Source: Flavobacteriales bacterium (GTDB lineage: Bacteria > Bacteroidota > Bacteroidia > Flavobacteriales_F > PHOS-HE28). From it: DNA of 49,533 nucleotides. The position numbers were made by a program, and so were the translations under genes. The stretch is from NCBI GenBank assembly GCA_018057455.1, contig JAGPDT010000021.1, positions 1 through 49,533 of the forward strand. The letters are read 5' to 3'. The notes under the pieces are model-generated. The model was given only the letters and a program-made list of their open reading frames with translations, was not told where the DNA came from and did not search any database. Positions 1 through 49,533 of this stretch are shown here, one piece after another; position 1 is the first letter of the stretch; every line of letters starts with the position of its first letter.

Positions 1-298
1 TGGGCCGTTGAATTTTCAACTCGACAAAATACACCTGCACATCGTTGCGCTGTTGCGGCCATGTGCTTGTTCTCCACATGCTCAAACTCATTCCCCAATG
101 GAAGCCACACCGCCAATCCATAGGTAGGTGCGCTCTACCGGAGCGCGAGGCGTGCGATCATCTGATTGTCTGATCGACACATCATCTGATCGCCCCCGGC
201 CCCTCCCGGCCGCCGCAAGGGAAGACATGCAAGGCACTTCCAGTGCATTGCATTGTAACTTTCACGGACCGGAACGATGCTTCCGGCCAATACGAACA
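1..298. other. Upstream region without a recognised gene
   Basis: I see no supported gene here. The stretch contains a 10-base direct repeat, ATCATCTGAT, at 157-166 and 181-190 with a related TCTGATCG between them. A promoter-like box lies at 256-263 and is listed separately. The region could hold the end of a gene lying mostly outside the window, but no reading frame gives a recognisable protein. Confidence 0.4.
256..263 (+). promoter_or_regulatory. Candidate -7 promoter box for the first secreted protein gene
   Basis: TAACTTTC is close to the Bacteroidota -7 consensus TAnnTTTG and lies 35 bases before the preferred ATG. A TTG triplet occurs nearby upstream, but not at the expected -33 spacing. 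Confidence 0.35.
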
Positions 299-1324
299 AT
301 GGTGGAACCCATGCGCTTGCGGATCGTGTCACAGTACGTGAAAGCGTTGGCTACGCTGGTACTGGCTTTTGCCACGTTGCCGTGCACCATAGCCCAGAAC
401 CTGGTGCCCAACCCGGGGTTTGAGGAAACCGATAGCTGCTGGCAGATCCTCGGCCTTGGAGAGATCCAGGACTGGTATAGCGCCTACCTCACCCCCGACC
501 ACCTGCAAAGCTGCTTGCCCTACGGCGCGGTGAACGGGCTGCCCATGAACATGTTCACCTTCCAAGAACCCTACGAAGGGAATTCCTGTGTAGGGCTTTT
601 TACCTACACGCCGTACGATGCAGGTGTGGAGCAACGCGAATGGATCATGGTGCCTCTGCAGGAACCCCTGGTGCCCGGACAGACCTACTACTGCAGTTTC
701 CGGGCGAACGCGGGTTTTGGTGGTAATCTGCTACACCCCACGATCTGGCTGGCCAGCAACCACGTGGGCCTGCTCTTCACCACGTACGATCGGCATTGGC
801 AGTGGGGGGATGCATATCCGGCACCGATCAACTACGCGCACATCGAATACCCTCAGGTCCTCACCGATACAGTGGGCTGGACCCTGGTGAGCGGCAGCTT
901 CGTGGCTGACAGCGCGTACTCCTACGTGATGCTGGGCAACTTCTTCAGCAATGCGCTCACGGATACCTTGCGTTATGCCGACCCGGCAGATGTGGAAGAG
1001 TGGTACGATAACAGCTACACATTGATCGATGCGGTTTGCGTGTCGCCCAGTCCTGAGGGATGCGAGTTGAGCCATGGTATAGAGGGGCCGGCAGGAACAG
1101 AGCCTTTCGTGTACCCGAACCCGGCCACCGATGTGCTGCTGATCGGTAACGCGGCAGGCGGGGATGTGGTGGTGCTGGACATGCTGGGGCGGCGGGTATG
1201 GGGCGGAAGGGTGAACGCGGCTGGTTATACGGTGGGGGTTGCGCATTGGGCGCGCGGTGCCTATGTGTTGCAGGTCAAAGACATGGGAGGTAGGCAGGTC
1301 GTGAAGTTCGTATTGACCGAATAG
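299..1324 (+). CDS. Secreted protein with T9SS type-A sorting domain
   Basis: A protein of about 341 residues. The ATG at 299 (or 311) is preferred because it places a signal peptide at the N-terminus: charged MRLR, a hydrophobic core, then a cleavage-like TIAQ/N. A longer in-frame reading from 128 would bury that signal. The mature part begins with the N-L-V-P-N-P-G-F-E motif typical of secreted beta-sandwich (CBM-like) modules of Bacteroidota. The last ~75 residues (VYPNPATDVL, a central VLDMLGRRVW strand, a terminal VVKFVL strand) form a T9SS type-A sorting domain. It should be exported by Sec, moved through T9SS and anchored or released at the surface. The ligand is unknown. The next gene follows after 47 bases on the same strand and may be co-transcribed. 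Confidence 0.8.
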   Translation: MVEPMRLRIVSQYVKALATLVLAFATLPCTIAQNLVPNPGFEETDSCWQILGLGEIQDWYSAYLTPDHLQSCLPYGAVNGLPMNMFTFQEPYEGNSCVGLFTYTPYDAGVEQREWIMVPLQEPLVPGQTYYCSFRANAGFGGNLLHPTIWLASNHVGLLFTTYDRHWQWGDAYPAPINYAHIEYPQVLTDTVGWTLVSGSFVADSAYSYVMLGNFFSNALTDTLRYADPADVEEWYDNSYTLIDAVCVSPSPEGCELSHGIEGPAGTEPFVYPNPATDVLLIGNAAGGDVVVLDMLGRRVWGGRVNAAGYTVGVAHWARGAYVLQVKDMGGRQVVKFVLTE

Positions 1325-1371
1325 GAGCATCGTTCCGGTCCTGTTGGTTGAACGAACAAACACCGAAGGAC

Positions 1372-3423
1372 ATGAGAACGAAGAAGTATTGGCGGCATCT
1401 GTTGATCGCCGCATCATTGGGATACGCCGGGCAGGCTTGCGCCCAAGCGGATGTGACCAACCATAATGGTGGCACCGGCTACTACTTGGGCTGGAATTCC
1501 AGCGCACCACAAGCCTTGGAAGTGCGCCACAACGGGAACTTCCCGATCCAGTGGTGGACGGATTCCACCCGCAGGATGATCCTGTCCCCCACCTTGACCA
1601 ACCAAACGGTGAACGGCTTCACGGGTTTGGACCTGAGCGGCTTTTTGGGCATCGGGAACTTTAATCCGGGTTCCTTGTTTGCGCCGCATGAACCTTATGC
1701 CATGTTGCATTTGGATGATTGGGGTCTTACTCCTGGTGGATACCGCCCTTGGATGCGCACCGGCACCTTGATCACCAAGGGTACCGACATGGCTTTCTTC
1801 GGCATGAAGCCCGGCTTTGCCGGGGCCACACATACCGTTGTGGCCTGGTGTGACAACAGCCCAGCGGAACTTGGCGGCCCCGACATGCTGAAGTTCATCT
1901 TTGCATCACACACCGGCGTAAGTACAGGTGTCGCGGGCACCGCCGATGGTCTGGAGGCGGCGCGGTTCCTTCCCCTCTCAAGCGGCAACGCCACCCACTT
2001 CGGCCTCGGTGATTGGACCACGGCCGCCACGAACCCCACAGAGCGCCTGGACGTATTGGACGGCCGGGTGCGCATCCGGAAGCTGCCCGATGACGCTGAA
2101 GCGGACGGCAAGTTCAAGGTGATGGTGGTGGACGCCAGCAACGACCTCGGTGAGCGCGGGGTGGTGAAGTGGGTGGACCCCTCCAACTTGCCTGGTGCCA
2201 GCGGTTGCGAATGGACGCTTCTTGGCCCCCCGGGCAGCAACAGCCATATCGCCACGGCCTATACGGGCAATCCGGGTTGTCCGCAAATGGGCAAGGGCGT
2301 GGGGATCGGCGTGTCCGATCCCCTGGCGAAGCTGGACGTTCGGCACCAGGTGTTCAACCAAGGGCTGGGCCGCGTGGCCATCAATGCCACCGTGGTGCCC
2401 AACAATGCCCTCCAACCCTTTACCGCGATCACGGCCGCGCATGACGACATCAGTGCCTCCACGGTTCTTTCCTCCACGGGGATCGGGGTGTTCGGCATAG
2501 TCCGAAAGGCAAGGGTCATGTTTGGCGTTGTAGGGGAGTCGCTCAAGGATTTCGATGGTCCCAGCGGGGACCTCGTGGGGGTCTATGGCAGGGCGCGCAC
2601 AGGGGCCTACACCAACTACGCCTTTGCCGCAGGTGTGCTTGGCGAAACGGATGCCCCCAACGCCACCAACAGTTGGGCCGGCTATTTCCGGGGCAATGTG
2701 AACGTGCAAGGGGGCGGATACTACCTGAACGGCGTGTTCATAGTCAGTGATGCCCAGTTCAAGACCAACGTGCAGCCCTTGGAGGATCCCTTGGGCACGG
2801 TGATGCAATTGCAGCCGCACCGCTATGACCTCCTCTCGGAGGAATACCCGCAGTTGAACTTCTCCACGGAGAGCCAGGTGGGCCTGATCGCCCAGGAACT
2901 GGAGGAAGTCATCCCCGGTCTGGTGAGCAACTCCACGATTGCTGCGGTACTGGACACCCTTGGTCAGGAGGTAAGCCCTCAATTGGACTACAAAGCGGTG
3001 AACTATGCCGGTTTGGTGCCCTACCTCATCGGCGCGGTGCAACAACAGCAGGCCACCATCGCCCAGTTGCAACAGCAGATCGCCGCCTGCTGCGCCGCCA
3101 ATCCGGGCATGGCCCCGCAAGATGGAACAACCCCCAAGCAAAGCAGCCAGGCTGGTGAGCTGAAGGAGCAACGCCTGCGGATCATCCCCAACCCGGTGGC
3201 CGAGCTCACCACCTTGGAATACGATGTGCCCATGGCCGGCCGGGTGAGCCTGGTGGTAGGCACCATCGACGGCAAGCCCCTGGGCACGTTGCGTGAGGAA
3301 CAGGCCGAGGCCGGTGCGTACAGCTACACTTGGAACACGGGCCAATTGGCGGCGGGCACGTACCTGTGCACGTACCTGCTCAACGGCGCCGTAGTGGTGC
3401 AACGCGCGGTGAAGGTGCGGTGA
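1372..3423 (+). CDS. Secreted tail-fibre-like protein with S74 chaperone domain and T9SS domain
   Basis: About 683 residues. The ATG at 1372, just after AAGGAC, is preferred over an upstream in-frame TTG because it starts a signal peptide (MRTKKYWRH, hydrophobic core, ACAQ/A). The long middle part has no family I recognise; segments such as GIGNFNPGSLF and GIGVSDPLAKLDV are typical of Bacteroidota tail-fibre-domain proteins. Near residue 459 (base 2746) comes a peptidase S74 / intramolecular chaperone domain, with the motif SDAQFKTNV supplying the Ser and Lys of the expected self-cleavage dyad and GLIAQELEEV further on. A glutamine-rich coiled coil follows (about 545-590), then a type-A T9SS sorting domain (IIPNPVAELTTL to the end). 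S74 domains trimerise fibre proteins, so a trimeric surface fibre is the likely product. Confidence 0.8.
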   Translation: MRTKKYWRHLLIAASLGYAGQACAQADVTNHNGGTGYYLGWNSSAPQALEVRHNGNFPIQWWTDSTRRMILSPTLTNQTVNGFTGLDLSGFLGIGNFNPGSLFAPHEPYAMLHLDDWGLTPGGYRPWMRTGTLITKGTDMAFFGMKPGFAGATHTVVAWCDNSPAELGGPDMLKFIFASHTGVSTGVAGTADGLEAARFLPLSSGNATHFGLGDWTTAATNPTERLDVLDGRVRIRKLPDDAEADGKFKVMVVDASNDLGERGVVKWVDPSNLPGASGCEWTLLGPPGSNSHIATAYTGNPGCPQMGKGVGIGVSDPLAKLDVRHQVFNQGLGRVAINATVVPNNALQPFTAITAAHDDISASTVLSSTGIGVFGIVRKARVMFGVVGESLKDFDGPSGDLVGVYGRARTGAYTNYAFAAGVLGETDAPNATNSWAGYFRGNVNVQGGGYYLNGVFIVSDAQFKTNVQPLEDPLGTVMQLQPHRYDLLSEEYPQLNFSTESQVGLIAQELEEVIPGLVSNSTIAAVLDTLGQEVSPQLDYKAVNYAGLVPYLIGAVQQQQATIAQLQQQIAACCAANPGMAPQDGTTPKQSSQAGELKEQRLRIIPNPVAELTTLEYDVPMAGRVSLVVGTIDGKPLGTLREEQAEAGAYSYTWNTGQLAAGTYLCTYLLNGAVVVQRAVKVR

Positions 3424-3510
3424 AGCGGAAGACACGCCGTTCGGGAGTGGGGCGCTGAAGGGCGGTGCCCGTGCGGCATTCCGCATCGCCCGGACGATCC
3501 GCTCGGGGGC

Positions 3511-3537
3511 GGCCCGGACCGGCAACGGTTCCGGGCC
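3511..3537 (+). terminator. Hairpin after the S74-domain gene
   Basis: GGCCCGGA-CCG pairs with CGG-T-TCCGGGCC around a GCAA loop, with one bulged T. It is followed by TTCCTTTG. It sits between the S74-domain gene and the glycosyltransferase gene, so it probably ends the former transcript. Confidence 0.55.
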
Positions 3538-3551
3538 GTTCCTTTGTGCAC

Positions 3552-4664
3552 ATGAAGCGCGCCCTTGTGAGCGTTACCAACGACCTGGCCACGGACAACC
3601 GGGTGCACCGCACCTGCACCGTGCTGCAGGAACTGGGCTTTGATGTGCTTTTGATCGGCCGCAAGCTACCGGGCAGCCTGCCCCTGGAACGCCCCTACCG
3701 TACCCGGCGCATGCGGCTGTTGTTCACCAAAGGGCCGCTGTTCTACGCTGAGTACAACCTGCGCCTGTTCTTCGTGCTGCTTTATGGCCGGTGCTCGTTG
3801 TTCTTCAGCAATGACCTGGACACGCTGCTGCCCAACTTCCTCGCCGCCCGCTTGCGTGGAAGGCAACTGGTGTACGACACCCATGAGTTCTTCACCGAGG
3901 TGCCCGAACTGGTGGACAGGCCCAAGGTGCGCAGCACGTGGCTGGCCATCGAGCGGTGGATCTTCCCCAAGCTGGAAACGGTGATCACCGTGAACCAAAG
4001 CATTGCCAACGCCTACCGGGAGCGTTACGGCAAGGAGCTGCACGTGGTGCGCAACATCCCCATGCCCCGCGAGCTGGGCCCGGTGCCCTCCCGCGATGCG
4101 CTCGGACTTCCTTCCGACAAGGCCATTCTGGTGTTGCAGGGATCGGGCATCAACGTGGACCGCGGGGCCGAGGAAGCCGTACTGGCCATGCGTGGCCTTG
4201 CGCACCATCTGCTGCTGATCATCGGCAGCGGGGATGCGTGGCCCGTGCTGCAGCGGTTGGTGCAGGAGCATGCCCTGGAGGACCGTGTGCGCCTGATCGG
4301 CAAGTTGCCCTACGAGCGCATGATGGACTACACCCGCAACGCCGACCTGGGCCTCACCTTGGACAAGGACACCAACCTCAATTACCGCTTCAGCCTGCCC
4401 AACAAGCTCTTCGACTACCTGCGGGCGGGCATCCCCGTGCTGGCCACCGACCTGCCCGAAGTGGCCGGCATCGTGCGGCGCTACGATTGCGGCGTGGTGA
4501 TCCCCACGCCCGATCCCGGATCGCTGCAACAGGCTGTTGAGCTGCTCGGAGCCGATCCGGGCCGCTACGCGGCGTTGCGCAGCAATGCCGTTCGCGCGGC
4601 GGCGGACTTGGACGGTGGACGTGAAGCAAGCAAGTTGCGCTCGGTCCTGCAAGCCTTTGCGTAG
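3552..4664 (+). CDS. Glycosyltransferase family 4-like protein
   Basis: About 370 residues. The ATG at 3552 gives the normal GT-B N-terminus (MKRALVSVTNDLATDNRVHR, residues 1-20). An in-frame upstream extension from 3465 is low-complexity and unlikely. The N-terminal Rossmann-like acceptor half includes YDTHEFFTE and a VITVNQSIANAY stretch. The C-terminal nucleotide-sugar half includes LLIIGSGD, VRLIGKLPYERM and the donor-site region SLPNKLFDYLRAGIPVL, with the usual P-K-F-Y/N-K-L-F-E-like helix. It presumably transfers a sugar to a lipid-linked or surface glycan at the cytoplasmic membrane. No sugar specificity can be read. The gene converges with the GT2 gene; the stop codons are only about 7 bases apart. 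TTCCTTTG at 3539-3546 lies five bases before the ATG. Confidence 0.87.
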   Translation: MKRALVSVTNDLATDNRVHRTCTVLQELGFDVLLIGRKLPGSLPLERPYRTRRMRLLFTKGPLFYAEYNLRLFFVLLYGRCSLFFSNDLDTLLPNFLAARLRGRQLVYDTHEFFTEVPELVDRPKVRSTWLAIERWIFPKLETVITVNQSIANAYRERYGKELHVVRNIPMPRELGPVPSRDALGLPSDKAILVLQGSGINVDRGAEEAVLAMRGLAHHLLLIIGSGDAWPVLQRLVQEHALEDRVRLIGKLPYERMMDYTRNADLGLTLDKDTNLNYRFSLPNKLFDYLRAGIPVLATDLPEVAGIVRRYDCGVVIPTPDPGSLQQAVELLGADPGRYAALRSNAVRAAADLDGGREASKLRSVLQAFA

Positions 4665-4671
4665 GGCAGGG

Positions 4672-5577
4672 TCACGCCGGGGCCTGTTCGTTGCGGATGA
4701 AGTGGTACAGCTTGTACACGTCGAAGAAGAACAAGGGGGCCGTGCCAGCCAGGAGCATCCGCTCGACCAAGGGTTGCATCAGGCGGTAGCCTGCGGTGAA
4801 TACGGAGGTCATGCCCAGGCGGGCCAATTGCCGGTATGTACGCACCACGCCCGTGCCGGTACCATAGCAGCCCGTGGCATACAAGCGGTACAGGTTGCGC
4901 TGGGCCTCCCGGGTCTTGGCCAGGAATTCCGTGTTGGTGCTCAGCCCGTTGTGCACCACCGGATTGTCGATGTGGCGAATGGTGATCCCCTGCTCCTTGA
5001 GCTGCTGGCCGAACTTGGTGTCCTCATGGCCATAGGTGCGTATCGATTCATCCAACAGCACGTGGAGGAACGCCGCCTTGGCCACCAGGATGTTGTTCAG
5101 CGTGATGCTGCGGTAGGGGCTTGTGGCCCGCTGTGAGGCCTTGCGCTCCTCGCGGGCCTTGCCCACCTTCCAGTGCAACCGGTGCTGCACGTCCACCGGT
5201 GGCCCGGGCGCATACAAGGTTCCGCCCACCACCACGGCGGCATCGGCCTGGGCCATGTATGCTGCAATGAAGTCCGCCGTGGGAATGCCGCTGTCACAAT
5301 CCAAAAAGAGGAGCAGGTCCTTCCGCGCGTCCTTGGCCATCAGGTTGCGGATCCGCGAGCGGCCGATGTTCTGCCCCAGCACCTGGTAGGTCACGCCGGG
5401 CAGTTCCTGCACGCCTTGGTTGGCGCTGGCCCACAGGGGGGCGGAGCCATCATCGTACACCCTGATCTCATGGTCCAGTGAAAGGGCCACGCATTGTGCC
5501 GACAACGCCCTTACGAGCGGTTCCACCCCATAATTGTATACGGGGACCAGGATGGAGAGGGAAGGTGGGGCGCTCAT
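4672..5577 (-). CDS. Glycosyltransferase family 2 protein
   Basis: A GT-A fold glycosyltransferase of 301 residues. SILVPVYNYG opens the protein, followed by RVYDDGS, then QNIGRSRIRNLM and LLFLDCDSG, which carries the DxD-type nucleotide-sugar and metal site. The later GHEDTKFGQQL matches the acceptor/catalytic E-D region. The C-terminal third is moderately hydrophobic and basic (FFFDVYKLYHF) and may lie on the membrane. It is likely to work in polysaccharide or glycoprotein synthesis. The neighbouring GT4 gene suggests a related pathway, but the two genes converge rather than form one operon. Confidence 0.87.
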   Translation of the reverse strand: MSAPPSLSILVPVYNYGVEPLVRALSAQCVALSLDHEIRVYDDGSAPLWASANQGVQELPGVTYQVLGQNIGRSRIRNLMAKDARKDLLLFLDCDSGIPTADFIAAYMAQADAAVVVGGTLYAPGPPVDVQHRLHWKVGKAREERKASQRATSPYRSITLNNILVAKAAFLHVLLDESIRTYGHEDTKFGQQLKEQGITIRHIDNPVVHNGLSTNTEFLAKTREAQRNLYRLYATGCYGTGTGVVRTYRQLARLGMTSVFTAGYRLMQPLVERMLLAGTAPLFFFDVYKLYHFIRNEQAPA

Positions 5578-5715
5578 GTCCGGGGCGGTGCGGTCGCTCC
5601 GGGGAGCTGTTCCGGCCGCCGTTAGCGTTTGGGGTAGCTGTGGGGTTGCCCTTGGCAGGGCCTGCTTCGGGGCGGCAAATGTCGCGAACGTTCCGCGAAC
5701 CGCACACCCGATGGT

Positions 5716-6423
5716 TCATTCACCTTGCACGGAAGCGACCGGGGCCGCGCTCACCTCCAGCAGCTTGGCTTCCTCGCAGCGCACCACGCGGGCATTCACC
5801 TTCTTCATGTGCGTGTAGTCGTGCGTGGCCATGATCACGCAGCGGCCGCCGTGGCTGATGGTGTAGAGCAGGTCCACGATCTCGGCCGTGGTCTCGGGGT
5901 CCAGGTTGCCCGTGGGCTCATCGGCCAGCACCAGCTCGGGGTTGTTCACCAAGGCGCGGGCTATGCTCACGCGCTGCTGCTCCCCGCCGCTGAGTTCGTG
6001 CGGCATCTTGTACCCCTTGTTGCCCAGGCCCACCTTCTCCAGCACCTCCTGCACCTTGGCGTTCATGGCCTTCTTGTCTTTCCAGCCGGTGCTGCGCATC
6101 ACGAAGGTGAGGTTCTCATTCACCGTGCGGTCGCCCAGCAACTGGAAATCCTGGAACACGATGCCGATCTTGCGCCGTAGGTAGGGCACCTGCCGGCGTT
6201 TGAGCTTGCGCAGGTTGAAACCGGCCACGTGGCCCTCACCCTCAACGAAGGGCAGATCGCCGTAGAGCGTGCGCATCAGGCTGCTCTTGCCGCTGCCCGT
6301 GCGGCCCACCAGATAGATGAATTCGCCTGCGTTCACGGTGAAATCCACGTGGTTGAGCACCAGGTTTTCCCGCTGGAAGATGCGGGCGTCATGCAGTTCA
6401 ATGATGGGGGAGGTCTGCGGCAT
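5716..6423 (-). CDS. ftsE: FtsE-type ABC transporter ATP-binding protein
   Basis: 235 residues, close to the usual FtsE length. Walker A is GRTGSGKSS, the Q-loop region reads IGIVFQDFQLL, the ABC signature is LSGGEQQR, Walker B with its glutamate is LVLADEPTG, and the switch histidine lies in MATHDYTHM. The short spacing and the VFQDFQLL segment are typical of FtsE rather than other small ABC ATPases. FtsE pairs with FtsX to control septal peptidoglycan hydrolases; no ftsX is in this window, which is common in this phylum. The gene is divergent from the TPR gene at 6605. TTCCTTTG on the minus strand (6462-6469) is a weak promoter candidate. A LolD/MacB-like ATPase is the alternative. Confidence 0.85.
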   Translation of the reverse strand: MPQTSPIIELHDARIFQRENLVLNHVDFTVNAGEFIYLVGRTGSGKSSLMRTLYGDLPFVEGEGHVAGFNLRKLKRRQVPYLRRKIGIVFQDFQLLGDRTVNENLTFVMRSTGWKDKKAMNAKVQEVLEKVGLGNKGYKMPHELSGGEQQRVSIARALVNNPELVLADEPTGNLDPETTAEIVDLLYTISHGGRCVIMATHDYTHMKKVNARVVRCEEAKLLEVSAAPVASVQGE

Positions 6424-6604
6424 AGGCTACGGTTCGGGTCCCCGCCGGGCGGGCGATCGCCCAAAGGAAGAAAATTCCGCCCTGCTTTTCGGCGTTCTCC
6501 CCGGCAATGTCTCAACAACGCGCCGGGGAAGGTGAACACGCGCACGTGGATAAGTCCGACCGCCACGGACGGCATGCGCCCCGGTGCCCCGGACCTTTGA
6601 ACCG

Positions 6605-9600
6605 ATGAAGAAGCTCCTTCCTCGTCAGGTGCTCCTGCGCCTGGCCTTTCCGCTTGCGCTGTTGCTGGCCCAAATGCCTGTACAGGCCCAGCGGCCCGCG
6701 CACTTCGAGCCGCCAGCGGCCCCCTTGGCCCATGCCATGGAACTGTTCGACAAGGCGCAGTACGGCGCTGCGTTGCATGAGTTCGACCGCATCGCCCAAC
6801 AGGTGCGCGACCTGCATGGCGACCTGCGCGTGGAAGCCGAGTTCTGGGGCGCCATCAGCGCCGTGCGCCTCTTCCACGGCGATGCCAGCCACCGCCTGCT
6901 GGCCTTCATCGATGCCCACCCGGAGAACTTCCACGTGCCCGCCGTTCGCCTGGAGCTCTTCCGTTTCTACTTCGACGGCAAACGCTGGCAGGATGCCCTG
7001 TACTGGGCCGTGCTGGTGGATGAAACCGCCTTGGGCACCGCCGACCGCACCGAGTTCACCTTCAAAAAGGGCTATGCCCTGTTCATGCACGGCGACCCGG
7101 ACAAGGCCTTGCTGGAATTCGCGGAAGTGAAGGACGGGACGGGCCTCTACGCCGCGCCCGCCACCTACTACACCGCGCACATCAACTACACCAAGCGCAA
7201 TTATGCCGCCGCCTTGGAGGGTTTTGAAAAGCTCAAGGACGATGCCGCTTTCGGCCGCGTGGTGCCCTACTACATCGCCCAGATCAAGTTCCTGCAAGGG
7301 CACTACGAGGCCTTGCTGGAATACGCCCAGCCCCTGCTGGCCGACCCCGGCAACACCAAGAACAAAAGCGACATCAACCGGCTGGCGGGCGAGGCCTATT
7401 TCCGCACCGGCCAGTACAAGGAAGCCCTGCCCTACATCGAAAAAAGCCTGCAGCGCCCAGGCGTGGAGCGCGGCGACCGCTACATCGCCGGGTACGCCTG
7501 GTACAAGAACGACCAGTACCAGCAGGCCATCACCCAATTCACCCAAGTGGTGAACAACAGCACCGACAGCCTGGCCCAGCTGGCCGCCTACCACATGGCG
7601 GACTGCTACCTGAAGCTCAACCAGAAGAACTATGCCCGCAACGCCTTCAAGAAGGCCTACGACCTGGGCAATGACCCCAACGTGGCCGAGGATGCCCTCT
7701 TCAACTACGCCAAGCTCGCCTATGAGCTCTCCTTCGACCCCTACAACGAGGCCATCATCGCCCTGCGCGACTACATGGCCAAATATCCCGGCTCCGCACG
7801 CCATGACGAAGCCCAGGAATTCCTGCTGGACGTGTACCTGAAGACCAAGAACTACGAGGCGGCCTTGGCCGCCCTGGACGCGATCAAGACCAAGGACCTG
7901 CGCCTCAAGGAAGCCTACCAGAAACTGGCTTTCGACCGTGGCGTGGAACTTTATGAAGGGCGCCAATACGCCGAGGCCCGCAAATTCTTCCAGAAGGCCC
8001 TCGTTTTCCCGGTGGACCCCAAGGCCACGGTGCAGGCACACTACTGGGCCGGTGAGGCCAGCTACGCCTTGGGCGACTACGATGCGGCCCTGGCCAAGTA
8101 TGATGATGTGCGCAACGCCGGCGGCGCCTATGCCAGCGCCCTGTATGAACAGGCCAGCTACGGCATGGGCTACGCCTATTTCAAGCAGAAGCAGTACGGC
8201 GAGGCCGCCACCGCCTTCCGCCGCACCGTGGAACACGCCGACCTGCCCAAGGCCCAGCGCAATGATGCCCTGGTGCGCACCGGCGATTGCTTCTACGTCA
8301 CCAAGGATTTCGCCGCGGCCATCACCTGGTACGACAAGGCCATCAGCGCCGGTGCCGCCGCGCGTGATTATGCCCAGTACCAGAAAGGCGTGTGCCAAGG
8401 CCTGGAGAAGAAGAACGACCAGAAGATCGCCACCCTCAAGCAGCTGCTGCGCGACAAGCCCAACAGCCAGTATGCCGCCGATGCCAAGTTCCAGCTGGGC
8501 GAAACCTACCTGAACATGGGCAAGGATGCTGAAGCGCTGGACTTCTACAAGCAGGTCACCGGCCAACACCCCAACTCGCCCCATGTGCGGCAGAGCATGC
8601 TGCAATCCGCCCTCATCGACAAGCGCCAAGGCCGGACCGCACAGGCCCTGGACGGCTTCAAGGCCGTGGTGGCCAAGTACCCCACCATGGACGGCTCGCG
8701 CGAGGCCCTCACCGGCATCGAGAGCATCTATTCCCAGCAGGGCGACATGGCCGCCTACGAAGCGTATGTCCGCTCGCTCACATTCGTGGACGCGGCCTCG
8801 CTGGACCTTGACGAGAAATACTTCCGCAGCGCCGAGCAGCTCTACTTCGCCGAACAATGTGACCAGGCCGTGGGCGCTTTCAGGGACTACATCAGCAAGT
8901 ACCCCAAAGGGGCCTTCGTCACCAATGCGGAATTCTATGCGGCGGACTGCCTCTACCGCGCCAAGAAGGCGGAGGAGGCCCTGCCGGGGTTTGAACGAGT
9001 GGCCGCCGCGGGCGAAGGGCAGTTCCTGGAACCCTCCTTGGCCGCCGCCAGCCAGATCCTGTTCCAGGCCGGGCGGCAAGAAGCCGCGCTGCCCTACTTC
9101 ACCCGGCTGGCCCAAGTGGCCGCCTTGCCGGTGAACGTGCTTGCCGGGCAGGCCGGTCGCATGCGGTGCCTGGTGCAAATGAACAGCACCGCCGAGGCCG
9201 CCGAGGCCGCCAAACAGGTCCTGGCCAATGGCGATGCCAACGCCGACCTCAAGGCCGAAGCCGGCTTGGCCGTGGGGCGCGGCGAGATCGGGAACGGTGA
9301 GCTCGACGCCGCCTACAACCGCTTCAAAGCCATTGCCAATGGGTCCAAGAATGCCTACGGCGCCGAGGCCGCCTACCAGATGGCCTACGTGCGCTACCTG
9401 CAGAAACGCTACAAGGACGGAGAGAAGGAGGTGCTCGACCTGGCCAAGAAATTCCCCAGCTACGACCACTGGAAGGCCAAGGCCTTCATCCTGCTGGGCG
9501 ATATCTACGTGGGGCTCGAGGACCTCTTCCAAGCCAGGGCCACCTTGCAAAGCGTGGTGGACAATTGCGACGAACCCGACCTGGTGGAACAGGCGGCCCA

Positions 9601-9679
9601 GCGCTTGGCCAACATCACCGAGGCGGCCGAACCAAAGGCGCCCGGTGCCGATCTGAACCCCACGCCCGACGAAGAATGA
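6605..9679 (+). CDS. Secreted TPR-repeat solenoid protein
   Basis: About 1024 residues from the ATG at 6605, which starts a clear signal peptide (MKKLLPRQ, hydrophobic core, PVQAQ/R). There is no lipobox cysteine. The whole mature protein is helical TPR/Sel1-like repeats: recurrent patterns of the type Y-x-x-A-L-x-x-Y-x-x-A with YYxAHINY, YxGRQYAEARKFFQKAL, YKQVTGQHPNSPHVRQSML and similar. The C-terminus ends in an acidic tail. It should be periplasmic or on the inner face of the outer membrane, acting as a scaffold. The stop codon overlaps the start of the barrel gene (ATGA, 9676-9679), so the two products are probably made in a coupled way and may act together. GACCTTTG at 6592-6599 lies five bases before the ATG. 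Confidence 0.8.
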   Translation: MKKLLPRQVLLRLAFPLALLLAQMPVQAQRPAHFEPPAAPLAHAMELFDKAQYGAALHEFDRIAQQVRDLHGDLRVEAEFWGAISAVRLFHGDASHRLLAFIDAHPENFHVPAVRLELFRFYFDGKRWQDALYWAVLVDETALGTADRTEFTFKKGYALFMHGDPDKALLEFAEVKDGTGLYAAPATYYTAHINYTKRNYAAALEGFEKLKDDAAFGRVVPYYIAQIKFLQGHYEALLEYAQPLLADPGNTKNKSDINRLAGEAYFRTGQYKEALPYIEKSLQRPGVERGDRYIAGYAWYKNDQYQQAITQFTQVVNNSTDSLAQLAAYHMADCYLKLNQKNYARNAFKKAYDLGNDPNVAEDALFNYAKLAYELSFDPYNEAIIALRDYMAKYPGSARHDEAQEFLLDVYLKTKNYEAALAALDAIKTKDLRLKEAYQKLAFDRGVELYEGRQYAEARKFFQKALVFPVDPKATVQAHYWAGEASYALGDYDAALAKYDDVRNAGGAYASALYEQASYGMGYAYFKQKQYGEAATAFRRTVEHADLPKAQRNDALVRTGDCFYVTKDFAAAITWYDKAISAGAAARDYAQYQKGVCQGLEKKNDQKIATLKQLLRDKPNSQYAADAKFQLGETYLNMGKDAEALDFYKQVTGQHPNSPHVRQSMLQSALIDKRQGRTAQALDGFKAVVAKYPTMDGSREALTGIESIYSQQGDMAAYEAYVRSLTFVDAASLDLDEKYFRSAEQLYFAEQCDQAVGAFRDYISKYPKGAFVTNAEFYAADCLYRAKKAEEALPGFERVAAAGEGQFLEPSLAAASQILFQAGRQEAALPYFTRLAQVAALPVNVLAGQAGRMRCLVQMNSTAEAAEAAKQVLANGDANADLKAEAGLAVGRGEIGNGELDAAYNRFKAIANGSKNAYGAEAAYQMAYVRYLQKRYKDGEKEVLDLAKKFPSYDHWKAKAFILLGDIYVGLEDLFQARATLQSVVDNCDEPDLVEQAAQRLANITEAAEPKAPGADLNPTPDEE

Positions 9680-11403
9680 ACACCAAGACCACAGCATCAG
9701 CCGCCCGTACCGGCACCCTGGCCCTGGCCACCTTGGCAGGCGTGGCGGCTTGGGCCCAAAGCGGCGAGGAGTACTACTTCAACGGGATCTACAACCCCAC
9801 CTTGGCCGACGTCAACAAGATCGACCTGCAACCGCAAGCGTACGATACTATCCTGCCCGAGAAGAACATCACCTACCAGCTGCTGGCGGTGAAGGGGGAG
9901 GTGCCCGCCCATGTGGACAGCATCGAAGCCGCACGACTCAACATCCAATTGGCGCAGGAGAAACTCCACAAAGGCTTCGCCAAGGCGGGGTTTGGCCTCT
10001 ACACCACGCCGCTCGTGGAGTTCAACTACGACCAAACAAGGTCCAAGACCAACGGATACGGCTTGCATTACCGCCACCTGAGCAGCAACGGCGGCATCAG
10101 CGGCCGCGGACCCAGCGACTACAGCTTCAACACCATCGACGGCTACTACACCGCCTACCTCCGCCAACACACCGTCCAGGGCCGTGTGGCCTATGACCGC
10201 CGGCGCGTCGGCTACTACGGCTACCCCAGTACCGACAGCCTGGAGAACCGCATGCTCACGGCGGTCACCCCGCCCGACGATACCCGCGAGCAGGTCTACA
10301 ACGACATCGGTTTCGACCTGCGCGTGAAGAGCCTCTTCAAGGACAGCACCAAACTGGCCCATGATGCGGGTTTGCGCGTGGACAACTACACCAACCTCAG
10401 CGGCAGCCGGGAACTCAACGTGGTGCTGGATGCCCAGCTCTCCATGCAGCAAGGCAACGAAACCTTCGGGGGCGAGGTGCTCATCGACAACAACGCCTAC
10501 CGCGGTGTGCGTGACACCTTGGCCGACCTGCGCCAGAGCGGTACCATGGTGGGCCTGTCGCCCCATGTCTCCACCACCGATGGCAAGTACCTGGTGCGCA
10601 TCGGCGCCGGCATCTTCGTGGACGCCCAAGGCGAAAGCAGCTTTCATTTCTACCCGCAGGCCTATGCCCAATACCGCCTTTTCGACGATATCCTGGTGCC
10701 CTACGCGGGCGTGGACGGCAGGCGCATCCGCAACAACCTGCGCAGCCTCACCCGCGACAACCCCTTTCTGGTGGGGGCCCCGCTGCTGGCCAACGCCAGC
10801 CTGATGTATGACCTTTACGGCGGCCTGCGCGGGAGCCTCAGCCAGGATGTCGGCTTCGATGTGCGCATCTCCAACAGCCGCATCAAGGACCGCCCGCTCT
10901 TCCTGGGGCGCCAGACCATCCACGACAGCCTGCGCTACGGCGACCGCTTCATCGCCGTGTACGACCAAGTGGACCAATTGGACATCAGCGGTGAGCTGCG
11001 CTACAGCCATGATGAGCACATCAACGTCCAGGGAGGCATCCACCTCTTCAACTACGGCACCGAGGACCAAGCCCAAGCCTGGAACCTGCCCATCTACACC
11101 ATCAACTTAGGCGCGGTGTACGACTTCCAGGACAAGCTGCTGGTGAAGCTCGAAGCCCAGTTCAACGGCAGGCGGGAAATGCCCCTCACCGTGGCTTCCG
11201 GTTGGAACGACCTTTCACCAGCACCGCAAAGCACCGGGGCTCCGGGCTACGTGGACCTGTTCCTCGGCCTGGAATACCGCTACACCAAGCGGCTCAGCGT
11301 GTTCCTGGAGTGCAGCAACCTGAGCGCTTCCAAGTACGAGCGCTGGTACAACTACCCCGTTCAGCGTACACTGGTGCTGGGCGGCGCCTCCTTTGCGTTC
11401 TAG
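9676..11403 (+). CDS. Outer-membrane beta-barrel protein, TonB-receptor-like without plug
   Basis: About 575 residues. The ATG at 9676 overlaps the TGA of the TPR gene and opens a signal peptide (MNTKTTASAARTG, hydrophobic, AAWAQ/S). The rest alternates polar and hydrophobic residues with many aromatics, as in amphipathic strands: GYGLHYRHL, YFQAYAQYRLF-like segments, LFLGLEYRYTKRLSVFLE. It ends in LVLGGASFAF, a C-terminal phenylalanine as expected for BAM-assembled barrels. No TonB box or plug domain is visible, so it is not a complete TonB-dependent receptor. The TPR-plus-barrel arrangement resembles polysaccharide or polymer export pairs such as AlgK/AlgE or PgaA, but that is only an analogy. 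Confidence 0.75.
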   Translation: MNTKTTASAARTGTLALATLAGVAAWAQSGEEYYFNGIYNPTLADVNKIDLQPQAYDTILPEKNITYQLLAVKGEVPAHVDSIEAARLNIQLAQEKLHKGFAKAGFGLYTTPLVEFNYDQTRSKTNGYGLHYRHLSSNGGISGRGPSDYSFNTIDGYYTAYLRQHTVQGRVAYDRRRVGYYGYPSTDSLENRMLTAVTPPDDTREQVYNDIGFDLRVKSLFKDSTKLAHDAGLRVDNYTNLSGSRELNVVLDAQLSMQQGNETFGGEVLIDNNAYRGVRDTLADLRQSGTMVGLSPHVSTTDGKYLVRIGAGIFVDAQGESSFHFYPQAYAQYRLFDDILVPYAGVDGRRIRNNLRSLTRDNPFLVGAPLLANASLMYDLYGGLRGSLSQDVGFDVRISNSRIKDRPLFLGRQTIHDSLRYGDRFIAVYDQVDQLDISGELRYSHDEHINVQGGIHLFNYGTEDQAQAWNLPIYTINLGAVYDFQDKLLVKLEAQFNGRREMPLTVASGWNDLSPAPQSTGAPGYVDLFLGLEYRYTKRLSVFLECSNLSASKYERWYNYPVQRTLVLGGASFAF

Positions 11404-11510
11404 GACCAGCGGCAACCAGCTGGCCCACAGATGGTCCGGCAACCCAGCGGGTGGCCAGCGCCCACGGGGTTTGTGCAGGTTATCAACAGAGCGGGGCGTG
11501 CTGTTGGTAA

Positions 11511-13592
<2,082 letters not shown>

Positions 13593-13604
13593 TCCATCAC
13601 CCCC

Positions 13605-13652
13605 TTCGGCCCCCACGGCCGAACCGATCACAATGCCCCGGCCACCCGGGGC
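13605..13652. terminator. Two hairpins between gyrB and the convergent adhesin gene
   Basis: TTCGGCC/GGCCGAA (13605-13623) and GCCCCGG/CCGGGGC (13635-13652) are perfect 7-bp stems with loops of 5 and 4 bases. The second is followed by TTTGTGCGTTTT. They can serve gyrB and possibly the convergent adhesin transcript. Confidence 0.65.
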
Positions 13653-13718
13653 TTTGTGCGTTTTGGGAGGCGCCGGCCACAACGTTGCCGTATCCCGGAT
13701 GGACCTGCCGGAAGGGGG

Positions 13719-16700
13719 CTACCGAAGGAGGGTCACATGGCCCTTCAGCTCGTACGGCTCCACGCTGTGTTGGCCGTATGCCCTCACGGACCACACGTAA
13801 ACACCCGCCTCCATGTTGGTGCCGTTGCGGGTGCCGTCCCAGCCCGCGCCAGGGTCCGTGGTTTCAAAGATCCGCTCTCCCCATCGGTTGTACACCACCA
13901 GATGGAAGCCCTCCGGTGAAAGACCGGTGCCTTGGACATGGAACACGTCGTTGCGCCCATCTTCGTCAGGTGTGAACGAATTGGGCACGAACAGCCCAAA
14001 TCGGTCCAACACCGCCACGGACCGGCACGCCATGTCCACACAGCCGTTTGCCGTGATGGCGCTCAGGCAAACGGCATATTCCATGGCCACCCCCACGGGG
14101 AACACATGCACCGGCGACGGTTCCGTGCTGCCCGTGCCATCGCCGAAGTCCCATAGGAAAGCAATGGCCTGGTCATTGGAGTAGTTGGTGAAGGTCACTC
14201 TGGGGTCGTCCACGAACACGGTGGCGGGATCCGCCGTGAAGCTTGCCACCACCGGTGGGGGGCTGCCGATCACAGCCGTACCGCTGGCGCTGCAGCCATC
14301 GCCGTTCCACATGGTGAGCGGATAGCTGCCCGGGCACAAGCCGATGAACAGACCGGTGGCCTGTGGCGCACCCCCGCCCAAACTGTACAGTACCGCGGTG
14401 GGATCCATGACCTGCACCGTACCGTCGCAACTGCTGGTACAGTTCGCATTGGTGGAGACGAACTCACCCATGGCGATCGGCGCCGGTTCCGGTATGTTGA
14501 AGCTGATGGCCGCAGCGCAGTTGTTCGTGTCCGATACGGTGAGCAAGTAGCCCCCTGCACAATAGCCGGCGGAGATCGGTACCGGGCCACCGTTCCCGGT
14601 AGTGAGTGCAAAGCTGTACCCCGAGGGGCCTACGTTGCCGCCTGTCACGTTCACGTTGTAGCTCCCATCGCATGATCCGTTGCACAGCGTTGAGCTTGCC
14701 TCCACCACGGGAAGGATCGCGTCGGTGAAGACAAGCACAACACTATCCGTGAAATGGCATCCTTCGGTGCTGGTGGTGTTCCAAGCGGCAACGAACCGGC
14801 CCGCCACAGGGCTGGCTACCGGGCTGTTGGCTGTATTTGGAGTGGTGAATACCAGCTCCTGCGGGCCGCTCCAGGTACCGGAGGCCCAGGTGCCTGATGC
14901 TTGCAGCTCGGTGCCCAGCGTACAGCTCACGGCATCAGGCCCTGCGCTGGGCGCCGCCACCAGGGCCACGTTCACCGAGGCCAGGTTATCAGTGTTGGGG
15001 CAAGGCGCTGGGGCGGGCACCAGGTAGGTGTAGGAGCCGGGCAGGTCCATGATGGGGTCGTACATTCCACTGTGTGGAAGCCCCGTAGGGCCGGTCCAGC
15101 TTCCGTTCGCGTCAGGCGTTCCGCCCAGCAGGCCGGACAATTCCACGGGGGCACCGTCAGGGCACAAGGTTTCCGCCCCGCCCGTTCCCGGATCCGGTGC
15201 TGGCTGCACGGTGATCACCAATTGGGCGGTGTCCGACGGGCAGGGTGCCACTCCGGCCACCACGTACCTATAGGCACCTGCGATCCCACTGGCAGGGTTG
15301 AACATTGCACCGGCAATTCCGCCGGGACCGGCCCACGTGCCACCGCCATCCGGTGTCCCGCCCAGTTCGTCCAACAGAACGATCGGGGCGTTGCTGGAAC
15401 ACAGGGCGATGCTTGCGTCCATGCCTGCGTTTGCGTATGGCACCATGTCCGCCGTGACGAAAGCCGTGTCATCGGCGCATGCCGCAGCCGCGGAGACTAC
15501 ATACCAGTAGGTGCCCGGCAGCATGGTGCCCGGTGCGAAGCTGCCATTGGTCACCGGGCTGGGCCCGTTCCATGCCCCGCCAGGGTCCGGATCGCCGCCG
15601 AGTGCGTTCAACAAGGCTACCGGTGCATCGCTTGTGCATAGCGTGAACGACCCATCACTGCCGGCCTGGGGTGCTTGTTGCACAGCGATGGCCACCGTGC
15701 TGCTGTTGCCCAAGCAGGGTGCGGGCAGGCTGATGGAATAGGTATATGTGCCCGGGGACATGGTGGCTGGATCGAACACGCCGCCCGCTACGGTGCTGGG
15801 GCCGCTCCAGGTGCCACCGGCCGCGGGGAAGCCGCCCAACAGGCCCTGAAGGCCAACGGGCGCATCCGTGGCGCACAGTGTCAAACTGCCGGAGGTGCCG
15901 GTGTTGGGCAAAGGCGAAACAGTAACCTCCACCGCGGCCGTGGCGGAGGGGCATGGTGCAGGGCCGTTCACCGTGTACGCGTACAGGCCCGGGAACATCG
16001 AGGCGGCATCGAACAAGTTGTTTACCACCGCACTCGGACCGCTCCAGGTTCCGCCGGTGGCCGGCGTGCCTCCCAGCGCATCAACAAGGCTCGCAGGGGC
16101 TTGGCCCAAGCAAAGTGTCATGGTCCCGTCGCTTCCGGCATCCGCCGCTGGTTGCACGCTTACCGTAACCGTGCTGTTGCTGCTCACACAGGGCGGCGGC
16201 ACGCTCAGGGCATAGGTGTACACACCCGGTGCCATGCTCGCCGGGTTGAATGCACCGCCCACAACCGCTGAAGGCCCGCTCCAGGTGCCGCCCATGTCCG
16301 GTGTACCGCCCAACTGGTTGAAAAGGACCACCGGCCCCGCCGTGCTGCACACCGTTATGGACCCATCGGTTCCGCTGTCGGGCGTTGAAACCACCTGCAC
16401 TGTAATGGTGTATTGGGCGGTTGCATTGAGGCAGGCCCCCGTACCGTTCACGGTGTAGGTGTAGGTGCCTGCCGCGTCCGTGCCGGGCACAAACAGGCCG
16501 TTGTGGCCGCTTCCGCCGGGGGCGCTCCACGTGCCCCCCGGTTCGGGGGTGCCGCTGAGCCTGTCGTTCATGTTGAAGGCCGTGCCTGCGTCACACACCG
16601 TTATCAGCGTGTCGGTGCCCGGCCCGGGAGGCGGCTCCACGGTGATCGTTACACAGTCCGTGACTGCACAGTCCGGATGTTGTTCCTGGTGCACAGTGAC

Positions 16701-18824
16701 ACAGTATTGGGTGGTGGTGGATACCGTGGCCACAGGGGCGGCAATGGCGGGGTTGGAGAGTCCCGTGGCCGGGCTCCAGTTGTACACCAAGGCACCGCCG
16801 GGGCAGCTGGCGGTGCCGTTCCACACTACACCATTGGCCGGGTTGCTCCCGCTGTACAATTGTTGGCCTTGCCCGTTGGCAAAAGTGAAGGTCTGCTGCG
16901 GCCCGCCGAGCCAGCCGCCAGCGGCATAGCTCAGACTGAGCGAGGCACCATGCGGGACCGGAATGCCATAATGGATGCTGGAGCCGGCCGGAAGCGTATA
17001 AGTGCCGGTGTTGCCGTTGATGGTCACAGTGACCGCACCGTTCACGGTCCATCCATTCCCGCCGGAATCATACAGCCACAGGTCGTACAGGCAGGTGTCC
17101 GTGATCGGGCTGTTGGCCATGGAGGCAAGTAGTGGTAGGTGGGCGTTGGTGCATACGATGTGGTCCGCACCCGCGTCCACCACCAAGTCCGGTGTAATGG
17201 TCACCAGCACGGTGGTGTCGTACGTGCAGCCGAAGTTGTCCAAGGCGGTGTACATGAAGGGGTAGGTGCCCGGGGCGAGGTTGCCGATGGTGGCCATGTT
17301 GCAATCCGCGCTGGTTGCCTGGATGCCCGGGCCGCTCCAGTAGCTGCTGTCGCAAGCTGCGCCGTACACCGGGGTGAAGGAGAACAGGCTGGGGAACAGC
17401 GATGGGTCGAAATCGATGGACCAGTCGCACATGAATCCGTTGTCCAAGCTCCAGAAATCGCACACTTCAAAGGTCCAGGTACCATTCAACGGGGAACCGA
17501 GCAAGTTGCCCAGCGGCTGCACCGGGGTGTAGGTGCCGGGTATCAGGGCGTTGGAGGCGGGGGTGCCACCGGGCATGACGTGGGGCGTGGAGCCGCTCGC
17601 TGCACTCTGCGCCCACGTGCCCCATGGCGCCGTGGCGCTCCAGCAGTAGTTCCAGCAGGTTCCCGCCACGGGGTTGCCCTGGTTGTCCAGGTCATTGGCC
17701 CCACCGACGTAGGTGCCATCGCCCCCCTGTTGGTGCAGCACCGCGGATTGCCCGTTGGGACTGATGATGCGCACCACCAGGTCGGCCATGTACGAATGCT
17801 CCATGTTCACGCAAATGCCCAGCAACTGGTTGATGTCCGTGAGCGTCTGCCCCGCCCCGAACTGCGTGTAGTTGATCGTACTGGTGAAGCATTGGCCAGC
17901 GCCCCCGGGCATGGCCACGGCTCCGCCGAGGTTGGCCTGGGGCAGTTCGGTCCATGTGGTGCCGGTGACCTGGCCGTTCAATGCGATCGTTTCATTGGGG
18001 CAGGCCGTGGTGCCGCCGGTACCGGTGAATGCCGGTGTGGTGCCCACCAAGGTGGTGAGGGCAATGGTGTTGTTGCTGGCGCATCCCTGATCGTCCACCA
18101 CAACCAATTGTGCCGTGTATGCACCGGGCAGCGTGTAGGTGTGCGCCAACGACGACGGTCCATTGTTCACCACCATGCCATCGCCCAGGTCCCACGAGTA
18201 GCTGGCGATGGTGGCGCCGGCGGCCGCGAAGGAACCGCTGCCATCAACGCTGACGGCCCCCCCTGGACAGATCCGGACCGGAAGCAGGGATCCGTTGGTG
18301 GCCACGGCGGTGGGACGTACACAGGGTTGAAAACAACTGATCAACGCGGTGAACTGACCGGTGCCGTTGTTGTTGGAACGGAATACCACGGTGAGGCAGC
18401 CCGTGGGGTTCGAGGCCGTGGCCGATACCGACTGGCCTTGCAGCTGCGTTCCGGTCCACGTGCCCAGCACGGGTGCCGAGGTGTTGTTGCCGTCGTGGAT
18501 GGTGAGAGCATCGATGGGGGCCGCCCCTGCCGCGCTCAGGTTGAAGATGATGAAGTCCAGCGCAACCGCGCCGCCCGGTGCATCGGGGCACAGGGTGTAG
18601 GTGTAGTTCTCGTTGTTGGCATAACCGGTGGCCCCTTCACCGCCGCTGTCCATGAAGGCACCGGTGCAGCTGCTCCCGGTGCCGTTCATCATGGGGAAGG
18701 TCTGGCCATGCACCTGCACCTGCACGACCGGAAGGGCAGCGAGCAACGCCGCCACGGCCAACCACTGCCGCCCGTGGCGGCGTGGAAAGGAAAGACTTAG
18801 GAACTGCAAGTATGGCAATCCCAT
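13719..18824 (-). CDS. Giant CUB/PKD adhesin with seven ~79-residue repeats and T9SS type-B domain
   Basis: About 1701 residues from the ATG at 18824 (MGLPYLQFL); an in-frame start at 18845 is possible. Signal peptide to VHGQ/T. Order of parts: CUB-like domain (about 45-165, MDSGGEGATGYANNENYTYT, IFNLSAAGAA); PKD domain (SYSWDLGDG); a proprotein-convertase P-domain-like region (ICVNMEHSYMADLVVRI ... LNGTWTFEVCDFW, about 300-475); a central segment with LWLYDSGGNGW; seven tandem repeats of about 79 residues (about 730-1290) built on TLCxxxAPVxLxxxLGGTP, GGTWSGP and PGxYxYxVxxxAPC; SprB-like segments; a second PKD (FLWDFGDG); and a type-B gliding-motility-associated C-terminal domain (NSFTPDEDGRNDVF, VYNRWGERIFE, GHVTLLR). 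Probably a surface adhesin. It shares its first ~500 residues' architecture with the upstream neighbour. Confidence 0.88.
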   Translation of the reverse strand: MGLPYLQFLSLSFPRRHGRQWLAVAALLAALPVVQVQVHGQTFPMMNGTGSSCTGAFMDSGGEGATGYANNENYTYTLCPDAPGGAVALDFIIFNLSAAGAAPIDALTIHDGNNTSAPVLGTWTGTQLQGQSVSATASNPTGCLTVVFRSNNNGTGQFTALISCFQPCVRPTAVATNGSLLPVRICPGGAVSVDGSGSFAAAGATIASYSWDLGDGMVVNNGPSSLAHTYTLPGAYTAQLVVVDDQGCASNNTIALTTLVGTTPAFTGTGGTTACPNETIALNGQVTGTTWTELPQANLGGAVAMPGGAGQCFTSTINYTQFGAGQTLTDINQLLGICVNMEHSYMADLVVRIISPNGQSAVLHQQGGDGTYVGGANDLDNQGNPVAGTCWNYCWSATAPWGTWAQSAASGSTPHVMPGGTPASNALIPGTYTPVQPLGNLLGSPLNGTWTFEVCDFWSLDNGFMCDWSIDFDPSLFPSLFSFTPVYGAACDSSYWSGPGIQATSADCNMATIGNLAPGTYPFMYTALDNFGCTYDTTVLVTITPDLVVDAGADHIVCTNAHLPLLASMANSPITDTCLYDLWLYDSGGNGWTVNGAVTVTINGNTGTYTLPAGSSIHYGIPVPHGASLSLSYAAGGWLGGPQQTFTFANGQGQQLYSGSNPANGVVWNGTASCPGGALVYNWSPATGLSNPAIAAPVATVSTTTQYCVTVHQEQHPDCAVTDCVTITVEPPPGPGTDTLITVCDAGTAFNMNDRLSGTPEPGGTWSAPGGSGHNGLFVPGTDAAGTYTYTVNGTGACLNATAQYTITVQVVSTPDSGTDGSITVCSTAGPVVLFNQLGGTPDMGGTWSGPSAVVGGAFNPASMAPGVYTYALSVPPPCVSSNSTVTVSVQPAADAGSDGTMTLCLGQAPASLVDALGGTPATGGTWSGPSAVVNNLFDAASMFPGLYAYTVNGPAPCPSATAAVEVTVSPLPNTGTSGSLTLCATDAPVGLQGLLGGFPAAGGTWSGPSTVAGGVFDPATMSPGTYTYSISLPAPCLGNSSTVAIAVQQAPQAGSDGSFTLCTSDAPVALLNALGGDPDPGGAWNGPSPVTNGSFAPGTMLPGTYWYVVSAAAACADDTAFVTADMVPYANAGMDASIALCSSNAPIVLLDELGGTPDGGGTWAGPGGIAGAMFNPASGIAGAYRYVVAGVAPCPSDTAQLVITVQPAPDPGTGGAETLCPDGAPVELSGLLGGTPDANGSWTGPTGLPHSGMYDPIMDLPGSYTYLVPAPAPCPNTDNLASVNVALVAAPSAGPDAVSCTLGTELQASGTWASGTWSGPQELVFTTPNTANSPVASPVAGRFVAAWNTTSTEGCHFTDSVVLVFTDAILPVVEASSTLCNGSCDGSYNVNVTGGNVGPSGYSFALTTGNGGPVPISAGYCAGGYLLTVSDTNNCAAAISFNIPEPAPIAMGEFVSTNANCTSSCDGTVQVMDPTAVLYSLGGGAPQATGLFIGLCPGSYPLTMWNGDGCSASGTAVIGSPPPVVASFTADPATVFVDDPRVTFTNYSNDQAIAFLWDFGDGTGSTEPSPVHVFPVGVAMEYAVCLSAITANGCVDMACRSVAVLDRFGLFVPNSFTPDEDGRNDVFHVQGTGLSPEGFHLVVYNRWGERIFETTDPGAGWDGTRNGTNMEAGVYVWSVRAYGQHSVEPYELKGHVTLLR
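14960..16634 (-). repeat. Region coding seven tandem ~79-residue protein repeats
   Basis: Within the giant adhesin, seven consecutive units share a C-containing strand near TLC, the motif GGTP-x-x-GGTWSGP and an APCP-type loop. DNA identity between units is partial, so the array is old or under diversifying change rather than freshly duplicated. Boundaries are approximate. Confidence 0.8.
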
Positions 18825-18897
18825 GGGGCAAAGGCACGGGTTCAAGGTGGGGTGGAAGACCGGTGGACCGAAGGTGAAAAACCGGCCCAGCCGCTGA

Positions 18898-18905
18898 CCA
18901 AACTA
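18898..18905 (-). promoter_or_regulatory. Possible -7 box for the giant adhesin gene
   Basis: On the minus strand this reads TAGTTTGG, a shifted match to TAnnTTTG, about 73 bases before the ATG at 18824. CACCTTCG nearer the gene is an alternative. The evidence is weak. Confidence 0.25.
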
Positions 18906-19024
18906 CATACAAGAACCCGCGAAAAGCCCACTTAGCCGAAGAAAATGATCGCACCATAAATTGCCGATATCGGTCGGCGCATGGAGGCAACCCTGGCCCA
19001 ACCCCCGCGTCCGTCGGCAGCTCC

Positions 19025-22000
19025 CTATCGTACCACGGTCACGTGGCCGCGCAGGTCATGGTTCGTGCGGGTGTACACGGATTGCGCATGCAACATCCAG
19101 TTGTACACGCCGGTCTGCACCTTTTTGCCTTTATAGGTGCCATCCCACCCTGCATGGCGGTCTTTGGTCTCAAACACCGGTTCACCCCAACGGTTGAACA
19201 CCATGAAATGGTATTCCGCATCGGCGATGTCGTTGCCCGACACAAAGAGCAATTCGTTCAGCCCATCCCCGTCCGGTGTGAAGGCCGTGGGCACATACAC
19301 CATGAAGATGTCGTCCACGTTCACCAGGCGGATCACGCTGTCCATGCAGCCCAGCTCGTTCCAAGCCGTGAGCTGCACCCGGTAGATGCTGCCGTATTCA
19401 TCGCTGAAGGTGATGCTCGTGTCCGGTGCGGTGGATGCCGCCAGTCCGGCGAAATCCCACAGGAAACCCGTGGCTGTTGGGCCGGCCGTTTCCTGGAAAT
19501 GCACTTCCGTGTTGAAAATGTCCGGCGGACGTGGGGTCCAGGTGAAGTCCGCATGAGGCATGTCGATCACCGTGATCAGGTCGTTGAACAGCGAGTCGGC
19601 GGTGCAGCCGTTGGGCCAATGCACGGTAATGTCCACGTCGAAGGTCCCGTAAGGCATGTACAAGTGGGGCAAGGCCATCGGTCCACCGGCCAAGGTGATG
19701 CCGTCACCAAACCGCCAATCGGCCGTTCCTCCATTGGTGGTGTCCACCAGGGTGAATTGCACCTCGAAGGGCACGCAGCCGAGCACCGTGTCCGTGTTCA
19801 GGATCAAGGGCGGCAGGGGAAGGATGTCCACCGTGGTGCAAGCCGTCACCGGTGGCGTTTCGCATCCATCGCGCAAGGTCACGCAATACGTGGTGGTCTG
19901 GGTCAGGTTCACGCGGAGCGTATCCTGGGCAAAGGCTCCTAGGCCCCAGTCGAAGGTGTACTGCCCATCGCCGCCGTAGGCGCTGTCGGTGGCCAGCACC
20001 ACATCCACTTCCGGGCAGCTGATCACCGTGTCGGTGACCAATAAGTGCAGTGAGTCGCGCACGGTGACCGCCACGGCGATGGTGTCGGACAAGCAGTTGT
20101 TGGTGTCGGTGGCGAAGATGCGGAACACCGTGGTGGTGGCCGGGCTCACCGGGTGAAGGGTATCTCCCGTGGCGCCGTCACCCCAGTGGATCAACAAGGG
20201 GGCGCTTCCCCCGATCGCGGTGGCCCCCAGTTGGGCCGTGCCGTCCAGGCAGATCGTGGTGTCGGTGCTCACAGTGTTCAGCAGCAAGGCCGGTGGCTGT
20301 TGGATCTCCGCCATCAAGCTGTCCGTGCAACCGTTTCCATTGGGCCCGTCCTGGATCAGTACCTGGTATTCGCCGGCAGGCGCATGGAGCGTATCTCCAA
20401 CCGCACCAATAATGCTGCGTACCACCGACCCGGTGTTGTCCGTCCAGATGTAGTTCCATGGACCGTTCGCCCCGTTGCTGTTCACCACGATGGATCCATC
20501 CATGCCGCCATGGCACAGATGGTCGGTGACGGTTGTGGTGTTCGTATTGGCCGACGGTGGGTTGACCAGTACGCTGTCCACGCTTCCGCACAAGGGATGG
20601 CCCGCCGGAAAGGCATGCAGCGTGTACCAGGTGGGCACCGTGGGTGAGGCTGTTGGGTAGGGTGTGCTGGTGTTGGAAAGCCCGGCACCAGGTGACCACT
20701 GGTATGTGATGGTGCCCAGGGGCAATGGCAGTTGCAGGCCCGGTTGCAACAGGATCGGGGAGCCGCACACCAACCAGGGGTCCACGGTTACGCCGGGTGT
20801 CACGTTGATCGTCAACGTGGTATCGTAGGTGCAGCCGAAGTTGTCGGTCACCGTGTAGGTATACACGTGCGGGCCAACGGCAAGTGGCCGGGCGACATAC
20901 TCCAGCGGGTTCAATGGGTCGTTGGTCAGCGCCGGTCCGCTCCAGTAACTGCTGTCCGAGTGGGCAATGCCCGGGATGGGGGTGTATGTGGCGTCTTCGG
21001 GCAGTATGGAAGGGTCGAAGTTGATGCCCCAGGAACAGATGAAGCCGTTGTCCGCACCCCACCAGTCATTGAAGGTCAAGGTCCAGGTGCCGTTCAAGGG
21101 TGTGCCCGCCAGGGGGTTGAAGGAACCCACCGCTTGGTAGGTGCCCGCCGGCAGGCTCGTGCCACCTCCGGCATTGGCGGCCCAGGTGCCGTTGGTGGCC
21201 ATGGGGCTGAAGCAGTACTCCCAGCATGTGCCGATCTGGGGGTTGCCTTCATCAAAGTCGTTGGGAATGCCCAGGAAAGTTCCTCCTCCACCTTGTTGGT
21301 GCAACATCACGCTCGCTCCGTTGGGCGCGGTGAGCTGCAAGGTGAAATCGCCCATGAACGAGTGCTCCATGCTCACGCAAACCGAAAGGAAATCGTTCAC
21401 GCTCGGCAGGGTGGCACCGGGTGGGAAGGCGGAAAAGGTGATGGAGCTGCTGAAGGGGGTGCCAAGTTGGTCGGGCAGCATCAGGCCGCCGCCGAAGTTG
21501 GCGTCCGGTATGCTGGTCCAGGTGGTGGGTGAAATGGACGTGGTGGCGGTGAGGTTCACCGATTCGCCCGAACAGAAGGTGATGTTGCCGAAGTTGGTGA
21601 AGGTGGGCGGCAGGCTGATCTGCACCGGCAACTGCATGGAGTTGATGTTCACGCAGCCGTTGTCGTCGGTAACGGTGAGGTTCACCACATGTTGGGCCGG
21701 GGGGCCTTGGAATACATGGTCCAGCACCGGTCCGCTGGTGCTGTCCACGGTGCCGTCGCCGAAGTCCCAATGGTACTGTCCAATGTTGAAGCCGCTGGCC
21801 GCGAAGGACCCGGTGGCATCAAAGCCCACGGCCTCTCCTTGGCAGATCAGGGCGGGCGCGGCCTCGCTCATCACGGCCCACGCCGTGGGCGGCTCGCAGG
21901 GATGGCTGCAACTGATGCTGGCCGTGAACACGCCGGTGCCCGTGGCGTTGGAGGTGAACTCCACGGTGAGGCAGCCGCTGGTATTGGCAAAGCTGGCCGA

Positions 22001-22348
22001 GACGATCCCAGGTGAGTTGGTTCCAGACCACGTGGCGATCAGTGGCGCTGATGTGTCGGTCCCGTCGTAGATGGACAACTGGTCGGTGGGCACCGTTCCG
22101 GCCGCGGAAAGATTGAAGATGACGAAGGCAAGGGAGATCGCGCTGTCTGCATCCGCCGGGCAGATGGTCATCACGTAGTTCTCGTTGTCACCGTAGCCGC
22201 TGCCGCCTTCACCGCCGCTGTCCAGCAGGGCTCCGCCACAAGTGGTCACGTTGCCGCCGTTGATGAGGAAGACCTGCCCCTGGGCACAGGGGGCTGCCAG
22301 CATGAAAAGCAAGAACAAGAGCCAGTGGTACGTTACCCGGAAGAACAT
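19025..22348 (-). CDS. CUB/PKD/P-domain adhesin with T9SS type-B domain
   Basis: About 1107 residues from the ATG at 22348, which begins a strong signal peptide (MFFRVTYHW, hydrophobic core, PCAQGQ/V); an upstream in-frame TTG at 22396 is less likely. CUB-like domain (LDSGGEGGSGYGDNENYVMT, VIFNLSAAGT), PKD (QYHWDFGDG), P-domain-like region (VCVSMEHSFMGDFTLQL ... LNGTWTLTFNDWW), YWSGP segment, SprB-like stretch (DHLCHGGMDGSIVVN), further PKD-like modules (ADWRFGDG, FLWDFAG) and a type-B sorting domain (TAFTPDGDGLNE, VFNRWGEPVFE, GHVTVVR). It lacks the seven-repeat array of its downstream paralogue. It lies in a minus-strand run behind the sigma factor and PKD membrane protein, which suggests joint regulation, although a 155-base gap could hold its own promoter. 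Confidence 0.88.
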   Translation of the reverse strand: MFFRVTYHWLLFLLFMLAAPCAQGQVFLINGGNVTTCGGALLDSGGEGGSGYGDNENYVMTICPADADSAISLAFVIFNLSAAGTVPTDQLSIYDGTDTSAPLIATWSGTNSPGIVSASFANTSGCLTVEFTSNATGTGVFTASISCSHPCEPPTAWAVMSEAAPALICQGEAVGFDATGSFAASGFNIGQYHWDFGDGTVDSTSGPVLDHVFQGPPAQHVVNLTVTDDNGCVNINSMQLPVQISLPPTFTNFGNITFCSGESVNLTATTSISPTTWTSIPDANFGGGLMLPDQLGTPFSSSITFSAFPPGATLPSVNDFLSVCVSMEHSFMGDFTLQLTAPNGASVMLHQQGGGGTFLGIPNDFDEGNPQIGTCWEYCFSPMATNGTWAANAGGGTSLPAGTYQAVGSFNPLAGTPLNGTWTLTFNDWWGADNGFICSWGINFDPSILPEDATYTPIPGIAHSDSSYWSGPALTNDPLNPLEYVARPLAVGPHVYTYTVTDNFGCTYDTTLTINVTPGVTVDPWLVCGSPILLQPGLQLPLPLGTITYQWSPGAGLSNTSTPYPTASPTVPTWYTLHAFPAGHPLCGSVDSVLVNPPSANTNTTTVTDHLCHGGMDGSIVVNSNGANGPWNYIWTDNTGSVVRSIIGAVGDTLHAPAGEYQVLIQDGPNGNGCTDSLMAEIQQPPALLLNTVSTDTTICLDGTAQLGATAIGGSAPLLIHWGDGATGDTLHPVSPATTTVFRIFATDTNNCLSDTIAVAVTVRDSLHLLVTDTVISCPEVDVVLATDSAYGGDGQYTFDWGLGAFAQDTLRVNLTQTTTYCVTLRDGCETPPVTACTTVDILPLPPLILNTDTVLGCVPFEVQFTLVDTTNGGTADWRFGDGITLAGGPMALPHLYMPYGTFDVDITVHWPNGCTADSLFNDLITVIDMPHADFTWTPRPPDIFNTEVHFQETAGPTATGFLWDFAGLAASTAPDTSITFSDEYGSIYRVQLTAWNELGCMDSVIRLVNVDDIFMVYVPTAFTPDGDGLNELLFVSGNDIADAEYHFMVFNRWGEPVFETKDRHAGWDGTYKGKKVQTGVYNWMLHAQSVYTRTNHDLRGHVTVVR

Positions 22349-22503
22349 GGATGGTCGAATTGCCTGATCGCGGTGATGACGCACTTCTAAGCCCAATTGG
22401 TGCCTAAGATCGACAAGGTCCGGCGCGCTTGGGCAACAGGAACCCCGGATTCTTGGAACGCCGCCTCAACGCTCCCCTGGACCGCTTGCCCGTGGAACCA
22501 GGC

Positions 22504-23766
22504 CTATCGCACCAATTGCACGGTGCCGGTGAAGGTCTCCGTGCGTTGGCCGGTGGCCACGTCGGCCACCCACACGTAATGGGCAGCGGGCAGCACCGCT
22601 CCTTGGTTATGGGCCTTGCCCAGCCAAGGTCGGCTGGCGTTGCTGGTACTGTACACCAACCGCCCGGCCGGATCATATACGGCGAAGCTGAACTTGGCCC
22701 GTAGTTGCAGGAGGGTCTGCGGCATGAAGCTGTCCTCTTGGCCGTCGCCGTCAGGTGAGATCCGTTTGGGCGCGGCCAGGTCAAAGTCATGGTCGATGGT
22801 CAATTCCTTCACCTTCCGGTCCACACAGCCCGTTGCATTGGTCACTGTTTGCACCACTTGGTAGGTTCCCTTCTTCCGGTACACGTGGTCCGGGTTGGCA
22901 TCGGTGCTCACCGCGCCGTCGCCCAAGTCCCAGTGGTAGCTGTGTGCGCCTTCTGCGCGGCTCTCGAAATGCACGCTCGGTACCTGCCCCGGGTATTCCT
23001 GCTTGATGATGTTGAAGGTGGCCAGGGGTGCCTCATGGATCACGATCATCCCGCTGCTGGCCTTGTTGCGGATGGAACCAGCCCCCGATGAGGTCATGGA
23101 CAGCATGACCTGGTACGTGCCGGGCTTGGTGAAGACGTGCTCGGGATCGGCCTTGTTGCTGAAGTTGCCATCGCCGAAGTTCCACAGGTAGATCCCGTCT
23201 TCGGGCATGTGTTCCACGGTGAAATGCACCGGGTCGCCCGGGCAGGTCTCCTTGGTGCTGGCCCGGAAGAACGAGGCCGCATCCGGCGGTGTCCCGGCAG
23301 GAGGTGCAGCCGGGGTGTTGCCCGTTGTTGCCTTGGTGGTTACCGGTCGTGGTCGTGTCTCCTTCGCCGGGGACTTGGTCTTCCCTGCGGCGTTGTCACC
23401 CCAGGTGGTTCCACTTCGGGGCGCTTGCGGTTCCATCCTTGTAGCGGCGGCTTCCAACGACTCGCCCGGCATTTCGGGGCTGCTGCCGGACTGCAGTGTG
23501 GGGGCAGCAACTGGATCGGCCGGTTGGGATGTTTGGGTTTCCGCCAGTTGGCTGCCTTTGTCCATACCTATATAGTAGGCGGTGCCACCGATCAACAGGC
23601 CACCGGCCAGGAGCAACCCGGCCACCAGCGCGCGGCCGTGCCCCCAGCCTCGCACTCCGCTGCTCAGCGCCCGGTCCATCTGCGCCCAGTCCGCCGCATT
23701 GTAGGGCACCTCATAGTGCTCCAACCGCTCTTTGACCTGCCGCTCAAAGGCATCCATATCGTTCAT
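22504..23766 (-). CDS. Single-TM PKD protein, candidate anti-sigma/surface sensor
   Basis: About 420 residues from ATG 23766 (an in-frame start at 23778 is possible). The first ~45 residues are charged and cytosolic-looking (MNDMDAFERQVKERLEHYEV, then PYNAADWAQMDRALS), a pattern I associate with short anti-sigma-type N-termini of this phylum. One TM helix follows (AGLLLAGGLLIGGTAYYIG, about 46-67), then a Pro/Thr-rich linker, two PKD domains (YLWNFGDGNFS; YHWDLGDGAVS) and a type-B gliding-motility-like C-terminal domain (RISPDGDGQEDSFMP ... GTVQLVR). The gene starts about 20 bases after the sigma-factor stop, so they form one operon. The inferred role is to bind the sigma factor inside the cell and sense something outside. 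There is no zinc-binding ZAS motif, so this rests on context and topology. Confidence 0.75.
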   Translation of the reverse strand: MNDMDAFERQVKERLEHYEVPYNAADWAQMDRALSSGVRGWGHGRALVAGLLLAGGLLIGGTAYYIGMDKGSQLAETQTSQPADPVAAPTLQSGSSPEMPGESLEAAATRMEPQAPRSGTTWGDNAAGKTKSPAKETRPRPVTTKATTGNTPAAPPAGTPPDAASFFRASTKETCPGDPVHFTVEHMPEDGIYLWNFGDGNFSNKADPEHVFTKPGTYQVMLSMTSSGAGSIRNKASSGMIVIHEAPLATFNIIKQEYPGQVPSVHFESRAEGAHSYHWDLGDGAVSTDANPDHVYRKKGTYQVVQTVTNATGCVDRKVKELTIDHDFDLAAPKRISPDGDGQEDSFMPQTLLQLRAKFSFAVYDPAGRLVYSTSNASRPWLGKAHNQGAVLPAAHYVWVADVATGQRTETFTGTVQLVR

Positions 23767-23786
23767 CTTTTCCACCATTGCTGCGC

Positions 23787-24428
23787 TTAAGTGGTGCGGT
23801 CACGCTGTTTCAGCAACTGCTTGAGGTTCGCCTTTGCTTTGGCCAAATTGCTTTTCGAGGTGCCGATGTTGATGTCCAACGTTTCGGCGATTTCCTTGTG
23901 GGTCATTTCCTCGAAGACGTACAGGTTGAAGACCGTGCGATAGGCCGGGGTGAGCTTCTGCATGGCATTGATCACGTCCGCCGGCTTCACCTCGGCCCAA
24001 GCGGCCTGTTCCTCCGTGCTTTCCTCCGGAATGTCCTCGAACTCCTCCATGCTGCGGTCTTCGCCCAGGAGCAGGTAGGAATGCTTGGCCCGCCGGAAGT
24101 GGTCGATCGCGGTGTTCACCATGATGCGGCGCACCCACCCTTCGAAACTGCCGGACCGGTTGAACTCCCCCAGGTTGCGGAACACCTTGATGAAACCGTC
24201 CTGCAGGATGTCCTTCGCCTGGTCGTGGTTCTTGGTGTAGCGAAGGCAGATGGCCATCATCTTGCCGTAGAAGACTTCGTAGACCCGCTGCTGGCTCTTG
24301 CGTTCGCCGGCCAAGCAGCCATCGATGAGGCTGTCGTACGCTTGTCCCGATGGGTCCATGGTTTTCCATGCAGGTCCAAGACGCACGCTGGTCTCCATGG
24401 TTGCCAGTTCAATGTCCTGTTGGGCCAT
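23787..24428 (-). CDS. ECF-type sigma-70 family RNA polymerase sigma factor
   Basis: 213 residues from ATG 24428; later in-frame ATGs at 24398 and 24359 are possible. Region 2 is clear (YDSLIDGCLAGERKSQQRVY, KDILQDGFIKVFRNL, GSFEGWVRRIMVNTAIDHFR), followed by an acidic linker and region 4 (LTPAYRTVFNLYVFEEMTHK and the helix-turn-helix EIAETLDINIGTSKSNLAKA). There is no region 1 or 3, as in ECF factors. The downstream PKD membrane protein is the likely partner and the adhesin genes beyond it are possible targets. TATCTTCA on the minus strand at 24441-24448 is only 12 bases before the ATG at 24428. Confidence 0.92.
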   Translation of the reverse strand: MAQQDIELATMETSVRLGPAWKTMDPSGQAYDSLIDGCLAGERKSQQRVYEVFYGKMMAICLRYTKNHDQAKDILQDGFIKVFRNLGEFNRSGSFEGWVRRIMVNTAIDHFRRAKHSYLLLGEDRSMEEFEDIPEESTEEQAAWAEVKPADVINAMQKLTPAYRTVFNLYVFEEMTHKEIAETLDINIGTSKSNLAKAKANLKQLLKQRDRTT

Positions 24429-24440
24429 CCTTGATGGCCG

Positions 24441-24448
24441 TGAAGATA
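24441..24448 (-). promoter_or_regulatory. Candidate -7 box for the sigma-factor operon
   Basis: The minus strand reads TATCTTCA, one base from TAnnTTCG, ending 12 bases before the ATG at 24428. The leader would be very short if the first ATG is used. Confidence 0.4.
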
Positions 24449-24458
24449 GGGATCCTGA

Positions 24459-25628
<1,170 letters not shown>

Positions 25629-25649
25629 ACGGGATCACTGAACGATCGG

Positions 25650-25677
25650 GGAAGGGGCGCCGGCAGGTGCCCCTTCC
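25650..25677. terminator. Bidirectional terminator between mdh and the FG-GAP gene
   Basis: GGAAGGGGCGCC pairs with GGTGCCCCTTCC (12 bp with one G-T wobble) around a GGCA loop. It lies between two convergent stop codons and can serve both genes. Confidence 0.75.
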
Positions 25678-25690
25678 TGCATTTCAGGCC

Positions 25691-27943
25691 CTAGCGGACC
25701 ACGACCAAGCGGGTGGCCCAGCGGGATTGCCCATCGGTGACCAGCAGGGTGTACGATCCGCCGGCCAGGGTCTCCAGCGAAATACGGCTCTGTGCGGCGA
25801 ACAGGGGAGCGGTGCGCACCGCGCGGCCCATGCCGTCCAGCAAGGTGAGGTGCAGTCCATCGGTGAAAGGCGCGTGCCAGCGTAGCTCCACCTGGTTGCT
25901 GGCCGGGTTGGGCACCAGGCCGAAAGGCAACGGCGCGGGCGTACGTATGCCGGATGGTTCACCGGTGACCTCGCCACTGGCCCAGAAGCTCAACCCGCCC
26001 CGGTAGTTGCCCACCACCACGCTGGGTTCGCCGCTGGCGGTGAAGTCGTGGAGCACCACGGCCGTGCGCATGCCGTCACGCAGGTTGTGCCAGGTGCTGT
26101 CCGTGCGGTTCCATGTGCCCAGGAGGTTGCCGCTGATGCCGTTGTAGCGGTGGATGCCGCCGGTTTCGCTGCCACTGAGCAGGATGATCTGGTCAAGCGT
26201 GTCGCGGTAGAGGAACGGCACGCTGTAGCCCGTGCTGCTCCAATATTCGTTCACGTCCACACCACCGAGAGCTTCCGTTTCCATGTGCCAGGCCGGTGTG
26301 TTGGCGCTGCCGGTGTTGCGCAGGAAGTTGAGGTTGCCGTTGCGCTCGCCCACCACCAGGTCCAACCGGCCGTCGGCGTCCAGGTCGAAGAGCTGGGGCG
26401 TGGCATTGGCCCCAACATCGATCACCCCGCCGGCATCGGTGGTGACCAGGGGTTGCGTCAGTTGGAATTGCGCCACGGCCCCGCTGGAAACATTGGTGAA
26501 CAGGTGCAGGTTGCCCAGCAGGTCGCCCAGGACCAGGTCGGGGCGCCCATCCCCGTTCACATCGCCAAAGGCGGGATGCAGGCCCGGCCCCAGGTCCATG
26601 CCGGAGAGTCCGATGTAGTCTTCATCCACCACTGCAAAGGCGGGGTGCGTGGCGGTGCCGATGTTCTCCAACAAGGCCAATTGGCCGGTGTTGCCGCCAT
26701 CGGGGGCAAAGCGCAATTCGTTGGCCACCACCAGGTCCATCAAGCCGTCGCTGTTGTGGTCGAACAGCACCGGCCGGGCACCCGATCCCAGGTCGAGCAT
26801 GTCCTTTTGGAAGAGGTCGTTCCGCTGGAAGTTGAAGACTGGCGCGGCATCGGTGCCTTGGTTGCGGTAGTGCCAGATGCCGTGGGCATCCTCGGCATCG
26901 GTGGGGCTGTTGGGCGCCACCACCAGGTCGCGCAGGCCATCCCCGTCCACATCCAAGTAGAACGCCGCAGGAAACTGCAGCAGCTCTGTGCTTACATCAT
27001 ACGAGGGAAACACGGTGTCCACGGCCGTCATCAATGCATGCAGCACGCTACCGCCATTGGTCAGGGAGGTGAGGTGCGCCGTTTGGTAGTCGCCCTGCAC
27101 CAGGTCCATCACCCCATCGCCGTTGAGGTCCAACGGGAGGATGGAGCTGCCCGAGTGGGCGCGATCGGGATCTTCAGGGCGGGCATGGCCACTCCCCGTT
27201 ACCGGCAGTTCCGGGTTGGGCACATTGTAGGTACAGGGCACTTGGAGTTCCACCGAACTGCCTTCGGCCGATTCCAGGAACTCGCCCCAGCACCGGCTGC
27301 GCACTTCGTACACCAAACTGTCGCAATGGCCGTATTGTTCCATGCTCAGGTTCTTGTGGTATTCCAGGTAGTTGCCCCAGATGCTGTACGTCAGCACGTC
27401 CAAGTCCCCGTCGCCGTCCACGTCCGCAATGCCCGGCAGGTCCACGTTGCTGATGTACAGGTTCGGGCTCTGGGTGGGCACGTAATTGCTGCCCACTTCA
27501 TCGTCAGCGACCACGAAGGAGAGCCCGTTGGCGTCGCTGGTGTTGCGGTACACGGCGAATGCCGCATTGGTGTACGCGAAGAGGTCGGGCTTGCCGTCGC
27601 AGTTGTAGTCGCGCAGCAGCGCCCAATCGTGCAGCAGGGGGAATGGGTACACGTGGTCAAAGGCCCGTGTGGCCGTGTACTGCGGTTGACCGGCCGTGCC
27701 GGTGTTCAGGAAGAACAGCGGCATGTTGCCTGCGCGGTCCAGCAGGAAGAGGTCCTGCAGGCCGTCCTGGTCCAAGTCGATGGCCGCGAACTGGGGCGCA
27801 TTCAAGCCGCCCGCCCACGGCATGGCCAGCGGTGTTCCCGCCTGTTGGACGGGAATGTCCGGCGCGAAGGTGAGACCGCCCTGTGCCAGGCTGTGCACCG
27901 GCATGGCCGCGAGCAGGAAGGGGATGAGGTGCCGTCCGGTCAA
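25691..27943 (-). CDS. FG-GAP repeat protein with T9SS type-A sorting domain
   Basis: About 750 residues if it starts at the TTG at 27943. That start gives a compact signal peptide (short TGRH n-region, LIPFLLAAMPVHSLAQ/G) and lies 41 bases after a -7 box; there is no ATG or GTG in the suitable interval, and starts farther upstream would cross the secDF promoter. The mature part carries about eight calcium-type DxDxDG loops in FG-GAP blades: DLDQDGLQDLF, DYNCDGKPDLF, DVDGDGDLDVL, DLNGDGVMDLV, DVDGDGLRDLV, DHNSDGLMDLV, DVNGDGRPDLV and DLDADGRLDLV. A beta-propeller is expected. The C-terminus (LVPNPASNQVELRW ... LLVTDGQSRWATRLVVVR) is a type-A sorting domain. It is secreted to the surface; function unknown, with adhesion or ligand binding typical. 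Confidence 0.85.
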   Translation of the reverse strand: MTGRHLIPFLLAAMPVHSLAQGGLTFAPDIPVQQAGTPLAMPWAGGLNAPQFAAIDLDQDGLQDLFLLDRAGNMPLFFLNTGTAGQPQYTATRAFDHVYPFPLLHDWALLRDYNCDGKPDLFAYTNAAFAVYRNTSDANGLSFVVADDEVGSNYVPTQSPNLYISNVDLPGIADVDGDGDLDVLTYSIWGNYLEYHKNLSMEQYGHCDSLVYEVRSRCWGEFLESAEGSSVELQVPCTYNVPNPELPVTGSGHARPEDPDRAHSGSSILPLDLNGDGVMDLVQGDYQTAHLTSLTNGGSVLHALMTAVDTVFPSYDVSTELLQFPAAFYLDVDGDGLRDLVVAPNSPTDAEDAHGIWHYRNQGTDAAPVFNFQRNDLFQKDMLDLGSGARPVLFDHNSDGLMDLVVANELRFAPDGGNTGQLALLENIGTATHPAFAVVDEDYIGLSGMDLGPGLHPAFGDVNGDGRPDLVLGDLLGNLHLFTNVSSGAVAQFQLTQPLVTTDAGGVIDVGANATPQLFDLDADGRLDLVVGERNGNLNFLRNTGSANTPAWHMETEALGGVDVNEYWSSTGYSVPFLYRDTLDQIILLSGSETGGIHRYNGISGNLLGTWNRTDSTWHNLRDGMRTAVVLHDFTASGEPSVVVGNYRGGLSFWASGEVTGEPSGIRTPAPLPFGLVPNPASNQVELRWHAPFTDGLHLTLLDGMGRAVRTAPLFAAQSRISLETLAGGSYTLLVTDGQSRWATRLVVVR

Positions 27944-27984
27944 CGCGTGGAGGGATTGGTGGCCGCCCCAAAGGCCGACCGCCG

Positions 27985-27992
27985 CGAAGGTA
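27985..27992 (-). promoter_or_regulatory. -7 promoter box for the FG-GAP gene
   Basis: The minus strand reads TACCTTCG, a TAnnTTCG match, 41 bases before the TTG start at 27943. It supports that start over longer alternatives. Confidence 0.5.
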
Positions 27993-28077
27993 CCCGGGCT
28001 GGCCGATCCATGGCGGTTGATCGGGGGCGCTGCGGCGCCCTTCGGAAGAGCCCCGTGAAAAGGCAGGGCTATCCTTC

Positions 28078-28085
28078 TATATTTG
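28078..28085 (+). promoter_or_regulatory. -7 promoter box for secDF
   Basis: TATATTTG exactly matches TAnnTTTG and lies 72 bases before the secDF ATG. No convincing -33 TTG is seen. Confidence 0.6.
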
Positions 28086-28157
28086 CCGCCCCGTTGACCG
28101 GGGCATTGCGTATGGCCATCCGGGCCACCAGTCCATAAAACCAATTCAGTCCTCTCC

Positions 28158-31100
28158 ATGCAGAACAAAGGTGCGCTCTGGGTGTTCACCATCCTGTTGA
28201 CGCTCGCCTGCCTGTGGCAGTTGTCCTTTTCCATCTTCACCAACAAGTTCGAAGGCAAGGCTGAGCAGGTGGCGGCCGCGTATGCCGATTCGGTGCTGGC
28301 CGTGCAGGGCAATGAAGCCTTGGATTTCGATTCCCTGCGATTGGCCGAGGAGAACCGCTTCCTGCGGAACCATCAGGATGAAGTGGTATACCCCGGCCTG
28401 GGCTACACCTACAAAGAGTGCAAGAGCAAGGAGATGAACTTGGGCCTGGACCTCAAGGGCGGCATGTCCGTGACCTTGGAGGTGGACATTCCGGCCTTGG
28501 TCGACAACCTGAGCGGCACCAGCCAGGATCCCGCCTTCCGCACGGCATTGGCCCAGGCCCAACAGCGTTTGGCAACCAGCGACAAGGACTTCATATCCCT
28601 CTTTGAGGAGGAATTCCGCAAGGCCGCCCCCAATGCCTCCTTGGCCGCCATATTCAGTACGCAGGACAATGCGTCGATGTTCCCCCGGGAGAGCACCAAT
28701 GAGCAGGTCGTCGCATCGCTGCGCAACCAGGCCGGCATTGCCCTGAACAACACCGAGAAGATCCTGCGCAACAGGATCGACAAGTTCGGCGTGGCACAGC
28801 CCCTGATCCAGAAGCAGACCCTCAGCGGCCGCATATTGATCGAACTGCCCGGCGTGAAAGACAAGGACCGCGTGCGCAACGTGCTCCAAAGCACCGCCAA
28901 CCTGGAGTTTTGGGAGACCTTCGACAACAGCGAGGTGTACATGAAGCTCTCCGAGGCCAATGACAAGTTGAGCACCATGCTGCATCCGGGCATTGCCCGC
29001 AAGGACACCATGAAGGCTTCCGTGGCGGACACCACCGCAGCGGTGGTCTCCAAGGCCGATACCACCGTGCGCGACACGGCCTTGGCCGCTGTGGACACCC
29101 TCGCGCAGGACAGCCTAGCGCAGGCCTTGGCCACCGACAGCTTGGCGGGCGACAGCGTGCTGAGCCGTGAGGAGAGCTTGGCCAAGAGCCCCCTGCTCAA
29201 CCAGGACCGCCTGCAACTGAACATCATGAACAACCAGGTGGTGCCCGGCGATGTGGTGGGCTATGCCGCCGTGGCCGATACCGCCGTGGTGAGCAAACTG
29301 TTGCGCCTGGCGCCGCCCAAGAGCCCCGACCCCAGCCAAGTGCTCAAGCTGGCCTGGAGCTCCAAGCCCGTACGCATGGGCACGGCCGATGGCCGCGAGC
29401 GCGACTTCCTGGCACTGCATGCCCTGCGTGGCCCCCGCGGGGGAAAGCCCAAGTTGGACGGCGGATACATCACCGATGCCCGCCAGGATTTCGACATGAA
29501 GGGCGACGCCGAGGTGAGCATGCAGATGAACGCCGAAGGCGCCCAGAAATGGAAGCTCATGACCGGCGAGAACGTGGGCAAGCAGATCGCCATCGTGCTG
29601 GACGGCTACGTGGTATCGGCGCCCAATGTGATGGGCGAGATCCCCGGTGGGCGCAGCAGCATCACCATGGGTGGTTCCGATGACCGCAACAAGCAGCTCG
29701 AGGAAGCCACCGACCTGGCCAACATCCTCAAGGCAGGTGCCCTGCCCGCTCCGGCCCGCATCATTGATGAAACCGTGGTGGGCCCCTCCTTGGGTGCCGA
29801 AAACGTGGACCAGAGCCTGATCGCCTTTGCCATCTCGCTGATTGGCATACTGCTGGTGATGTGGCTCTACTACAAGGAAGCCGGTTGGGTCGCGGACATC
29901 GCCTTGCTCGCCAACGTGTTCTTCCTCGTGGGCACCATGGCCTCCCTGCAGGCCGTGCTTACCCTGCCGGGTATCGCCGGTATCGTGCTCACCATCGGCA
30001 TGGCCGTTGACGCCAACGTGTTGATCAATGAACGGGTCCGCGATGAACTCAAGGCCGGGCGCACCCTCAAGAGCGCCATCAGCACCTCCTACAGCAACAG
30101 CGGTGCCTTGTCCGCCATCCTGGACTCCAACATCACCACGTTCATCACCGCGGTGATCCTCTACATTTTCGGTTCCGGCCCCATCCGCGGCTTCGCCACC
30201 ACCCTGGGCCTGGGCATCCTCACTTCCCTGTTCACGGCCATCTTCATTTCGCGCATGGTGGTGGAACGCAAGCTGGACAAAGGCAAGAACATCACCTTCT
30301 CCCGCAAGTGGAACGTGAACCTCTTCGACGGTGCCAACTTCAACTTCATGGGTCGCCGCAAGCTCTTCTACCTCTTCTCCGGCCTGCTGATGGCCGTGTG
30401 CATCGGATCGATGGCCACCCGCGGGTTCAACTGGGGCGTGGACTTCTCCGGCGGACGGGCCTATGTGGTGGAGTTTGAGAAGAACGTGGATGTGGACCAG
30501 GCCCGCGAGGCCATTGAATCCCGCTTGGTGAGCGAGGACGGCCGCGAGTACGGCGCCTGGGTGAAGTCCTATGGCGGTGCGGACCGGATCAAGATCACCA
30601 CCAACTACCTGATCGAAGCACAAGGAAAGGATGTGGACGCACAGGTGGAAGCCCGCCTGAACGAAGGCCTCGCCTTGTTGAACAACCCCTACGTGGTGCA
30701 GGAATCCCGCAAGGTGGACGCCACCATCAGCGACGACATCAAGAAAGGCGCCATCACCTCGGTGCTGATCGCCCTGGTCTTCATGTTCATCTACATCGCC
30801 GTGCGCTTCAACAAGTGGCAATACGGCTTGGGCGCGGTGATCTCGCTGATCCACGACACCATCTTCATCCTGGGCCTCTACTCCATGCTCTGGGGCGTGG
30901 TGGGCTTCTCGTTGGAGATCGACGAGGCCTTCATCGCGGTGATCCTCACCGTGATCGGTTATTCGATAAACGATACGGTGGTGGTGTTCGACCGCATCCG
31001 GGAATACACCGCGGACCACAAGCGTGATCCGGTGATGACCGTCTTCAATGGGGCCATCAACTCCACGTTGAGCCGCACCCTGAACACCGGTATGTGCACC

Positions 31101-31277
31101 TTGTTGGTGCTGCTGATCATCTTCTTCTTCGGCGGGGTCTCCATCCAAGGCTTTGTCTTCGGCCTCTTTGCGGGGGTGCTCACCGGCACCTACTCCTCCA
31201 TCTTCGTGGCCTCTGCCGTGGCCGCCGACATGCACAAGAAGGAAGTGGCCAAGCCGGTGCAAATGGCCCGTGCCTGA
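28158..31277 (+). CDS. secDF: Protein translocase subunit SecDF (fused)
   Basis: 1039 residues; SecD and SecF in one chain, as usual in Bacteroidota. The N-terminal TM helix (residues 7-27) is followed by the SecD signature NLGLDLKGGMSVTLEV (94-109), the large periplasmic P1 region, a second SecD motif (KQIAIVLDGYVVSAPNV, ITMGG) and six TM helices (AISLIGILLVMWLYY, IVLTIGMAVDANVLINERVR). The SecF half begins near FNFMGRRKLFYLFSGL, with GFNWGVDFSGGRAYVVEF and IGYSINDTVVVFDRIREY. It uses the proton gradient to pull proteins across the inner membrane after SecYEG/SecA, feeding the many signal-peptide proteins coded nearby. Residues ~285-345 are a low-complexity Asp/Thr/Ala-rich periplasmic insert. 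Confidence 0.96.
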   Translation: MQNKGALWVFTILLTLACLWQLSFSIFTNKFEGKAEQVAAAYADSVLAVQGNEALDFDSLRLAEENRFLRNHQDEVVYPGLGYTYKECKSKEMNLGLDLKGGMSVTLEVDIPALVDNLSGTSQDPAFRTALAQAQQRLATSDKDFISLFEEEFRKAAPNASLAAIFSTQDNASMFPRESTNEQVVASLRNQAGIALNNTEKILRNRIDKFGVAQPLIQKQTLSGRILIELPGVKDKDRVRNVLQSTANLEFWETFDNSEVYMKLSEANDKLSTMLHPGIARKDTMKASVADTTAAVVSKADTTVRDTALAAVDTLAQDSLAQALATDSLAGDSVLSREESLAKSPLLNQDRLQLNIMNNQVVPGDVVGYAAVADTAVVSKLLRLAPPKSPDPSQVLKLAWSSKPVRMGTADGRERDFLALHALRGPRGGKPKLDGGYITDARQDFDMKGDAEVSMQMNAEGAQKWKLMTGENVGKQIAIVLDGYVVSAPNVMGEIPGGRSSITMGGSDDRNKQLEEATDLANILKAGALPAPARIIDETVVGPSLGAENVDQSLIAFAISLIGILLVMWLYYKEAGWVADIALLANVFFLVGTMASLQAVLTLPGIAGIVLTIGMAVDANVLINERVRDELKAGRTLKSAISTSYSNSGALSAILDSNITTFITAVILYIFGSGPIRGFATTLGLGILTSLFTAIFISRMVVERKLDKGKNITFSRKWNVNLFDGANFNFMGRRKLFYLFSGLLMAVCIGSMATRGFNWGVDFSGGRAYVVEFEKNVDVDQAREAIESRLVSEDGREYGAWVKSYGGADRIKITTNYLIEAQGKDVDAQVEARLNEGLALLNNPYVVQESRKVDATISDDIKKGAITSVLIALVFMFIYIAVRFNKWQYGLGAVISLIHDTIFILGLYSMLWGVVGFSLEIDEAFIAVILTVIGYSINDTVVVFDRIREYTADHKRDPVMTVFNGAINSTLSRTLNTGMCTLLVLLIIFFFGGVSIQGFVFGLFAGVLTGTYSSIFVASAVAADMHKKEVAKPVQMARA

Positions 31278-31302
31278 TCCTGTTGCAAGAACTGCCCGCA
31301 AT

Positions 31303-31328
31303 GGAAGCCCCGCCTCGGCGGGGCTTCC
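31303..31328 (+). terminator. secDF terminator hairpin
   Basis: GGAAGCCCCGCC and GGCGGGGCTTCC form a 12-bp perfect inverted repeat around TC, 25 bases after the secDF stop. It is followed at once by TACTTTTA. Confidence 0.8.
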
Positions 31329-31336
31329 TACTTTTA
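31329..31336 (+). promoter_or_regulatory. Possible -7 box for the tatA-like gene
   Basis: TACTTTTA is one base from TAnnTTTG. It starts directly after the secDF terminator stem and ends seven bases before the ATG. It could also be just the T-rich tail of the terminator. Confidence 0.35.
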
Positions 31337-31343
31337 CCCCCTG

Positions 31344-31715
31344 ATGCCTGTGATCCTGTTCCTGGACGTGAGCGGTGGCGAGCTGTTGGTGATCCTGCTC
31401 TTCGTACTGCTGTTCTTCGGTAGCAAGGGCGTGCCCGAGGTGGCGCGCACCATGGGCAGGGCCTTGCGCCAGTTCCGCGATGCCAGCGCCGAGGTGCAGC
31501 GCGAGATCGAGAAAGGGGCGAGGGACGTGAAGCAAGGCTACGAGCAGCAGCGGAAGGCCTTCCGTATCGAGCCGCCTGATCAGGCCGTTCCACGCCATGG
31601 CGGCACACCGGTTTCCCCCCTGGCACCGGACGGCGGACCCGGCCCTTTGGCACCAAGCCCGGGCACTGGGGACAGTGCCCCGGCCGAACAGCCGGGGCCG
31701 CCACCGGCGCCGTAA
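31344..31715 (+). CDS. tatA: TatA/TatB-like twin-arginine translocase component
   Basis: 123 residues. One N-terminal TM helix (GGELLVILLFVLLFFGSKGVP) is followed by the conserved hinge (FFGSKGVPEVARTMGRALRQ) and an amphipathic helix (REIEKGARDVKQGYE), as in TatA/TatE proteins. A Pro/Gly-rich tail of about 45 residues makes up the C-terminus. TatA forms the pore-like assembly that passes folded proteins with twin-arginine signals; the partner tatC is not in the window. The gene starts 16 bases after the secDF hairpin. It could equally be a TatB, since Bacteroidota Tat components are hard to separate by sequence. Confidence 0.87.
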   Translation: MPVILFLDVSGGELLVILLFVLLFFGSKGVPEVARTMGRALRQFRDASAEVQREIEKGARDVKQGYEQQRKAFRIEPPDQAVPRHGGTPVSPLAPDGGPGPLAPSPGTGDSAPAEQPGPPPAP

Positions 31716-31965
31716 TGCCCACGGGTTCCAGCATGCGCTTGGAAAGGACATTGGATCCCCCTTCGGGATCGGAGCCTGCGGCCCCCTGACGCAGGTCGCC
31801 CGGCACCGCGTGCGGGGCATCCTGTTGGCCGGGCTCGTTCCTCTGGGGGATAACCGGCCGCTTCCGGGTGTGTTGTTTTCCGGAATGTGGGCATGCCACC
31901 CCCAAAATTTTCAGGATGGGGGTAGAAAAGATCATGTTTCCGTTCGGAGACCCCTGTTCATCACA

Positions 31966-31973
31966 TAGCTTCG
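31966..31973 (+). promoter_or_regulatory. Candidate -7 box for glutamine synthetase
   Basis: TAGCTTCG matches TAnnTTCG and lies 23 bases before the ATG at 31997. The rest of the 280-base gap after the tatA-like gene (31716-31965) holds no recognised element. Confidence 0.45.
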
Positions 31974-31996
31974 CGGCCTCAAACACACATTTTCAC

Positions 31997-34189
31997 ATGA
32001 GCACCCCCTTTCTGCGCTCCAAAGCACTCGCCGATGTGCTGGGCCGCCTGCCCAAAGCGGTGAAACAACCCGGTCCGCGCATCAGCGACTACTATGGCGT
32101 GAACGTGTTCAATGAAGGGGCCATGCGCATGTTCCTCACCGAAGATGCCTATCGCGCCGTACGCTCGGCCATTGACCGCGGGGAGCGGATCGACCGCCGG
32201 CTGGCCGATCAGGTGGCCAGCGGCATGAAGGAATGGGCCACCAGCAAGGGGGCAACGCACTACACCCACTGGTTCCAGCCGCTCAATGGTTCCAGCGCCG
32301 AAAAGCACGATGCCTTCTTTGAGCCCCTGGGCGAGGGCCGGAGCATTGAGCGATTTGATGGCGGCATGCTCGTGCAGCAGGAACCCGATGCCAGCAGCTT
32401 CCCCAGCGGCGGCATCCGCAACACTTTCGAGGCCCGCGGCTATTCCGCCTGGGACCCCGGCAGCCCGGCGTTCCTGATCCACCAAACGCTCTGCGTCCCC
32501 ACGATCTTCGTGAGCTACACCGGGGAGGCACTGGACTTCAAAACCCCCTTGCTCCGGTCCATCCGCGCATTGGACGAGGCCGCCACCGCCGTGTGCCAAT
32601 ATTTCGACAAGGACGTGCGCAAAGTGATCGCCACCTTGGGCTGGGAGCAGGAGTACTTCCTCATCGACGAATCCTTCTACTACGCCCGCCCGGACATCAT
32701 GATGGCCGGCAGGGCCCTCTTCGGCCACGGCCCCGCGCGCGGGCAGCAGCTCGAAGACCACTACTTCGGCAGCATCCCGGACCGCATGCAAGCCTACATG
32801 CGCGACTTCGAGACCGAGGCGCACCAATTGGGCATACCCGTGAAGACCCGCCACAACGAAGTGGCGCCCAACCAGTTCGAATGTGCGCCCGTGTACGAGG
32901 AGATGAACCTGGCCGTGGACCACAACATGCTGTTGATGGACGTGATGGAAAAGACCGCCCGCAAGCACGACATGCGGGTGCTCTTCCATGAAAAACCCTA
33001 CAGCGGGGTGAACGGAAGCGGCAAGCACAACAACTGGAGCCTGGCCACCGACACCGGCGTGAACCTGCTGAAGCCCGCCCGCACACCCAAGGAGAACATC
33101 CAGTTCCTGGCCTTCTTCGTGAACACCATCGCCGCGGTGCATGCCCATGCCGGCATCCTCCGGGCCAGCATCGCCTCGGCCAACAACGACCACCGCCTGG
33201 GCGCAAACGAAGCACCGCCGGCCATCATCAGCGTGTTCATCGGCCAATACCTCACCGCCCTGCTGGACGACCTGGAGAAGAACATCAAAAGCAAGATGAG
33301 CCCGGCCAGCAAGACCGAACTGAAGCTGGACATCGGCCGCATCCCCCAAGTGCTGCTGGACAACACCGACCGCAACCGCACCTCGCCCGTGGCCTTCACC
33401 GGCAACAAGTTCGAGTTCCGTGCCGTGGGTTCCAGCGCCAACTGTGCCGGGTCCATGACCGTGCTCAACACCATCGTGGCCGCACAGCTCCGCGCCTTCA
33501 AGAAGGATGTTGACGCCCTGATCGACAAGGGCACCAAGAAGGATGAGGCGATCCTGCGCGTGATCCGCGACCTGATCGTGCGCAGCAAAGATGTCCGCTT
33601 TGAAGGCAACGGCTATGGCGAGGCTTGGAAGGAAGAGGCCGCCAAGCGGGGCCTGCCCAACATCACCGACACCCCACGGGCGCTGGACGCCTGGCAGGAA
33701 CAAGCCACGGTCAACCTCTTCCATGGGATGGGCGTGCTGAGCGGAAAGGAGATGAAGGCAAGGCACGAGATCGAACTGCACAACTACACCTTGAAGGTGC
33801 AGATCGAATCACGCGTGTGCGCGGACATGGCCATCAACCATGTGCTGCCTGCCGCCGTGCAGTACCAGAACCGGCTGATCCAGAACGTGCAGGGCCTGCG
33901 GGAGGTGCTGGGCCGCGAAGAAGGCGATGCCGCCACGGTGACCCAGGTGGAGCTGATCCGCAAGATCAGCCGCCACATGGAACAACTGCGGGTGCTCAGC
34001 AAGGAGATGACCAATGCCCGCAAGGCGGCCAACATCCTGCCCGAAGCGCGCGAAAAGGCCATCGCCTATTGCGATGAAGTGAAGCCCTACCTGGACCGGA
34101 TCCGCTACCACAGCAATAAGCTGGAGCTGCTGGTGGATGATGAGCTCTGGCCTCTTCCCAAAATGCGGGAGCTGCTCTTTACCCGCTGA
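31997..34189 (+). CDS. glnN: Glutamine synthetase type III
   Basis: 730 residues from ATG 31997, the normal size of GSIII and far longer than GSI. In-frame codons upstream (from 31868) are non-conserved and overlap the promoter box. The type III N-terminus is present (ISDYYGVNVFNEGAMRMFLT, THWFQPLNGSSAEKHD). The catalytic core has LGWEQEYFLIDE (metal-binding glutamates), KTRHNEVAPNQFE, HEKPYSGVNGSGKHNNWSL and NDHRLGANEAPPAIIS (nucleotide and glutamate binding), then DRNRTSPVAFTGNKFEFRAVG. It condenses ammonia with glutamate using ATP. It is a stand-alone gene with its own leader; no GlnB/PII gene lies nearby. GSIII is the characteristic assimilatory enzyme of Bacteroidota. Confidence 0.96.
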   Translation: MSTPFLRSKALADVLGRLPKAVKQPGPRISDYYGVNVFNEGAMRMFLTEDAYRAVRSAIDRGERIDRRLADQVASGMKEWATSKGATHYTHWFQPLNGSSAEKHDAFFEPLGEGRSIERFDGGMLVQQEPDASSFPSGGIRNTFEARGYSAWDPGSPAFLIHQTLCVPTIFVSYTGEALDFKTPLLRSIRALDEAATAVCQYFDKDVRKVIATLGWEQEYFLIDESFYYARPDIMMAGRALFGHGPARGQQLEDHYFGSIPDRMQAYMRDFETEAHQLGIPVKTRHNEVAPNQFECAPVYEEMNLAVDHNMLLMDVMEKTARKHDMRVLFHEKPYSGVNGSGKHNNWSLATDTGVNLLKPARTPKENIQFLAFFVNTIAAVHAHAGILRASIASANNDHRLGANEAPPAIISVFIGQYLTALLDDLEKNIKSKMSPASKTELKLDIGRIPQVLLDNTDRNRTSPVAFTGNKFEFRAVGSSANCAGSMTVLNTIVAAQLRAFKKDVDALIDKGTKKDEAILRVIRDLIVRSKDVRFEGNGYGEAWKEEAAKRGLPNITDTPRALDAWQEQATVNLFHGMGVLSGKEMKARHEIELHNYTLKVQIESRVCADMAINHVLPAAVQYQNRLIQNVQGLREVLGREEGDAATVTQVELIRKISRHMEQLRVLSKEMTNARKAANILPEAREKAIAYCDEVKPYLDRIRYHSNKLELLVDDELWPLPKMRELLFTR

Positions 34190-34253
34190 ATGGGCGCGGG
34201 GCCGCCGGCACGGCCAAAATGGCCTCCGGAAGCCGATCGTCCGCGACTTTGTT

Positions 34254-34261
34254 TATTTTCG
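34254..34261 (+). promoter_or_regulatory. Candidate -7 box for the porE-like gene
   Basis: TATTTTCG fits TAnnTT(T/C)G and ends 38 bases before the ATG at 34300. Confidence 0.45.
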
Positions 34262-34299
34262 CCCGATCCCCATGCAAGGGGCAACCATATCCCGATCCC

Positions 34300-36309
34300 A
34301 TGATGAGCATGAAGAAGTTCCTGGCCTGCTTCGGTTTCCTGGCGTTCGCCACGTTGGGGGCCATGGCGCAGAGCAAGGATGCCCAAGAAGCGGACGATGC
34401 GTTCAAGCGAGGCCGGTACTTCGACGCCATTGAGATGTACAAGAAGGCCTACACCACGGAGAAGAAAGCCGCGGACAAGGCCACCATCATCTTCAAGATC
34501 GGGGAGGTGTACCGCACCATGGGCGACGGCGAGAACGCCCAAGTGTGGTATGAAAAGGCCAACAAGGCCCAGTACCCCGATCCCATCACCTACTACTACA
34601 TCGGGGAGGCCTTCAAGAGCCAGGGCAAATACGCCGATGCCATCGCGGCCTACAACAAATACAAGGAAAAGAACCCCGGGGACATGCGCGCCGATGCCAG
34701 CTTGGCCGCCTGCCAGCAAGCCCAGGCATGGATCGATTCGCCCACCCGCTACAAGGTGGACCCGGAGGTGCTGCTCAACTCCCCGCAGTATGAGTTCAGC
34801 GCCGCCTTCTCCGACAAGCGAAACAGCGACGTGGTGTTCGCCAGCAGCAGGCCCGCTTCCACCGGCACCGAGACCGATGGCATCCTCGGCGAAAGCTTCA
34901 CCGACCTCTACGCCAGCAGCCGCGACAAGCTGGGCAAATGGAGCGAGCCCGTGCGCCTGGCCCCGGTGATCAACACCGCGGCCCACGAAGGTTCGGCCAC
35001 CTTCAACGCCAAGCGCAACATGATGTACTTCACCCGTTGCCCCCATGAGAAAAAGAAGGCCTTCGGCTGCGATATCTGGGTGAGCAAGAAAGTGGGCAAC
35101 AACTACAGCGAGCCCGTGATGCTCAACCTCAAGCCCCAACAGGGCAAGGACGATACCTCCATGATCACCATCGGGCACCCCAGCCTCTCGCCCGATGACA
35201 AGGTCCTGTTGTTCAGCAGCAACATGGGCGGCGGCCAGGGCGGCAAGGACCTCTGGAAAGTGGACCTGGACAAGAACGGCATGCCCACCGGGCAACCTGC
35301 CAACCTGGGCAAGGAGATCAACACCCCCAAGCAGGAGATGTTCCCCTTCTGGCGCGAGAACGGCGACCTCTACTTCGCCAGCGACCGCATGGGCGGCATG
35401 GGCGGCATGGACATCTACCGCGCCGCCAAGACCGGCGAAGGCACCTGGGGCCAGGTGGAGAACATGAAGTCGCCCATCAACAGCGCGGGTGATGACTTCA
35501 GCATCGTGTTCGACGACAAGGAAGACCGCGGCTTCTTCACCAGCAACCGCCCCGGTGGCAAGGGTGAGGACGACCTCTGGCGCTTCTACGTGCCCGACCT
35601 GCTCTACGCCCTGCAAGGGGTGGTGAAGGACAAGGCCACCGGCGAACCCCTGCCCGATGCCAAAGTGGAAGTGGTGGGCACCGACGGCTCCAGCTTCAGC
35701 ACCTTGGCCGACGCCAACGGCGGCTTCACCTTCGAGGAGAACGGAAAGGACCGCTACATCAAGGAGAACACCAGCTACACCATCCGCGCCAGCAAGGACA
35801 AATACCTGGTGGTGAACGACCAGATCACCACCGTGGGCCTCACCGAGAGCACCACCTTCGTGAAGGAATACCTGCTGCAGCCCGCCGCCCCCGACAAGGT
35901 CATCGCCCTGCCCGAGGTGCAGTTCGACCTGGCCAGCGCCAACCTCCGCCCCGAAGGCAAGGACTCCCTGCAAACGCTCTATCAAACGCTCATCGACAAC
36001 CCCACCATCGTCATTGAACTGGCCGCCCATACCGACAGCCGTGGCAGCGACAAGAGCAACATCATCCTCTCGCAGAACCGCGCGCAGAGCTGCGTGAACT
36101 ACCTCATCAGCAAAGGGATCGACCCCGCCCGCATGGTGGCCAAGGGCTATGGCGAAACCCGCCCCCGCATCACCGATGCCGAGATCGCCAAGATGCCCAC
36201 CACCGAGGAGAAGGAGGCCGCCCACCAGAAGAACCGCCGCGTGGAATTCACCGTGAAGAGCTTCGACTATGTGCCCAAGGCCAATGAGCAAGGCACCGGC
36301 TCCAATTAG
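34300..36309 (+). CDS. PorE-like outer-membrane-associated protein (TPR, PD40, CRD, OmpA)
   Basis: About 669 residues. Three in-frame ATGs (34300, 34303, 34309) precede the signal peptide MKKFLACFGFLAFATLGAMA (then Q/S). Domain order: TPR (about 25-140, DAFKRGRYFDAIEMYKKAY, YYIGEAFKSQGKYADAI); PD40/WD40-like blades (about 150-425, SAAFSDKRNSDVVFAS, HPSLSPDDKVLLFSSN, DLYFASDRMGGMGGMDIY); a carboxypeptidase-regulatory-like fold (GVVKDKATGEPLPDAKVEV); and an OmpA peptidoglycan-binding domain (VQFDLASANLRPEG, ELAAHTDSRGSDKSN, LSQNRAQSCVNYL, NRRVEF). This order is that described for PorE of Porphyromonas gingivalis, a T9SS component bound to peptidoglycan. The match is by architecture only; similar proteins exist with other roles. 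Nearby T9SS substrate genes fit. Confidence 0.82.
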   Translation: MMSMKKFLACFGFLAFATLGAMAQSKDAQEADDAFKRGRYFDAIEMYKKAYTTEKKAADKATIIFKIGEVYRTMGDGENAQVWYEKANKAQYPDPITYYYIGEAFKSQGKYADAIAAYNKYKEKNPGDMRADASLAACQQAQAWIDSPTRYKVDPEVLLNSPQYEFSAAFSDKRNSDVVFASSRPASTGTETDGILGESFTDLYASSRDKLGKWSEPVRLAPVINTAAHEGSATFNAKRNMMYFTRCPHEKKKAFGCDIWVSKKVGNNYSEPVMLNLKPQQGKDDTSMITIGHPSLSPDDKVLLFSSNMGGGQGGKDLWKVDLDKNGMPTGQPANLGKEINTPKQEMFPFWRENGDLYFASDRMGGMGGMDIYRAAKTGEGTWGQVENMKSPINSAGDDFSIVFDDKEDRGFFTSNRPGGKGEDDLWRFYVPDLLYALQGVVKDKATGEPLPDAKVEVVGTDGSSFSTLADANGGFTFEENGKDRYIKENTSYTIRASKDKYLVVNDQITTVGLTESTTFVKEYLLQPAAPDKVIALPEVQFDLASANLRPEGKDSLQTLYQTLIDNPTIVIELAAHTDSRGSDKSNIILSQNRAQSCVNYLISKGIDPARMVAKGYGETRPRITDAEIAKMPTTEEKEAAHQKNRRVEFTVKSFDYVPKANEQGTGSN

Positions 36310-36322
36310 CATCAACCCATTG

Positions 36323-36360
36323 GTACAAAGGCATCCCGTGCTTGCGGGGTGCCTTTGTAC
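36323..36360 (+). terminator. Terminator hairpin after the porE-like gene
   Basis: GTACAAAGGCATCCCG pairs with CGGGGTGCCTTTGTAC: a 16-bp stem with one G-T wobble around TGCTTG, starting 14 bases after the stop codon. Its right arm includes TGCCTTTG, 12 bases before the purM ATG. Confidence 0.85.
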
Positions 36361-36369
36361 TTCCTGCCC

Positions 36370-37548
36370 ATGACCGAAGAAAGCTCCCGCTACCAGCAGC
36401 GCGGCGTAAGCAGCGCCAAGGAGGACGTGCACAAGGCCATCGCCATGGTGGACAAAGGCCTCTTCCCGCGTGCCTTCTGCAAGATCGTGCCCGACGAACT
36501 CGCCGGCAGCCCGGACCATTGCATCGTGATGCACGCCGACGGGGCGGGCACCAAGAGCGCCTTGGCCTATGCCTACTGGCGTGAAACCGGCGACCTCTCC
36601 GTGTGGAAAGGCATCGCGCAGGACGCCGTGGTGATGAACCTCGATGACCTGCTCTGCGTGGGGGCCACCGACAAGATCCTCCTCAGCAGCACCATCGGCC
36701 GCAACAAACGCCTGGTGCCCGGCGAGGTGATCGGCGCCATCATCCAAGGCACCGAGGAATTCCTCCAGCGCATGCGCGACCTGGGCATCGGAATCCACAG
36801 CACAGGCGGTGAAACCGCCGACGTGGGCGACCTGGTGCGCACGGTGATCGTGGACAGCACCGTGGCCTGCCGCATGCGCCGGGACCACGTTGTGGACAAC
36901 GCCCGCATCCAAGCCGGTGACGTGGTGGTGGGCCTGGCCAGCTACGGCAAGGCCACCTATGAAGACGGCTACAACGCCGGCATGGGCAGCAACGGCCTCA
37001 CCAGCGCCCGTCACGACGTGTTCCACAACGGCTTGGCACAGGCCTTCCCGGAAACCTTCGACCCGGCCACGCCCAAGGAACTGGTCTACGCCGGCCAAGC
37101 CAAGCTCACCGATCCCCTGGAAGGCACCCCCTTGGACCATGGGAAGGCCGTGCTGTCGCCCACGCGCACCTACGCACCCGTGGTGGTGCAGGTGCTGGCC
37201 GCCATGCGCAAGGAGGTGCATGGCATGGTGCACTGCAGCGGTGGCGCACAGACCAAGGTGCTCCACTTCATCGGAGGCCTGCGCGTGATCAAGGACAACC
37301 TGTTGCCCGTGCCACCGCTCTTCACCGCGATCCAGCGCATGAGCGGCACATCCTGGCGGGAGATGTACAGCGTCTTCAACATGGGCCACCGCCTGGAATT
37401 CTATGTGGCCGAAGAACGGGCCGCCGAAATCATGGCCGTGGCCGGAAGCTTCGGTATCGCCGCCCAAGTGATCGGGCGCGTGGAAGAAGCACCGGCCAAG
37501 GAAGTGCGCATCGCCGGTCCGCACGGCACTTTTTCCTACGCGGGTTGA
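36370..37548 (+). CDS. purM: Phosphoribosylformylglycinamidine cyclo-ligase (AIR synthetase)
   Basis: 392 residues from ATG 36370, the start that gives the conserved YQQRGVSSAKEDVHKAI near the N-terminus; earlier in-frame codons lie in the terminator stem. PurM-type motifs: MHADGAGTKSALAYAYW, DAVVMNLDDLLCVGATD, IHSTGGETADVGDLV, VVGLASYGKATYEDGYNAG and VHGMVHCSGGAQTKVLHF. It is longer than the ~345-residue E. coli protein and matches the ~390-residue Bacteroidota form. It closes FGAM to aminoimidazole ribotide in purine synthesis. No other pur genes are nearby. The prfA start follows after 30 bases, so the two are likely co-transcribed. Confidence 0.93.
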   Translation: MTEESSRYQQRGVSSAKEDVHKAIAMVDKGLFPRAFCKIVPDELAGSPDHCIVMHADGAGTKSALAYAYWRETGDLSVWKGIAQDAVVMNLDDLLCVGATDKILLSSTIGRNKRLVPGEVIGAIIQGTEEFLQRMRDLGIGIHSTGGETADVGDLVRTVIVDSTVACRMRRDHVVDNARIQAGDVVVGLASYGKATYEDGYNAGMGSNGLTSARHDVFHNGLAQAFPETFDPATPKELVYAGQAKLTDPLEGTPLDHGKAVLSPTRTYAPVVVQVLAAMRKEVHGMVHCSGGAQTKVLHFIGGLRVIKDNLLPVPPLFTAIQRMSGTSWREMYSVFNMGHRLEFYVAEERAAEIMAVAGSFGIAAQVIGRVEEAPAKEVRIAGPHGTFSYAG

Positions 37549-37578
37549 TCCGCCCGGCCCCACAGCACCGCCAGTAAC

Positions 37579-38661
37579 ATGGGCAATTTGCTCTCCCGCC
37601 TTTCCGCCATCCACGATCGCCGCACCGAGATCGGCAAGCAGCTCGCCGACCCGGACATCATTGCCGACCGCAAGCGCTTCGTGGACCTCAACCGCGAATA
37701 CCGCGACCTGGAAGCGGTGGACCAAGCTTTCCTCCACTACCGGAAGGTGGTGGAAGGCCTCCAACAGGCCGAGGACATCCTGCGCCAGGAACGCGACCCG
37801 GACCTGCTGGAGCTGGCCCGCGAGGAAAGGGGCGAACTCCAGCCGCGCATGGCTGCCATGGAAGAAGGGATCCGCCAGCTGCTGGTGCCCAAGGACCCCA
37901 ACGACGAGCGCCACTGCACCATGGAGATCCGGGCCGGTACCGGGGGCGATGAAGCCGGCATCTTCGCCGGGGACCTGCTGCGCATGTACAGCCGCTATTG
38001 CGAAGGCCGGGGCTGGAAAGTGGAGGTGGCCGACCTCAATGAGAACGGGGTGGGCGGGGTGAAGGAGGCCATGATGAACGTGGAAGGCCAGGGGGCGTAC
38101 GGCGTGCTGAAGTTCGAGGCCGGTGTGCACCGGGTGCAGCGTGTGCCCCGCACCGAGGCCAGCGGACGCATACACACCAGTGCCGCCACCGTGGCCGTGC
38201 TGCCCGAGGCCGAGGAATTCGACGTGGAGGTGAAGGAAAGCGACGTGAAGATGGAGACCGCGCGCAGCGGGGGGGCCGGTGGCCAGAACGTGAACAAGGT
38301 GGAGACCAAGGTGCGCCTCACCCACCTCCCCACCGGCGTGGTGGTGATGTGCCAAACGGAGCGCTCCCAATTGGGCAACCGCATGAAAGCCATGCAGATG
38401 CTGCGCAACAAGCTGTATGAGGAGAAGGTGCGCGCCGAACAGGAAGCCGTTACCGCCCACCGCCGCAGCCAGGTGGCCAGCGGTGACCGCAGCGCCAAGA
38501 TCCGCACGTACAACTACCCCCAGAGCCGCATTACCGATCACCGTATCGAGTTCACCGTGCACAACCTCACCGAAGTGATGGATGGCGCACTGGAGCCCCT
38601 GATCGATGCGCTCCAACTGGCCGACCGCACCGAGAAGCTGCAGGCGGGGGAACGGGAGTGA
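37579..38661 (+). CDS. prfA: Peptide chain release factor 1
   Basis: 360 residues, the standard RF1 length. The catalytic GGQ loop is in [17 protein letters not shown]; the stop-codon-reading segment is [18 protein letters not shown], with PRT at the position of the RF1 P-x-T tripeptide (E. coli RF1 has PAT), which favours RF1 over RF2 (SPF). [20 protein letters not shown] and [20 protein letters not shown] are further class-I motifs. There is no internal frameshift, as expected for prfA and unlike many prfB genes. It terminates translation at UAA and UAG. It follows purM closely. Confidence 0.95.
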
Positions 38662-38796
38662 CCCCTGCGGGCGTGCAGTTGTCCAATGTCAGTTCTCCAT
38701 GGGCAGCCTGGCAGCGGGCATGGGCCACCAGCCACCGATCCCACCTCCTTCCATCAGGCGGGAACGGGTGTCGGCGCCCCCGACCTGCCATGCCTT

Positions 38797-38804
38797 TACT
38801 TTGG
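38797..38804 (+). promoter_or_regulatory. -7-like box directly before folK
   Basis: TACTTTGG resembles the -7 element shifted by one base and ends only three bases before the folK ATG. If functional, the folK/dNK mRNA would be leaderless. Confidence 0.4.
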
Positions 38805-38807
38805 CCC

Positions 38808-39278
38808 ATGGCCGAATTCACCTTGCTCATGGGCGCGGACCTGGGTGACCCGGCGCACACCTTCGCCCGGGCTACGGCCCTCATCGCCGCACGCATCGGC
38901 AAGGTGCTGGCCACCAGCCGCGACCATTGGACCAAGCCCTGGGGCTTCCAAAGCGACCGGCCCTTCCTGAACCGGGCGTTGTTGGTGGAGAGCACCATGG
39001 ATCCCGGACAAGTGATGGACGGGCTGCTCCAGATAGAGCAGGAACTGGGGCGCAAACGGGCTCCCTCCGAAGGCTACGCTTCGCGCCTGATCGACTTGGA
39101 CATCCTTTTCATCGGAGCTCAAATCCGTGATCAACCCGGGTTGCGGGTGCCGCACCCACGCGTCCACCTGCGCACCTTCGCCCTGGCACCCGCCGCCGAC
39201 ATCGTTCCCGGGCTGATGCATCCACAAGCGGGCCGCACCGTCTTGGACCTGCTCAACCACTGCCAGCAACAGGCATGA
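38808..39278 (+). CDS. folK: 2-amino-4-hydroxy-6-hydroxymethyldihydropteridine pyrophosphokinase
   Basis: 156 residues from ATG 38808. Upstream in-frame codons reach to 38658 but overlap the end of prfA and show no conservation. HPPK motifs are: MGADLGDP (for the usual LGSNLGD), GFQSDRPFLNRALLVES (for the Q-x-x-F-x-N core), ELGRKRAPSEGYASRLIDLDILFIG (R-x-x-x-x-x-x-x-R-x-I-D-L-D-I) and VPHPRVHLRTFALAPAADI (H-P-x-x-x-x-R-x-F-x-x-x-P). It transfers pyrophosphate from ATP to the pterin in folate synthesis. Its stop codon overlaps the start of the deoxynucleoside kinase (ATGA), implying coupling; this folK-dNK pairing is familiar in Bacteroidota. Confidence 0.92.
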   Translation: MAEFTLLMGADLGDPAHTFARATALIAARIGKVLATSRDHWTKPWGFQSDRPFLNRALLVESTMDPGQVMDGLLQIEQELGRKRAPSEGYASRLIDLDILFIGAQIRDQPGLRVPHPRVHLRTFALAPAADIVPGLMHPQAGRTVLDLLNHCQQQA

Positions 39279-39913
39279 AGCCCCCCTACGCGTACATCGC
39301 CGTGGAAGGGTTGATCGGTGCGGGCAAGACCACCTTGGCCAAACGATTGGCAGCGGAATGGGAGGCCCGCACCGTATTGGAGGAATTCGAGGACAATCCC
39401 TTCCTGCCCAAATTCTACCAAGACCCCCAACGCCACGCTTTTGCCTTGGAGCTTTCCTTCCTGGCCCAGCGTTACCACCAGCTCAGGCATGTGGGTGAGC
39501 GCAGCCTCTTCAACCCCGTGACCGTGGCCGATTATTCACTGGGGAAATCCCTGGTCTTCGCCGGAGCCACCTTGGCGGCGGATGAGCATGCCCTGTTCCG
39601 GGACCTCCACACCATCATGTATGCCGGCTTGCCCAAGCCCGAGTTGTTGTTGTACCTGCACCTGCCCATGGCCACCGTGCGGGAACGCATCCGCTCGCGG
39701 GGGCGGTCCTACGAGCAGCAGATCACCGCCGCTTACCTGGAACAGGTCCAGGATCGTTACCTGGACCACTTGCGCAAGCTCGAGGGGGTCCGCGTCATCA
39801 TCATGGACATCAACGGCAAGGACCTCCGGCAGGATGCCCAAGCCTATGCAGCCTTGCTGGCGCACTTGACCAAGTGCCGCGAACCGGGCCTCTACCGGGA
39901 ACAACTCGGGTAG
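39275..39913 (+). CDS. Deoxynucleoside kinase
   Basis: 212 residues, overlapping the folK stop by four bases. The P-loop is VEGLIGAGKTTLAKRLA, the substrate region LEEFEDNPFLPKFYQDP follows, and SFLAQRYHQL, YSLGKSLVF and a lid arginine cluster (RERIRSRGRSYEQQI) complete the dNK/dGK/dAK family pattern. It phosphorylates a deoxynucleoside (probably dA or dG) with ATP for salvage in the cytoplasm. Specificity cannot be read; the E-E-F motif and length agree with bacterial deoxyadenosine/deoxyguanosine kinases. Confidence 0.9.
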   Translation: MKPPYAYIAVEGLIGAGKTTLAKRLAAEWEARTVLEEFEDNPFLPKFYQDPQRHAFALELSFLAQRYHQLRHVGERSLFNPVTVADYSLGKSLVFAGATLAADEHALFRDLHTIMYAGLPKPELLLYLHLPMATVRERIRSRGRSYEQQITAAYLEQVQDRYLDHLRKLEGVRVIIMDINGKDLRQDAQAYAALLAHLTKCREPGLYREQLG

Positions 39914-40034
39914 GGGGGAAGCCCGCGCGCAAGCGATACATCAGGCTCCGCGGACAGGCCCGCCCCGATCCACCCACCAGGCACTGTGTACAACTGCCCG
40001 GGCCCAGCCCCCCATTTTTGGCATGGAAGCTGGT

Positions 40035-40042
40035 TAGCTTTG
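40035..40042 (+). promoter_or_regulatory. -7 promoter box for the TPR lipoprotein gene
   Basis: TAGCTTTG exactly matches TAnnTTTG, 33 bases before the ATG. TTTG occurs at 40017-40020 but at a short spacing of 14. Confidence 0.6.
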
Positions 40043-40075
40043 CCGACATCCGGATAAAAACAAACTGATCAACAC

Positions 40076-41785
40076 ATGGAACAACATCACCGTACAGGTA
40101 TCGCCGTTTTGGCCGCGACTGCCTTGGTGGTCGCTGGTTGCGGCGGACTCGGGAAGATGGACAAGTATGCATCGACCATCACTCATACCGTGGATCCCAA
40201 CCCCCTGATCGTACAGGGTGACACGGTCCATGTGAGCATCAATGGGAATTTTCCGGGGAAATATTTCTACAGGAAGGCCTTGGTTGAACTGACCCCCACC
40301 CTCACCTATGCCGGCGGTGAAACCCCCATGAAAATGGCCGGTTTCCAAGGCGATAAGGCAGCGGGCAACTACACCGTGGTGCCCTACGAGCAGGGAAAAT
40401 CCTTCAGCTACAGCGACAAGGTGGCCTACACCCCGGCCATGGAGCAAAGCCAGCTCATGCTCAACATCCTGGGCAAGCAGGGCAAGAAGGAGAAGCCCTT
40501 CACCGCCGTGAAAATGGCCGACGGCGTGATCACCACGCCTTACCTGATGCTGAGCGATGACCGTGTGATCATGGCACCCGACCAGTTCGTGCGCATCACC
40601 AGCCACAGCGTCAACGCCACCATCAACTACCTGGTGGCCTCCGAAGTGGTGCGCCCCGGTGAATTGAAGGACCAGGACGTGAAGGCCGTGAATGACTTCG
40701 TGAAGACCGGCGTGAAAGATCCGCGCATCACCTGGAAAGGCGTGAGCGTGGACGCCTATGCCTCGCCCGAAGGGGAGGTGGACATGAACGAGAACCTCGC
40801 CGACAAGCGCGCCGCCACCGCCAAGCGCTGGATCCAAGGCGTGCTCCAAGCAAACAAGGTCGCTGCCGCCAAGGACGATGCCTTCTATGCGCTGAGCCCC
40901 AAAGGCGAGGACTGGGAAGGCTTCAAGGCCGCCACCCAGGCCAGCACCTTCGCGGACAAGGACTTGGTGCTGCGCGTGCTGGAGATGTACCCCGATGTGA
41001 ACAAGCGTGAGCTGGAGATCAAGAACATGGCCGCCACCTACAAGGAACTCTCCGACGGCATCCTGCCCCAGCTCCGCCGCTCTGAAGTGCGCCTCAACTA
41101 CGAGGTGAACGGCTACAGCGACGAGGAGCTCACCGCCCTGAGCAAGTCCAACCCGGACACCCTGAATGTGGAGGAGATCCTCAAGGCCGCAACCCTTAGC
41201 AGCGACCTCAATGAGCAGCTGCGCATTTACCGCGAAGCCGAGCGCATGTACCCGCAGGACTACCGCTGTGCCAACAACGTGGGCTACGTCCTGTTCCAGC
41301 AAGGCAAAAGCGCCGAGGCCGAGGCCCAGTTCCAAAAGGCCAACGGCATCATGGACAACCCCATCAGCACCAACAACCTGGGCGTGATCGCCCGCCAGAA
41401 GGGTGATCGTGCCAAAGCCGCCGAGCTCTTCACCAAGGCCACCGCCGCAGGCCCCGATGTGAAGTACAACCAAGGCATCATCGCCATCCAGAACGGCAAC
41501 TATGCCAGCGCCAACAGCAGCATGGCTGGTCAGAACACCTTCAACGCCGCTTTGGCCAAAATGCTCGGTGGTGACGCCGCCGGTGCCGGCACCATCCTCG
41601 CCGCCAGCTCCGATAAGGACAGCGCCAAGGGCCACTACCTCGCCGCCATCATCGCCGCCCGCACCAACAACGCCGACGGCATGCGCAGCCACCTGGCCGC
41701 CGCCGTGGCACAGGATGCAAGCCTGCGCGAAAAAGCCCTGAAGGACCTCGAGTTCCGCAACTTCAAGGACAGCCTCGGCCTCTGA
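40076..41785 (+). CDS. TPR lipoprotein with embedded OmpA-like motif
   Basis: 569 residues. A lipoprotein signal is clear: LAATALVVAGC with the lipidated Cys at residue 22, followed by GGLGK. Residues ~40-185 form a beta-rich region with no family I can name. Residues ~215-260 contain DAYASPEGEVDMNENLADKR, the pattern of OmpA-type peptidoglycan-binding helices (S-P-E-G ... N ... L-A-x-x-R-A). The rest, about 365-560, is TPR-like (YREAERMYPQDYRCANNVGY, FQQGKSAEAEAQFQKANGIM, NNLGVIARQKGDRAKAAELF). It is expected at the periplasmic face of the outer membrane, acting as a link or scaffold. Resemblance to T9SS lipoproteins such as PorW/SprE is limited to being a TPR lipoprotein. A strong terminator follows. 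Confidence 0.8.
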   Translation: MEQHHRTGIAVLAATALVVAGCGGLGKMDKYASTITHTVDPNPLIVQGDTVHVSINGNFPGKYFYRKALVELTPTLTYAGGETPMKMAGFQGDKAAGNYTVVPYEQGKSFSYSDKVAYTPAMEQSQLMLNILGKQGKKEKPFTAVKMADGVITTPYLMLSDDRVIMAPDQFVRITSHSVNATINYLVASEVVRPGELKDQDVKAVNDFVKTGVKDPRITWKGVSVDAYASPEGEVDMNENLADKRAATAKRWIQGVLQANKVAAAKDDAFYALSPKGEDWEGFKAATQASTFADKDLVLRVLEMYPDVNKRELEIKNMAATYKELSDGILPQLRRSEVRLNYEVNGYSDEELTALSKSNPDTLNVEEILKAATLSSDLNEQLRIYREAERMYPQDYRCANNVGYVLFQQGKSAEAEAQFQKANGIMDNPISTNNLGVIARQKGDRAKAAELFTKATAAGPDVKYNQGIIAIQNGNYASANSSMAGQNTFNAALAKMLGGDAAGAGTILAASSDKDSAKGHYLAAIIAARTNNADGMRSHLAAAVAQDASLREKALKDLEFRNFKDSLGL

Positions 41786-41804
41786 GCCGATCGGTTCACC
41801 AATA

Positions 41805-41841
41805 CGAAAAAGCCCCCGCCGAACCGGCGGGGGCTTTTTCG
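41805..41841. terminator. Strong rho-independent terminator
   Basis: CGAAAAAGCCCCCGCCG and CGGCGGGGGCTTTTTCG form a perfect 17-bp stem around AAC, with a T-run in the right arm, 19 bases after the lipoprotein stop. It can work in either direction. Confidence 0.9.
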
Positions 41842-42277
41842 TTTGGGATCATGGCATTCCCGCACGAGCTTTTGGCGTGCAGGAGTCCAAATCCGGCCCG
41901 AGCCCCTGCTGCCCGGAAGATTTGTCCTCCCGCAGGGTCTCCGCCCCCCGCACTCGCTCGCGTGTCCACCAACGCGGGCACGCGCTCGCAGCCCGTGCAT
42001 GTCCGTGGGGATTGCAGGGCCTCTGACCTGAAAATTCGGGGCAAACCCGGAACAGGCCCAGGTGATCGGCGCGTTTGGAACCGGGCGTTGGAAGACCGAA
42101 CGGATGGAGCGGCTCATCGGTGGTCCGATTGCCATTCCGTGGGCCACGGGACTCAAACACCGGAGAGGAATTGATGGGCAAATGGACCTGGGCCAATGGC
42201 GGGGTCATACCCTCTGGCGACACTGTTCGGATGGATTTGAATTGCGAAAGGGTATGATATACAGGTTTGGAACAGGC
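41842..42277. other. 436-base gap with no supported gene
   Basis: No reading frame on either strand gives a recognisable protein, and no tRNA-like T-arm or other RNA structure is convincing. It lies between a strong terminator and the promoter box of the TMEM175 gene. Its base composition is a little more mixed toward the right end (A/T-rich near 42220-42275). Confidence 0.5.
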
Positions 42278-42285
42278 TAGCTTTG
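42278..42285 (+). promoter_or_regulatory. -7 promoter box for the TMEM175-family gene
   Basis: TAGCTTTG exactly matches TAnnTTTG and precedes the ATG at 42362 by 76 bases. Confidence 0.55.
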
Positions 42286-42361
42286 GTTGAAGAAGCGATC
42301 AAGGATAGCGCACTTTGCACGCACGGCGCCATGGCAACTTCACACCAGGACCCATTCGGCC

Positions 42362-43033
42362 ATGGCACCCACCCGCTTCCAAGCACCCACGGAGAAGATC
42401 GCCGTCTCCACACACCGCCTTGAAGCCTTGGGCGATGGGCTCTTTGCCATAGTGATGACCCTGATGGTGCTGGAGCTGAAGATCCCCGAATGGGAAGGGG
42501 AGGTGACCAACGAGCGCGTATGGCACTATTTGGTGGAACTGGCCCCGAGCATTTTCGCCTTCGCCCTCAGCTTCATCATTCTGGGCATCTTCTGGTTCGC
42601 CCACCGGCTGGTACACCTCTTCATCGGCAATAGCAACCGGGGCTTGATGTGGCTGAGCATGTTGTTCTACCTGAGCATTTCGTTGATCCCCTTCAGTGCG
42701 GCGATGCTTGGCCGCTACCCGGGGAACCAGCTGGTGGAGGTGATCTACGGGGTGAACATGGTGGCGGCGTGCCAGTTCATCTATTGGCTATGGCGTTATG
42801 GCAACTCGGTGCCCGGTCTGCTGGTGCGTGAGGTGCCGCACGAGCTGCAGCGGGAGATCCGCGCGCTGTTCCTGTTCGCACCGGCGATCTACGTGGTGGC
42901 CATTGGCATCAGTTTCATTGATCCGACCTGGAGCTTCTTTGCCTATCTGCTTACACCGTTCCTGTACCTGGTTCCCACCCGGTTGGACAAATTTCTTCCG
43001 CAGCATAAGCGCCGATCCTCATCCGGCCGTTGA
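42362..43033 (+). CDS. TMEM175/DUF1211-family membrane protein
   Basis: About 223 residues from ATG 42362; an in-frame TTG at 42287 directly abuts the -7 box and would add a non-conserved basic stretch. RLEALGDGLFAIVMTLMVLE is the family signature in the first TM helix, followed by five more hydrophobic helices (FAFALSFIILGIFWFAHRLV; MLFYLSISLIPFSAAML; ACQFIYWLW; LFLFAPAIYVVAIGISF; LLTPFLYLVP). This is the six-helix unit of bacterial TMEM175 potassium channels, which assemble as tetramers. The usual F-S-D motif reads L-G-D here. Likely a potassium channel or leak protein at the inner membrane. It converges with the sugar dehydrogenase gene. Confidence 0.85.
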   Translation: MAPTRFQAPTEKIAVSTHRLEALGDGLFAIVMTLMVLELKIPEWEGEVTNERVWHYLVELAPSIFAFALSFIILGIFWFAHRLVHLFIGNSNRGLMWLSMLFYLSISLIPFSAAMLGRYPGNQLVEVIYGVNMVAACQFIYWLWRYGNSVPGLLVREVPHELQREIRALFLFAPAIYVVAIGISFIDPTWSFFAYLLTPFLYLVPTRLDKFLPQHKRRSSSGR

Positions 43034-43070
43034 TTTCCGGAGCGATGGCACGGGGCAAACCGGGATGCGA

Positions 43071-44744
43071 TCAATGCACGATGCCCACTGGTGCGCAGTA
43101 CGTGCCACTACCGGTGGTTACACGCAGCAAATAGCGCCCTGCCACCAACCCGTTCACTGCGATGGTTCGCGGGTGGTCCCCCATGGACGTCCAGTTTCTC
43201 ACCGGCCGGCCCGATAGGTCCAGGAGCGTGATGGCCCAACTGGTGGCGGCCTGTTGAGGTAGTGATATGCGCAAGTGATCCATCGCCGGGTTGGGGAACA
43301 CCTTCAGGCCATCGGGCGGCACACTGGCGGGCAGGCCCGTATGGACCACCTGCACCGTGTCCGTGGTGAAGAGGCAACCGTTGCCCATGTCGGCCACCAC
43401 CCAGTAGCTGCCGTCGGCCGGGAAGTGCAGAGCTTGGCCGGTTTCCGCGGGGAGCAGTTCCCCGTTGCGGTACCAAGCATAGCCGGTCGCGTCGCTGCAT
43501 TGCAAGGCCGTGTCCACGTCCATGAGCATTGGCGGGGGCATGGGGCAGCGGTCCACAAGTTTGTACACGCGCTGGGTGATCTGGTTGGCCAGGTACAGCT
43601 CACCCGCGCTGTCTTCGGCGATGCAGGTGTTGCCGGCCAGGCCGGGAGCGAGCACTTGTTCGTCGGTCCAGTCGCCCCCATCGGCCGGGAGGATCGATCG
43701 GATCACGCCGCTGCAATAATCCGTGTAGAGATAGCGGCCGTACAGCCGGGGAAAGCGCGGCCCGCGGTACACCTTGCCGCCGATCAAGGCGCAGAAGTTG
43801 CCGCCGTTCATGATGTTGGCATGGGCGGCCACCGGGAACTGCAGCAGGGTGCTGTCCGCGCAATCACCGGGCAGGTATGGCATGTTCCCTTCGTAGCAGC
43901 GCCAACCGAAGTTCACCCCGCTGGTATCGCCGCTCATGAAGTTCACTTCCTCGAAGCTGCTTTGCCCCACATCGCCGAACCACAGGTCGCCGGTGAGGCG
44001 GTCCAACCCGAGGCGGAAGGGATTGCGCACGCCGTGGGCGAAGATCTCCGGGAGGGTGTCGCTGAGGGCATTGGCGAAAGGGTTGTCCACAGGTGGGGTC
44101 CAGGTGCCGTCGGTGTGTACCTGGATCCGCAGGATCTTGCCCAGGCGGCTGTTGAGGTTCTGGGCATTGTTGGGCGGGTCGCCTTGCGGGCCGCCATCGC
44201 CGATGGAGAGGTACAGGTTGCCTTGTGCATCAAACTCCAGGTCGCCGCCCTTGTGGATATCGCCGGGCTGCGGGATGCTCATGAGCACCACCTCGCTGTT
44301 GGGGTCGGCCACGTTGGGGTCGGTGGCAGTAACGGTGAAGCGGGAGATGATGGTGTTGTGCCCGGCCTCATACGGCTGGGTGTAGTTCACGTAGAAGTGG
44401 CCGTTGTTGGCGTAGTCGGGGTCGAAGGCGAGTCCGATCAAGCCTTGCTCACCGGAGAAATTGATCAGCCAATAGATGTTGAGGAAGGGGTCGGGCAGCA
44501 CCGTCATGCTGTCGGTGACCACCCAGATGCTGCCACCTTGGGATACCACGAAGAGGCGGCCATCCCCGCAGCTGGCCATGTCGGTGATGTATTGGATGTT
44601 GTTGGCCCAAGGCACCAGTTGCACTTGTACCGGTGGGGACACCTGTGCCTGCGCGGGCAGGAGCAGGCAGAACCCCAAGAGGGTCAATGACAGGTGCAGG
44701 AGGCCGCTTGTACGAAACGGGAAATTGATCGGCATGGATGTCAT
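43071..44744 (-). CDS. Secreted PQQ-type sugar dehydrogenase with T9SS type-A domain
   Basis: About 557 residues from ATG 44744 (44735 also possible), either of which opens a signal peptide (PFRTSGLLHLSLTLLGFCLL ... PAQAQ/V). The GSDH/aldose sugar dehydrogenase propeller is shown by MASCGDGRLFVVSQGG, GLIGLAFDPDYANNG, IHKGGDLEFDAQGNLYLSIG, NLNSRLGKILRI, HGVRNPFRLGLDRLTGDLWF and VNFGWRCYEG. The C-terminal part has an Ig/PKD-like segment and a type-A sorting domain (KVFPNPAMDHLRISL ... GRYLLRVTTGSG). It would oxidise sugars, or another alcohol, at the cell surface with PQQ if the cofactor is present; no pqq genes are seen and many family members bind no PQQ. It lies about 96 bases downstream of ytxJ. 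Confidence 0.87.
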   Translation of the reverse strand: MTSMPINFPFRTSGLLHLSLTLLGFCLLLPAQAQVSPPVQVQLVPWANNIQYITDMASCGDGRLFVVSQGGSIWVVTDSMTVLPDPFLNIYWLINFSGEQGLIGLAFDPDYANNGHFYVNYTQPYEAGHNTIISRFTVTATDPNVADPNSEVVLMSIPQPGDIHKGGDLEFDAQGNLYLSIGDGGPQGDPPNNAQNLNSRLGKILRIQVHTDGTWTPPVDNPFANALSDTLPEIFAHGVRNPFRLGLDRLTGDLWFGDVGQSSFEEVNFMSGDTSGVNFGWRCYEGNMPYLPGDCADSTLLQFPVAAHANIMNGGNFCALIGGKVYRGPRFPRLYGRYLYTDYCSGVIRSILPADGGDWTDEQVLAPGLAGNTCIAEDSAGELYLANQITQRVYKLVDRCPMPPPMLMDVDTALQCSDATGYAWYRNGELLPAETGQALHFPADGSYWVVADMGNGCLFTTDTVQVVHTGLPASVPPDGLKVFPNPAMDHLRISLPQQAATSWAITLLDLSGRPVRNWTSMGDHPRTIAVNGLVAGRYLLRVTTGSGTYCAPVGIVH

Positions 44745-44840
44745 TGTATGGGAGACCGGTGAAGCCCGCGAAGTTCCACGATCCGCGGCACCTGGCTGTG
44801 AAGGTCTGAACGGGCGCACGTAAACAAGGCGCCCTGCCCC

Positions 44841-45182
44841 TTACACGGCCAATGCTTCCACGGTGTCCGGGTAGGTGATGCCCAGGTGCGTGGTGCTGTG
44901 CACGCATCGCCCACCGCGGATCACCAAGGCCTGTGGCGATTCGTGCCGTACGTGGTATCGCGTGGCCACGGCATCGGAAAGGTCGCGGTGTGCCAGCAGG
45001 TCCAGGAAATAGGCGTTGTGCGCGGTGTCGTCCTCCGGGGTCCAGGACCGTTCCAAGCGGTCCAAGGCGGCTTTGCTGATGTTGCAGCGTGTACTGTGCT
45101 TGAAGATCAGCACTGGGGCATCCTTGGAGATCTCATCGATGCGGTCCAATTGCACCAACGTTGAAAGTTCTTTCCATTTCAT
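44841..45182 (-). CDS. ytxJ: Bacillithiol-system redox protein YtxJ
   Basis: 113 residues from ATG 45182 (MKWKELSTLVQLD), the standard YtxJ length and start; in-frame codons upstream are non-conserved. The thioredoxin-fold active region is VLIFKHSTRCNISKAALDRL with a single Cys, the monothiol bacilliredoxin-like pattern. Later family marks are YFLDLLAHRDLSDAVATRYH, HESPQALVIRGG and THLGITYP. It should be cytoplasmic and probably reduces or handles bacillithiol mixed disulfides, implying that the organism makes bacillithiol. TACCTTGG on the minus strand (45189-45196) ends six bases before the ATG. Confidence 0.92.
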   Translation of the reverse strand: MKWKELSTLVQLDRIDEISKDAPVLIFKHSTRCNISKAALDRLERSWTPEDDTAHNAYFLDLLAHRDLSDAVATRYHVRHESPQALVIRGGRCVHSTTHLGITYPDTVEALAV

Positions 45183-45188
45183 GATGGT

Positions 45189-45196
45189 CCAAGGTA
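45189..45196 (-). promoter_or_regulatory. -7-like box directly before ytxJ
   Basis: The minus strand reads TACCTTGG, then six bases, then the ytxJ ATG. The form resembles the folK box (TACTTTGG). Confidence 0.4.
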
Positions 45197-45329
45197 CCCA
45201 TGGGGCCCGGCTGGGGAACTGACCGAGGTCAGTTGCACCGCATGCCCGCTCTGTACATTGACCTCCGCTCCTGCAAATCCGCGCCCGGCCAGCGGGAGCG
45301 CCTCTAACCTCCACTTCCCGGGCCTTCGC

Positions 45330-45337
45330 TACCTTGC
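45330..45337 (+). promoter_or_regulatory. Weak -7-like box before the helicase gene
   Basis: TACCTTGC is a one-base-short version of TAnnTTTG, 62 bases before the ATG at 45400. Confidence 0.25.
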
Positions 45338-45399
45338 CCAAGTGCCGGTGACGATCCCGTCGTCAAGCCCCGGAGCCGTTCGTTCCACTTTTTAATCCC

Positions 45400-47766
45400 A
45401 TGTGCATTGAAGCAGCTGGCGTAACCGCTGAAGACCTGGGCGTTCCCGCAACAATCCCGAACTTGGCCTCCATGTCTGCGGAGACCTTGATCGAAACCAC
45501 CGAAATGGCCGCACTGGCCGCGCAGTTCGTGAACAGCACGGCGCGGCATGTCTTCCTCACCGGCAAGGCGGGCACCGGCAAGACCACCTTCCTGCACCAA
45601 CTGGCGCGCAGCACGCACAAGCGCTATGTGATCCTGGCCCCCACGGGCATCGCGGCGCTCAACGCCAAGGGCGTCACCATCCATTCGCAGTTCCTGCTGC
45701 CCTTCGGCTCCTTCATCCCCGAGCGGCAACTGCCCGCCGACATTCCGCCGTACGGCAACTTCCACGACCGGGACACGCTCAACCGCCACCATCCGCTCAA
45801 CGCCATACGCCGCAACGTGCTGCGCGATGTGGACCTGCTGATCATCGACGAGGTGAGCATGCTCCGCGCGGACCTGCTGGACGCCATCGACCACCGCATG
45901 CGCACCGTGCGCCGCGTATACGACCGGAGCTTCGGCGGAGCGCAGCTGCTGCTGATCGGCGACCTCTTCCAACTGCCGCCCGTGGTGAAGGACGAGGAAT
46001 GGCGCGTGCTGCGGCAGTGGTACGCCAGCATGCACTTCTTCGAGTCGCGCGCCCTGAAGGAGAGCGGATACGCGCACATCGAGCTGGACAAGATCTTCCG
46101 CCAGCAGGACGAGGGCTTCATCGCCATCCTCAACAACCTGCGCAACAACACGGTGACCAAGCAGGATGTGGAAACGCTCAACGCGCACTACCAAGCGGAC
46201 ATACCCGCCGCCGAAAGCGAGGGCGTGATCACCCTCACCACGCACAACCGCACCGCGGACGACATCAATGAACGCGCGCTGAACGCCTTGCCCGGCAAGG
46301 CGCACCGTTTCAACGCCACGGTGGAAGGTGATTTTCCGCAAAGCATGTACCCCGTGCTGCCCGACCTGGAGCTCAAGGAAGGCGCGCAGATCATGTTCAT
46401 CCGCAACGACGCGGACAAGGTCTACTTCAATGGAAAGCTCGCGAAGGTCACCACCATTGGCAAGGACGGCATTGAAGTGGCCATGATCGACGATGGCATG
46501 CCCTACACGCTGAAGACCGAAGTGTGGGAGAACAAACGCTATGAGGTGGACGCGGTGACGAAGGAACAGAAGGAGAAAGTGCTGGGCACCTTCGAGCAGT
46601 ATCCCGTGAAGCTCGCATGGGCCATCACGGTACACAAGAGCCAAGGCCTCACCTTCAGCAAGGCCATCATCGATGTGGGCAGCGCCTTCGCGCCCGGCCA
46701 AGTGTACGTGGCACTCTCGAGGTTGCGGTCACTGGACGGATTGATCCTGCGCACCCGCATCGATCCTTCCGTGGTGAGCACGGACAAGGACGTGGTGGCC
46801 TTCAGTGAACGGAGACATGCGCAGCAGCCCTTGCCGGAACAGCTGAAAGACCAGCAAAGGCAGTACCTGCAGGCCATGCTCGGCAGCACGTTCGACCTGG
46901 GCGATATCCTGAAGAAAGCGGGCTTCACCCGCAAGGACCACGACACCGGCGGTTTTGAGGACGAAAGCATGAAGACCGCGCTGGTGCGCTTCACCGAAAA
47001 GCTGCGGGCCGAAGAGGCCAACACGGCGGCCTTCCGCAACCAGTTGTTGCGCCTGATGCACACGGACGAGCGCACATTGCTGTTGGAACGCATCGGCAAG
47101 GGCGCGGTATACTATGGCGCGTTGCTGCGTGAAAGCATGAAGGACCTGCTGCAGCACTTGGCCCAAGTGGAACAATTGAGCCGCACCAAGGAATACGCCG
47201 CGGACCTGAAGGAGATCGACGGCATGCTGGTGAAGAAGCTGGCCATGATCGCCAAGGCGGGCCGCATCGCGGAGTGCATCCTCAACGGGGAGGAGATCAA
47301 GCCCATGCCTGAGGTGGAAAGAGAACTGGGCAGCCAACGCACGAGTTTGGTGGGAGAGGTGCTGGAGTGGGCCGGGGAGCACAAGCCAAAGGCCAGCGGA
47401 AAGAGCGGTCGGGCGCGCAAGCACCGTTCACCCGACGATGTGTTTGCCCCGGAGAAGAAACCCAAGGCCGAAAAGGGCGCTACCTACCGCAAGACCTACG
47501 CGCTGCTGAAAGAAGGAAAGACCTTGGCCGAGATCGCGGCGGAGCGCCAGTTGTCAACGGGAACCATCGAAGGCCATGCGGCCCGGGGCATCGGGGAAGG
47601 CGAAGTGGAGATCGGCGCGGTGATGGAAGATGCCGTGCGCGACACCATTGCCGATTGGATGAGGGATTTTCCGGAGAAGGACATCAATGCCGCCAAGGCC
47701 CATTTCGGCGAGTTGTTCAGCTACGGCCAGATGCGCATGGTGCAGGCTTGGCTGAAAATGGAATAG
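45400..47766 (+). CDS. PIF1-like DNA helicase with C-terminal HTH
   Basis: 788 residues from ATG 45400; the ATG at 45472 (MSAETLIETTEMAAL) is an equally good start, because conserved sequence begins with AALAAQFVNSTARHVFLTGK. Superfamily 1 motifs: Walker A FLTGKAGTGKTTFLHQ, motif Ia VILAPTGIAALNAKG, Walker B LLIIDEVSMLRADLLD, motif III LLLIGDLFQLPPVV and the C-terminal AWAITVHKSQGLTFSKAIID plus VYVALSRLRSLDGL. A basic linker (KPKASGKSGRARKHR) leads to a helix-turn-helix domain (YALLKEGKTLAEIAAERQLS, TIEGHAARG) of the type found at the end of RecQ-like and PIF1-like helicases in this phylum. It probably unwinds DNA, acting at forks or G-quadruplexes. This gene is common in Bacteroidota. Confidence 0.9.
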   Translation: MCIEAAGVTAEDLGVPATIPNLASMSAETLIETTEMAALAAQFVNSTARHVFLTGKAGTGKTTFLHQLARSTHKRYVILAPTGIAALNAKGVTIHSQFLLPFGSFIPERQLPADIPPYGNFHDRDTLNRHHPLNAIRRNVLRDVDLLIIDEVSMLRADLLDAIDHRMRTVRRVYDRSFGGAQLLLIGDLFQLPPVVKDEEWRVLRQWYASMHFFESRALKESGYAHIELDKIFRQQDEGFIAILNNLRNNTVTKQDVETLNAHYQADIPAAESEGVITLTTHNRTADDINERALNALPGKAHRFNATVEGDFPQSMYPVLPDLELKEGAQIMFIRNDADKVYFNGKLAKVTTIGKDGIEVAMIDDGMPYTLKTEVWENKRYEVDAVTKEQKEKVLGTFEQYPVKLAWAITVHKSQGLTFSKAIIDVGSAFAPGQVYVALSRLRSLDGLILRTRIDPSVVSTDKDVVAFSERRHAQQPLPEQLKDQQRQYLQAMLGSTFDLGDILKKAGFTRKDHDTGGFEDESMKTALVRFTEKLRAEEANTAAFRNQLLRLMHTDERTLLLERIGKGAVYYGALLRESMKDLLQHLAQVEQLSRTKEYAADLKEIDGMLVKKLAMIAKAGRIAECILNGEEIKPMPEVERELGSQRTSLVGEVLEWAGEHKPKASGKSGRARKHRSPDDVFAPEKKPKAEKGATYRKTYALLKEGKTLAEIAAERQLSTGTIEGHAARGIGEGEVEIGAVMEDAVRDTIADWMRDFPEKDINAAKAHFGELFSYGQMRMVQAWLKME

Positions 47767-47945
47767 CCTTTCCGCTCCGCTCAGGGCAGTGTATGGAGTG
47801 GCTTTTCACCACCGATGCAGTACAACCTGTTGCCTTGAGCAGGACGATGGACCAACACAGCGGCTGCAGGTGAAGCTGGAGGAGTGTATCCCCGGGACAG
47901 CTGCCCTAGATCCGTACCGATCGTCGGCTGCCGGTGATCCCGCAC

Positions 47946-47953
47946 TACCTTTG
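47946..47953 (+). promoter_or_regulatory. -7 promoter box for the cold-shock gene
   Basis: TACCTTTG exactly matches TAnnTTTG and ends 29 bases before the ATG. No -33 TTG is evident. The 47767-47945 stretch before it shows nothing else. Confidence 0.65.
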
Positions 47954-47982
47954 TACCCGTTAAACAAACTCAGTACAGTACC

Positions 47983-48174
47983 ATGGCAAGTGGCAAAGTG
48001 AAGTTCTTCAACACGGAGAAAGGTTTCGGGTTCATCACCCCGGACGCAGGCGGCAAGGACGTCTTCGTTCACAAGACCGGTACCCGTGACGCCCTTTGGG
48101 AAGGTGACGCCGTCACCTACGAAGTGGAAGAGACCCCCAAGGGCCTCAACGCGATCGACGTGCGCAAGGCCTAG
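47983..48174 (+). CDS. Cold-shock domain protein
   Basis: 63 residues, a single CSD. RNP1 is KGFGFITP, RNP2 is VFVHKT, and the N-terminal GKVKFFNTEK is typical. It binds single-stranded RNA and DNA as an RNA chaperone. The C-terminus (EETPKGLNAIDVRKA) matches short CspA-family proteins. It is a single-gene unit with an exact -7 box and a strong terminator; the short leader argues against the long cold-responsive 5' leader of E. coli cspA. Paralogues elsewhere in the genome are likely. Confidence 0.96.
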   Translation: MASGKVKFFNTEKGFGFITPDAGGKDVFVHKTGTRDALWEGDAVTYEVEETPKGLNAIDVRKA

Positions 48175-48197
48175 GGCCCAACATCGTTACCAATAGC

Positions 48198-48229
48198 ATC
48201 GAAGCCCCGGCCTTGGCCGGGGCTTCGAT
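48198..48229 (+). terminator. Terminator after the cold-shock gene
   Basis: ATCGAAGCCCCGGCC and GGCCGGGGCTTCGAT form a perfect 15-bp inverted repeat around TT, followed by CGTTTT. It starts 24 bases after the stop codon. Confidence 0.9.
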
Positions 48230-48245
48230 CGTTTTGGCCTGCCCA

Positions 48246-48278
48246 GGCCCGCGCTCGCGTTTTCCGTGAGCGCGGGCC
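48246..48278. terminator. Second hairpin, possible terminator
   Basis: GGCCCGCGCTC pairs with GAGCGCGGGCC (11 bp, 11-base loop containing TTTTCC). It lies 17 bases after the cold-shock terminator and may serve the convergent Ppx/GppA gene, whose stop is at 48401, or act as a backup. Confidence 0.45.
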
Positions 48279-48400
48279 ATCTGCTCCGCCTCCGGCGGTT
48301 TCCAACAGCTGCAATGCGGACTCTGCCTGGCGAAGAGTGAACAGCGACTGGAAAGTTTCCCGGAGGTGCAGCCAATCACCAATCACCAATTGCCGCGCAC

Positions 48401-49318
48401 CTACACCGAAACTGCCGCATACTTCGCCCGCCCGTACTGTTTGGTGTACAGCCCGAAGATGATCCCGTCCGCCAGGCCCACCTTGGGCACGAAGACCTCC
48501 TCAATGCCCGCAGCTTCCATGATGCGCAGAAAAATGTCCGCCGCCGGGATGATCACGTCCGCACGGTCCGGGCGCAGGCGCAGGAGCTTCACCCGATCAC
48601 TGAATGTGTAGGAGGCAATGCGCTCCCGCTGTTTAAGGATATCGGCGCGTGAGAGCGGCTGGCCGTAACTGTTTTTATTTTCCTTGAAGAGGCGGTTGAT
48701 GTTGCCTCCCGTGCCGATGCCTGCAAGCTGGCCGTGCTGTTCACGCAATTCGCCCAGAAAGGCGTTGATCTCCGCCCAAAGACCTTCATCCACCTTTTGC
48801 TTCAGCATGCGAACCGTGCCCAACGGGAAGGAAGCCGACCGCTTGCGCTGCCCCTTTTCGATCCAGGTGAGCTCGGTGCTGCCGCCGCCCACGTCGATGT
48901 ACAGGTAGCTTCGGTCCTTCAGCAGGTCCTGCGTCCAGAAAGTGTTCATGATCAGGTCGGCTTCCGTGGTGCCGTCGATCACTTCAATGTGTACGCCGCT
49001 CTCCATCTCCACACGGTCGATCACTTCCGCGCGGTTCGTGGCTTCGCGCATGGCACTGGTGCCGCAGCAGCGCAGGTAGGGCACGCCGTACACCTCGCTC
49101 AGCAAGCGGAATGCTTCCAGTGATTTGATCAACTGGTCGCGCTTGGCGTTGCCAATGGCACCCGTGTCGAACACATCCTCGCCCAAGCGTATCGGCACGC
49201 GCACCAGCGAGGTCTTTTTGATCACTGGGTGGTCATCGCGCTCCACCACGTCGCCGATGAGCAAGCGCACCGCGTTGGATCCAATGTCGATGGCGGCGTA
49301 TGTGAGATCGCGTGCGAT
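48401..49318 (-). CDS. Ppx/GppA-family phosphatase, start codon uncertain
   Basis: Actin-fold phosphatase of about 305 residues if it begins at the ATC at 49318. Conserved phosphate-1 motif YAAIDIGSNAVRLLIGD is coded across 49300-49250; CCGTSAMREATNR, IEVIDGTTEADLIMNTF, the phosphate-2 motif YIDVGGGSTEL, SFPLGTVRML and IGTGGNINRLF follow, and the C-terminal ends after VGLADGIIFGLY. It matches the short (~300-residue) family members that hydrolyse polyphosphate or (p)ppGpp. No ATG, GTG or TTG lies in frame before the first motif: the reading frame is open from a stop near 49360, and the first standard start is GTG at 49270, inside the motif. TACCTTCG on the minus strand (49323-49330) is four bases before ATC 49318. 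Confidence 0.85.
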   Translation of the reverse strand: MARDLTYAAIDIGSNAVRLLIGDVVERDDHPVIKKTSLVRVPIRLGEDVFDTGAIGNAKRDQLIKSLEAFRLLSEVYGVPYLRCCGTSAMREATNRAEVIDRVEMESGVHIEVIDGTTEADLIMNTFWTQDLLKDRSYLYIDVGGGSTELTWIEKGQRKRSASFPLGTVRMLKQKVDEGLWAEINAFLGELREQHGQLAGIGTGGNINRLFKENKNSYGQPLSRADILKQRERIASYTFSDRVKLLRLRPDRADVIIPAADIFLRIMEAAGIEEVFVPKVGLADGIIFGLYTKQYGRAKYAAVSV

Positions 49319-49322
49319 GGTG

Positions 49323-49330
49323 CGAAGGTA
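49323..49330 (-). promoter_or_regulatory. -7-like box directly before the Ppx/GppA reading frame
   Basis: The minus strand reads TACCTTCG, identical to the FG-GAP gene box at 27985-27992. It ends four bases before the ATC codon at 49318. Confidence 0.45.
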
Positions 49331-49472
49331 GGAGCGGGAGTTCGGAGGTGCTTGGTGGTGTCCATTCGGGCCTTACAGCCAGTCGCGAGTGGAGTGTTTT
49401 CCGGCATCTTGCGGAACGTGGAAGAGCACCCGATAAAAAATGATGACGACTCGTAGGATTAAAAAATTGCGA

Positions 49473-49480
49473 TACATTTG
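49473..49480 (+). promoter_or_regulatory. -7 promoter box for the gene at the right edge
   Basis: TACATTTG exactly matches TAnnTTTG in a markedly A/T-rich stretch, 37 bases before an ATG at 49518. Confidence 0.55.
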
Positions 49481-49517
49481 ACTGTTGTTTTTTGTTAATC
49501 CCTAACCCTAAACACCA

Positions 49518-49533
49518 ATGAAACCCTTACCCC
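49518..49533 (+). CDS. Possible start of a gene cut by the window edge
   Basis: ATG AAA CCC TTA CCC follows an exact -7 box by 37 bases and an A-rich CACCA context. Only five codons are present, so the product cannot be named; MK plus the spacing would suit a signal-peptide protein. Confidence 0.35.

Follow-up and report, generated by a model that had tools for sequence, protein, structure and literature searches.

The window, that is, the whole 49,533-nucleotide stretch of a Flavobacteriales genome that was analysed, carries an ECF sigma factor gene followed by the gene of a membrane protein with two PKD domains, and these two very likely constitute an ECF sigma/membrane anti-sigma pair, a reading drawn from sequence comparison across many genomes (Table 1). 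The explanation that we consider probable as a whole is that the PKD protein is a Dma-like anti-sigma factor, that its sigma factor serves a dispersed regulon of secreted and envelope genes, and that the two giant surface protein genes next in order are reached mainly by read-through, if at all. Dma1 and Dma2 of Bacteroides thetaiotaomicron, which act with the ECF21 sigma factors Das1 and Das2, represent an anti-sigma family whose sigma dependence has been shown genetically; they are encoded next to an ECF21 gene and consist of an N-terminal sigma-binding domain, a transmembrane (TM) helix, a disordered tether and a C-terminal outer-membrane barrel (PMC13088901).

The gene order given in the first-pass annotation, sigma factor, PKD protein and two giants on one strand, is borne out, with all four on the minus strand, as is the ECF nature of the sigma factor, in which both sigma regions 2 and 4 were found. 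The start at 24428 given for it probably lies too far upstream, since that reading would enclose a conserved promoter; Met24 is the likely initiator. In the PKD gene, an in-frame ATG occurs both 8 nt and 20 nt past the sigma stop (23787). As to the giants, the PKD domains, P-domains and terminal CHU_C domains are as described, but the CUB domain scores just over the cut-off in giant 1 and under it in giant 2. The genome encodes SprA (2555 bits) and therefore has a type IX secretion system (T9SS). Giant 2 contains a repeat region of GGTWSGP units, the length of which differs among genomes, and in G004 (L072) one reading frame of 3536 aa with a CHU_C domain stands in place of the giants.

Table 1. 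Features of the sigma factor locus, in coordinates of the window
Feature	Position	Strand	Basis or remarks
ECF sigma factor gene	23787..24359	-	190 aa from likely start Met24; TIGR02937 108 bits, Sigma70_r2 and r4_2
Putative ECF promoter GGCAACC-N15-CGTCT of the sigma gene	24379..24405	-	exact match; motif and spacing kept before sigma orthologues across the order
PKD protein gene, Dma-like membrane anti-sigma candidate	22504..23778	-	424 aa
Cytosolic sigma-linked domain, residues 8-40	23659..23757	-	AF2 helices 8-20 and 28-40; invariant Trp31; profile A3
Transmembrane helix, residues 49-72	23563..23634	-	AF2 helix, hydrophobicity
Disordered tether, residues ~73-170 (~95 residues)	23269..23562	-	pLDDT mostly <50 in 73-164
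Two PKD domains, residues 171-247 and 255-328	22795..23268	-	PKD_4 97.5 bits; pLDDT mostly >90
Diverged CHU_C (type-B T9SS sorting-like) domain without RWG	22507..22773	-	PF13585 44.6 bits
Giant surface protein 1 gene	19025..22348	-	1107 aa; signal peptide, CUB/PKD/P-domain/SprB-like, CHU_C
Giant surface protein 2 gene	13719..18824	-	1701 aa; PKD, P-domain, repeats, CHU_C

The membrane partner of the sigma factor

The PKD protein had been described as a short cytosolic N-terminus, one TM helix and two PKD domains, a layout that holds as far as it goes, although a C-terminal CHU_C domain had been overlooked. In an AF2 model built with 49 relatives, the PKD-PKD-CHU_C array is confident (pLDDT mostly >90), and the N-terminus is probably inside because a stretch rich in R and H precedes the TM helix. 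Two cysteines, one per PKD domain (Cys179 at 23242-23244 and Cys318 at 22825-22827), are invariant in the 49 relatives (alignment A2) and possibly represent a disulfide or redox feature. The fold neighbours returned by Foldseek for the full model are just Ig/PKD-like arrays, such as GhpA.

The cytosolic N-terminal domain has no entry in Pfam or NCBIfam, no match to a class I anti-sigma domain (ASDI) from these two collections was obtained in the PKD protein, and a profile search of the PDB with the domain gave no credible match, CnrY included. Its own 37-column profile (A3), searched in 30 genomes of the class with matches taken at E <0.006, recovered 47 genes, 45 of which, by our own count, lie directly behind a same-strand ECF gene. 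It is because of this linkage that the two genes are regarded as a sigma/anti-sigma pair, and together with a layout that is Dma-like except at the C-terminus, it makes the earlier proposal of a membrane anti-sigma factor for the adjacent sigma factor very probably right. The two exceptions are L247 and L248 (G035:C8), A3-matching genes without an upstream ECF gene.

The C-termini of the A3-matching partners vary, being barrel-like, CHU_C or PKD-CHU_C, the label 'barrel-like' having been assigned by eye from sequence ends with no family match. Among 57 sigma loci that were surveyed, partners with the W motif were found only with ECFs scoring >135 bits on the sigma profile A1, and none was found among the sampled ECFs scoring <100 bits on that profile. 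Given that the C-termini differ while the sigma factors belong to one ECF clade, the cytosolic motif is the common part and tracks that clade. An analysis of sigma-partner coevolution by mutual information, underpowered at 73 pairs (Meff 45), gave top pairs that are an artefact of invariant columns. At several loci (L091, L100, L101, L132, L135, L165, L172 and L174), the N-terminal motif occurs in at least two tandem copies, and at least five in L091, as if several sigma molecules could be held by one membrane protein. At others (L210, L215, L225, L226, L227, L229, L236 and L241), the ECF gene precedes that of a different small membrane protein, in which 'F-VP-YF' motifs occur, in some cases as repeats, and which is a candidate for a second ECF-partner family.

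At the opposite end of the PKD protein, the C-terminal domain clears the PF13585 cut-off of 27 bits, and its TIGR04131 score of 25.7 bits is under the cut-off of 35. The RWG motif is present in 56/58 CHU_C domains of cargo proteins but in 0/52 of those of sigma partners, which display a set of conserved residues of their own instead. No cleavable export signal peptide was found in the sequence or the AF2 model of the PKD protein, the TM helix following after ~48 residues. The absence of RWG, together with a TM anchor instead of a cleavable signal peptide, argues that the partner CHU_C is probably no longer an ordinary sorting signal. The PKD and CHU_C domains may form an array that has a structural or ligand-binding role and no relation to the T9SS.

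Distribution of the pair and of the giant genes

Co-occurrence of the sigma factor and the PKD protein is confirmed in relatives, their orthologues adjoining in nearly all sampled genomes of the genus; G012, the sole one without a match to the pair, is 76% complete. The pair is present in other families too (G030, G036 and G026). Named genomes, when searched with the sigma alignment, yielded 80 loci, in most of which the gene that follows sigma codes for ~400-460 aa with the invariant-Trp N-terminal motif, a TM helix from ~41-55 and a CHU_C-like end. Four loci (L139, L138, L148 and L157), from records titled Glaciecola amylolytica, Kuenenia, Polynucleobacter and Chryseobacterium, fall within Crocinitomicaceae-like branches, and probably either the titles are wrong or the assemblies are mixed.

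Giants downstream of the pair are found in the window's clade, which comprises 15 rows of the sigma tree at support 98/91, as well as in a Vicingaceae group and at L152. The Crocinitomicaceae branch has none, though the pair is kept, and in G019, which belongs to the same genus as the window's genome, the pair lies between mdh and gyrB without giants, with no homologue elsewhere in that genome covering the N-terminal half of giant 1. Co-occurrence of all four genes, as had been anticipated, is thus seen in the window's clade and in a number of others; many relatives, however, keep the pair without adhesins, and those of the window are an addition specific to its lineage. Giants stand beside ~20/59 partners ending in CHU_C against 0/30 other partners (Fisher p 9e-5, a guide only, as the loci are related), counts that were merged from partners with enough downstream sequence after L167 had been corrected and the duplicate L089 removed.

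Passive synteny with mdh and gyrB was rejected as a full explanation for the giants, which persist without mdh, while mdh persists without them. The mdh synteny is itself old in the lineage, which would suit the view that the PKD protein is merely a membrane protein beside a sigma gene; against this stands an N-terminal domain that is ECF-linked in 45/47 cases, in many genera and in front of differing C-termini, and such a chance neighbourhood is highly improbable.

A conserved promoter and its predicted targets

Footprinting in the genus revealed AGGCATCC-N15-CGTCT before sigma in one subclade and TGGCAACC-N15-CGTCT, with identical spacing, in the window's subclade, where the site of the window itself reads GGCAACC...CGTCT (24405-24379). 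GGCAACC-N15-CGTCT precedes sigma in most Flavobacteriales relatives, and when at most one mismatch and a spacing of 15 or 16 are allowed, the motif is found before sigma in 41 of the 66 tested loci, with 0.1 expected from shuffles. Among the 17 sigma-type matches listed in the window's genome, an exact upstream site is present only at this sigma gene. Because it is conserved before sigma across loci, the motif points to a putative autoregulated ECF promoter of the sigma gene and to a start at 24359. In the second subclade (L281-L310), just 8-12 nt separate the promoter from the first ATG, which suggests that the transcripts are near-leaderless, and the motif recurs ~84 nt downstream.

A shared sigma-type promoter had also been expected before the adhesin genes starting at 22348 and 18824; it was looked for before both and not found. 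Across the sampled loci, the upstream regions of giants are near chance, with a mean of 3.0 mismatches against 3.26 in shuffled sequence, the exceptions before giants or CHU_C genes being L125 (Vicingaceae), with an exact site before a second CHU_C gene, and L082, with one mismatch before a giant. On the coding strand, the 155-bp gap to giant 1 contains nothing resembling a terminator, so read-through into the giants is possible.

Elsewhere in the genus, the AGGCATCC form has 43 sites in 45 genomes against 1 for the reversed pattern, and the exact GGCAACC form has 66 sites in 14 genomes against 6, with 13 of the 66 at sigma. By our own reading, ~38 of the 53 non-sigma GGCAACC sites precede genes whose products have a signal peptide or membrane start. 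Targets in the genus include DUF5684 proteins in 9 genomes and TraB/GumN proteins in 6, besides secreted proteins (several with type-A T9SS tails), SprB-like proteins and a PorG-like protein; in other families, the DUF5684 site recurs in Cryomorpha and G075, and a PorU2 site is present in G076. The window's genome has just 3 exact sites, including those of sigma and DUF5684, and shows no enrichment in a one-mismatch search, which gave 9 sites and its reversed control 35; the local regulon is therefore either small or reliant on a looser motif. Taken across genomes, the motif points to a dispersed, wider regulon predicted to be related to the surface and the T9SS, and it could be common to another ECF as well.

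According to the first-pass annotation, the cluster is self-contained: the PKD anti-sigma would sense the surface or the state of the adhesins and release the sigma factor, which would then act on the two neighbouring adhesin genes. The adhesin linkage is kept in the window's clade even without mdh synteny, and the copies of the promoter in L125 and L082 agree with such control; nevertheless, the motif is absent before both local adhesin genes, the upstream regions of giants elsewhere are near chance, giant-less pairs exist in G019 and the Crocinitomicaceae, and most motif copies lie elsewhere. For these reasons, exclusive control by the pair of 'its own' cargo is not supported, and a switch serving mainly the adjacent adhesins is unlikely.

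In the mechanism that we favour, the two-helix N-terminus (residues 8-40) would keep the sigma factor at the inner membrane in the off state, with the TM helix and the tether of ~95 residues placing the two PKD domains and the CHU_C-derived domain in the periplasm, where the array would read a T9SS- or envelope-related signal. The released sigma factor would transcribe its own gene and that of the anti-sigma from GGCAACC-N15-CGTCT, along with dispersed secreted (often T9SS-tailed) and envelope genes, and the downstream giants would be reached, if at all, mainly via read-through. We infer the binding, the release, the signal and the read-through; the layout, the domains, the ECF linkage, the conservation of the sigma promoter, the enrichment of the motif in the genus and the types of target are in silico results.

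What the array would read is put forward more tentatively. A derivative of the T9SS sorting domain may have replaced the Dma barrel. The periplasmic end would then keep watch on the T9SS, through its translocon occupancy or its cargo, and the sigma factor would tune the expression of T9SS cargo and machinery, which would amount to a secretion-coupled feedback switch conserved throughout the Flavobacteriales. A general envelope-stress switch is somewhat doubtful: here, the PKD-CHU_C array would merely span the periplasm, and T9SS-tailed proteins would figure among the targets incidentally, given how many secreted proteins of these bacteria depend on the T9SS. Such a switch would accommodate the DUF5684 and TraB/GumN proteins among the targets, a partner CHU_C without RWG, for which contact with the T9SS is not required, and the control of vesiculation by the barrel versions of Dma (PMC13088901), but it sits poorly with the PorU2 and PorG-like targets and with the finding that CHU_C-ended partners, and not others, adjoin type-B cargo genes.

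Comparison with known systems

The PKD protein shares with Dma proteins the adjoining ECF gene, the single TM helix and the long disordered tether, its ECF-linked N-terminal domain is a putative counterpart of their sigma-binding domain, and because of this layout it is best read as a Dma-like anti-sigma factor in which the barrel has been replaced. Profile A3 unites its N-terminus with the barrel-ended partners of the sampled genomes, and Bacteroides Dma1/2 are likened by description. The two differ at the C-terminus, an outer-membrane beta-barrel in Dma and a PKD-PKD-CHU_C-like array here, so that by the barrel criterion the PKD protein is not a strict Dma member. They differ also in the regulon, which comprises vesiculation and PULs for Dma, whereas secreted/T9SS-tailed and envelope genes are predicted here.

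A second parallel is SigP of Porphyromonas gingivalis, with PorX/PorY and PorA, where an ECF controls T9SS genes and a CTD-bearing protein feeds the pathway (PMC4800418, PMC8265659, PMC7712824). However, SigP acts with a response regulator, its reported motif is unlike GGCAACC-N15-CGTCT, and PorA, rather than being a TM anti-sigma, is secreted to the cell surface. In Flavobacterium psychrophilum, the ECF promoters designated SM6, likened here by description, have GldN, PorU and an ECF/anti-sigma pair among their targets, and the study assigns no sigma factor to them (PMC9723704). The two short helices with which CnrY, a class II anti-sigma domain, binds its ECF resemble the two helices predicted in the PKD protein, and class I domains are linked to just 6% of Bacteroidetes ECF sigma factors (PMC7406223).

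The promoter sequence makes the regulon directly testable, and if the T9SS link is true, it would account for the way in which Flavobacteriales keep the production of cargo in step with secretion. Moreover, the small N-terminal profile marks ECF partners in many genomes. Part of the Bacteroidetes anti-sigma gap was reportedly filled by the Dma proteins in 2024; what is new here is a Dma-like version with a T9SS-type end instead of the barrel.
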